DNA of 38,430 nt from an uncultured Geobacteraceae bacterium (GTDB lineage: Bacteria > Desulfobacterota > Desulfuromonadia > Geobacterales > Pseudopelobacteraceae). Below are positions 1-38,430 of this stretch, piece by piece. Position 1 is the stretch's first letter, and each line of letters begins with the position of its first letter. The stretch is from the NCBI GenBank assembly GCA_903876875.1, contig CAIRBT010000189.1, forward strand, positions 1 through 38,430, read 5' to 3'. The notes under the pieces are model-generated. The model was given only the letters and a program-made list of their open reading frames with translations, did no database searches and had not been told where the DNA came from. A program made the position numbers and the translations under genes.

Positions 1-113
1 AAACCTTCGCCTGCGATTGCGGAGAAATGGCAGAATACATCCTCGCCACCTTCCTGCTCAAGAAATCCAAAACCCTTGCTGTCGTTAAACCATTTTACTG
101 TTCCGTTTACCAT
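1..113 (-). CDS. Cold-shock protein (CspA family), 3' part cut off by the window edge
   Basis: The ATG is read on the minus strand from 113, with a good AGGAGA ribosome site seven bases upstream. The visible 37 residues begin [17 protein letters not shown] and continue with a second motif, DVFCHFSAI. These are RNP1-like and RNP2-like motifs of the nucleic-acid-binding cold-shock domain. Family members are about 65-70 residues, so roughly half the protein lies outside the window. They bind single-stranded RNA or DNA in the cytoplasm and act as RNA chaperones. The family is certain; whether this copy is cold-induced or constitutive cannot be told from the sequence. Confidence 0.95.
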
Positions 114-148
114 GTGCTTACTTCTCCTGATTCTTCTTAATTATTTTA

Positions 149-164
149 TCCGGAGCTATCCGGA
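149..164. repeat. Short palindrome TCCGGA-N4-TCCGGA
   Basis: Two TCCGGA hexamers, each self-complementary, are separated by GCTA. Nearly the same unit, with a three-base spacer, sits inside the hairpin at 12792-12826. It lies in the presumed leader of the cold-shock gene. It could be an operator or a small dispersed repeat; its function is unknown. Confidence 0.4.
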
Positions 165-171
165 CCCGTGG

Positions 172-201
172 AAAGTAACAGCATCCGATGAACTGTGTCA
201 A
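172..201 (-). promoter_or_regulatory. Candidate sigma-70 promoter for the cold-shock gene
   Basis: On the minus strand a perfect TTGACA lies at 201-196, followed after 18 bases by TACTTT (177-172), a weak -10 element. This would give a leader of about 50 bases to the ATG at 113. The leader contains the TCCGGA-type palindrome at 149-164. The -35 box is convincing and the -10 is not. Confidence 0.35.
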
Positions 202-206
202 GTAAA

Positions 207-320
207 TTAAATAAAAAAATAAATATTTATCGCGACAGTGTTTTCCATCAACCTGTTTTCAGCTATTTTACTGTTTTCCACCATCAGCAGCATTCGTCTT
301 GCCTGGTCAATTGCGTTCAT
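207..320 (-). pseudogene. Possible decayed start of a HEPN-domain gene
   Basis: An ATG at 320 opens a 37-codon frame ending in TAA at 207-209. Its first residues, MNAIDQARRMLLMVE, resemble the first helix of small HEPN proteins, which are RNase toxins or partners of minimal nucleotidyltransferases. After about 20 residues the resemblance is lost and the sequence becomes AT-rich. It starts 14 bases before the end of the nucleotidyltransferase-like remnant, the overlap geometry typical of MNT-HEPN pairs. I read it as a truncated remnant. A chance frame is possible because the readable part is so short. Confidence 0.4.
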
Positions 321-438
321 ACAGTACCTTGCCATCTTTGATCGCATGGGCTACATGGGTACTGGTATCCTGCCACTTTTCAAGTTCTTCCGGTGAGTAA
401 ACCAGAAAATCAAGCACGATGAAATATCTGGCAAGAGC
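307..438 (-). pseudogene. C-terminal remnant of a minimal nucleotidyltransferase (MNT antitoxin-like)
   Basis: On the minus strand, bases 438-307 read through about 43 codons to TGA. They include LDFLVYSPEELEKW and, at the end, KDGKVLYERN. This matches the C-terminal end of small nucleotidyltransferases of the MNT type (a hydrophobic strand, then SPEE, then EG-x-VLYER). The N-terminal part with the GSxARG and catalytic aspartate motifs is absent: the sequence upstream runs straight into the end of miaA, in other frames. It is therefore a fragment. MNT proteins are antitoxins that AMPylate a partner HEPN toxin, and the next frame looks like a HEPN start. Confidence 0.5.
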
Positions 439-468
439 TCGCCGAGGAGTCCTCAGTCCGGCAGGCTC

Positions 469-1371
469 CTAGAACTCTTTCCGCCGCAGTATCTCCCCGG
501 CCTGCTCCAACGAATCTGCCGCACCCTCCACCCAGTTAATAAGGATGCCATGCCGCTCCATGCGCCGAAACCAGTTGCCCTGACGCTTGGCAAAATCACC
601 AATCGCACTGTTAAGCCGCACAAACAGCTCCGTGCGCGTGAGCTCTCCCCGAAGAAAAGCACCCACATACCGGTATTCGAGGCCGTAGTAGTCCAGCCGT
701 TCCCAGGGGACTCCGGCAGTGTGGAGAGCCGCCACCTCCTCTATCATGCCGTTTGCCAGCCGTTCTTCCAGCCGAAGGGCAATGCGACGGCGCAACTCAT
801 GCCTCTCCCAATGGATACCGATCACCGTGCCCTCGATACGGGGAAACGGCTCCACCTCCGCTGCGTGCGCTGTCCCCCGTGCAATCTCAATGGCCCTGAC
901 CGTTCGCTGCCGATCATGCAGATCCGTACTGTTATGGAGTTCCGGCTTAAGCTGCCGGAGTATCTGCACCAGTTCTTCGTCACTTCTATCAGCCAGTTCT
1001 CCCCGGAGTGCTTCGTCGACCGGAACCTCAACCAACCGGTATCCCCGCAGTACCGCATCCAGATACATGCCGCTACCACCACAGAGAATCGGCACCGCAC
1101 CACGGGCTGTGATGTCGAAAAAAGCCTCAAAAAACAGTCGCTGAAAGGCAAAGACATTAAACTCTTCCCCCGCATTCCGAATGTCTATGAGATGGTACGG
1201 TACCGCACCATACTCATGGAGATCCTTGCCGCTGCCGATGTCCATCCCCCGAAAAACCTGGCGGGAATCAGCGGAGATAATCTCCCCGCCATATTCGGCG
1301 GCTAACGCCACCGCCAAACGGGTTTTGCCAGAGGCGGTGGGGCCGAGAATCGTTATCAGCTTATTCTTCAT
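469..1371 (-). CDS. miaA: tRNA dimethylallyltransferase
   Basis: The product transfers a dimethylallyl group to A37 of tRNAs that read UNN codons, which improves codon-anticodon stability. The 300-residue length is typical. A P-loop GPTASGKT is at residues 10-17, followed by SADSRQVF (33-40) and then MDIGSGK, a canonical MiaA N-terminus. The open frame extends upstream to 1524, but family alignment places the start at the ATG at 1371 (MKNKLITILG). That ATG overlaps the end of uvrC by 11 bases, so translation is probably coupled. Immediately downstream lie toxin-antitoxin remnants. Identification is secure. Confidence 0.97.
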   Translation of the reverse strand: MKNKLITILGPTASGKTRLAVALAAEYGGEIISADSRQVFRGMDIGSGKDLHEYGAVPYHLIDIRNAGEEFNVFAFQRLFFEAFFDITARGAVPILCGGSGMYLDAVLRGYRLVEVPVDEALRGELADRSDEELVQILRQLKPELHNSTDLHDRQRTVRAIEIARGTAHAAEVEPFPRIEGTVIGIHWERHELRRRIALRLEERLANGMIEEVAALHTAGVPWERLDYYGLEYRYVGAFLRGELTRTELFVRLNSAIGDFAKRQGNWFRRMERHGILINWVEGAADSLEQAGEILRRKEF

Positions 1372-3193
1372 GAAGACTCCGATAGAGGTTTTCTGCCACA
1401 GGACGAACCATGCCGGGAATGGCCATAAGTTCTTCCACGGAGGCCTCCCCAAGACGTTGCACACTGCCGAACTGCGTGAGCAGGGCGATCCGGCGGCGGG
1501 AGCCGATACCGGGAACAGCATCAATTACCGATGCAATCCCCTCCTTGCTCCGCAGCTTTCGATGGTATTCGATGGCAAAGCGGTGAGCTTCGTCCCGTAT
1601 CGCTGCCAATAACAGCAGGGGTGCCGAGTTCTGACGTAGCACCACCGGGTTCTTTCTCCCCGGCAGAAACACTCTTTCATCACTCTTACCCACACGACTC
1701 CCCTCGGCATCGGGGGTTACCCTGCTTTTGGCCAAAGAGACCAGATCAAAGCGGCCGGCCAGTTCCAGTTCCAGCAAAATCCCCTGCACCGCGTTTAATT
1801 GCCCCACGCCACCGTCTACCACCACCAGGTCAGGCACCCCCTCTTTTTCGATGGTATCAGCCCGGAACCGTCGTGAAAACAGTTCCCGAAGCATGGCAAA
1901 ATCGTCCTGTCCCACCACGGTGCGAATACGGTAGTGTCGATAGCGGGGGCGATCCTTGCTCCCACCGGTAAATACCGCCCGACTGCCAACGGAAAAACGC
2001 CCCTGAATGGTTGAGATGTCATAACACTCAATCCGTTGCGGCAGGCGGGACAGCTGTAAACGCCGGGACAACTCAAGCAGCACCCCTTCCGCAGAGGCGC
2101 GTTTTTCATCCCGCTCACGGCAGGCTGACTGCGCGTTTTTGCAGGCCAGTGCCACCAGTTCCCGCTTGGTGCCCCTCTGGGGCGACGAGATAGTTACCCG
2201 TCCCCCCCGTACTTCGCCGAGCAACTCGGCCAGCGGCTTACTCTCCTCGATCTCAAGTGGCAGCAGTATCTCTTCCGGAATGTACGCATCATCCAGGTAG
2301 TGCCGCTGTAAAAATTCTGCCACGGCTGTCTCATCGTCCAACTCCCAGGTAACCGGGATCAGACGACTCCCGGAGAGCACACCGGCACGAATAAAGAGCA
2401 GAGCCAGCTCGATCCTGTTGCCATCCCGGTAAAAGCCGACCACATCGATATCCCCCTCTGCCAATACCATCTTCTGCTTCTCAACGGTCACCTCAACCGA
2501 ACGGAGGAGATTACGCCAACGAGCCGCCTCTTCATAGAGCATCTGCTCCGAGGCTTCAAGCATACGGCGTTTGAACTCGGCAACCAACAGCTTCCCCTTC
2601 CCCTCTAGAAAAAGCATGGCTCCGCTGACCAGTGCCCTGTAATCTTCGGTGGTTATCAAGCCATGACAGGGGGCACTGCATTGGCCGATCTGATGATAGA
2701 GGCAGGGGCGACTACGCGCCATGCAGGTTGCCAGCGGGTAATGACGAAGGGGAAACATCCTGACCATTTGCCGCAGCACTTCGCGGGCAGCGGAACCGGA
2801 CGCATAGGGGCCGAAATAGTGGGAGCCATCCCGGGGGCGTTTGCGCACTACGGTAAAACGGGGAAATTTTTCAGTGGCATTAACCCGCAGGGAAAAATAG
2901 GTCTTGTCATCTTTGAGGCTTAAATTGTAACGGGGGTGATGCTGCTTAATCAGGGTATTCTCAAGGAGCAGTGCCTCTTTCTCCGTATCGGTCAGAGTAA
3001 CTTCGATATCCCGCACCTTTGCCATGAGAAATTTCACATGGTAACGGGAATCTCCCGACGAGCGGAAGTAGGAACGAACCCGCTGCCGCAGGTTACGGGC
3101 TTTACCGACGTAGATAATCACCCCGGCTTCATCATGCATCAGGTAGACACCGGGTGAGGTGGGGAAATGTTGTATCTTTTCTTCAAGGGTCAT
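1361..3193 (-). CDS. uvrC: Excinuclease ABC subunit C
   Basis: UvrC makes the two incisions of nucleotide excision repair together with UvrB. The 610-residue protein has an N-terminal GIY-YIG nuclease domain (SPGVYLMHD at about 12-21, then IIYVGKARNLRQRV), a cysteine-containing segment (CLYHQIGQCSAPCHG, about 165-180), a UVR/UvrB-binding region, the RNase H-like nuclease core (ECYDIS and VVVDGGVGQL) and a tandem helix-hairpin-helix at the end (VPGIGSRRR, IPGMVRP). It starts at an ATG with only a weak AAGG upstream and overlaps miaA by 11 bases. This looks like an intact, full-length gene. Confidence 0.97.
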   Translation of the reverse strand: MTLEEKIQHFPTSPGVYLMHDEAGVIIYVGKARNLRQRVRSYFRSSGDSRYHVKFLMAKVRDIEVTLTDTEKEALLLENTLIKQHHPRYNLSLKDDKTYFSLRVNATEKFPRFTVVRKRPRDGSHYFGPYASGSAAREVLRQMVRMFPLRHYPLATCMARSRPCLYHQIGQCSAPCHGLITTEDYRALVSGAMLFLEGKGKLLVAEFKRRMLEASEQMLYEEAARWRNLLRSVEVTVEKQKMVLAEGDIDVVGFYRDGNRIELALLFIRAGVLSGSRLIPVTWELDDETAVAEFLQRHYLDDAYIPEEILLPLEIEESKPLAELLGEVRGGRVTISSPQRGTKRELVALACKNAQSACRERDEKRASAEGVLLELSRRLQLSRLPQRIECYDISTIQGRFSVGSRAVFTGGSKDRPRYRHYRIRTVVGQDDFAMLRELFSRRFRADTIEKEGVPDLVVVDGGVGQLNAVQGILLELELAGRFDLVSLAKSRVTPDAEGSRVGKSDERVFLPGRKNPVVLRQNSAPLLLLAAIRDEAHRFAIEYHRKLRSKEGIASVIDAVPGIGSRRRIALLTQFGSVQRLGEASVEELMAIPGMVRPVAENLYRSLHEE

Positions 3194-3269
3194 GACGACA
3201 GCATACCTTTTTGACCATCAAAGGGGAAGCCTGTTTGTCTTTCCAAAATCAGTGTGCCTATTTTTTGGG

Positions 3270-3297
3270 CGTCTGCTGACTTTTGAGGCAGCAGACG
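3270..3297. repeat. Inverted repeat upstream of the amtB promoter
   Basis: CGTCTGCTG at 3270-3278 pairs perfectly with CAGCAGACG at 3289-3297 across a ten-base centre. A run of six T precedes it on the plus strand, which is the wrong side for a plus-strand terminator. It lies 60-87 bases upstream of the -24 element at 3357, a normal distance for a binding site of a sigma-54 activator. It could also be a transcript hairpin. The role is inferred. Confidence 0.5.
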
Positions 3298-3356
3298 TTA
3301 TCAACAGAGAATCATAAAAATACAATAAATCAGCGTATTACGACATCGTCTCATTT

Positions 3357-3372
3357 TGGCCGCATTTTTGCT
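3357..3372 (+). promoter_or_regulatory. Sigma-54 (-24/-12) promoter of amtB
   Basis: The sequence TGGCCGCATTTTTGCT matches TGGC-N7-TTGCW. The invariant GG (3358-3359) and GC (3370-3371) are separated by exactly ten bases. Transcription would begin near 3383, leaving a leader of about 43 bases. Nitrogen-controlled sigma-54 transcription of ammonium transporters is well established in Proteobacteria, which fits. The bases between the two elements are not consensus. Confidence 0.7.
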
Positions 3373-3425
3373 TGCACCGATTGGCCCAAAGATGGGCACA
3401 CAGACACCAACGGGGGTAATTCTGT

Positions 3426-4646
3426 ATGGAAACCATGTCAACGGTGACAGGGCTCAAAAGTAGTGCCGATGTTCTTTTTCTTATGTTGGGCGCAGCAATG
3501 GTCTTCGCGATGCATGCCGGTTTTGCCTTTCTTGAGGTCGGTTCGGTCCGCAAAAAAAACCAGGTAAATGCACTGGTCAAAATTCTCACCGACTGGGCCG
3601 TCTCAACGGTTGTCTATTTTCTGGTCGGCTTTCCCATCTCCTATGGCATCTCATTTCTAAAACCGGCTGAAGAACTGCTGGGCAAAACCCAGGGGTACGA
3701 TCTGGTACATTATTTCTTCCTCCTCTGTTTTGCGGCCTGTATTCCGGCCATCATCTCCGGCGGCATTGCAGAGCGCGCCAAGTTTTGGCCCCAGGTCATC
3801 GCCGGAGCTATCTTTGCCGGCCTTGCCTATCCACTCTTTGAGTCCCTGATCTGGGGACAGTTTTCGTCCAGCGTACAGGCACTCTTTAAATCACTGGGGG
3901 GGGCTGAATTCCACGACTACGCAGGTTCGGTAGTGGTTCACTCCATCGGTGGCTGGATCGCCCTGCCGGCCGTTATCATCCTCGGCCCCCGCATAGGACG
4001 TTTTGTAAAGGGCAAATCACACCCCATTTTGGTCAGTAATATCCCGTTTCTCGGTCTTGGCTCATGGATTCTGGCGGTCGGCTGGTTTGGCTTTAACGTG
4101 ATGAGTGCCGGAAATCTGGAAAAGATATCCGGGTTGGTGGCGGTCAACTCCCTGATGGCCATGGTCGGAGGCATTCTGGTGGCCCTTGTGGCCGGCAAAA
4201 ACGACCCCGGCTTCATTCATAACGGCGCGTTGGCCGGACTGATTGCCGTCTGTGCCGGCAGCGACATCATGCACCCCCTCGGAGCCCTTGTGGTCGGCGG
4301 CGTAGCTTCCCTCATTTTTGTCTACGGCTTCCACTATGAACAGGAGGTGCTGAAGATTGATGACGTGCTTGGCGTCTGGCCGCTCCATGGCATTATCGGC
4401 ACCTGGGGGGGCATCGCTGCCGGGATTTTTGGCCAAAAATTTTGCGGCGGTATTGGCGGAGTTACCTTCCTCTCTCAGGTGGGGGGCAGTCTCTTCGCAG
4501 TTATTTTTGCTCTGGTAAGCAGTGTCATCGTCTATGGTCTTCTTAACAAGACCGTCGGTATTCGCCTTGATCAGGAGCAGGAGTATAACGGCGCAGATAT
4601 CTCCATCCATAATATCGGAGCGTACCCGGAAGACAGCATCCGCTAA
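3426..4646 (+). CDS. amtB: Ammonium transporter (Amt family)
   Basis: This is a 406-residue, 11-helix inner-membrane ammonium channel. Family landmarks are GFAFLEVG (32-39) in helix 1, SGGIAERAKF (111-120), the first pore histidine at H172 (VVHSIGG) and the second at H321 (WPLHGIIGTWGG). No cleavable signal peptide is evident, as in the shorter Amt proteins. The ATG at 3426 follows a GGGGG ribosome-site core. A sigma-54 promoter sits just upstream, so expression is probably nitrogen-controlled. No glnB/glnK PII gene adjoins it in this window, unlike the common arrangement; the regulator must be encoded elsewhere. A stem-loop follows at 4696. Confidence 0.96.
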   Translation: METMSTVTGLKSSADVLFLMLGAAMVFAMHAGFAFLEVGSVRKKNQVNALVKILTDWAVSTVVYFLVGFPISYGISFLKPAEELLGKTQGYDLVHYFFLLCFAACIPAIISGGIAERAKFWPQVIAGAIFAGLAYPLFESLIWGQFSSSVQALFKSLGGAEFHDYAGSVVVHSIGGWIALPAVIILGPRIGRFVKGKSHPILVSNIPFLGLGSWILAVGWFGFNVMSAGNLEKISGLVAVNSLMAMVGGILVALVAGKNDPGFIHNGALAGLIAVCAGSDIMHPLGALVVGGVASLIFVYGFHYEQEVLKIDDVLGVWPLHGIIGTWGGIAAGIFGQKFCGGIGGVTFLSQVGGSLFAVIFALVSSVIVYGLLNKTVGIRLDQEQEYNGADISIHNIGAYPEDSIR

Positions 4647-4695
4647 CCGGTAGCACCAATAATAATACGGCGGCAGGCTTATCCGCCCCCACACA

Positions 4696-4732
4696 GGAGG
4701 GCTCCACCAGTACAATTTTGGCGGAGCCCTCC
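4696..4732 (+). terminator. Stem-loop downstream of amtB
   Basis: GGAGGGCTCCACC (4696-4708) and GGCGGAGCCCTCC (4720-4732) pair with a single mismatch around an 11-base loop. It lies 50 bases after the amtB stop. No U-run follows, so it may be a weak or factor-assisted terminator or a 3' mRNA-stabilising hairpin. Confidence 0.55.
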
Positions 4733-4797
4733 CCGTTTACGGCCTGAAAACCCCGTGATATAACCGTTTCTAACCTACTGACTTTCCGTTTCTTTCG

Positions 4798-4826
4798 TTG
4801 ACAATACTGCCGAGAGGTGCTACTTA
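4798..4826 (+). promoter_or_regulatory. Candidate promoter of the envelope gene cluster
   Basis: TTGACA at 4798-4803 is a perfect -35 box. At 17 bases spacing the -10 position holds TACTTA (4821-4826), which is poor. It is the only recognisable promoter-like signal in the 243-base gap before the gene at 4890. Confidence 0.3.
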
Positions 4827-4889
4827 AGATGCATTTTACCTGTAGTCACCGACTGCTCCCACTGGGCTGTCAGGAGCATCGTCGGCTCA

Positions 4890-7826
4890 ATGAGGTTATT
4901 TCACGTGAAATTATTGAAATTATGCAGAACCACCTTTACCCGTATGTTACTCATACTGGTCATAATTTCATCTTTGCATGCTACCCAGGCATTTTCTCAG
5001 GAAACTGAGGATTCACAGGTATTTATAGCCGGCTTCAACGCCTATCAGCAAAAAGATTACGGTTCCTCCATAGAAAAACTCACCGAAGTGTTACGAAAAC
5101 ACCCCAATACACCACTGCGGGACATGACGCTGTTCTGGCTGGCACGTTCCTATTATAAAATCGGTAATCAGCAAGAGGCTGCCCGCAATCTTTCGCGTTT
5201 TTCCCGTGATTATCCGGACAATCCCCTCAAAAGCACGGTTGAAGATGAACTGCTCACCCTGACCGCCCGTTTTGAAAGAGGTGAAACACTCCCGGTCGGT
5301 GCCCCCCCCGTCAAACAGTTAGGGCAGTCATCCGTCCAGATTGTGAAAGCCGAAAAAGAGCGCATTGCCGTAGCGCGTGGCGAAGAGGCCCGGCAGGCAG
5401 CAGTTGTTGCAGAGACCGCACGCACAGCAGCCCAAAAGCAGACCGAAGAAAATGCGGACGCTGAAAAGCGCGAGCAGGCGGCCGCTCAAAAGACAGCAGA
5501 CAACCGCAAAGCGACACTGGCAGCAGCCGAAGCAGAAGCGGCACGCCTGAAGACCTTGCGCCTGACCGAAGAGAGAGCAGCCTCTGAGAAAATGGCACAG
5601 GAGCAGATCCTCCTGACCAAGGCGACACAGGAAAAGGCCGAGCGGGAAAAAACGCCACCTGCCACTATCGCCGAACCGGCCGCCACGGAACAAACAGCCG
5701 GTGAAACCGGTGCGGTTATGGCAGCGGCAGCAGCAGAATCAGCACAACTCAGCGCAGTGAAACAGGCCGAAGAGCAACAAACCCGGATGAAGGCCGAACA
5801 GGAAAAAATCGCCGCACAGAAGGCCGCCGAGCAGCGTGAATTGGCGCAACGGGCAGCCGCAAAGGCGGCCGGGGAAAAAGCCGCAGAACAGGCACAGGCC
5901 AAGGCCGAGTTTGAGCGAAGGGAAGCTGTTGAAAGGGCCATCGCCACCCTCCGTGCCGAGGCTGAGATGGAAGCATCCCGCATTGCCACCCAAAAAGCGG
6001 AACGCGAAAGAATCATCCAGGTAAAAATCAAAGAAGCCCGTCAGGCCGCAGCGGCTGCTGAAACAGCTCGTCTGGCAGCGCTCAAAGCGGAAGCGGATCG
6101 GCTGGCCGCCGAGCAGGCTGCCAACGAAGAGAAAGCCCGACGGCTCGTGACTCAAAAAGCCGAGGAAGCACGCCTTGAACAGCAGAAGCTGCAAGATGAG
6201 CGTACCAAGGCCGCAAAACGTGCCTATCGGGAAAAAGCCATTGCCCAGTACAAGGCAATTCTCGATACCTACCCGAAATCTGCCGCCGCCATCACGTCGG
6301 CCGCGAAGCTTCGTGAATTGGGTATCGCAGTTGCGCTCCCTCCGGCGGCAAGTGAACCGGCTCAATCCGACACTACCCAGGTCCTAAAACTGGAAGTCGC
6401 CCAGTTTGCCGGTTTTGAATTTAATCTGCCCACGCCCCCTCCTGCGTTCAACGTGGGTGTACCGGCCACCATCCCCTTTGAAGTCGTCAACCGCGGCAAC
6501 GGTGCCGACTCCTTTGATCTCTTTTCGACTTTTCCGGCCAGTTACCGGCCCCGCTTTGCCTCGGCAGCAGCACCGGAGAAAAATATCGACCGTACCCCTA
6601 CCCTGGAACCGGCAGAAACCTTCCGGGGTGTGATAGAGTTCGTCATCCCGCCGAACAGCATCGACGGCCTGCGTATTGCCCAGGCCGTGAAAATCGCCTC
6701 ACGGTTAATGGGAGAAGCAAGTCAGTCCCACGAGATTCAGCTGGTTGCCTCAGCTCCCCTCCTGCGTGCCATAGTCAGGGCTGAAAACAGCACCTACCTC
6801 CCGGGTGGCAAGGTTGCCTACCGGGTATCCCTGCTCAACGTCGGCTCAACCACGGCACGTGACGTTTCTGTCAGAGTACGCTACCCCTCCGGCCTGGAAC
6901 CGTCGGCCACGGGCAACGGCTTTAAAAAAGAGTCATCCACATCGGTTGCTCTGGATGATGTTGTTATCAGCTCAGGAGAAAGCAGGGAGTTTACCGTTCC
7001 CTTCCAGTTGAAAGAAGGCGCCCTGGCCGGTGAGGATTTGACCGCCCGTGTGGAACTTTTCAACAAAACCCTTGGCACCAGTGCGGTCTTTGTGTCCAAC
7101 AGCCCAACAGTTGCCATACAACGAGGGGTAGTGATCCGTTCTGCAACAGCCCCCGTTATTACCATACCGGGTCAAACCATTGCCGTTCCCCTGACGGTTG
7201 TCAATACCGGTAACATCCGTGAGAAGTTTACCATTTCCTCCAAGCTTGCCGGTGGTGAATCACTGGTTGTGTACCACGACCTGAACCGGGACGGCATCAG
7301 GCAAGCCAGCGAAAAGCCGGTCAAAGAACTTGGCCCCCTGGCTCCTGGTGAAGAAGCGAGTCTGGTCGCCGAGGTAAAAACAGCCACCACCGTATCCGAC
7401 GGCAGCAAAGGGACTGTCCAGGTTTCGATTTCTTCAGCCGAAGACAGCAGCAGTTCGGCAACCGGAACCGCCCAATTAATTTATTCGAGGCCGGTTCTGA
7501 AACTGGCAACCAGTAGCCATAGCGGACAGCTGAAGCCGGGTGACATAACCTCCTTTGATCTCACCATCACCAATAACGGCTCAAACCTTGCCAGAGTTGT
7601 TGTCCTGCAAAGCATCTGGCCGGAACTCCTTGAGTTAGTGGCATCTGAGCCGACAACCAGTTCTGTGGCACAAGGCACGGTTACCTGGCGCTTTACCGAG
7701 CTTGGTGCAGGTGAACGACGCAACATCAGGGTCTCCTTCAGAGTCAAACCGGGAACCGGTGTCGGCAAGGCTATTCAGGTCAGAAACAGCCTGACCTATG
7801 AAGATCAGTTGGGAAACAGGTATTAA
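4890..7826 (+). CDS. Large exported protein: TPR, long Ala/Glu coiled coil, four beta-sandwich repeats
   Basis: I do not recognise a named family for the whole 978-residue protein. An N-terminal signal peptide (hydrophobic 18-30, cleavage near AFSQE at 34-38) indicates export. Residues 45-125 form TPR repeats (FNAYQQKDYGSSIEKL, FWLARSYYKIGNQQEA). About 150-450 is an Ala/Glu/Lys/Arg-rich coiled coil resembling TolA, ending in another TPR-like helix pair (about 445-480). Residues 500-978 hold about four immunoglobulin-like NEW3/DUF11-type units with motifs such as VVNRGNGADSF, LLNVGSTTARDV, VVNTGNIREKF and ITNNGSNLARV. The third unit contains a 12-residue EF-hand-like loop (D797-x-N-x-D-G to E808), a possible calcium site. 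The next gene starts two bases after the stop codon and also has LysM/TPR features, so they probably act together in the periplasm or at the outer membrane. The SD-like CAGGAG is rather far (13 bases) from the ATG. Confidence 0.8.
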   Translation: MRLFHVKLLKLCRTTFTRMLLILVIISSLHATQAFSQETEDSQVFIAGFNAYQQKDYGSSIEKLTEVLRKHPNTPLRDMTLFWLARSYYKIGNQQEAARNLSRFSRDYPDNPLKSTVEDELLTLTARFERGETLPVGAPPVKQLGQSSVQIVKAEKERIAVARGEEARQAAVVAETARTAAQKQTEENADAEKREQAAAQKTADNRKATLAAAEAEAARLKTLRLTEERAASEKMAQEQILLTKATQEKAEREKTPPATIAEPAATEQTAGETGAVMAAAAAESAQLSAVKQAEEQQTRMKAEQEKIAAQKAAEQRELAQRAAAKAAGEKAAEQAQAKAEFERREAVERAIATLRAEAEMEASRIATQKAERERIIQVKIKEARQAAAAAETARLAALKAEADRLAAEQAANEEKARRLVTQKAEEARLEQQKLQDERTKAAKRAYREKAIAQYKAILDTYPKSAAAITSAAKLRELGIAVALPPAASEPAQSDTTQVLKLEVAQFAGFEFNLPTPPPAFNVGVPATIPFEVVNRGNGADSFDLFSTFPASYRPRFASAAAPEKNIDRTPTLEPAETFRGVIEFVIPPNSIDGLRIAQAVKIASRLMGEASQSHEIQLVASAPLLRAIVRAENSTYLPGGKVAYRVSLLNVGSTTARDVSVRVRYPSGLEPSATGNGFKKESSTSVALDDVVISSGESREFTVPFQLKEGALAGEDLTARVELFNKTLGTSAVFVSNSPTVAIQRGVVIRSATAPVITIPGQTIAVPLTVVNTGNIREKFTISSKLAGGESLVVYHDLNRDGIRQASEKPVKELGPLAPGEEASLVAEVKTATTVSDGSKGTVQVSISSAEDSSSSATGTAQLIYSRPVLKLATSSHSGQLKPGDITSFDLTITNNGSNLARVVVLQSIWPELLELVASEPTTSSVAQGTVTWRFTELGAGERRNIRVSFRVKPGTGVGKAIQVRNSLTYEDQLGNRY

Positions 7827-7827
7827 T

Positions 7828-8604
7828 ATGATATCACGTTACAGTCAGACAATACTCCTTTCACTCATATGCTCTGCCGCCCTGCCGGTCTGGGGGCAAA
7901 ATTACCTCTACACTCCCCAACCTGCACCGACCGGACAACATACCGCTTCGGGAGACAGTATTCTGGTGCAGGAGATCGAAGTAAAAAAAGGCGATTCCCT
8001 CTATAACCTGTCACGTAAATACAGTGGCCATGGCATGTATTACCCCCAGATTTTGTTGTTCAACAAGCTCAAAAAGCCGCAACTGATTCACCCCGGCGAT
8101 ATCATCAGAATACCGGTCGGACAGAAAGATGTAGCCGGAGAAAACGGGGGAGACGACACATCGCGTACGGTTCCGGCGCCAAAAAAATCCGTGGCGCCAT
8201 CGGCGGGCAAACCGGGCACAGCTGCCACGGCACTCCCCTCCGCACTCCCTTCCGACCTGAACCTCCACGAATTGAAGGCGGTTGGCGTACATACGACGGG
8301 TGGCGACCAGAAAAAGAAAAAGCCCGCTGCCGCCAGAAAAGCCACTCCTGCTGAAAGAGGAGTAGAACAGCACACGACACAGACCTCCTCGCTTCATGGT
8401 GCCAAAGGTGGTACCACGGCACTTTCACCGGTTGCTACCGGTCAAAAGAACTTTGAAGAAGCGGTGAAGGCCTATCGTCGTGATGACTGCCGCACCGCCA
8501 TCGACCTGCTGGACCGCTATCTGGCAAGTAACTCCGATTCACCATTGGCGGCAGATGCCACCCTCTATAGGGCTGACTGTTACCTGAAACTTTCCTCACC
8601 GTAA
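7828..8604 (+). CDS. Exported LysM domain protein with C-terminal TPR-like tail
   Basis: The ATG at 7828, just after the previous stop, is preferred. It gives a signal peptide (ISRYSQTILLSLICSAALP, then VWGQ) and has an ACAGG upstream; an in-frame ATG at 7798 would overlap the preceding gene. Of 258 residues, about 48-98 are a LysM domain (VKKGDSLYNLSRKYSG, then PGDIIRIPVG), which binds N-acetylglucosamine-containing polymers such as peptidoglycan. A low-complexity Ala/Pro/Lys linker follows. The last 55 residues form a single TPR/YbgF-like helix pair (EEAVKAYRRDDCRTAIDLL). The protein ends abruptly after YLKLSSP in the second helix, so a natural truncation or old frameshift is possible. The predicted role is an envelope factor tied to peptidoglycan. 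Confidence 0.82.
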   Translation: MISRYSQTILLSLICSAALPVWGQNYLYTPQPAPTGQHTASGDSILVQEIEVKKGDSLYNLSRKYSGHGMYYPQILLFNKLKKPQLIHPGDIIRIPVGQKDVAGENGGDDTSRTVPAPKKSVAPSAGKPGTAATALPSALPSDLNLHELKAVGVHTTGGDQKKKKPAAARKATPAERGVEQHTTQTSSLHGAKGGTTALSPVATGQKNFEEAVKAYRRDDCRTAIDLLDRYLASNSDSPLAADATLYRADCYLKLSSP

Positions 8605-8662
8605 GTTCCGTGCCCATGCCGATTATGTCATTTCCGTTCCATCACCGTGAGGTAGCCACGCC

Positions 8663-9112
8663 ATGAACATTACGCCACTCGATATTCAGCAACAGCAATT
8701 CAAGGTTAAAACATTCCGTGGCCTTGACCCCGACGATGTGGATGCTTTTTTACAAATTGTGGCAGGCGAATTGGAAGGTTTGCTGCGCGATAATAGTCAA
8801 CTCAAGGAACAACAGGTTCGGCAGAACCGTGAGATGCTTGATCTGGCCGAGAAGGAGCGGGAATTACGCGATATGCTGCTCTCGGCTCAGCGGGTGATAG
8901 AAGAACTGAAGTCCAACGCCCGCAAGGAGGCAGAATTGATCGTCTCCGAAGCAGAACTCAAGGGTGAGCGTATTATAGCCGATGCGGAACGGCAATTGGG
9001 CGAGCTTAAATCACGCATTGAAGAGATGCGTCGCGCGAAAATCCAGTTCGAAATGGGTTTTAAAGGCATGCTCGATAGTTTCAGCAAACAACTCGGCAAT
9101 GAGCAGTTCTGA
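8663..9112 (+). CDS. DivIVA domain protein
   Basis: The 149-residue protein begins with the diagnostic DivIVA/GpsB N-terminal segment: ITPLDIQQQQFKVKTFRGLDPDDVDAF appears at residues 3-29, in two helical halves. A long heptad coiled coil follows to the end, with an RKEAELIVSEAELKGERII stretch typical of DivIVA. Such proteins oligomerise at curved membrane (poles, septa) and recruit division or wall-synthesis partners. The ATG at 8663 has GAGG ten bases upstream. The stop overlaps the next gene by 14 bases. Co-occurrence with a DUF167 gene is common in delta-proteobacteria and other bacteria. Here the upstream neighbours are LysM/TPR envelope genes instead of proC or yggT. Confidence 0.9.
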   Translation: MNITPLDIQQQQFKVKTFRGLDPDDVDAFLQIVAGELEGLLRDNSQLKEQQVRQNREMLDLAEKERELRDMLLSAQRVIEELKSNARKEAELIVSEAELKGERIIADAERQLGELKSRIEEMRRAKIQFEMGFKGMLDSFSKQLGNEQF

Positions 9113-9437
9113 GTCGCTTCGCTGGGTGACCTTCTGTGATGATGGTCTTCTGCTCAACGTTTACATTCAGCCCCGTGCCTCAAAAAATCAGCTCTGTGGC
9201 ATTCAGGGCGATGCATTAAAAATACGGCTTACCTCCCCACCGGTTGATGGTGCTGCCAATAAACTCTGTCGTGAGTTTGTTGCCGAACTGTTCAAAACAT
9301 CAAAATCATCGGTGATTATCCTGTCCGGTGAGACTTCGCGTCATAAACGTTTAAAAATAGTGGGTAGTAACGGAGAGTTGCTACGCTCGCAGCTTAGTAC
9401 ATTATTAGAGACCCTGAACATCGGGCATACACACTGA
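9099..9437 (+). CDS. DUF167 (YggU-family) protein
   Basis: The 112-residue product carries the DUF167 signature: VYIQPRASKNQLCGI near residues 21-35, LKIRLTSPPVDGAANKLC at about 39-56, and SSVIILSGETSRHKRLKI further on. This is a small conserved alpha/beta fold of unknown biochemical role. The ATG at 9099 lies inside the end of the divIVA-like gene, so translation is probably coupled. The family is certain and the function unknown. Confidence 0.9.
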   Translation: MSSSESLRWVTFCDDGLLLNVYIQPRASKNQLCGIQGDALKIRLTSPPVDGAANKLCREFVAELFKTSKSSVIILSGETSRHKRLKIVGSNGELLRSQLSTLLETLNIGHTH

Positions 9438-9452
9438 AAGGATACAATTCAC

Positions 9453-9962
9453 ATGGCACAGGCAAAATCAGGGGATAAAGTTACGGTTCACTACACCGGC
9501 ACCCTCGCAGACGGCTCCATCTTCGACAGCTCAGAAGTACAACCAGAGGAGGCGTCACACAGCTGCTCAAGCACAAAAGAGCATTCCGGCAGTTGTGGCT
9601 GCGCTTCAAATGACTGCGCATCCGAACCGTTGGAGTTTGTCATTGGCGGCGGTCAGCTCATTCCAAAGTTTGAAGCGGCGGTCATCGGCCTGGAACCGGG
9701 GCAGAGCGTTACGGTGACAATTGCGGCCGATGATGCCTACGGCCAGCATGCCGAAGAGATGGTGGCCGTCATCGAGCGGAGTGAAATACCGGCTGAAATC
9801 AATCCTGAGCCGGGTCACCAGATGGAGGTCATCCTTGAGGATGGCTCACCGCTGCCGGTGCTGGTCACCGCCGTCACCGATACTACCATTACCCTCGATG
9901 GCAACCACCCGCTGGCCGGACAGGATCTGACCTTTACGATCCGGCTTGTCGAAATACGATAA
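9453..9962 (+). CDS. SlyD-like FKBP peptidyl-prolyl isomerase with Cys/His insert
   Basis: The 169-residue cytoplasmic proline isomerase/chaperone follows the SlyD plan. An FKBP half-domain (VTVHYTGTLADGSIFDSS, 10-27) leads to PLEFVIGGGQLIPKFEAAV, then an insert-in-flap chaperone domain (about 79-139), and ends with the typical NHPLAGQDLTF (151-161). Its oddity is an extra segment at about 29-58, between the two FKBP strands. It is rich in Cys and His (H36, C38, H44, C48, C50, C55) where most homologues pass directly from FDSS to PLEF. SlyD of E. coli binds nickel through a C-terminal His/Cys tail. Here that tail is missing and the insert may serve instead. The ATG follows a GAAAGGA ribosome site. 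Confidence 0.92.
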   Translation: MAQAKSGDKVTVHYTGTLADGSIFDSSEVQPEEASHSCSSTKEHSGSCGCASNDCASEPLEFVIGGGQLIPKFEAAVIGLEPGQSVTVTIAADDAYGQHAEEMVAVIERSEIPAEINPEPGHQMEVILEDGSPLPVLVTAVTDTTITLDGNHPLAGQDLTFTIRLVEIR

Positions 9963-9988
9963 GTTAAGCTGTATACTATTTTCAACAG

Positions 9989-10015
9989 AGGGGCGAGCCG
10001 GTTGGCTTCGCCCCT
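9989..10015 (+). terminator. Terminator of the envelope/FKBP cluster
   Basis: AGGGGCGAGCC (9989-9999) pairs with GGCTTCGCCCCT (10004-10015), with one bulged base and a four-base loop. It is followed by TTGTATTTTGT, a broken U-run. It sits 27 bases after the FKBP stop. It could also receive transcripts from the converging minus-strand operon. Confidence 0.65.
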
Positions 10016-10164
10016 TTGTATTTTGTGCTATCAGGGACTTGGAACTTACTGATATACCATTTTTCATCTCATCTTCAGGCCACCTTTTCCGTCCCTCCAA
10101 TCGTAAAAACCTCAGCGTAGCCACACTCGAAATCGAAATCAACCTCTGTAACGGCTCCCTGCCC

Positions 10165-11400
10165 CTACTTGCCGGTGGCCACCGTCGAACCGGCAGATTG
10201 TACGGAGAACTCCTTGGCATCGGCGGGAACCGCAGCCAGTACCACGACAAACCGTATGGCCTTACCGGGGGGAACCCCCATATTTGCCAGTGAATCACCA
10301 AACTGGTTGGCCATTGCTGCCTCAATTTTATCTAAGGGAAGGCTTTGCAGCTGCTCTGCCGTCAAGGGATTACCACAGTAGGCCATTTTACCAACCACAC
10401 TCTGACCGGCACCCCCAAATACGGTGGCTTTGACCTGCAAGGCGGCACGGGCCCGTGAGTATTCATTCACCGCCTCTCCCGAAATCACCAGTAACTCACC
10501 TGCCACACTGTTTTTTACAAAAGCTGCCGTAACGCCACGAACGCTTATCTTGCCAACCTCAACAGCCGGAACTTCTTTTTGTGCATAGAATGTCGTATAG
10601 CCGAAATAGCCGGCCACCAACAGTACGACTACGGCAATGGTGGCCAGGAGTATGCCAAAGAGTGAACTCTGTTTGCGCCGTGTGGCTATCACCGGCGAAG
10701 GCAACTCCGCATCCCCTCCCGGCGAAAAGGCACCGGCCGGTGACAGGTTCACCTCACCAGCCACTGCTGGCGCAACAATCGGTTCCGAAACAGCCGGAGG
10801 CGGTTCCGTGAATACCGGCGGGGCAACGGGTGGTATCGCAATCTCCTCTGTCTGTCCCCAAACGGTCTCGGGAGGCGGAGCAGTGAAGGCACCTTCCTTC
10901 TCGTCTGGTAAATTAAACAGGAATGGCGCGGGATCCTGAGGGGGGATGGCTTCCCGCTCCCATTCCGAGAAGTCTACGGAGTTGGTTTCGGAGTCGGTAC
11001 CTACAGCGGAGGACGTTACCCGGTGGAACGGATCGGTGGACTGCTCTTCCACGGGAAGCTGCTCACTGCCAAACACAAAATCGGAGAAATCAAAGCCGCC
11101 ATCTGCCGATGACGGTGGCACAGTATCCTGCAAAAACGGCGCTGCAACGGCAGTCGGCTCCGCAGCCCCTGCCGGGACGTCACAGTGCTGCTCGACCGAG
11201 GGTGCCGTCTCCGCGATACCCGCACGGATAAGCGGCGGAACAAAGCCGGCTCTGACAATTTCTGGCCGTTCCTCCGGCATATCCTTCTTTACGGTGAAGA
11301 CATATTTGCACTTTGTGCAGCGTACCCTGACCCCTTTTTCGGTGACCCGTGAGTCGTCAAGCCGAAATTTGGTCTGGCACTTTTCGCATTGGATTACCAT
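10165..11400 (-). CDS. MJ0042 zinc-ribbon / DUF3426 membrane protein
   Basis: The chosen ATG at 11400 has an excellent GAGGAG seven bases upstream and puts the zinc ribbon at the very N-terminus, although the frame opens 14 codons earlier. The zinc knuckles are C5-x2-C8 and C28-x2-C31 (the MJ0042 pattern, with RVRCTKCKYVF). Then comes a long, Pro/Ala-rich acidic linker (about 40-245), one transmembrane helix (about 246-270, LFGILLATIAVVVLLVAGYF) and a DUF3426 domain carrying RGVTAAFVKNSVAGELLVISG and the late PPGKAIRFVVVLA. The layout gives a cytoplasmic metal-binding head and a periplasmic beta domain. These proteins are common in Desulfuromonadales and their function is not established. It is the last gene of the long minus-strand run. 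Confidence 0.88.
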   Translation of the reverse strand: MVIQCEKCQTKFRLDDSRVTEKGVRVRCTKCKYVFTVKKDMPEERPEIVRAGFVPPLIRAGIAETAPSVEQHCDVPAGAAEPTAVAAPFLQDTVPPSSADGGFDFSDFVFGSEQLPVEEQSTDPFHRVTSSAVGTDSETNSVDFSEWEREAIPPQDPAPFLFNLPDEKEGAFTAPPPETVWGQTEEIAIPPVAPPVFTEPPPAVSEPIVAPAVAGEVNLSPAGAFSPGGDAELPSPVIATRRKQSSLFGILLATIAVVVLLVAGYFGYTTFYAQKEVPAVEVGKISVRGVTAAFVKNSVAGELLVISGEAVNEYSRARAALQVKATVFGGAGQSVVGKMAYCGNPLTAEQLQSLPLDKIEAAMANQFGDSLANMGVPPGKAIRFVVVLAAVPADAKEFSVQSAGSTVATGK

Positions 11401-11462
11401 GTACCGCTCCTCGTAGAGGGAAACAGTTTCCGCCATAATCATCGAAACTATATGAAACTACG

Positions 11463-12380
11463 TTACTCTATATCAGAAAGGGGGGGAGGTGTCAATTTTA
11501 AGGATTGTTCGCAGATGCTGCTGATTCTGCACGCAGCGCATTCAGCGATATTTTTGCCATTGCAGCCATCGCTGATGCCGATATGTGCCAGGGCAAAATC
11601 GTACTTGAGCGGGTCATCAGGATCCAGTGCACGGAGGGACGCAGTAATTTCCCGGGCCATACGCCAGTCTGCTGTTTTTCTGCCGGTCAGACCAAGATAG
11701 CGACCGATACGACAGATATGGGTGTCCACCGGTATGACAAGCCGGGCGGGAGAGACCCCCTGCCAGAGCCCCAGATCGACTCCGTCAGCGGGCCTGACTA
11801 ACCAGCGCAGCATCATGCAGAGCCGTTTACAGGCACTCCCCGAAGCCGGTGAAGGGAACAAAAAGGGGAAATAGGAATCCGCAGGTATGGTTTGTCCACC
11901 AAACACAGCACGGTAATCGAGTGACAATGCAGAAGCAGAGTATCGTGCCAGACTACTACCGATGTCATCGTCGTCTTCGGCATACCCTTCGAGAAAAAAT
12001 GCTTGGATGCTTCCGCTCCGCGAAATTATCTGCCGTAAGCCCCAGAGCAGAGCCACAAGATCACGGCTATCATTAAAACGATGCTTGAAACCTCTGAAAT
12101 CCTCCCTGCCCCGCGACGGCGTAAACTGTTCCACGTAGGAGCGGGGGGATTCTCCCAGAGGTGCAAAGAGTGCAGTGAGGCTCCGCAAAATAATCCGCAC
12201 ATTGCCATAGGCGAAGGATGACGCAAGCACGGCGGCTATTTCCTGGTCTAAGGGGTTGGAAAACGTATGGCAGAAGGAGAGTGGATCGTTGGCAAGCCGT
12301 TGTTCCGCACCGACTTGTCGGAGCAGCTCCAGGGAGCTGTACAGACGTTCCCTCCGGCTTCCCGGGGATGGGTCACTCAT
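11463..12380 (-). CDS. TIGR02757 (DUF2400) family protein, HhH-glycosylase-like
   Basis: The 305-residue protein has the conserved N-terminal DPLSFCHTFSNPLDQEIAA segment (about 32-50) of the TIGR02757 family, whose biochemical role is not known to me. The C-terminal half resembles the HhH-GPD/endonuclease III fold: VIPVDTHICRIGRYLGLTGR (215-234) corresponds to the region with the catalytic aspartate (D219). C273-x7-C281-x2-C284-x5-C290 resembles the [4Fe-4S] loop (C-x6-C-x2-C-x5-C). A clear helix-hairpin-helix with catalytic lysine is not visible. The ATG at 12380 lies within the end of the upstream receiver gene (eight-base overlap) and lacks a good ribosome site, so it is probably coupled to that gene. 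Confidence 0.85.
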   Translation of the reverse strand: MSDPSPGSRRERLYSSLELLRQVGAEQRLANDPLSFCHTFSNPLDQEIAAVLASSFAYGNVRIILRSLTALFAPLGESPRSYVEQFTPSRGREDFRGFKHRFNDSRDLVALLWGLRQIISRSGSIQAFFLEGYAEDDDDIGSSLARYSASALSLDYRAVFGGQTIPADSYFPFLFPSPASGSACKRLCMMLRWLVRPADGVDLGLWQGVSPARLVIPVDTHICRIGRYLGLTGRKTADWRMAREITASLRALDPDDPLKYDFALAHIGISDGCNGKNIAECAACRISSICEQSLKLTPPPLSDIE

Positions 12381-12774
12381 GGAGAGTCGATGTATATTTT
12401 TCCAGAATGGCAAGCAGTGCCGCACGGGAGGTCGGCTTGGTGAGAATTTCGTCAAAACCGGCGGAGATAATCCGCTCATGCTCATCATTCATGGCATGGG
12501 CGGTGTAGGCGATAATCGGCACGTGACGTTTTTGATCCTGCACACTCCCTCGAACAGCCCGACAGACCTCCGTACCACTGACATCTTTCATGGCAATATC
12601 AAGCAGCACAAGATCAAGGGCATCGTGATCACCAAGCATACGGGCAATTGCCTCGGTACCGTTTGACGCCTCACTGACAACATAGGGCAAGCCGTTCAGC
12701 ATGGCGGTGATAAGCTTTCGATTGAGTAATTCATCATCGCAAATTAGAATGTTTTTCCGCGCTGTTTCAGTCAT
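12373..12774 (-). CDS. Stand-alone response-regulator receiver
   Basis: The 133-residue CheY-like protein consists only of a receiver domain: acidic pocket D13-D14, phosphoacceptor D59 (LVLLDIAMKD), T91 (AYTAHAM) and K113 (LTKPTS), all canonical. With no output domain it must act through protein contacts. The AYTAHAM-type switch is common in receivers attached to hybrid kinases, and it probably takes phosphate from the GAF kinase encoded just upstream (12974-14359). It has a strong GGGAGAG ribosome site directly after a very stable 16-bp hairpin. It overlaps the following TIGR02757 gene by eight bases. Confidence 0.93.
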   Translation of the reverse strand: MTETARKNILICDDELLNRKLITAMLNGLPYVVSEASNGTEAIARMLGDHDALDLVLLDIAMKDVSGTEVCRAVRGSVQDQKRHVPIIAYTAHAMNDEHERIISAGFDEILTKPTSRAALLAILEKYTSTLHE

Positions 12775-12791
12775 GCCACTCTCCCTTTTTG

Positions 12792-12826
12792 CTCGTTTCT
12801 GTCCGGAGTATCCGGACAGAAACGAG
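12792..12826 (-). promoter_or_regulatory. Perfect 16-bp hairpin in front of the receiver gene
   Basis: CTCGTTTCTGTCCGGA at 12792-12807 and its exact complement at 12811-12826 are separated by only three bases (GTA). In the minus-strand transcript the hairpin ends 17 bases before the ATG at 12774 and abuts the GGGAGAG ribosome site. No U-run follows in the minus direction (CAAAAAGGG), so it is not a textbook intrinsic terminator. It could be a processing or stability element or control translation of the receiver. The central TCCGGA pair recurs at 149-164. Confidence 0.6.
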
Positions 12827-12891
12827 TTGGTTTTCGATTTGGAAAGCGGGGATTTTTTCTCCTGGCAACAAAATCAGGGGGTTGCGCGGAA

Positions 12892-12907
12892 GCGTACAGT
12901 GGTACGC
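12892..12907. repeat. Small dyad GCGTAC-N4-GTACGC
   Basis: A perfect 6-bp inverted repeat around AGTG lies in the 199-base gap between the histidine kinase and receiver genes. Nearby GATTTT (12851-12856) and AAAATC (12870-12875) form another short dyad. The gap is thus unusually rich in small palindromes. None identifies a known element. Confidence 0.3.
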
Positions 12908-12973
12908 CGCACAAGCAAAACCGAAGATTGACGCCACCAGGGGGAAAAAGCACCCTTTCCGGACGGAAACTAG

Positions 12974-14359
12974 CTATACCGGCAACACCACATGAAAGGT
13001 GCTTCCAAGGCCCGAACCATCACTTTCCGCCCATATCATACCGCCATGGAGTTCAAGAAGTTTTCTGGTCAGTGCCAACCCCAGACCGGTTCCTTCAAAG
13101 TCACGGGTTTCCGAATTGTCAACCTGTTCAAAGGGGTTAAAAATACGTTCCAGATCTTCTTTCCTCAGTCCAATTCCTCTATCAGCAACCGTAATGGTGA
13201 AATATTGACCAGATTCGCTGCTCCAGCGAGCCAACTGTTCGCCCCGACTGCCAGGCAGAACACCGTCACAGCCGCGTACTGCAAGGCGCACCGTCCCCCC
13301 TGCAGGCGAGAACTTTATGGCATTGGAAAGAAGATTGTAAATTATCTGTTTCAGTTTTCGTTCATCCACCCGGACCGTAAGCGGAACATTTTCGGAAAAT
13401 TCCGTTTCCAGAGTGACTCCCCGGCGGTGAGCCAGATCTTTGACCATCACCATACTATTGCTAAGAAGTCCCCTGATCGGCACATCGACCAGGGCAAGTC
13501 CCATCTTGTCCGCTTCAATCTTCGATAAATCAAGAATATCATTAATTAATTCAAGGAGATGGCGACTGCTCTGCAACACATACCCCAGATATTCCTCCTG
13601 ACTAGCGTTAAGTGACCCAAAGGTTTTTGACAGCACCACGTCGGTGAAACCGATGGTGGCATTGAGCGGGGTACGCAATTCATGGCTCATGGTAGCCAGA
13701 AACGAGCTTTTGGCGCGATTGGCCTCCTCTGCCAGCCTGCGGGAGCTTTCAAGTTCCCGTGTCCGTTCGTCAACCTTATGCTCCAGATTAACCATGCTGT
13801 CCCGCAGCATGGCATAGAGTGTGGCACTTTCCAAGGCGTATGCCGTATTACCGAGCACAATCGAGAGTGCATTCAACGAGGGGGCGTCAATGGCCAGTTG
13901 GCTCCCGGGCAATATACCGACGAACATTCCGCGAATGCGGGATCGGGTGGTAATGACATGCAATATAAGAGTATGCTCATCTTGGCAGGCTCTGTGTAAT
14001 AACGGGTGATTCTGGTTTATGGCCCAGGCAAAGCTGCCGTCTGCTACTTTTGCGTCAACCTCACGTTCAAGCAGTTCCCGTTCCCCCGGCGGATCACAGA
14101 GCGTCAGCTCAAACTCACAACTGTCAGAATTTTCATAAAATCCCATGCAGGAAAACTTGAGCAGACGCCGAATCTGCTGCACCGTTGCCCTAAGCACTGA
14201 AGCGCAGTCACGCTCCCGATTCAATTCCGCTTGAAAGTCAGCACTCGATGCCAGCATATCAAGGATACTGACATAACGGAGATTACACTCTTCGAGATAG
14301 CGGTTTCTCTCCAGTATCGTGGAAAGTTCCCGTTGCAGGATTTCCGTAACATCAGCCAT
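12974..14359 (-). CDS. GAF-domain sensor histidine kinase
   Basis: The 461-residue protein has no transmembrane helix, so it is predicted to be cytoplasmic. An N-terminal coiled start (1-45) leads into a GAF-like sensory domain (about 46-185). Next come a linker coiled coil, the HisKA domain with phosphoacceptor H226 (FLATMSHELRTPLNATIGF), and a complete HATPase domain: N box NLLSNAIKF (342-350), G1 VADRGIGL, G2 FEGTGLGLAL. All catalytic boxes are intact. It probably phosphorylates the receiver downstream at 12774, from which it is separated by a 199-base gap containing a hairpin. The ATG is preceded by GGAG at ten bases. The ligand of the GAF domain cannot be deduced. Confidence 0.93.
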   Translation of the reverse strand: MADVTEILQRELSTILERNRYLEECNLRYVSILDMLASSADFQAELNRERDCASVLRATVQQIRRLLKFSCMGFYENSDSCEFELTLCDPPGERELLEREVDAKVADGSFAWAINQNHPLLHRACQDEHTLILHVITTRSRIRGMFVGILPGSQLAIDAPSLNALSIVLGNTAYALESATLYAMLRDSMVNLEHKVDERTRELESSRRLAEEANRAKSSFLATMSHELRTPLNATIGFTDVVLSKTFGSLNASQEEYLGYVLQSSRHLLELINDILDLSKIEADKMGLALVDVPIRGLLSNSMVMVKDLAHRRGVTLETEFSENVPLTVRVDERKLKQIIYNLLSNAIKFSPAGGTVRLAVRGCDGVLPGSRGEQLARWSSESGQYFTITVADRGIGLRKEDLERIFNPFEQVDNSETRDFEGTGLGLALTRKLLELHGGMIWAESDGSGLGSTFHVVLPV

Positions 14360-14382
14360 GGACGATCATCTCCAGAGAAAAA

Positions 14383-15240
14383 CTATTTTTTCAATACCAC
14401 CGACAGTGCGTCTGTTAACTGAAGATCAGATTGTTCCAGAACCGTTGCCAGTAAACCGAGAGGAAGATTCAGCCGTTCCCAGGCACCCTCCTCCATATCC
14501 GGAACAAATGGTTCACCACCAAAACCGATCTGCAAGGCATGCCCGATAACGTCAGCAACATGAAGCAGTGAGGCCTCTATCGGGTATTGTTCCGCCCTTC
14601 CAGGGGCATGATGACAGGCTACCGGCTCGGCAATGATAGCCGGAATTTTCCATTGGCGGAGTAATTCCCCCCCCACATCACCATGGTCATACCCGAGCAA
14701 CGTACGCTGCACGGAGTAATGGGATTCTCCCCGCTCCCGACTGAGGCCGATCATCTCACGAACCAACTCCGGTGCTCTGGTACACATGACCAGCTGGCCG
14801 ATGTCATGCAGCATGCCAGCCAGGAAAAATCGCTCCACATTCGGCTCGCGACGACAGGTGGCAAGCACCCGGGCAACCACACCACAGGTAATGCTATGCT
14901 GCCAAAAAGAGGTCATGTTGAGTATGCCATCCGGAATACCACTGAACACACCAATCACGGAAATGGCCAGTGCCATATCACGGAGCTGCTGGGTACCAAT
15001 TATGGTGACTGCCGCAGCAATCGAATCGATTTTGGCATAGTAGCCGAACAGTGGACTATTTGCCAGTCTTAATATCTGGGTGGAAAACCCGGTGTCTTCC
15101 GCTATTATTTTGGTGATTTCAGCAACTGAACTGCGGGGATGATTAATCACCTGGTTCAACCGATCATAAAACAGTGGCAACGAATAGACCACCGCAGCAT
15201 CATTGACAAAGAAATCCAGTGGCGGCCTAGTGGGATTCAT
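14383..15240 (-). CDS. HDOD domain signalling protein
   Basis: The product has 285 residues when started at the ATG at 15240 (MNPTRPPLDFFV), which has AGGAAGG nearby. The frame itself opens 19 codons earlier. The HDOD region covers about 15-215: RLNQVINHPRSSVAEI, then DTGFSTQILRLANSPLFGY, FWQHSITCGVVAR and FFLAGMLHDIGQLVM, the last still resembling an HD phosphohydrolase site. HDOD proteins usually act as regulatory adaptors in chemosensory or two-component networks and not as proven hydrolases. It begins inside the end of the small upstream gene (14-base overlap) and precedes the GAF kinase by 23 bases, so all three probably work in one pathway. Confidence 0.9.
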   Translation of the reverse strand: MNPTRPPLDFFVNDAAVVYSLPLFYDRLNQVINHPRSSVAEITKIIAEDTGFSTQILRLANSPLFGYYAKIDSIAAAVTIIGTQQLRDMALAISVIGVFSGIPDGILNMTSFWQHSITCGVVARVLATCRREPNVERFFLAGMLHDIGQLVMCTRAPELVREMIGLSRERGESHYSVQRTLLGYDHGDVGGELLRQWKIPAIIAEPVACHHAPGRAEQYPIEASLLHVADVIGHALQIGFGGEPFVPDMEEGAWERLNLPLGLLATVLEQSDLQLTDALSVVLKK

Positions 15241-15568
15241 TACACACCTTCCTGAGCAGACAGAGACGGAACAACTCTTCCATGAACGGGTTAGCAAAGT
15301 TCACATTATGAAACAGGGGGCGCAGTTCCTGTTCCGCCGCCAGCAAGTGCTCCGAATCTACCTGCAAAAGGGCTTGTTCCCCCTTCCCCAAATCGTCCAC
15401 CCCCGCAATATCAACCTCCGTAATTCCCCACATACGGAACATTCTCAGGTGCTTGCCAACCAGTATGGTATCACTCCCCAGAAGCAGACGACCACTCCGA
15501 TCAAACACATCAGTACGGATGGTCATACCCTCCAGAAGGTTAGCTACGGCAAGAACTCCCACATCCAT
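15227..15568 (-). CDS. Small conserved-looking protein coupled to the HDOD gene
   Basis: I do not recognise a named family. The 113-residue product starts with VLAVANLLEGMTIRTDVFDRS and continues with a VGKHLRMFRMWGITEVDI motif. This resembles the short beta-rich module found before HD-GYP or HDOD domains in signalling proteins (DV-x-GM-x-L..D...G.LL...G..L). It ends four codons inside the HDOD gene, so the two may be a split version of one regulator. The ATG at 15568 lies directly against GAGGGAG, too close for a normal start; the GTG two codons later (15562) has ideal spacing and may be the real start. Confidence 0.7.
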   Translation of the reverse strand: MDVGVLAVANLLEGMTIRTDVFDRSGRLLLGSDTILVGKHLRMFRMWGITEVDIAGVDDLGKGEQALLQVDSEHLLAAEQELRPLFHNVNFANPFMEELFRLCLLRKVCNESH

Positions 15569-15586
15569 CTCCCTCGGTTCGACCGG

Positions 15587-16612
15587 TTATATATCAGCTT
15601 CCCGTAAAAATTCCGCAGCATCTTCAGGTGACGTCGGATTAATATAGAATCCGGTGCCCCACTCGAACCCTGCCACCTGTGTCAGGCGGGGTACCAGTTC
15701 GATATGCCAGTGGTAATCATATTCCAGAGAATTCCAATGATCCGGCTTTCCCGGACGTCGATGCATGGGAGGTGCCGTATGCAAAATAAAGTTGTAGGGG
15801 GCATCCCGAAGCACCATCTTGACACGCTGCAACATATCCTTCATGGCAACCGCCAGTTCGGCCAACTGGGCATCATTCATCAGGGCGAAATCATGGCTGT
15901 GCCGCTTCGGGTAGAGGCGCAACTCGAACGGTGAGCTGGAAGCGTAGGGAGTCAGGGTCACGAAATTGGCAAACTCCTTCACCACCCGCACCCCTTCTTG
16001 CAGCTCAAAGGCAATTAGATCGCAAAATACGCACCGTTCCTTGTCATTAAAATAGTTCCGAGCCACCTTCAATTGGGTATGGGCCACCGGCGGCAGCAAC
16101 GGCACGGCAATGAGCTGACTGTGAGAATGGGAGAGAGAGGCCCCCGCCCTTGTGCCATGGTTTTTGAACAGCACCATATAGCGGAACCGGGTATCCTTGC
16201 GCAGATCAAGATAGCGTTCGCGATAGGCAATCAACACATCATTAACTTCATTGACGGTCAAGTCGGCCAACGTCCGGTTATGATCGGGAGTTTCTATGAT
16301 GACTTCATGGGCACCAATACCGTTCATCACGTCATACATGCCGTAGCCCCGACTGTCGAGGGAGCCCTCAACCCGCAACGCCGGGTATTTGTTCGGTATG
16401 ACACGAACTCGCCAGTTTGCGCCGTTGGCATCCCCGCCGGGACGGATGGCAAAAATTTCGGGAGGAGTTTTGTCCTCGTTCCCATAGCAGAAGGGACAGG
16501 CGGTCATACGCCCATGTTCCGGCTCAACCATGAAGTCCCGTGGACGGCGGCCACGCTCGGTGGCGATAATTACCCAGTGAAGCTTAATCGGATCCCAGCG
16601 TAATTCAGACAT
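15587..16612 (-). CDS. galT: Galactose-1-phosphate uridylyltransferase
   Basis: The 341-residue enzyme of the HIT-like superfamily exchanges UMP between UDP-glucose and galactose-1-phosphate (Leloir pathway), feeding UDP-sugar pools. Visible landmarks are an N-terminal zinc knuckle CPFC (39-42) after RPRDF, RVIPNKYPAL (70-79), the active-site H162-S-H164-S-Q166 (canonical H-P-H-S-Q) and the late VFCDLIAFE segment with a second Cys. Lacking galE or galK here, and lying next to a GH57 glycosidase, it may serve glycogen/ADP-glucose-type metabolism instead of galactose use, as proposed for some bacterial GalT-like proteins. It starts 60 bases after the GH57 gene. Confidence 0.92.
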   Translation of the reverse strand: MSELRWDPIKLHWVIIATERGRRPRDFMVEPEHGRMTACPFCYGNEDKTPPEIFAIRPGGDANGANWRVRVIPNKYPALRVEGSLDSRGYGMYDVMNGIGAHEVIIETPDHNRTLADLTVNEVNDVLIAYRERYLDLRKDTRFRYMVLFKNHGTRAGASLSHSHSQLIAVPLLPPVAHTQLKVARNYFNDKERCVFCDLIAFELQEGVRVVKEFANFVTLTPYASSSPFELRLYPKRHSHDFALMNDAQLAELAVAMKDMLQRVKMVLRDAPYNFILHTAPPMHRRPGKPDHWNSLEYDYHWHIELVPRLTQVAGFEWGTGFYINPTSPEDAAEFLREADI

Positions 16613-16672
16613 TTTTTCCCCTGCAAGACGGTACCATTCAGCATCTGTACGGTGGTCTGCTCGTTTAATAGC

Positions 16673-18862
16673 TTATATCAACCAGTTGTCAAGCTCGATA
16701 TCCGCCCCGGCATAGAAAAGCATCAGCGGAGCGTCCGTCGGCCACCGCCCGATCTCTTCATTGTCCCTCACCAGCGACAGCGACACAAACAGTTTGCTCT
16801 GTGGCGTCAGGTGAAGAGGTGCCAGTGGTATGCTTATTTCACAGTTTTTGACAATTTTCCATTTGCAATAATCACCGGTGGGAGCCCAGACACCGTTCTC
16901 CCGCACCTGCAACAGCCCTTCCTCCGTCTTGATCTGCAACGCCACTCGATATTCGTGGTCATGGATCAGATGCAGATTAAGCACATCCGAGTCCCGTAGC
17001 AGGCGGTTCAGCTCCTGCACGCCGTCTATCCTGAAAAACAGTGAGCTTTCGTTAAAACCGTAGTAGAAACTCTGCAACATCCGGTCGGAGGAGTGCATGG
17101 CCGAACCCTGGCGGGTAAGGTCGTACAGTCCGGCGGCCAGCCATTCAAAATAGTCATTGATTCGACCGCTGATTTCCGGATCAATGTAAGCTGCCGGCTC
17201 CCGGATCAGCCCCGCCGGGCTCTTCTTCTTAATCGGCTCCAGTAACCCCCGGGGGATCTCCTGCCCCAGTAACCGATAGACGTTTTTCAGGTGTTGCCGA
17301 AATAGTCCGTCAAAGCGGTCACTATGGGGAGAAAAGTGGTCGTCACCATACCACCAGAACCAGTCACTCCCTTCGGCTGCGTAGAGCGAGCGGCAGATCA
17401 GCTCGGCCGTGCTGTCGGCGGCGGGCTCACCACTTTGTAGTGCGGCCGCCACCAGGGGATTGGCTGCCACAGCATCAGCTCTCGCCTGCCCGATCAGATC
17501 CCACGCCAGATTTTCTTCCGGATGACCGATCCAGATGGCATAGTTGCCACTAATCCAGGAACCGGGGTGGATGCCGTGGAGCCGTCCGGAAAAGCTGGTG
17601 CCTTCCAGTACCGCGCTACAGGTGGTCAGATTGAGGGTTGGCGTCCTGGCAATGGCGGCGTACATCCCCTGCAAAAAATCATAGGCATTGTTCGGATAAT
17701 ATTCCCAGGCATTTTCCCCGTCGAGAATGATCGGCACGACCCTTCCTTCACCGCCAATCACCCCTCTGATACCATTCAGCCGGGCACACAGATCGGCCAC
17801 CGCCCGCCCCGCATCCCACTGTGAATAGGTAAAACCTATCAGGTCGGACAGCTGATGATCGCGGAAAAAGGCACCGATCTCCCCCTGACTGCTGCAATAA
17901 CGCCAGGGGCGATAGAGCCGCTCTTTGCCGGTACCAAGACCACCATCCATACTTTTTTCGAGAATTTCTTCATCGGTGGCGAACCAACGGATGCCGGACT
18001 CGGCGATAAGCGACAACGCCTCGTTGCTCACCGACCCTTCCGATGGCCACATCCCGGTCGGGGTAAAGCCAAAAACCTCCCGGAAATAGGCGATACCGCG
18101 ACGGATCTGGGCTCGGGCATCCTCGGGGTGGACAAAGTTTGCGGCCGGAAGCTGCACCCTGGGCATGGCAGTTTTAGCCGTCCGCAGGTCACATAACAGC
18201 GGCAGGATCGGATGGAAATAGGGAGTTACGGAGAGTTCTATCCGCCCCTCTTCGTGGAGCCGCCGATAGAGCGGAATAATTGACTGGAGCAGCTCCTGCT
18301 GGGTGGTAAACAGTCGCTCCTTGTCATCAGCGGTAAAGTTTTCCCCCTTGGCCAGCAATTCAGCAAACAGCGGGTAGCGCCTTCGTGCCGCTTCACCGGT
18401 CCAGGCGAGAAAAAACCAGACCTGCAGATCCAGCAAATCCTGATCACTGAAGTGCCTTACCCGCTCACGGGCACTCCCCGGCTTTCCCTCACCGGCCATA
18501 TAGAGCAGTTCCAGATAGCGACGGGAGGGCTCAATCATGTTCTGGCGGTTGGCAGAAAAAAAGTTTTCCAGCAGGAAGACCCGATCCTCAACCCCCAGGG
18601 TGGCCGGAGCAGCTTTCCCCTTTTGTAGAAAGGGGTCGACGGCAGTGCCAGCTGCGTACTCAAGGAGCTGTTCAATTAAGGACGGTACCAGGTTGAATAC
18701 AGCCCGGGCACCGGGGGTATCATCAACAATGGCCGGCATATCAAAGTAATCCTTGATGCCGTGCAGGTACGTCCAGGGAAGGGCATATTCGTTCTTAAGC
18801 GGGTCTTTGTAGTATGGCTGGTGCATGTGCCATACGATAACCACGTCGAGTGGGTGGGGCAT
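16673..18862 (-). CDS. Glycoside hydrolase family 57 (alpha-amylase/4-alpha-glucanotransferase type)
   Basis: The 729-residue GH57 protein carries motif 1 WHMHQPYY (11-18), the nucleophile motif GMWPSEGSVS with E275, and the acid/base motif ILDGENAWEYY with D381. All lie in a (beta/alpha)7 barrel, with a C-terminal beta-rich domain of about 250 residues. There is no signal peptide, so it acts on an intracellular alpha-glucan such as glycogen. The subfamily resembles the amylopullulanase/glucanotransferase-like GH57 enzymes common in Geobacter and cyanobacteria; exact specificity cannot be read. It starts six bases after the guanylyltransferase fusion gene, so the two are surely cotranscribed. 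Confidence 0.92.
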   Translation of the reverse strand: MPHPLDVVIVWHMHQPYYKDPLKNEYALPWTYLHGIKDYFDMPAIVDDTPGARAVFNLVPSLIEQLLEYAAGTAVDPFLQKGKAAPATLGVEDRVFLLENFFSANRQNMIEPSRRYLELLYMAGEGKPGSARERVRHFSDQDLLDLQVWFFLAWTGEAARRRYPLFAELLAKGENFTADDKERLFTTQQELLQSIIPLYRRLHEEGRIELSVTPYFHPILPLLCDLRTAKTAMPRVQLPAANFVHPEDARAQIRRGIAYFREVFGFTPTGMWPSEGSVSNEALSLIAESGIRWFATDEEILEKSMDGGLGTGKERLYRPWRYCSSQGEIGAFFRDHQLSDLIGFTYSQWDAGRAVADLCARLNGIRGVIGGEGRVVPIILDGENAWEYYPNNAYDFLQGMYAAIARTPTLNLTTCSAVLEGTSFSGRLHGIHPGSWISGNYAIWIGHPEENLAWDLIGQARADAVAANPLVAAALQSGEPAADSTAELICRSLYAAEGSDWFWWYGDDHFSPHSDRFDGLFRQHLKNVYRLLGQEIPRGLLEPIKKKSPAGLIREPAAYIDPEISGRINDYFEWLAAGLYDLTRQGSAMHSSDRMLQSFYYGFNESSLFFRIDGVQELNRLLRDSDVLNLHLIHDHEYRVALQIKTEEGLLQVRENGVWAPTGDYCKWKIVKNCEISIPLAPLHLTPQSKLFVSLSLVRDNEEIGRWPTDAPLMLFYAGADIELDNWLI

Positions 18863-18868
18863 AATTGG

Positions 18869-21373
18869 TTACACCATTTCCTTTTTCCACAACACAACTT
18901 TTTTCTCATACTCACCGAGCAGCCGCTGGGCAACCTTCTGCTCACGGGCCTCGGCTACGATATGAATCACCGGCAGGTACTGATCCGGCAGCAGCAGTAC
19001 CCATCCCTCGCCAAATTGCACCTTTATGCCATCAATAAAGGTGGCTTCCTGCTCAAGGCTATCCTCACTCATCTTCCGCATGATCCCCCCCTTCATCTCC
19101 CAGGGGCAGGGGATACTTGTTTGTAAAAAGGCCGACCGGGCAACCCCGGCATGAACCTCCGCAAAGGGAATACCACAGGCGGCACGTAACTCCAGAATGC
19201 GCGCGATGGCAAACATGCCGTCAAAGGCAGCCTGGAACCGGGGAAAGGCAAAACGCCCATCGGTGGTTCCGGTGAGAATGACCTCTGAAGAGGAGGCAAC
19301 CTCCAGCATGGCACGGTCGGAACTCTTGGTGCGGATAACCTGGCACCCCCGTTCCCCTGCCATCTGCTCAATGGTAGACGGAGCCTGTACCGGCACCGCG
19401 AGGGAGCCCTTCTGACCGGTTTTCATCTGCAAGGCAACCACCAGTGTCAATAGATCCACACCGGAATAGACCCGCCCGGTTTCATCAACCATGGTCACCG
19501 CTTCGGCGGAGGGATCAAGCCAAAAACCGGCCTGGGCTCCCAGTGACGAGACAATTGCCGACAGTTGTCGGAGTGCCAGCGCCTGCTCCTTAATAGGCAC
19601 CCCCCGCCCCTCATCCACATTGGCATTAAGCGCGATGACCGAAAAACCAAGTTCGTTAAGCAGGGGGGGGAGGGACTGGCTCGCCGGCGACGAGCTAAAA
19701 TCCACGACCACCGTAAAGGCGGAGCGCTTCAACAGTTCCCGGTCAACACCCCGTAAAAATCCTTCGCGGTAAAACTCCCCCACATTATTGATATCGGTAA
19801 TTACGCCCGGTTCTGTATGGTGGGCACGACGAAAGTTCTCCTTAAAGAAGGTACGCTCCACATTTTTCCCCATGTTACTGGAAAAATCCAGACCATCACC
19901 ATCAAGAAAGACGATCTCCAGCAGGGTTGGATCACCAGGTGCCTGCCGGAAATGTACCCCCCCCACCTCACCGAAGGTCTTTAATTTATACCGCAACAGA
20001 GGCAGCGAGGTCATCTTCATATCCCGCACGTTGATGCCTGCGGAAAGCAGTCCTCCCATAAAGCAGCGTTTAAGCATGCGGGAGGTCGGGTTGGAATCAC
20101 GTCCCCCCAGCACGAAACTCCCCTTGGGAAGGGTGGTGCCATAGGCGCAGCCGAGCTTGGCACAAAATTCCGGCGTCAACTCCACATTGGAGAGCCCCTT
20201 GATGATGGCTCCCTCAAAAAGGGCTTTCTTCCACTTTTCACCCCAGATCATGTTGGAAGTGACTGTGGCACCGGCCTCCACGGTTTTTTTCGGCCAGATT
20301 TTCACATCAGCCTTGATAACCGCTTCATCCCCGATGGACGTTTCATCGGCAACAATGACCCCCTCTTCCAGGACCACCCCCTGACCGATTCTCACATTGG
20401 AACAGATGACGCCATCGGAAATCCGCGCCCCCCGCTTGACATAGGAATTATCCCATATGACGCAGCGATTGAGCCTGACCCCTGTCTCTATGGTACAGTT
20501 GCGCCCGATCACCGAATCCTTGATGCGTACATCCCCGAGAATCTGGCTGTTGTCACCGACAACCACCGTCCCCTCAAGTCCCTCGGCACGTTCAAGCTTT
20601 ACATCGGCACCGACCCTCAGATCCTTGCCGACCAGATCCAGCTTCGGTTCGTCAATTTTCAGGTTCACCTTCCCTTTGAAAATATCGTAGTACGCCTCCC
20701 GATAGGAGTCGGTATTACCGATATCACGCCAATAACCACGGGCGGTCACCCCAAACAGGGCATCATTATTCTTCAGCATCAACGGAAAGAGATCTTGGGA
20801 AAAATCAAAATTCTCCCCTTCCGGAATGTACTTCAGAACCTCCGGCTCCAGCACATAGATACCGGTATTGATGGTGTCGGAGATAACCTCTCCCCACCCC
20901 GGTTTCTCCAAAAACTGGGTAATCCGTTTTTCCTTATCGGTAATAACAACCCCGAATTGCAGCGGATCCTTAACCGACGTCAGTGTGATGGTCGCCTTGG
21001 CATGATGGTCACTATGAAAATCCACTATTTTTTTCAGATTGAAGTCGGTCAGCAGATCGCCACTGATTACCAGAAAACGCTCATCCAGATACTTTTCCGC
21101 CGCCTTGACCGCTCCGGCGGTTCCCATATCGGCAATCGGCGTAACATAGGTGATTTTAACCCCGAAATCCGAACCATCCCGGAAGAAATTTTTGATATAA
21201 AACGGCTGATGATAGAGGAGCATCACCAGTTCGGTTATGTCATGTTTCTTAAGTAGTTCAACAATATGGAGCATGATCGGCCGATTGAACAATGGTATCA
21301 TCGGCTTGGGCATACTGGCGGTGAGCGGCTGGATCCGGGTACCAAACCCTCCCGCCATAATGACAGCTTTCAT
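18869..21373 (-). CDS. Mannose-1-phosphate guanylyltransferase fused to a degenerate phosphomannomutase-like domain
   Basis: Residues 1-235 are a nucleotidyltransferase (AVIMAGGFGTRIQPLT, 3-18; FLEKPGWGE, 154-162). Residues 250-380 form a left-handed beta-helix of hexapeptide repeats (VGDNSQILGDVRIKDSVIG). Residues 385-834 follow the alpha-phosphohexomutase fold (LGGRDSNPTSRMLKR, 422-436). In the mutase half all four active-site loops look lost. The phosphoserine loop TASHNP is replaced by HFRQAPGD (474-481), the DGDxDR metal loop by WLDPSAEA (618-625), the sugar loop GExSGH by GTTDGRFAF (702-710), and RPSGTEP by LPDQYLP (795-801). It probably makes GDP-mannose or another NDP-sugar; the second half may be structural or regulatory. 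It lies between a receiver gene (23 bases upstream) and GH57. Such long fusions are widespread and often misnamed. Confidence 0.88.
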   Translation of the reverse strand: MKAVIMAGGFGTRIQPLTASMPKPMIPLFNRPIMLHIVELLKKHDITELVMLLYHQPFYIKNFFRDGSDFGVKITYVTPIADMGTAGAVKAAEKYLDERFLVISGDLLTDFNLKKIVDFHSDHHAKATITLTSVKDPLQFGVVITDKEKRITQFLEKPGWGEVISDTINTGIYVLEPEVLKYIPEGENFDFSQDLFPLMLKNNDALFGVTARGYWRDIGNTDSYREAYYDIFKGKVNLKIDEPKLDLVGKDLRVGADVKLERAEGLEGTVVVGDNSQILGDVRIKDSVIGRNCTIETGVRLNRCVIWDNSYVKRGARISDGVICSNVRIGQGVVLEEGVIVADETSIGDEAVIKADVKIWPKKTVEAGATVTSNMIWGEKWKKALFEGAIIKGLSNVELTPEFCAKLGCAYGTTLPKGSFVLGGRDSNPTSRMLKRCFMGGLLSAGINVRDMKMTSLPLLRYKLKTFGEVGGVHFRQAPGDPTLLEIVFLDGDGLDFSSNMGKNVERTFFKENFRRAHHTEPGVITDINNVGEFYREGFLRGVDRELLKRSAFTVVVDFSSSPASQSLPPLLNELGFSVIALNANVDEGRGVPIKEQALALRQLSAIVSSLGAQAGFWLDPSAEAVTMVDETGRVYSGVDLLTLVVALQMKTGQKGSLAVPVQAPSTIEQMAGERGCQVIRTKSSDRAMLEVASSSEVILTGTTDGRFAFPRFQAAFDGMFAIARILELRAACGIPFAEVHAGVARSAFLQTSIPCPWEMKGGIMRKMSEDSLEQEATFIDGIKVQFGEGWVLLLPDQYLPVIHIVAEAREQKVAQRLLGEYEKKVVLWKKEMV

Positions 21374-21396
21374 GGCATCCTCCTTTTAACGTCGTG

Positions 21397-21771
21397 CTAC
21401 TTTACAATCTTCGCGGTTTTTTTCGCCAGCACGCGGGCGATTTCCTGCTTTAGATCAGAGAGATCGCTGGATTTTACGACGTAGCCATCGGCAAGCCATG
21501 CGGAAAAATCATCCTTATAGCAGGAAAAAGCCGAACAGAGAATCACCGGCATGTCATGACGCTCCTTCACCAGTTTCTGCAAGAGTTCGATGCCGCTCTC
21601 GTTTTTCAGCTTGATATCCAGCACCGCCAGATCAAAGGCCGCCCCCTGCAGTTTTTCAATGGCCTCGGCACTGGTGGCGGCGGTGACCACCTCATAACCT
21701 TCATCCTTTAATTCCTCGGCATATAACAACCTGATGTTCGCCTCATCATCCACTACCAATAATCTGCTCAT
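21397..21771 (-). CDS. Stand-alone response-regulator receiver
   Basis: The 124-residue single receiver domain has acidic pair D8-D9 (LLVVDDEANIRLLY), phosphoacceptor D52 (AVLDIKLKNESG), S80 as the switch residue (ILCSAFSCYK) and K100, which is followed by Ser instead of the usual Pro (VVKSSDL). There is no output domain. Its ATG overlaps the stop of the GAF kinase gene by four bases (ATGA), a cognate-pair arrangement. The downstream partner is unknown; adjacency to the guanylyltransferase fusion hints at control of sugar-nucleotide or glycan metabolism. Confidence 0.93.
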   Translation of the reverse strand: MSRLLVVDDEANIRLLYAEELKDEGYEVVTAATSAEAIEKLQGAAFDLAVLDIKLKNESGIELLQKLVKERHDMPVILCSAFSCYKDDFSAWLADGYVVKSSDLSDLKQEIARVLAKKTAKIVK

Positions 21772-23420
21772 GACTGTTCCTCCTTGCGGGTTGGAAGTTT
21801 AATGGTGTAACAGATTCCCGCCTGTTCATCTGCGATGGCAGAGAACGGCACCTCCTGTTTTTCCAGCATGGTTTTGCACAGTACCAGTGCCAAACCGGTT
21901 CCCAGATCCCGTGTTTCAGAAAACGGTATCAGATAATGATCCAGTTGGGCCTGGGTGATACGCCTGCTCCGATCCTCTATTACCAGAATAACTGAGTCGT
22001 CTCCATTAGCGACCGTTATGTCAATTGTACGCTCATCACCACTGGCGGTGATGTCATTGAGTAGTACAGAACGAAGGCAGTAAGAAAGCTGCTTAAAATC
22101 AATATAGGCCGGCCTCAGATCGTGACCGCGGTCAAAGCTGGTGACATAGCCGAGGGAACCTAATGTGTCGCCGGTATCACGGAGAACCGTCCCTACCAAC
22201 TGATTCACATCCCAAAAGTCACGGGTCGGATAGAGTGAATCGGAGTAATTAAGAATTTCATCCAGCACCCCCTCAAGTTGCCGGGTCTCCACAACAATCG
22301 ACTCGATAAAGGTGCGCTTCGGATCTGATTCAGGACTATTTTTAAGTATGGAGCGGGCAAAACCGCCGATAATCATCAAAGGATTACGAACCGAATGGGC
22401 AATACTGGAGGTAATGCGCCCCACCAGAGCCATGTTTTCCATCCTGACGATCAGCTCCTGCTGTTCCTTAAGCTTTTTTCCCGCCTCCGTAACCCGGCTC
22501 AGCTCAACCTGTAGTTTGTCATACAGTGAGGCGCGTTCAATGGCAAATGCCACGGGAAAACCAAAGGTTTCCAGAGAGTGCATATCCTCGTCGGTGATAG
22601 CACGATGGGTAATAAAGTTATCGGCAATGATCATGCCGACCCAACGATTGCGGGAAATGAGCGGCATTAACAGAAAGGTGTCAACCCCCAGCAGTGCCGC
22701 CAGCTCCGGCGGCACATTGGGGTGGTGAAATGCCTGTTCTACCTTGACCGGCCGCTTCCCTTCCAATGTTTTAATGAGTATATGCTCTTTATCATCAAGG
22801 GAAATAGTTAATTTTTCGAGAATGACGTGGAATTTAGCCCGCTCTGAACTGAGCTTGTTGAGCCGGAAATTCTGAGCCATGTCCTGGAGGTCCATGTCAT
22901 TTCTGGCTATTTCATTCCAGACATGCCCAGCCTCTTCCAAGTCACGGGGGCCAAGAGCCAGATACCCTTTAAGTAGCCCCTCCTCACGATCACAGAGCAG
23001 CAGAAAAGCCCGGTTCATACCGAAACCCTTACCTGCGGTGATGGCGGTCAGGGCAACCGACAGCACCTCATCCAGATCTACCGAACTCTGAAGGACATAC
23101 CCCAATTCGTGGAGAAAACGTATTTCAAGGGTTTTGTTGTCAAGAAAGCTGATGAGGGAGCGGATTTGACTCTTCTGGCGACGGAACTCCTCCAGAAAGC
23201 CGCTCAAGATTGGTGCAAGGGGATTTGAGTCCGTATAGAGATGTTGTAAACTATGATGAAACCGGGAGCAATCAACACATTTTTCAAGGTTGCGCTGCTG
23301 CTTTGCAACAAGCAGATCCTCTTCGCCGGCCTGTATGTTCGGGCAATCGGCCTGTTCTATAACTTCCCTGCTCCAGCAGCATTCCAGATCCACACGAACC
23401 TCGTCAGATGTTACAAGCAC
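21768..23420 (-). CDS. GAF-domain sensor histidine kinase with N-terminal cysteine cluster and atypical ATP-binding boxes
   Basis: The 550-residue protein starts at a GTG (23420) three bases after the cysS stop. No convincing ribosome site is visible. Residues 10-51 contain C14, C15, C26, C48 and C51 in a CW...CP...C-x2-C pattern, suggesting a metal or redox site. A GAF domain spans about 115-300. HisKA follows with H342 (SSIAHSVRNPLMIIGGFA) and then a HATPase domain. The G1 box, usually DxGxG, reads EDRSRRI, while the G2 region keeps LGTGLALVL. ATP binding may therefore be altered. No transmembrane helix is present, so sensing is cytoplasmic. It partners with the receiver that overlaps its end. 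Confidence 0.9.
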   Translation of the reverse strand: MLVTSDEVRVDLECCWSREVIEQADCPNIQAGEEDLLVAKQQRNLEKCVDCSRFHHSLQHLYTDSNPLAPILSGFLEEFRRQKSQIRSLISFLDNKTLEIRFLHELGYVLQSSVDLDEVLSVALTAITAGKGFGMNRAFLLLCDREEGLLKGYLALGPRDLEEAGHVWNEIARNDMDLQDMAQNFRLNKLSSERAKFHVILEKLTISLDDKEHILIKTLEGKRPVKVEQAFHHPNVPPELAALLGVDTFLLMPLISRNRWVGMIIADNFITHRAITDEDMHSLETFGFPVAFAIERASLYDKLQVELSRVTEAGKKLKEQQELIVRMENMALVGRITSSIAHSVRNPLMIIGGFARSILKNSPESDPKRTFIESIVVETRQLEGVLDEILNYSDSLYPTRDFWDVNQLVGTVLRDTGDTLGSLGYVTSFDRGHDLRPAYIDFKQLSYCLRSVLLNDITASGDERTIDITVANGDDSVILVIEDRSRRITQAQLDHYLIPFSETRDLGTGLALVLCKTMLEKQEVPFSAIADEQAGICYTIKLPTRKEEQS

Positions 23421-23423
23421 AAC

Positions 23424-24893
23424 TCATTTTATGTTCCAGGTCGTTCCCTGTGCCGAATCCAGCAGCTGCACACCAGCTGCCAGTAACTCATCACGAATTT
23501 CGTCCCCTCGTTTGAAATCTTTAGCCCGGCGTGCCTCCGTCCGGGCGACAATTAACTGCTCGATCTGCTCCACCGTCAATGCCAGTCGCCCGATCCCGGC
23601 CGCCTTGATGCCGGTCAGCCACTGCTCCGGCGAGACCGTAAACAGCCCGAGAACCACTCCCGCTTCTGTTAATAAGGCTCGCACGTGTGCCAACAGCTGC
23701 AATGACCCTCCCGATGGAACAGGTGACTCTGCCAAAAACCGATTGGTGCCCCGTACCATTTCGAAGAGAATTCCCAATGCCTGAGCGGCATTGAAATCAT
23801 CGTCCATGGCTTCAACAAAGCGCGCCCTGAACTGTTCCACCTTCTCCCGAAGTTCCTCACCGACCGCGGTCAGGGGGGTGTCGTCCAATCCGGCATCCGG
23901 TACCGGAAGCCGATCCAGTGCGGCCAGACAGGTATAGAGACGCTCCAGTCCCGACTGGGCCTCATCCAGATTTTGATCGGAAAAATCCAATGGTGAACGG
24001 TAATGGGCTGAAAGAATAAAGAAGCGCAGCGTCTCCGGATCGTACTTTTTCAGCACTTCCCGGATCGTAAAAAAATTACCGAGGGATTTACTCATTTTCT
24101 CAGAGTTGATATTGACGAAACCGTTGTGAAGCCAGTAACGGACAAACTGACAGCCATTGGCTCCCTCCGACTGGGCAATTTCGTTTTCGTGATGGGGGAA
24201 CACCAGATCCTTCCCCCCACCGTGGATATCAAAGGTTTTGCCAAGAAACTCCATACTCATAGCGGAACATTCAATGTGCCAACCGGGGCGACCATTCCCC
24301 CAGGGGGAGTGCCACCAGGGTTCACCCGGTTTTGACCCCTTCCAGAGGGCAAAATCCATCGGGTGACGCTTCTTGTCGCCCAGTTCCACCCGGGCACCCG
24401 CCAGCATATCTTCCAGGGTACGCCCCGACAGCTTCAGATAATCGGGAAAGCTCTCCACCGCATAATAGACGTCACCATCGGACACATAGGCATGACCCCG
24501 TGCGATCAACGCCTCAATAATGGCAATGATCCCCCCCATATGGTCGGTGGCCTTCGGCTCAACGGTCGGTTTTTGCAGCCCAAGCCGCGCCATATCTTCA
24601 TCAAAGGCGGCGATGTAGCGATCGGCAATTGTCCGATAATCGCTCCCCTCCTGATTGGCCCGGTTGATGATCTTATCGTCTATATCAGTGTAATTACGGA
24701 CATAGGTGACATCATATCCCGCATATTTCAGGTAACGAAAGATGATGTCAAACACCACTCCGGCCCGTGCGTGGCCGATGTGACAATAGTCATAGACCGT
24801 CACACCACAGACATACATTCCCACCGTGCCGGAAACAAGCGGGACAAAAAGTTCTTTCTCACCCGTGAGGGTATTATAGACGCGCAGTGCCAT
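23424..24893 (-). CDS. cysS: Cysteinyl-tRNA synthetase
   Basis: The 489-residue class I synthetase charges tRNA-Cys. It shows [17 protein letters not shown] (27-43) with the HIGH signature and zinc ligand C29, HIECSAMS with the second zinc cysteine, [12 protein letters not shown], and KMSKSLGNF. It ends with the small anticodon-binding region ([23 protein letters not shown]). Length and order match the family. The ATG at 24893 has GGAG eight bases upstream. It is the first gene of the long minus-strand run that ends at 10165. Confidence 0.98.
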
Positions 24894-24964
24894 TGAATAA
24901 ACTCCGCCGGTAAAGTGGTGGCCATTATGCCTGTTTGTTATCCTAATGGCAAGAGTGGATGCTG

Positions 24965-26182
24965 TTATCTTTCAGGACGGGAAAAACGGGGAGAGCGAAG
25001 CGTGCTCCGGATCGAGGCTTGTATCTCTTCAACAATGGCTGAGTCTTCCGGGGAAAGCTTCGCGAGATATTCTCTGATGAACACCAGAAAAAGTGAGCCG
25101 AAGAATGCCGCCACCGTAGCAAGCAACACTATTTGAGCTCGGGACGGCGCACTCTTGCGTAGTGGAGGCACCGCCTCGTCGAGCACCTGAATGGAAGACG
25201 AATCACGCGCTTCATTCATCTTTGCCAGTTCATACTGCTTCGTCAACTGTTCATACAATGCTTCCTGGGTTTTCAACTCCCGCAGGCGGCGCACATATTC
25301 CACCCCCAGTGACGGGGCATTACCGACTGACGGAATCACCGACCCGCCATTGTCGGTGCCACTTAAGGAACCAAGTTGGCTCCTTAGTTTCGCCACCGTG
25401 GCAAGCAGCGTTTTGACTTCGGCACTCTCATCGGTCAGAGAGTTTCGCAGGGCGGCCAACTTAACCTCACCGGTTATCAGTTCGGCCTTTAACTTGGCAA
25501 TTCCCTCAATGGCCACCCGCGCCTGATCATCGGCCTTAATGGACTTGTTCTTCATCTGAAAACTCTTCATTTCCTCTTCGGCATTCTTCAGATCCTGCCT
25601 GACCACCGCGAGCCGTTTTTCGAGAAAGCTCCGTTCGGTACTTGCCTTGGTCAGATTAAGCTGGGTACTCCTGCGCTGTAATTCTTCAACAAACGTATTG
25701 GCCAACCGTGCTGCCATCACCGGCTCCTCATAGGTGGCGGCGATGGAAATAATGCCATCTTTGGCTCCGGCCTGGAACTTGACCACCCCGGCCAGCTTCT
25801 TCCGGGTGCTGTCAGCGTCCTTGGTCTTAAGTAACGACTGGAGGTCAAGGCGTTTGATTACCGCATCGGTAACCGTACGGCTCTTTAGAATCCCCAGGTA
25901 GAGATCCGTTGATCCCCCCAGGCCGCCAGCCAAACCGGCAAGTCCCCCCCCCATGGAGGCAAGCAGTACCGATGCTCCCCCACCGGCCTCTTTGGCAGGA
26001 GGTAGCAGCGTTGCAGTAGCGGTGAATTTATTAGACACGCAGAGTGTGGAGATGACCGTTATAACCGCCACTGTCGTCGTGAGCTTTGCAATCAGCCGCA
26101 TGTTACGCACTATTACCCGTAACAGCTCCAGCAGATTGATCTCTTCTCCCCCTTCGGGGCTGATATTTTGTTGTTTGTTCAT
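24965..26182 (-). CDS. Wzz-type polysaccharide chain-length regulator (no kinase domain)
   Basis: The 405-residue inner-membrane protein has two transmembrane helices: one at about 31-50, preceded by the conserved [14 protein letters not shown], and one at about 353-375. A large periplasmic coiled-coil domain lies between them. [12 protein letters not shown] and, near the second helix, the Pro-rich [18 protein letters not shown] are Wzz/PCP signatures. It determines glycan chain length in Wzy-dependent polymerisation. No Walker-type tyrosine kinase is fused or adjacent, so it resembles PCP-1 or kinase-less PCP-2 proteins. It starts eight bases after the SLBB exporter stop and is the last gene of the polysaccharide locus. 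Confidence 0.92.
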
Positions 26183-26190
26183 CTCCCCCC

Positions 26191-29037
26191 CTATCGCAAG
26201 CCGAGAATAATCGTGCCGGTGGTAACGGCAATATTGGCCAGAATCTGCGTGATATCCTTGATCTCCCGCATCCAGGCAATTTTCTCCAGCTTCTGCGGCA
26301 CCACCAGGGTATCTCCCGGCTCTGCCCGGTTAGCAAGGAACCAGCCGAAAAATTGTTGTTGCCGACTGTAGACCGAACCATCGGCCTGAATGACGTACAT
26401 ATCGGACACCTCGGCATCACGCAGTACCCCACCGGTCTTTTCCAGGTACCACCCGAGACTTTTTCCCTCATGGTACACAAAAGAGTTGGGATTATAGGTC
26501 TGTCCCAGTACATTGACCACACTCGGTCGGGGAGGTACTTCAAAGTGATCCCCCCCCTCCAGCAGCAGATCGCTTTCGCCATGGGTAAAATTGCTATCCA
26601 GCTTGAGGACAACCCGCCCCTCCGCCTTCAGCTGCTTCAGCTTGGCAACATTGATCATCAGGGCGTCAAGTGTGGCTTTGGTTGCATCCAGCTCTTCCTT
26701 GGAGGATGCCACCGAAGTCAGTGACGCCTGTTTCTGCATGATATCCCGTTCGGTTCTGGTCAACATATCATCCATCCGCTTCTGCTGCAGCTCTCTGGCC
26801 GACCGGCGGGTAAACTTGGTTCCCTGCAGGTACGCCTTATCAGTCAAACCGCCACTCCGTTGCAGCACATCGCTGATGCACTCCCCCTTATAGATGGGGT
26901 AGGTGCCGGGAAAAAGGACTTCACCGCTGATCGTCACATAGCGATCCACCTCCTCAACCCAATTGGGAATTTTATGAATAATCAAGGTGTCAAAGGGTTC
27001 AAGCCTGATATTACTCTCTTTTTCGTTTGACAGCACTTTATCAAGATCTATCAGAATCGAGCGGGAGAGTATGGTATCATTGGCAACAGTACGCCGATTG
27101 ACTTCGGCCTTTTTGAGGTAGGCACTGTACTTCAGATTTCCGGCTTCCTGAATGAGATCCCGCACCGTCATGTTTTTCACAAAACGATAGGTTCCGGGAG
27201 CATGAACCTCTCCACTCACCAAGACCGGGTACTCTTCACTGACAAACCAGCTTTTGACGACCACCTCATCGAGAGGATGCAGCATGACGTTATGCTGCGG
27301 ATTCCCTTTGACCGCTTCTTCAAGATTGATATAAAACGAGGTGGGAGCAATCGTCTCCTTGGAATAATCAAAGCGGCGTACTTCCGCCATTTTCAAGTAG
27401 GCATTTTTTTTCGGTTTCCCGGCAAGTGCCACCAGGTCGCCAACCCGCATATTGGTGAACAGCTGGAATTCACCCGGTTTTTGAACTTCTCCGCTAATCC
27501 TCACCCGTGGCATTTCCTCCATTTCCCACCGGGAAAAGATTCGTACCACATCGAACTCTTTCAGTTCCGGATTCTGTTCTGGATGCTTTTCCATGGCCCG
27601 GGAAACATTAAAGAACAATAGTTCCGCGTGCATATCGGGAGGAACCAGCCGAACTATCTGCCCCAGCTCACGGTAATGTTCCGGCAGAAGATTGTCGGAG
27701 CCAAGGAGTTGTTCGACACGCATGCCGGGCTGAAGGGCATAATCACCCGGACGCAGCACGTAGCCGGTCAGACGCGTGTAGCCCCGCAGAGTATTGTCGA
27801 TGGGAAAGATCTTGACCAGATCCATATCCTGGATGGCAATGCCCCCGGTCAGGCTGTCCATATCCTTGCCGGTGGATTTGGGGTCAAGGTTAACATCAGT
27901 AACGCTCTTTTTCTCGTTGGCATCCACCCGCATAATCTGCAAACGCGGGAGATAACCGGTAGGTACGATACCATCGGCCAACGCCAACAGCTCTTTGAGC
28001 GTCTTCTCCCCCTTCAACTCATAAATAGCCGGCCGCCGCACATTTCCGGCAATGCCGGCCACCGGCCCGATACTCGGCACAAACAGCGTATCCCCCGGCT
28101 GTAATCTGATATCCCTGCTCTTGTCCCCCTTGAGAAAGAAATCATAGAGATCAATCGTCTCAACCAACTTCCCCTCACGTTTGATGGCAATGGCACGTAA
28201 ACTCCCGTTACGGGTTGGGCCTCCGGCGGCAGCAAGGGCATTGAGCAGCGTCGACAGAGAAGTGATAGTATAATCACCGGGGGTCGTAACCTCACCAACA
28301 ACATACACCTTGATCATGCGCAGTTTGCCCATGGTCACATTGAGTTGAAAATTGCGGTATATCCGGGAAAACTGGCCGTTCACTAACTGGGGGAGCTGGC
28401 CGAAGCTAACGCCGGCAACTTTTATCGCACCGACTTTCGGCACCACAATTTCGCCGCTCCGGTTCACCTCGAGGGGAAAGGAAGCATCAATGCTGCCCCA
28501 CACTGTCAGGTTAAGCCTGTCTCCCGCACCGAGTACATAGTCAGGCCCCACCGGAATGTCGGTCATGGTACTAAAGGGATCCGCTCTACTGCGAAAAAAA
28601 TTGTAGCCAAACTGTTTCAAGGTACCGGCATCAAATTTCTGTGGTGTGCTCTTACTGCTCCCTTTGGCAAAGGCACCCATGGCCGCTTCAATTGTCGAAA
28701 ATGCCGGAATACTATCCTGACTGTTTACGGGCAACGGATCGACCAACACCGCAGACGTAGCCATGCCGAAAGCGGCCTTCTTTGCCGGCGATCCAGTGCT
28801 GCTCACCCGACTTGCAGAGGAACCTGCACTGCCGATAAGACCAATGTTGCTCTGGTAGCCAGTGCTGAATGGATTTCCCGAATTTATCTGGTACTCCGAG
28901 TCACCGGTATGCCATGGGTAACCTGAAATGCCGATATCCGAAGCGACAGTTTCAGATGTCGGAGCAATAAAGAACAGCAGGCACACAAATGCACGCACAA
29001 AAAGTATTCCCTGGCGAAATGTTCTTCGTAATGACAT
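26191..29037 (-). CDS. Large Poly_export/SLBB outer-membrane polysaccharide export protein
   Basis: Started at the ATG at 29037 (AAGGA ten bases upstream) the 948-residue protein has a clear signal peptide (MSLRRTFRQGILFVRAF, then CLLFFIAPTSETVAS). An ATG 12 codons earlier would spoil it. A Poly_export domain at about 160-240 (DYVLGAGDRLNLTVWGSID) precedes roughly six SLBB repeats (YVVGEVTTPGDYTI, RISGEVQKPGEFQLF, LVSGEVHAPGTYRFV, TISGEVLFPGTYPI, VNVLGQTYNPNSFVYHEG). A late hydrophobic stretch, ILANIAVTTGTIILG, closes the protein. It is a Wza-related exporter much longer than E. coli Wza (379 residues), a form common in delta-proteobacteria. The signal peptide lacks an obvious lipobox. Confidence 0.93.
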   Translation of the reverse strand: MSLRRTFRQGILFVRAFVCLLFFIAPTSETVASDIGISGYPWHTGDSEYQINSGNPFSTGYQSNIGLIGSAGSSASRVSSTGSPAKKAAFGMATSAVLVDPLPVNSQDSIPAFSTIEAAMGAFAKGSSKSTPQKFDAGTLKQFGYNFFRSRADPFSTMTDIPVGPDYVLGAGDRLNLTVWGSIDASFPLEVNRSGEIVVPKVGAIKVAGVSFGQLPQLVNGQFSRIYRNFQLNVTMGKLRMIKVYVVGEVTTPGDYTITSLSTLLNALAAAGGPTRNGSLRAIAIKREGKLVETIDLYDFFLKGDKSRDIRLQPGDTLFVPSIGPVAGIAGNVRRPAIYELKGEKTLKELLALADGIVPTGYLPRLQIMRVDANEKKSVTDVNLDPKSTGKDMDSLTGGIAIQDMDLVKIFPIDNTLRGYTRLTGYVLRPGDYALQPGMRVEQLLGSDNLLPEHYRELGQIVRLVPPDMHAELLFFNVSRAMEKHPEQNPELKEFDVVRIFSRWEMEEMPRVRISGEVQKPGEFQLFTNMRVGDLVALAGKPKKNAYLKMAEVRRFDYSKETIAPTSFYINLEEAVKGNPQHNVMLHPLDEVVVKSWFVSEEYPVLVSGEVHAPGTYRFVKNMTVRDLIQEAGNLKYSAYLKKAEVNRRTVANDTILSRSILIDLDKVLSNEKESNIRLEPFDTLIIHKIPNWVEEVDRYVTISGEVLFPGTYPIYKGECISDVLQRSGGLTDKAYLQGTKFTRRSARELQQKRMDDMLTRTERDIMQKQASLTSVASSKEELDATKATLDALMINVAKLKQLKAEGRVVLKLDSNFTHGESDLLLEGGDHFEVPPRPSVVNVLGQTYNPNSFVYHEGKSLGWYLEKTGGVLRDAEVSDMYVIQADGSVYSRQQQFFGWFLANRAEPGDTLVVPQKLEKIAWMREIKDITQILANIAVTTGTIILGLR

Positions 29038-29095
29038 AGTATTAGGTTCCTTTATGACACCTATAATCAACAAAAGTATGTTTAAAGCCTTGCGT

Positions 29096-31018
29096 TCACG
29101 ATATTCTTAATGGAACAATCTTGCGCCGAGCTGATGAAGGAAACAGATCGGGACGAACTCTTTGAAACGTAGGTGGAGCTTGACCGATGAAGGTATAAGA
29201 TGGCTTAAATTCCGGAACCAGTCGTTTCAGCGACTCTATTACGACATCAACAGAGTTGGACCGCGCAGCACCATACAAAATCTTCATTTCTTGCCTGATT
29301 GGGTTAATATTCAGCGACACCGCTGCCAGTACCCTGATTTTTTCGTGGGCGGTCGGCATGATACCTTCGCCTTCGATAAGTAATTCTTCATAAAGCTTTT
29401 CTCCCGGTCTGAGACCGGTAACGACAATATCAATATCTTCATAGGGGATCAAACCGGACAACCTGATCAGTTCTTCGGCCAGGTCGATAATCCGCACCGG
29501 CTCACCCATATCCAGCACCAAAACCTCACTGCTGTTCCCCATGCTACCTGCCTGCAACACCAGTTGGGTGGCCTCCGGAATAGTCATAAAATACCTGACA
29601 ATACGCTTGTCCGTCACGGTTATCGGCCCACCCTTGGCAATCTGTTCCTTGAACAGTGGAATAACACTGCCGTTACTTCCCAGCACATTGCCAAAACGGA
29701 CGGTAGTAAATCTGGTGCTGCTCATCCGCGACAGAGCCTGAATATAAATCTCAGCAGCCCTCTTCGTGGCACCCATGACGTTAGTCGGGTTTACCGCCTT
29801 ATCGGTGGAAATCATCACCATGTTGCGGGTTTTGAAACAATGGGCCGCTTCGGCGATATTCCGGGAACCGAATACGTTGTTGAGCACCGCCTGCACCGGA
29901 TTGTACTCCATCATTGGCACATGCTTATAGGCGGCGGCGTGGAAAACCACCTCAGGTGCAAACTCCTCAAAGACAGCCATAATCTTGTCCCGGTCACGAA
30001 CATCGGCGATAAGAGGCAGTATGCGCAGTTCGGGGAAGCGGTCGGTGAGCTCTTTTTCAATGGAGTAGAGTGGCGTTTCCGCTTGATCAAGCAAAATAAG
30101 CTTTTCTGGTCCAAACTTGGCAACCTGACGGCAGATCTCGCTGCCGATACTCCCCCCGGCACCACTCACCAGCACCCGTTTGCCATTCAGGTAGCTCCCG
30201 ATCAGCTCTCGATCAAGCACCACCGGTTTTCGCCCCAGCAGATCATCAATCTCAACATTCTTTATCTGGGATATGGTCAATGTGCCATCAATCAGTTCAC
30301 CAATGCTGGGGAGTGTTTTAAAGGAGACGTTAGCATTTTTGCAGGAGTCGATGATGCTGCGCAAAACCTTACCATCTGCCGACGGCATTGCAATAATAAC
30401 ATCGGTAATTTCATTGGCGATAATAAGGGATTTAAGCTGTCCGGTATTACCCAGCACCGGAATCCCATGCAACTTCATCCCCTTTTTATCCAGGTCATCA
30501 TCCACGAAACCGCATATCTGATATGAGACATGGGATTGACGTCGAAGCTCTTTCAGGAGCAGGCTCCCCGCTTCACCCGCTCCGACTATGAGAGTACGAA
30601 CCCCTTCGCTTCCGGTATTAACAGCGGTGGTCTCCCGAATAATGCGCCATACCAGACGACTGGTTGCCAGCAGGGCAAACAGCAGCATCCAGTCAAGTAC
30701 AAAGATGGAACGGGGAATGGGAGTAAACTTTCTGAGGAAATATACCGAGCTGAGTGTCAAAAAAGAGGTGAGGGTAACTCCTTTAAAAATTTCGATCCCA
30801 TCCTGGAGCGAGGCATACCGCCACAGGCTGTTATAAAAGCCAATAAGAGCAAAAACCAAGGGTTTGACGACCATGACAACCACCAGGCATTGAATGAAAA
30901 GTTCTAATTGTTGCCGCGGAATATTGAAATCAAAACGGAGGAGAAACGCCAGACAGAGTGCCAGGCCTATTAAAAAGGTATCGCAGAAAAAAACGATTAA
31001 CCGCCGTGTAGTGAACAT
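29096..31018 (-). CDS. Membrane NDP-sugar 4,6-dehydratase (WbpM/PglF/CapD type)
   Basis: The 640-residue protein has four N-terminal transmembrane helices (about 8-28, 38-62, 80-95, 105-122), a first Rossmann domain (LIVGAGEAG, 143-151) and a catalytic SDR domain with NAD loop VSGAGGSIGSE (284-294) and ISTDKAVNPTNVMGATKR (403-420). In the last motif Met replaces the usual SDR tyrosine and K419 remains, as in WbpM-like enzymes. It converts UDP-GlcNAc or a related sugar to a 4-keto-6-deoxy sugar, a precursor for di-N-acetylbacillosamine- or QuiNAc-type residues. The ATG follows AGGA at ten bases. Upstream are 418 bases without a gene but with a possible promoter. Confidence 0.93.
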   Translation of the reverse strand: MFTTRRLIVFFCDTFLIGLALCLAFLLRFDFNIPRQQLELFIQCLVVVMVVKPLVFALIGFYNSLWRYASLQDGIEIFKGVTLTSFLTLSSVYFLRKFTPIPRSIFVLDWMLLFALLATSRLVWRIIRETTAVNTGSEGVRTLIVGAGEAGSLLLKELRRQSHVSYQICGFVDDDLDKKGMKLHGIPVLGNTGQLKSLIIANEITDVIIAMPSADGKVLRSIIDSCKNANVSFKTLPSIGELIDGTLTISQIKNVEIDDLLGRKPVVLDRELIGSYLNGKRVLVSGAGGSIGSEICRQVAKFGPEKLILLDQAETPLYSIEKELTDRFPELRILPLIADVRDRDKIMAVFEEFAPEVVFHAAAYKHVPMMEYNPVQAVLNNVFGSRNIAEAAHCFKTRNMVMISTDKAVNPTNVMGATKRAAEIYIQALSRMSSTRFTTVRFGNVLGSNGSVIPLFKEQIAKGGPITVTDKRIVRYFMTIPEATQLVLQAGSMGNSSEVLVLDMGEPVRIIDLAEELIRLSGLIPYEDIDIVVTGLRPGEKLYEELLIEGEGIMPTAHEKIRVLAAVSLNINPIRQEMKILYGAARSNSVDVVIESLKRLVPEFKPSYTFIGQAPPTFQRVRPDLFPSSARRKIVPLRIS

Positions 31019-31068
31019 AAAATTGCGTCCTGACCCATCCCCGAGTGATATTCAAGATAAACCAGTAA

Positions 31069-31103
31069 AGAGCTGGTAGTATGGAATCGTGCATACCAGC
31101 TCT
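31069..31103. repeat. Perfect 10-bp inverted repeat before the dehydratase gene
   Basis: AGAGCTGGTA at 31069-31078 pairs with TACCAGCTCT at 31094-31103 around a 15-base centre. It lies 50-85 bases upstream of the dehydratase ATG, within the predicted leader. In the minus direction no U-run follows. It could be an operator or an attenuation hairpin. Confidence 0.45.
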
Positions 31104-31152
31104 CACAATCGAAAGATACATAATTCAAATACATTAAGTGCCAGTATTTTAT

Positions 31153-31180
31153 ATAATATTCACTCATAAGGGCGTGGTAA
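31153..31180 (-). promoter_or_regulatory. Candidate sigma-70 promoter of the export module
   Basis: On the minus strand TTACCA (31180-31175) and TATTAT (31158-31153, 5 of 6 to consensus) are separated by 16 bases. Transcription would start near 31145, giving a leader of about 127 bases containing the inverted repeat at 31069-31103. The pattern is suggestive only. Confidence 0.3.
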
Positions 31181-31340
31181 TTTACGTTTTCAAACCGAGT
31201 AACGGGTTTTTAATCGCAACATTTTGGGATTCTTACTGATTAACCGTGACAATCAGTGCGGATGCTGAAGATATACTGCTGCATTGGAAGTGATATCCTG
31301 CGCATAACTAGCTAAGTTGGAGGGGTTTGGTACACTCTGG

Positions 31341-31365
31341 CTTACTAGTCAAATTGACCAGTAAG
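31341..31365. repeat. Near-perfect inverted repeat downstream of the sugar transferase gene
   Basis: CTTACTAGTCAA (31341-31352) and TTGACCAGTAAG (31354-31365) are complementary at 11 of 12 positions with a single central base. It lies in the gap between the phosphoglycosyl transferase and dehydratase genes. The tight centre suits a dimeric protein-binding site better than a hairpin. The region 31019-31436 otherwise shows no coding potential I trust. Confidence 0.4.
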
Positions 31366-31436
31366 TGGACAAAGTAACCCAGAATGATTCATGGGGGATC
31401 TGTAGGGAATCGACAGAAGAGCGACAATTACGCAGG

Positions 31437-31997
31437 TCAATGTGTTATTCCTTCTTTTTTGATAACTTTGGCAAATGTCATGACTATGATCTCAAGATCC
31501 AAGATAAATGATCGATTTGCAAGATACCACGTATCAAACGCAACTTTAACAGGAATAGGAAGTTCATCACGACCATTGACTTGTGCCCACCCAGTTAAGC
31601 CGGGAGTTAGTAGGTGTACCCCCTTTTTAGTTCGCAGACAAATCAGATCATCCTGATTAAACAAAGCCGGACGTGGTCCAACGATACTCATGTTACCAGA
31701 CAAAATACTCAGGAGTTGGGGAAGTTCATCAAGGCTTGATTTACGTAAAAAACCACCTACCGGGGTCAACCACTGCTCAGGATTACCAAGCAGGTGCGTA
31801 GCGACCGCAGGGGTATCAATTCGCATAGTACGAAACTTTGGCATTTTGAATATGGCGTTATTTTTCCCCACGCGGTCGGACCAGTAAAGAATCGGCCCCG
31901 AAGAGGTAAACTTAACCACAAGAGCGGTTATCAGCATCGGAATGGCGAGAAAAATAAACGCTATGGCTGAGCAGGAAAAATCGAAAAAACGTTTCAC
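31437..31997 (-). CDS. Small phosphoglycosyl transferase initiating glycan synthesis
   Basis: The 186-residue monotopic enzyme of the bacterial sugar transferase family transfers a sugar-1-phosphate from an NDP-sugar to undecaprenyl phosphate, the first step of the glycan repeat unit. It has one N-terminal re-entrant/transmembrane segment (8-30), FRTMRIDT (56-62), the catalytic D90-E91 in SLDELPQL, SIVGPRP (104-110) and PGLTGWAQVNGRDEL. Its short length, without the extra helices of WbaP/WcaJ, resembles PglC. The start is a GTG at 31997 with a perfect GAGGAGGTGCC in front. The neighbouring PglF-like dehydratase suggests the first sugar may be a diNAcBac-like or QuiNAc-like residue. Confidence 0.93.
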   Translation of the reverse strand: MKRFFDFSCSAIAFIFLAIPMLITALVVKFTSSGPILYWSDRVGKNNAIFKMPKFRTMRIDTPAVATHLLGNPEQWLTPVGGFLRKSSLDELPQLLSILSGNMSIVGPRPALFNQDDLICLRTKKGVHLLTPGLTGWAQVNGRDELPIPVKVAFDTWYLANRSFILDLEIIVMTFAKVIKKEGITH

Positions 31998-32138
31998 GGC
32001 ACCTCCTCATTGCGCTTGGAATAACGGCAACCGGTTTTTACAGAAACTCTAAATACAAATTGCCTTCATCTCGTGGCGGCCAGCAATACGTGCTCCGTCG
32101 GCGTAGCATTGGTTGCAGACCATTACTTATGGATATTT

Positions 32139-33275
32139 TCAGACACGTTGGGTACTGTTCCACGTTACTCTTTGCAGCCCAAAAAGATTTTTTATACACC
32201 CCAAAAACATCGCTATATTTATATACGTGAAGTAGTAAGGTATGTAGAATAGTAAAAATCTTGAACGGGATAACCAGCCAATAAATGCGAGGGAATAAAA
32301 AAGTATTTGGGCAATAATTGATGCCGTTGAAATAGGAGACTTGGCGTCCAGTATGGGAAGAAAAATTGAGAGCAACATTAAATGTGGCACAAACCAACGT
32401 ATTACTCTGTGTGAAACATAGAACACAAACCGTTTCGGATAGAGTGGGTTTAATAATGCAATGAGATGGCGCATAGCTCGATAGTGACCAGCAGCGTCAC
32501 GAATGTGTCGATAAAACTCAGCTTTGTCATCCTTACCTGCATCTTCAGTCGCGATAGCGTCCTCCGCATAAGCCATTCCATACCCCTGAGCGATTGTACG
32601 CATCGATATGGTAAAATCATCATTTATTGTATTTGCTGGGAGCGGTTGAACCAGCTCTCTTCTCACCGCATAAATAGCACCGTTACTGCCAATGACACAT
32701 TTAAAAACACTTTCAGCCCTCTTGAGCATAGTTTCATATCGCCAATAAAATCCTTCCCCAGATAAACAGTTTGAATCATTGAGCTTAAGTTTACCGCATA
32801 CAGCTCCAACGCTATGATCACTAAAATGAGATAGAAGTTCTTCAATGGCATCTTTTAAAAACATTGAATTGGCATCCGTAAATATTAATATGTCCTCAGA
32901 AGCAAATGAAATCAGGTCATTGATAACATTTACTTTACCTCTCCGGGGAAGAAAGCGTATAGTTAAATCGTTATCGTCAGAGTAGCTGGCTAGTATTTTA
33001 TTAGTGTTATCTGAAGAACCATCAGAACCAATGTACATATGCAATAAAGTGTAATTAAGTTCTTTAAAGTTTGCTATTTTATTCTGAACTACGTCCTCTT
33101 CATTGTACATAGCACATATTATTGCGACACTATGATTTTGTGTCTTATTACTATAAGTAATTTTTGTGGTTATATGTTTAAATATTCTTGCAGAAATAAT
33201 TAGTATTATAGGAAAAATAATATATGTGTAAATTATGGATATATTTATTATGCATATTATTACGCTTATTTTCAT
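32139..33275 (-). CDS. Membrane-bound family 2 glycosyltransferase
   Basis: The 378-residue protein starts at the ATG at 33275 with AGGTGG upstream; a GTG two codons earlier is possible. One N-terminal helix (about 5-30) leads into a GT-A domain with AIICAMYNEEDVV, SDGSSDNT, the metal-binding FTDAN (DxD-like) and the acceptor motif NDDFTISMR. R-H-I-R-D stands at the place of (Q/R)xxRW, without the tryptophan. Three or four C-terminal helices follow (about 275-365). The build resembles hyaluronan/cellulose-synthase-like GT2 enzymes, but the altered final motif argues for single-sugar transfer. Low GC and AT-rich codons match its upstream neighbours. The 141 bases after it to the sugar transferase start show no gene. 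Confidence 0.87.
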   Translation of the reverse strand: MKISVIICIINISIIYTYIIFPIILIISARIFKHITTKITYSNKTQNHSVAIICAMYNEEDVVQNKIANFKELNYTLLHMYIGSDGSSDNTNKILASYSDDNDLTIRFLPRRGKVNVINDLISFASEDILIFTDANSMFLKDAIEELLSHFSDHSVGAVCGKLKLNDSNCLSGEGFYWRYETMLKRAESVFKCVIGSNGAIYAVRRELVQPLPANTINDDFTISMRTIAQGYGMAYAEDAIATEDAGKDDKAEFYRHIRDAAGHYRAMRHLIALLNPLYPKRFVFYVSHRVIRWFVPHLMLLSIFLPILDAKSPISTASIIAQILFYSLAFIGWLSRSRFLLFYIPYYFTYINIAMFLGCIKNLFGLQRVTWNSTQRV

Positions 33276-33304
33276 GGCCACCTGTTATATAGGTAAAATT
33301 AGTT

Positions 33305-34558
33305 TTAATTGAGTTTATATGTTTTTGGCATCTTCATTCTCATAAACAGTTTCATTATTGGGATACCGAATGGAATAACTACGATAGATAGCCACCACCC
33401 AACTATGAAAAAAGATACATCTGCGAACAGCGAATAACTAAGATATACATAAATGCAAGTACGTAGAGCGTATTTGCATAATGTCGGTGTTCCACTCTCT
33501 AATTTTGCAGACCATATTCCTAACCCAAAAGAAAGGATTAAAGCACCTAATATACCAAACGAAATAATGTGTTCTGCAAGAGAGGTAAAGACATTGAATG
33601 GAAATGGCACGTAGACTATATCGTTATCTATGGTCCGCACAACACTGTTACCGATTATTGCACTAAATTCTCTAATAAAAGCAATGTTTGAGAAATCAGC
33701 ATTTAATATCGGTATGTATTTCATGTCCAACCAAGCAGAAAATGACGGAATACAACCTGCAATATAGGTTATAACGGAACTTCCTGAGCTATAACCTTCA
33801 TATTTACCTCTAATATTTGCAATATATAGAACATAACTTATAAGCACAGCAGCTATAACTAATAGTCCAATGTAGTTTTTCCAGGTAGTACGACATTTTA
33901 TATCATGATTACGGTAAATTATTATTGCCCAAAACATTATCAATCCTATAATCAGGATTACGCCACGTCCACCGCTCGACAAACTCATTAAAACGGCACC
34001 GAGAATGGGCAACAGCACAAAAAGCCATCTGCGTCCTTTATTGTCACAAATTGAGTAGTTAACCGCGCCTATAAGCGAAGCCGGGTACAACAGATTGCTC
34101 CAAACCCTTGCGATAATAGGTATTTCAAATTTACCACCCATTACTCTATCTCTCAGATGATATATATCGTTGGTTAGTATTGCCTCTAATGCACTCGTAG
34201 CCTTCATCAGGTACCAACTTCCAACTAATCCGAAAGAAATCAATATAAAAAAAAGTAGCTTTAGTGCAGAGAATGTTGTGACATCGAGGATGAGTGTGGA
34301 TTTATCCGCTTGAAACGTGCTCTTTAAGCTAATATGAGCGACAAGACCTCCCAAAAAAAAAGCGAAGTGTGCGAGTATAATAATAATTGTAGATTTACCC
34401 GACAGATAACTCAAAGACTCAGGAAAACCAATCAATAGTGTCGCACTTGCAAGCCAAGATCCCGTAAAAATCAATTGACCCGTCATTATTTTTTGTGAAA
34501 TAATTGCATACACTAATATTATTGACGACAATGCAAATATCAATAGCAGTAACATCAT
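33305..34558 (-). CDS. Wzy-like polysaccharide polymerase / O-antigen ligase-type membrane protein
   Basis: The 417-residue protein has roughly ten to eleven transmembrane helices and a long periplasmic loop in the middle (about 245-300), the topology of O-antigen polymerases. Sequence identity within this group is too low for signature motifs. Identification rests on topology and on lying between a flippase and a glycosyltransferase. An oligosaccharide repeat-unit polymerase (EpsG/Wzy) is most likely. The start is at one of two adjacent ATG codons immediately following the flippase stop. Confidence 0.75.
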   Translation of the reverse strand: MMLLLLIFALSSIILVYAIISQKIMTGQLIFTGSWLASATLLIGFPESLSYLSGKSTIIIILAHFAFFLGGLVAHISLKSTFQADKSTLILDVTTFSALKLLFFILISFGLVGSWYLMKATSALEAILTNDIYHLRDRVMGGKFEIPIIARVWSNLLYPASLIGAVNYSICDNKGRRWLFVLLPILGAVLMSLSSGGRGVILIIGLIMFWAIIIYRNHDIKCRTTWKNYIGLLVIAAVLISYVLYIANIRGKYEGYSSGSSVITYIAGCIPSFSAWLDMKYIPILNADFSNIAFIREFSAIIGNSVVRTIDNDIVYVPFPFNVFTSLAEHIISFGILGALILSFGLGIWSAKLESGTPTLCKYALRTCIYVYLSYSLFADVSFFIVGWWLSIVVIPFGIPIMKLFMRMKMPKTYKLN

Positions 34559-36055
34559 TTATGGAGTTACCACATGCGTATGTATACTTTCATTACACCA
34601 AAGTTTGCGTATATTTCTGCCTTCAACAAAAATAAATGATGCCGCCGCTACTATTAAGACAAGTATCAGTAATACGATATTTCCGAGAAGATACCCAAAA
34701 TAGTTGCACATTGGCCCATGGAGTTCTGTCGCAGTAACAACTAGTAGTGCTGAAAAGCAAATACCCATTATCAGCGGGTTAGCACTAATACTCCACCGTA
34801 CTATTTTTCTTCCAAAAAAAACTGCAAGTATCTGATATAGTATTGCACTACAGAGCCAGACTACGCTAGAAGCATAATATCCAAATTTTGGTACAAAATA
34901 TAAATTGGCTATTATTGAAAATAAAACCACACAACCCAGCAGAATCAACATCATCTTGATGTTCCCCAAAAATTCAAACGGTTTATGAGCGTACATTGCT
35001 GTTTGCCACATTGCACCAGCAAAAAATATAATAGGCATGGTTGCCCGACCGCCTTGAAACGATTTACCCAGCATTAATGAAGACAACTCCCCCGAAAAAA
35101 TATACACCAACGCAAATAAGAATACGTCTGCTATCAAAAGTAACTCTGAAATCGAGCCAATCCATTCGGCAGCTTCTTCTACGTTTCCTTTGTCCCAGGC
35201 GCGCATTAAAATCGGGTGAACCAACATAACCAATGGGCCGGCAATAAGTGTAGCGACACCATTCATTAAAATATAGCTTGCTGAATATACACCAACCTCA
35301 ATTTCCCCTCTATGTACTTGAATAATGTACCGATCAGTAAAAAAAAGCATATTTGAGAGAAAGAACCAACCTGTCATTGGCGCGCCATACAATGCAAATT
35401 TTTTTATTATAGGCAGTATTTCCAAGTACTTACTATAGAGCACTGAAACGGGAGGCATTTCAGCCCATTTCCATGCAACGGCACTCGTCACAAGTGAGGC
35501 AACAAAAGCTCCCCACATCAATGACCGGGCATGTGCACCCCAAAATATATACATTGCCAGTGGCATAATAATACTGGCTGAGCTATTCAAAATTCGACAG
35601 ATTGCAATTTTACCGGATTTAAGTTCACATTGAAGCAATGTAATCAGTGGGCCACAAACAGAACCTGAAACGGCCATTGCAGATGTAGGCAGCAATAGTC
35701 CCTTCCATTTAGCATTACTGCAATTCAACAGTGACAGTAAAAGAGTACCTATTGTCACTATGCCAATTATTCCCAAAATAGCAGCTAGTATTGCAGCTCT
35801 TGCATTTTCAATTTGAGGGGAGTCTCTAATTCCTGGGATATATCTTGTGGTGGATTGCTGCAGCCATTGGCTTGCAGTTACAGACGCAAACATTGCTGAA
35901 GTCACTGCGAGGCTGTAACTGCCATACTCAACGGTATTAAATAATCTTGTAAATAGTGCAACCCCGAGCGGAACCATAATGGCAGGCACGACAGATGAAG
36001 CAGCAAAGTTAAAGAAATGCTTTATCGTACTCTTTTTTGACTGTACGAAACTCAT
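34559..36055 (-). CDS. Wzx-type polysaccharide flippase
   Basis: The 498-residue protein has about twelve to fourteen transmembrane helices and the N-terminal MATE/MVF-like pattern of polysaccharide transporters (FNFAASSVVPAIMVPLGVAL, then FTRLFNTVEYGSYSLAVT). It moves undecaprenyl-linked repeat units across the inner membrane. The ATG at 36055 overlaps the previous gene's stop (ATGA) and is preferred over an ATG 12 codons earlier that lacks a ribosome site. Neighbouring polymerase and glycosyltransferases support the assignment. Confidence 0.87.
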   Translation of the reverse strand: MSFVQSKKSTIKHFFNFAASSVVPAIMVPLGVALFTRLFNTVEYGSYSLAVTSAMFASVTASQWLQQSTTRYIPGIRDSPQIENARAAILAAILGIIGIVTIGTLLLSLLNCSNAKWKGLLLPTSAMAVSGSVCGPLITLLQCELKSGKIAICRILNSSASIIMPLAMYIFWGAHARSLMWGAFVASLVTSAVAWKWAEMPPVSVLYSKYLEILPIIKKFALYGAPMTGWFFLSNMLFFTDRYIIQVHRGEIEVGVYSASYILMNGVATLIAGPLVMLVHPILMRAWDKGNVEEAAEWIGSISELLLIADVFLFALVYIFSGELSSLMLGKSFQGGRATMPIIFFAGAMWQTAMYAHKPFEFLGNIKMMLILLGCVVLFSIIANLYFVPKFGYYASSVVWLCSAILYQILAVFFGRKIVRWSISANPLIMGICFSALLVVTATELHGPMCNYFGYLLGNIVLLILVLIVAAASFIFVEGRNIRKLWCNESIHTHVVTP

Positions 36056-37008
36056 TGCTGACTTCTTAGTTTTTCCAATATTATGGCGCATCGCGACGCC
36101 AAGTGCTTAGTTTTGAAGTACGGTAAAAATAAATAAGATACCGTACCAAAACGTAATTTAGCATACAGCTCATCGTAAGGCTTGCCCCATTTATTCGACC
36201 ACCAATCCGTTGATTGGATAATTGCATCTGCATGTGGACGTTTTGTTCGTGTGCAGGAATCTGTCGTCAGATCCCTAAATATTTTGCGCCTATGATTTAT
36301 AAATACATCGTTAATTCGTGCAACGTTATACCCATGCAACATTGCTCGATAAGCTAAGTCATTGTTTTCATGACACCCCTTTTCAACTCCTTCATCAAAG
36401 GTACCAACTTCGTCGACTAGCACTCGTTTAATCACCGCAAATGTTAGCGGAAAACTTGCTAATGGGGTTGTCACCGTTCTATTCTTACCCATTGAATTTA
36501 GAATAGAAGATTTTTCCTGCTCGCTAAGATCGCCACCGTTGTCATTTTTACTCAATTTAAGATAGCAACGTGCGCTGTAACTATCTGAATAATTATATTC
36601 ATTGTTGTCCTCAAAAACACTTATTGGATGAGATATTGCGATCTTTGGGTTATTAATCATTGTATGATGAATTTTCGAAAGCATATCAACATCAACAATT
36701 TCAGCGTCTGTTGACATAAAAACGAAATACCTAGCTGATAAATCAGCTAGGTAAAGACCCGCATTAAAACCACGAGATGTTCCCAAGTTTTCGTTTGGCT
36801 CAATAAGCTTGATTTTATGAGGATATAGAATGACAGTTGATCGCAAATATTCTGACAAATGATGACACTTCTCGACATTATTATTATTTACAAAAATAAC
36901 TTCATATTCTCCCTTGAGACGGAGCAATTTTTCTAACATATTTTGAATGGCATTAGCTCCAACCAATTTATCTAGCGGATCAAAAACTGGAATAATTATT
37001 GAGAACAT
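36052..37008 (-). CDS. Family 2 glycosyltransferase
   Basis: The 318-residue cytoplasmic GT-A enzyme begins with FSIIIPVFDPLDKL, has VIFVNNN, the sugar-binding loop NLGTSRGFNAGL, FMSTDAEIVD in the DxD position and the catalytic-base region CHENNDLAYRAM. It adds one sugar to the lipid-linked repeat unit; donor and linkage are unknown. The ATG at 37008 has GAGGTGG upstream, while a GTG four codons earlier (37020) sits on top of that ribosome site and is less likely. It overlaps the flippase gene by four bases. Confidence 0.85.
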   Translation of the reverse strand: MFSIIIPVFDPLDKLVGANAIQNMLEKLLRLKGEYEVIFVNNNNVEKCHHLSEYLRSTVILYPHKIKLIEPNENLGTSRGFNAGLYLADLSARYFVFMSTDAEIVDVDMLSKIHHTMINNPKIAISHPISVFEDNNEYNYSDSYSARCYLKLSKNDNGGDLSEQEKSSILNSMGKNRTVTTPLASFPLTFAVIKRVLVDEVGTFDEGVEKGCHENNDLAYRAMLHGYNVARINDVFINHRRKIFRDLTTDSCTRTKRPHADAIIQSTDWWSNKWGKPYDELYAKLRFGTVSYLFLPYFKTKHLASRCAIILEKLRSQQ

Positions 37009-37047
37009 TGATTTGTCCACCTCATACTTAGGCTAATACTATAAGAA

Positions 37048-37857
37048 TCAGTCTAAAACCATGTAATTATACTTACCATTCACAAATATTTCTTTAACTT
37101 TTCTTCGATATCTAGCTGGGACAAGAGTGAGTAACTTTGATCTTATAATTTTAAGTTTAAACTTGAAAGCTTCTGATAAAGACATCACGTTACGCATCCC
37201 AGAATAAGTTATTTTTGAACGCTGCATAAATTCAATAGCACTTTTCTGCCATTTACCTTTTATGACGGAGTTTAACACCTCTATAAGTGAGAAATGCGTG
37301 CTGTAGAACTGGTTATAATTATCTGATCGAACTGTTCCAAAAACTTCGAAATCCCAGGCTGATTCTCCTCTTACTAACAATTGACAGAGTGTATTCTTTT
37401 TCCACACTGACAATACAGTAGAGGCTCGATATATAGTGCCAGGTGATACAATACCTACCAAATCGTTATATGTTTTATCCGGTTTTGGAGTCGGGCTAAG
37501 GCGGAGATAGTTAGCATCTTTTTTAACCATCCAACTTAACAAATTTTTAACAGCAGGCGTATCAACTTTTTCTTTTATTAACAGGTCGTCTATAAACATT
37601 ATAATATAATCTTCATTAATTTTAGACAGTCCTGTCAATACGTTATCAGACCAAGACAGATCTTCTCCGATTAAAATTGTCCGAACTCCTTTTACATCAG
37701 TATTTTTGTAGTTTGCCAGTAAGTATATTTCGTAGGGGCAATCTGGCCAATTTTTTTGCATACAAGCAAAGAAAGGTTCCCATAAATCAGAGTATTTATC
37801 GCAGGAAACTACTAACAGTCCAATATTACGAGAATTATTTGTCATCTCATTCGCCAT
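37048..37857 (-). CDS. Putative GT-A-like glycosyltransferase, family not recognised
   Basis: The 269-residue product begins with a beta-strand motif GLLVVSCDKYSDLW (13-26). It has YEIYLLANYKNTD and the segment YIIMFIDDLLIKEKV, where the acidic pair could bind metal and donor as a DxD equivalent. It ends basic (LVPARYRRKVKEIF), which may allow membrane attachment. No standard GT family signature is clear. Its position as first gene of the polysaccharide cassette supports glycan assembly. Start choice between 37857 and 37845 is open; neither has a strong ribosome site. Base composition is strongly AT-rich. Confidence 0.65.
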   Translation of the reverse strand: MANEMTNNSRNIGLLVVSCDKYSDLWEPFFACMQKNWPDCPYEIYLLANYKNTDVKGVRTILIGEDLSWSDNVLTGLSKINEDYIIMFIDDLLIKEKVDTPAVKNLLSWMVKKDANYLRLSPTPKPDKTYNDLVGIVSPGTIYRASTVLSVWKKNTLCQLLVRGESAWDFEVFGTVRSDNYNQFYSTHFSLIEVLNSVIKGKWQKSAIEFMQRSKITYSGMRNVMSLSEAFKFKLKIIRSKLLTLVPARYRRKVKEIFVNGKYNYMVLD

Positions 37858-38054
37858 ATCGATAATTTTAAAATCGAATTCATTACCAAAGAGGTGTGCA
37901 ATGAATGGTAACAGTAACTATGGTGTCAAATTGATACCCGGTACCCTTGCAATATGAATTCGTTGGTGACTCCTCGGCGGAAGAATATATCGTAATATTA
38001 ACACTCAATAGAGGTCAGTTACACTCCCATCCTTATCAAATTAGGTCACATAAG

Positions 38055-38084
38055 TATATACAATTTCTTCTCATGAAAGGTCAA
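38055..38084 (-). promoter_or_regulatory. Candidate promoter of the polysaccharide cassette
   Basis: On the minus strand TTGACC (38084-38079) and TATATA (38060-38055) are 18 bases apart. Transcription would begin near 38048, about 190 bases before the first glycan gene. The region is AT-rich, so chance matches are likely. Confidence 0.3.
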
Positions 38085-38143
38085 TAAACTAAATAATTAC
38101 TGGACATTAGTAACTATATATTTGCAGTTGCTTATATATGGAA

Positions 38144-38175
38144 CTGCTCAGTGCAGCACATACCGCACTGAGCAG
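38144..38175. terminator. Perfect 11-bp stem-loop in the right-hand gap
   Basis: CTGCTCAGTGC at 38144-38154 pairs exactly with GCACTGAGCAG at 38165-38175 across a ten-base loop. No U-run follows on either strand, so it might end a transcript entering from the right or be a structural repeat. It marks the boundary between the AT-rich cassette and more GC-rich sequence. Confidence 0.4.
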
Positions 38176-38228
38176 AAAATGGGTTGATACAAGTGTTGTC
38201 CGGAACCTGCACCGATAGGCGACAGACC

Positions 38229-38303
38229 ATGGAAGATACAATTGAGAGCGTCAAACAGAAGCTGGCGGCTTCCAACAAACCGGTCAACCAGGAAGCGGTA
38301 TAA
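38229..38303 (+). other. Tiny ORF, 24 codons, unknown
   Basis: ATG GAA GAT at 38229 opens a frame to TAA with a hydrophilic, helical-looking product (MEDTIESVKQKLAASNK at its start). GC content and codon use look ordinary for the organism. It could be the N-terminal relic of a larger gene or a mobile-element fragment. No good ribosome site is visible. I do not recognise it. Confidence 0.25.
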
Positions 38304-38430
38304 ATTCCATGTTCACTTACAAAAGCGTCGCCTCCAGGAGCCTGTCGGACGTAGGAAAACGTTGCGAAAAATCGGCTGGTCGAAAGTGGCGTAGTGGGCG
38401 TTGTTTGGCTAAAAGCATACGGCAGAGGAC

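Follow-up and report, generated by a model that had tools for sequence, protein, structure and literature searches.

Do a giant exported-looking protein, a LysM protein and a DivIVA-like protein that are encoded side by side in a member of the Geobacterales form one envelope system, or do only some of these genes belong together? Bacteria of the Geobacter type transport electrons and assemble filaments across the cell envelope, parts of which are undescribed. The locus lies on a contig of an uncultured Geobacteraceae bacterium (CAIRBT010000189.1), of which the whole stretch analysed (38,430 nucleotides) is referred to here as the window. The initial annotation tentatively grouped the products of the genes denoted here as BIG, lysM, and divIVA, with a DUF167 gene, into a single polar or septal complex. 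The features on which the following analyses are based are:

469..1371, minus strand: miaA, the far end of an inserted block
1361..3193, minus strand: uvrC, part of the inserted block and a frequent divergent neighbour of BIG
3426..4646, plus strand: amtB, an ammonium transporter gene, part of the inserted block
4890..7826, plus strand: BIG, 978 amino acids, exported-looking, with TPR, a long charged helix and four Ig(DUF11)-like domains (open frame, Pfam, alignment, AlphaFold2)
4995..5309, plus strand: N-terminal TPR domain of BIG, residues 36-140, with TPRs of the widespread CpoB/BamD-like kind (Pfam, AlphaFold2, profile comparison)
5325..6224, plus strand: long Ala/Glu/Lys/Arg-rich helix of BIG, about residues 146-445 (AlphaFold2, composition)
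6402..7823, plus strand: four Ig-like domains of BIG, about residues 505-978 (Pfam, AlphaFold2, fold comparison)
7828..8604, plus strand: lysM, 258 amino acids, with a signal-like N-terminus, a LysM domain, a variable linker and a C-terminal TPR hairpin (Pfam, alignment)
8663..9112, plus strand: divIVA (PF05103), a neighbour via lineage-specific insertion, outside the pair (Pfam, genome survey)
9099..9437, plus strand: yggU, encoding DUF167 (Pfam; start by eye)

Homologs of BIG were identified in 100 of 127 genomes of the order Geobacterales, and lysM adjoined BIG in 92 of these 100. The lysM profile had no match at E ≤ 1e-25 in any of the 27 genomes of the order that lack BIG. In 30 of 31 pairs a lysM start codon falls at an offset of -1 to +2 bases relative to the stop codon of BIG, and the two genes are probably translationally coupled. 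In the window, a LysM-TPR gene was confirmed right behind BIG, its best start (7828) being one base past the BIG stop. Among 395 genomes sampled across the phylum, BIG was detected in eight, all within the order (eight of the nine order genomes in that sample), and BIG is thus restricted to the order within the phylum sample. Kept in about 100 of 127 genomes of the order and not found in the rest of the phylum sample, BIG-lysM makes a good candidate for a function of the envelope that is particular to the order. Collectively, these observations bear out one part of the earlier proposal, in that BIG and LysM are a genuine pair with tight coupling that seems not to have been described, and it is very likely that BIG and lysM are one unit without DivIVA. 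Among the matches listed from open-licence PMC papers, none concerned the pair by title, and nothing on Geobacter essential genes or transposon screens involving LysM was found in the open-licence PMC literature.

The modular composition first assigned to BIG was largely upheld by Pfam and by structure prediction, which had been suggested as a check. BIG contains TPR_6 (31.2 bits versus a cut-off of 26.3) and DUF11 (66.3 bits versus 24.6, best on the fourth Ig domain), while NPCBM_assoc/NEW3 fell slightly below its cut-off (23.2 versus 24.4 bits). An AlphaFold2 model based on 28 sequences (pTM 0.42) comprised a TPR domain at residues 40-129 with a pLDDT above 90 in the majority of 10-residue blocks, followed by long helices at 148-253, 278-421, and 425-460, where confidence was low to intermediate. 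The four Ig-like domains of the model, with a pLDDT mostly about 90, span approximately 505-621, 625-735, 745-865, and 870-978. DUF11 was matched in all 31 aligned members at E ≤ 0.001, and this architecture is not a product of chance since it is conserved across the 31 aligned sequences, that of the window included. The part of the assignment that was not borne out is the coiled coil. The helix has no periodicity peak at 3.5 or 7 residues, and its Glu-to-Lys i+4 pairs are at shuffle level (9 versus 9.6); the segment is instead an Ala/Glu-rich long helix, the length of which varies ninefold between species (82 to 768 residues among the 31 sequences compared).

Comparisons with known structures characterized the domains of BIG at the level of fold. 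The TPR profile matched CpoB (4.7e-8) and YbgF (1.9e-6), with designed TPR proteins scoring best. BIG alone had a weak match to YbgF and to nothing else in the PDB (0.57), and its C-terminal profile had no PDB match at E ≤ 0.01. In Foldseek and VIA-align comparisons, the Ig array resembled generic Ig arrays, including pilins, antigen I/II, and the biofilm protein RbmA, and aligned with integrin alpha (8xfo) with Z 13.7 and an rmsd of 6.8 over 215 residues. These matches are uninformative on function. DUF11 (PF01345) names a fold rather than a function, and the absence of FimV, TolA, and GspB from the structure matches listed proves nothing.

The lysM product contains a LysM domain (39.5 bits versus a Pfam cut-off of 20.9), whereas TPR_16 was under its cut-off (24.8 versus 32.7 bits); a cysteine in the C-terminal TPR hairpin is invariant across 31 sequences. 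Judged by eye and by hydropathy, both proteins appear to be exported, although the hydropathy mark of 1.6 was passed by only the N-terminal segment in BIG and by no segment of the LysM protein, its N-terminus included. The LysM protein is predicted to bind peptidoglycan.

The explanation that we favour, with a probability of roughly 0.55, is that BIG and lysM form an order-specific two-gene module that builds a peptidoglycan-anchored periplasmic scaffold; that the pair is a wall-bound scaffold in the periplasm is probable. The LysM protein would bind peptidoglycan and hold BIG via the TPR parts of the two proteins, the long helix, so variable between species, would set the reach of BIG, and the four Ig domains may offer a binding face to another part of the envelope.

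Several characterized systems combine similar parts. According to PMC12918733, the FimV/HubP polar landmark proteins unite LysM, an Ig-like domain, and TPRs within one envelope system, and the same parts are here split over two exported-looking proteins. A protein of the FimV/HubP kind would have a membrane-spanning stretch that separates LysM from a portion in the cytoplasm, and a C-terminal FimV TPR domain. No membrane helix beyond the N-terminus was seen in BIG and LysM, and no FimV model occurred among the NCBIfam matches of BIG and LysM from the window or of the 31 LysM members. GspB/OutB of type 2 secretion is described in PMC9239104 as a scaffold that ties the secretion machine to peptidoglycan; it is attached to the inner membrane and has an HR domain in the periplasm. 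BIG-LysM shares with it the idea of a peptidoglycan-tied scaffold, but Pfam, NCBIfam, and hydropathy revealed no HR (T2SSB) domain in BIG or LysM and, past the N-terminal segment, no anchor in the inner membrane. The LysM profile of the pair also matched the LysM part of TsaP, a LysM protein of type IV pili (3jc8, 4.5e-8), although the match is limited to about 43 residues and many other LysM proteins match too.

Outside the family to which the window belongs, two further genes recur beside BIG. One, denoted pREC, encodes a weak receiver-like N-terminus, one membrane helix, and a C-terminal domain; the other, denoted lysM2, encodes a protein that combines LysM with alpha/beta domains, of which one has a nuclease-like fold. 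Elsewhere the two precede a gene for a PilB/GspE-like ATPase (pilB'). ORFs of the pREC family were identified in 34 of 80 stretches compared. Of the 43 BIG genomes that fall outside the family of the window, at least 29 carry lysM2 no more than 10 kb from BIG. The order BIG-lysM-pREC-lysM2-pilB' is collinear in two genomes (G495 and G497) and recurs in a third (G444), in which lysM was not found; the collinear five-gene order is limited to one genus. The product of pilB' is a T2SSE-family ATPase with an MshEN domain and N-terminal motifs of the c-di-GMP-binding MshE type. The copy at locus L207 exceeded the T2SSE cut-off (398.9 versus 24.9), whereas those at L207 and L171 fell below the type_IV_pilB equivalog cut-off (549 and 565 versus 675.65 bits).

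Neither pREC nor lysM2 is an obligate partner of BIG-lysM, as lysM2 is missing from 13 of the 100 genomes with BIG yet occurs in 13 of the 27 without it. In the genome from which the window derives, both are encoded on contigs other than that of BIG. Family assignments were likewise uneven: one scanned pREC copy matched Response_reg (17.7 bits, below the cut-off of 30.2), the family was absent from the other copies scanned, and the two copies in this genome matched no Pfam family. Pfam LysM was matched in 14 of 21 aligned lysM2 copies, the copy in this genome having no such match, and in a Foldseek structure search lysM2 had nothing at E ≤ 0.001, the best value being 0.021. In the pREC tree, copies beside BIG group weakly (81/75), that of L157 falls elsewhere, and that of L171 forms a long unplaced branch.

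Because pREC and lysM2 elsewhere precede a PilB/GspE-type ATPase gene, the BIG-LysM pair may serve a machine akin to a pilus or secretion system, and the likeliest client of the pair is an inner-membrane assembly of pREC and lysM2. A link to a PilB-like machine is less likely than not. It is doubtful, yet conceivable, that the Geobacterales have a trans-envelope machine of their own, so far undescribed, with BIG and LysM as its periplasmic half anchored to the wall, the BIG helix as a spacer for its reach, and pREC, lysM2, and a c-di-GMP-responsive PilB-like ATPase as its inner half.

An alternative is that the pair assists cell-wall synthesis or constriction of the outer membrane as a CpoB/TolA-like helper peculiar to this lineage. 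The TPR domain would then touch either Tol-Pal or a synthase of the cell wall, with the helix spanning the periplasm and LysM marking the wall. TolA has a long Ala-rich helix. That of BIG, together with its TPRs, is reminiscent of CpoB and TolA, and TPRs of the YbgF/CpoB/BamD type are present in both BIG and LysM. With NCBIfam models, 23 of the 31 LysM orthologues matched YbgF at E ≤ 0.01, the best value being 6.2e-9, while 15 matched BamD and two CpoB. The role of CpoB assumed in this comparison is that given in PMC4458516. The TPR matches are nevertheless generic, given that designed proteins score best, and the LysM protein of the window is far under the YbgF equivalog cut-off (15.7 versus 90.1 bits), with BIG having no match to it at E ≤ 1. 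TolA was absent from the Pfam and NCBIfam matches of BIG, the C-terminus of which was modelled as Ig, and the four added Ig domains set BIG apart from both CpoB and TolA. The recurrent neighbours identified were uvrC, amtB, pREC, and lysM2; among the neighbouring ORFs that were annotated, which leaves out many, none was recognised as a Tol-Pal gene. We consider a helper of this kind unlikely.

Slightly less plausible still is that BIG is a secreted or surface protein with Ig domains that serve adhesion or an outer layer, and that LysM retains BIG at the wall during export. DUF11 domains are common on secreted or surface proteins, and that of BIG is over its cut-off; the nearest folds include pilins, antigen I/II, and RbmA, as generic Ig arrays, and neither a lipid-anchor motif (by eye) nor a second membrane helix was seen in BIG. 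Against this, Pfam and NCBIfam revealed no sorting or outer-membrane export domain over cut-off in BIG (choice-of-anchor T covered 45 residues with 33.1 bits versus a cut-off of 70), and an N-terminal TPR, a long helix, and a LysM partner would be more usual of periplasmic parts.

The periplasmic scaffold that we favour has no place for DivIVA. DivIVA and DUF167 do follow lysM in the window, as initially annotated, with both families over Pfam cut-offs (132.9 versus 28 bits for PF05103 in the gene at 8663; 84.8 versus 30.9 bits for DUF167). Their inclusion as members of the system was not supported by the 127-genome survey. Of the 31 BIG genomes in the genus to which the window belongs, 22 carry divIVA no more than 6 kb from BIG, against none of the 69 elsewhere, although DivIVA was found in 125 of the 127 genomes. 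Routine occurrence of BIG and LysM far from divIVA had been named beforehand as the outcome that would refute the complex, and outside the genus this is what was observed.

Loci in which divIVA is apart from BIG suggest how the adjacency arose. In 10 of 11 such loci fetched, yggT immediately precedes divIVA, the two matches being 13-45 bases apart, and yggU followed divIVA in seven of the 11. In the eleventh (L208), miaA-uvrC-amtB lies between yggT and divIVA; in that genome (G507, L208/L209) divIVA, amtB, uvrC, miaA, and yggT are together and BIG-lysM is on another contig. In all 17 testable divIVA-linked loci (10 genomes, each locus with at least 900 bases beyond miaA), yggT was on the strand of divIVA and on the far side of miaA, at a distance of 419-566 bases, and is thereby split from divIVA by the block. 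Just as yggT is positioned beyond miaA in these relatives, contig overlap indicates that it probably is in the genome of the window. The insertion is not visible at three loci with long flanks (L124, L127, and L138), where neither miaA nor yggT is upstream. The divIVA-BIG adjacency is therefore secondary and fits insertion of a miaA-uvrC-amtB-BIG-lysM block between yggT and divIVA in the clade of the window. Since BIG and LysM look exported and have no further membrane segment, they would be unable to reach cytoplasmic DivIVA without another protein. Adjacency in the window and its genus (and in G516, where lysM adjoins divIVA and BIG is cut at another contig) and the potential of all three proteins to bear on the envelope notwithstanding, a polar or septal complex of BIG, LysM, and DivIVA is highly improbable, and DivIVA was rejected as a partner on the basis of the survey and the split yggT-divIVA pair. 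A tidy three-gene 'system' drawn from one genome is thus best explained by a gene block having been inserted in the operon of divIVA, a trap for inference from adjacency.

On the forward strand, scans of positions 4600-10200 detected no promoter-like site in the segment from amtB to divIVA, and no terminator-like site anywhere in the interval. Promoter-like sites were near shuffle level (4 versus 3.0), and terminator-like sites were above it (12 versus 7.3, sd 2.6). The yggU start at 9099, which overlaps the divIVA stop, was preferred by eye over that at 8982.

The initial annotation had placed a large TPR and Ig-domain protein (BIG), a LysM protein and a DivIVA-like protein in one possible envelope system, with a DUF167 gene behind them. 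The genes themselves stand, as open frames with Pfam matches:

4890-7826, + strand: BIG, open frame of 978 residues
starting at 7828, one base past the BIG stop: lysM, encoding the LysM-TPR protein
downstream of lysM: divIVA and yggU/DUF167, with the yggU start best placed at 9099

We conclude that BIG and lysM are a genuine envelope module of two genes, one that has apparently not been described before, and that it is not a DivIVA system. Pfam matches of BIG comprised DUF11 (66.3 bits) and TPR_6 (31.2 bits), with NEW3 sub-threshold. An AlphaFold2 model built on 28 sequences placed a TPR domain at residues 40-129, long helices of low to middling confidence within residues 148-460, and four Ig-like domains from about residue 505 to the C-terminal end (pLDDT mostly about 90). 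The TPR and Ig/DUF11-like domains originally described are thus confirmed; the coiled coil is unproven because a search of the long helix, which is rich in Ala, Glu, Lys, Arg, and Gln, found no heptad periodicity. The helix (window positions 5325-6224 and orthologues) spans 82-768 residues depending on the species, and both ends of BIG are well conserved. Ig domain 3 carries a loop, D-x-N-R-D-G-x-x-x-x-x-E (residues 797-808; window 7278-7313), that we take from its motif to resemble a calcium-binding loop; the loop is conserved in at least 90% of aligned sequences.

Hydropathy analysis identified a single hydrophobic stretch in BIG, at its N-terminus, and none in DivIVA; the N-terminus of LysM reads as signal-like, yet it fell under the hydropathy mark used. 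Apart from the N-termini of BIG and LysM, no membrane-crossing part was detected by hydropathy in the three products. These profiles suggest export for both BIG and LysM, and a cytoplasmic location for DivIVA.

In the LysM protein, a variable linker separates the LysM domain from a C-terminal TPR hairpin, in which one Cys is invariant (31 sequences). This hairpin is similar to the first TPR of BIG (82% and E 1.1e-5 by hhalign), the TPR type being a common one that is also present in CpoB and BamD. Of 31 pairs examined, all but one (locus L089) have a possible lysM start codon at -1 to +2 bases relative to the BIG stop, and 92 of the 100 BIG genomes have a lysM profile match no more than 1.5 kb from BIG. 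Seven of the other eight had no lysM match at E ≤ 1e-25, including four from a single genus (g4) and one, G500, in which BIG is at a contig edge; in G516, lysM is on a different contig from BIG, which is there a partial match. None of the 27 genomes of the order without BIG matched the lysM profile at E ≤ 1e-25. Additional LysM-TPR paralogs were observed near fkbp in a divIVA cluster (locus L100:6705-7283) and near genes that look flagellar by eye (locus L101:5808-6695); in the L101 paralog, LysM is preceded by a charged insert.

The module is restricted to the window's order within our sample. A profile of the last 539 BIG residues (E ≤ 1e-20; up to three candidates scored per genome) detected BIG in 8 of 395 phylum genomes, all among the nine sampled from this order, and in 0 of 8 from other orders of the class and 0 of the remaining 378. 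Within the order, BIG was identified in 100 of 127 genomes (E ≤ 1e-70), with record titles naming Oryzomonas, Trichlorobacter, Pelotalea, Geomonas, Geotalea, and Geobacter.

The proposed inclusion of DivIVA is not supported by these genomes, since adjacency of divIVA to BIG-lysM is secondary. DivIVA is encoded in 125 of the 127 genomes, in single copy (E ≤ 1e-20). In the window's genus, 22 of 31 BIG genomes have divIVA no more than 6 kb from BIG, versus 0 of 69 in other genera, counts in which contig breaks may mask adjacency; G516, where divIVA is beside lysM, is a 23rd linked genome of the genus. Outside the genus, BIG and divIVA share a contig in 15 BIG genomes (104 kb to 2.35 Mb apart), are on separate contigs in 53, and in one there was no DivIVA match.

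The identities of amtB, uvrC, miaA, and yggT were confirmed by Pfam; galT, znrib, duf2400, and hk in the neighbor tables are working labels. Seven divIVA loci were fetched from the remaining eight genomes of the genus (G513 was left out), and in six (L100, L195-L198, and L212) divIVA is directly behind yggT. Overall, 10 of the 11 fetched BIG-unlinked loci have the yggT and divIVA matches on one strand with 13-45 bases between them, and yggU was named behind divIVA in 7 of the 11. In linked loci, the block miaA-uvrC-amtB-BIG-lysM separates yggT from divIVA: in all 17 with at least 900 bases past miaA (10 genomes), yggT is on the divIVA strand, 419-566 bases past miaA and 7.9-9.4 kb away from divIVA itself. 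Eight more linked stretches, including the window, stop within 500 bases of miaA, and the remainder are without miaA. Neither miaA nor yggT was present in the 8.7-9 kb before BIG in L124, L127, and L138; the upstream part is therefore rearranged and these loci do not display the insertion.

The eleventh unlinked locus, which is also the seventh from the genus (L208, from G507), retains yggT-miaA-uvrC-amtB-divIVA, with BIG-lysM on another contig. G507 (L208/L209) is thus a natural uncoupling, in which miaA-uvrC-amtB stay at the yggT/divIVA junction and the pair is absent there. In the window's genome, contig C31 carries yggT at its end, and the same end shares 141 identical bases with the window start, suggesting that yggT is probably just upstream of miaA, although this overlap is an assembly-graph sign rather than proof. 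A cold-shock-like gene fragment was noted by eye at the window's own contig edge (window 1-117, - strand).

We suggest that LysM would grip peptidoglycan, that BIG and LysM may be joined through their TPR parts, that the length of the BIG helix (82-768 residues) could set the reach, and that the Ig array may contact a partner, perhaps the product of one of two recurrent neighbors, pREC or lysM2. Such a mechanism is in principle like those of FimV, CpoB, and GspB, but the pair lacks those of their defining features that could be tested. This assessment is not changed by a CpoB-leaning profile scan of LysM orthologs, the G516 case, the weak receiver evidence for pREC, or the loci in which no insertion is visible.

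The interest of BIG-lysM lies mainly in a possible link to a PilB-like machine. A common gene order is divergent uvrC, often amtB, BIG, lysM, convergent pREC, and, in many genomes, lysM2. The N-terminus of pREC is weakly receiver-like (Response_reg at 17.7 versus a 30.2-bit cut-off in one copy; no Pfam Response_reg match in the copies of the window's genome), followed by a conserved C-terminal domain, and the window genome's copy has one hydrophobic segment. Copies of lysM2 encode alpha/beta domains, with a Pfam LysM domain in 14 of 21 aligned copies, though not in the window genome's own. Of the 43 BIG genomes outside the window's family, at least 29 have lysM2 no farther than 10 kb from BIG. 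Away from BIG, pREC-lysM2 are followed by pilB', which encodes a PilB/GspE-like ATPase containing an MshEN domain (549 and 565 bits, below the PilB cut-off of 675.65); in the window's genome this cluster is on contig C130 beside rimP and nusA. In one genus, BIG-lysM-pREC-lysM2-pilB' occur on a single strand in G495 and G497, and likewise in G444 without a detected lysM, whereas the three sister genomes without BIG that were fetched (G474, G489, and G493) retain pREC-lysM2-pilB' alone. Co-occurrence of lysM2 with BIG gave a Fisher p of 5e-5, which overstates the evidence because the genomes are related. An obligate link is disfavored, since lysM2 is absent from 13 of 100 BIG genomes and present in 13 of 27 without BIG.

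The model of the lysM2 product from C130 (L207:8746-10290) shows a degenerate LysM region and then two alpha/beta domains, of which the second matches Vsr/restriction-endonuclease-like folds (3r3p, Z 10.9, rmsd 2.3 over 85 residues), and the best Foldseek E for the model was only 0.021; such a predicted fold would be odd in a protein with a signal-like N-terminus. The window's genome also encodes a shorter BIG relative of 436 aa with a TPR and an Ig region (L095:7556-8866, contig C9), which overlaps the end of rpoD (sigma-70 by Pfam), and many relatives have comparable open frames, about 416-481 aa long.
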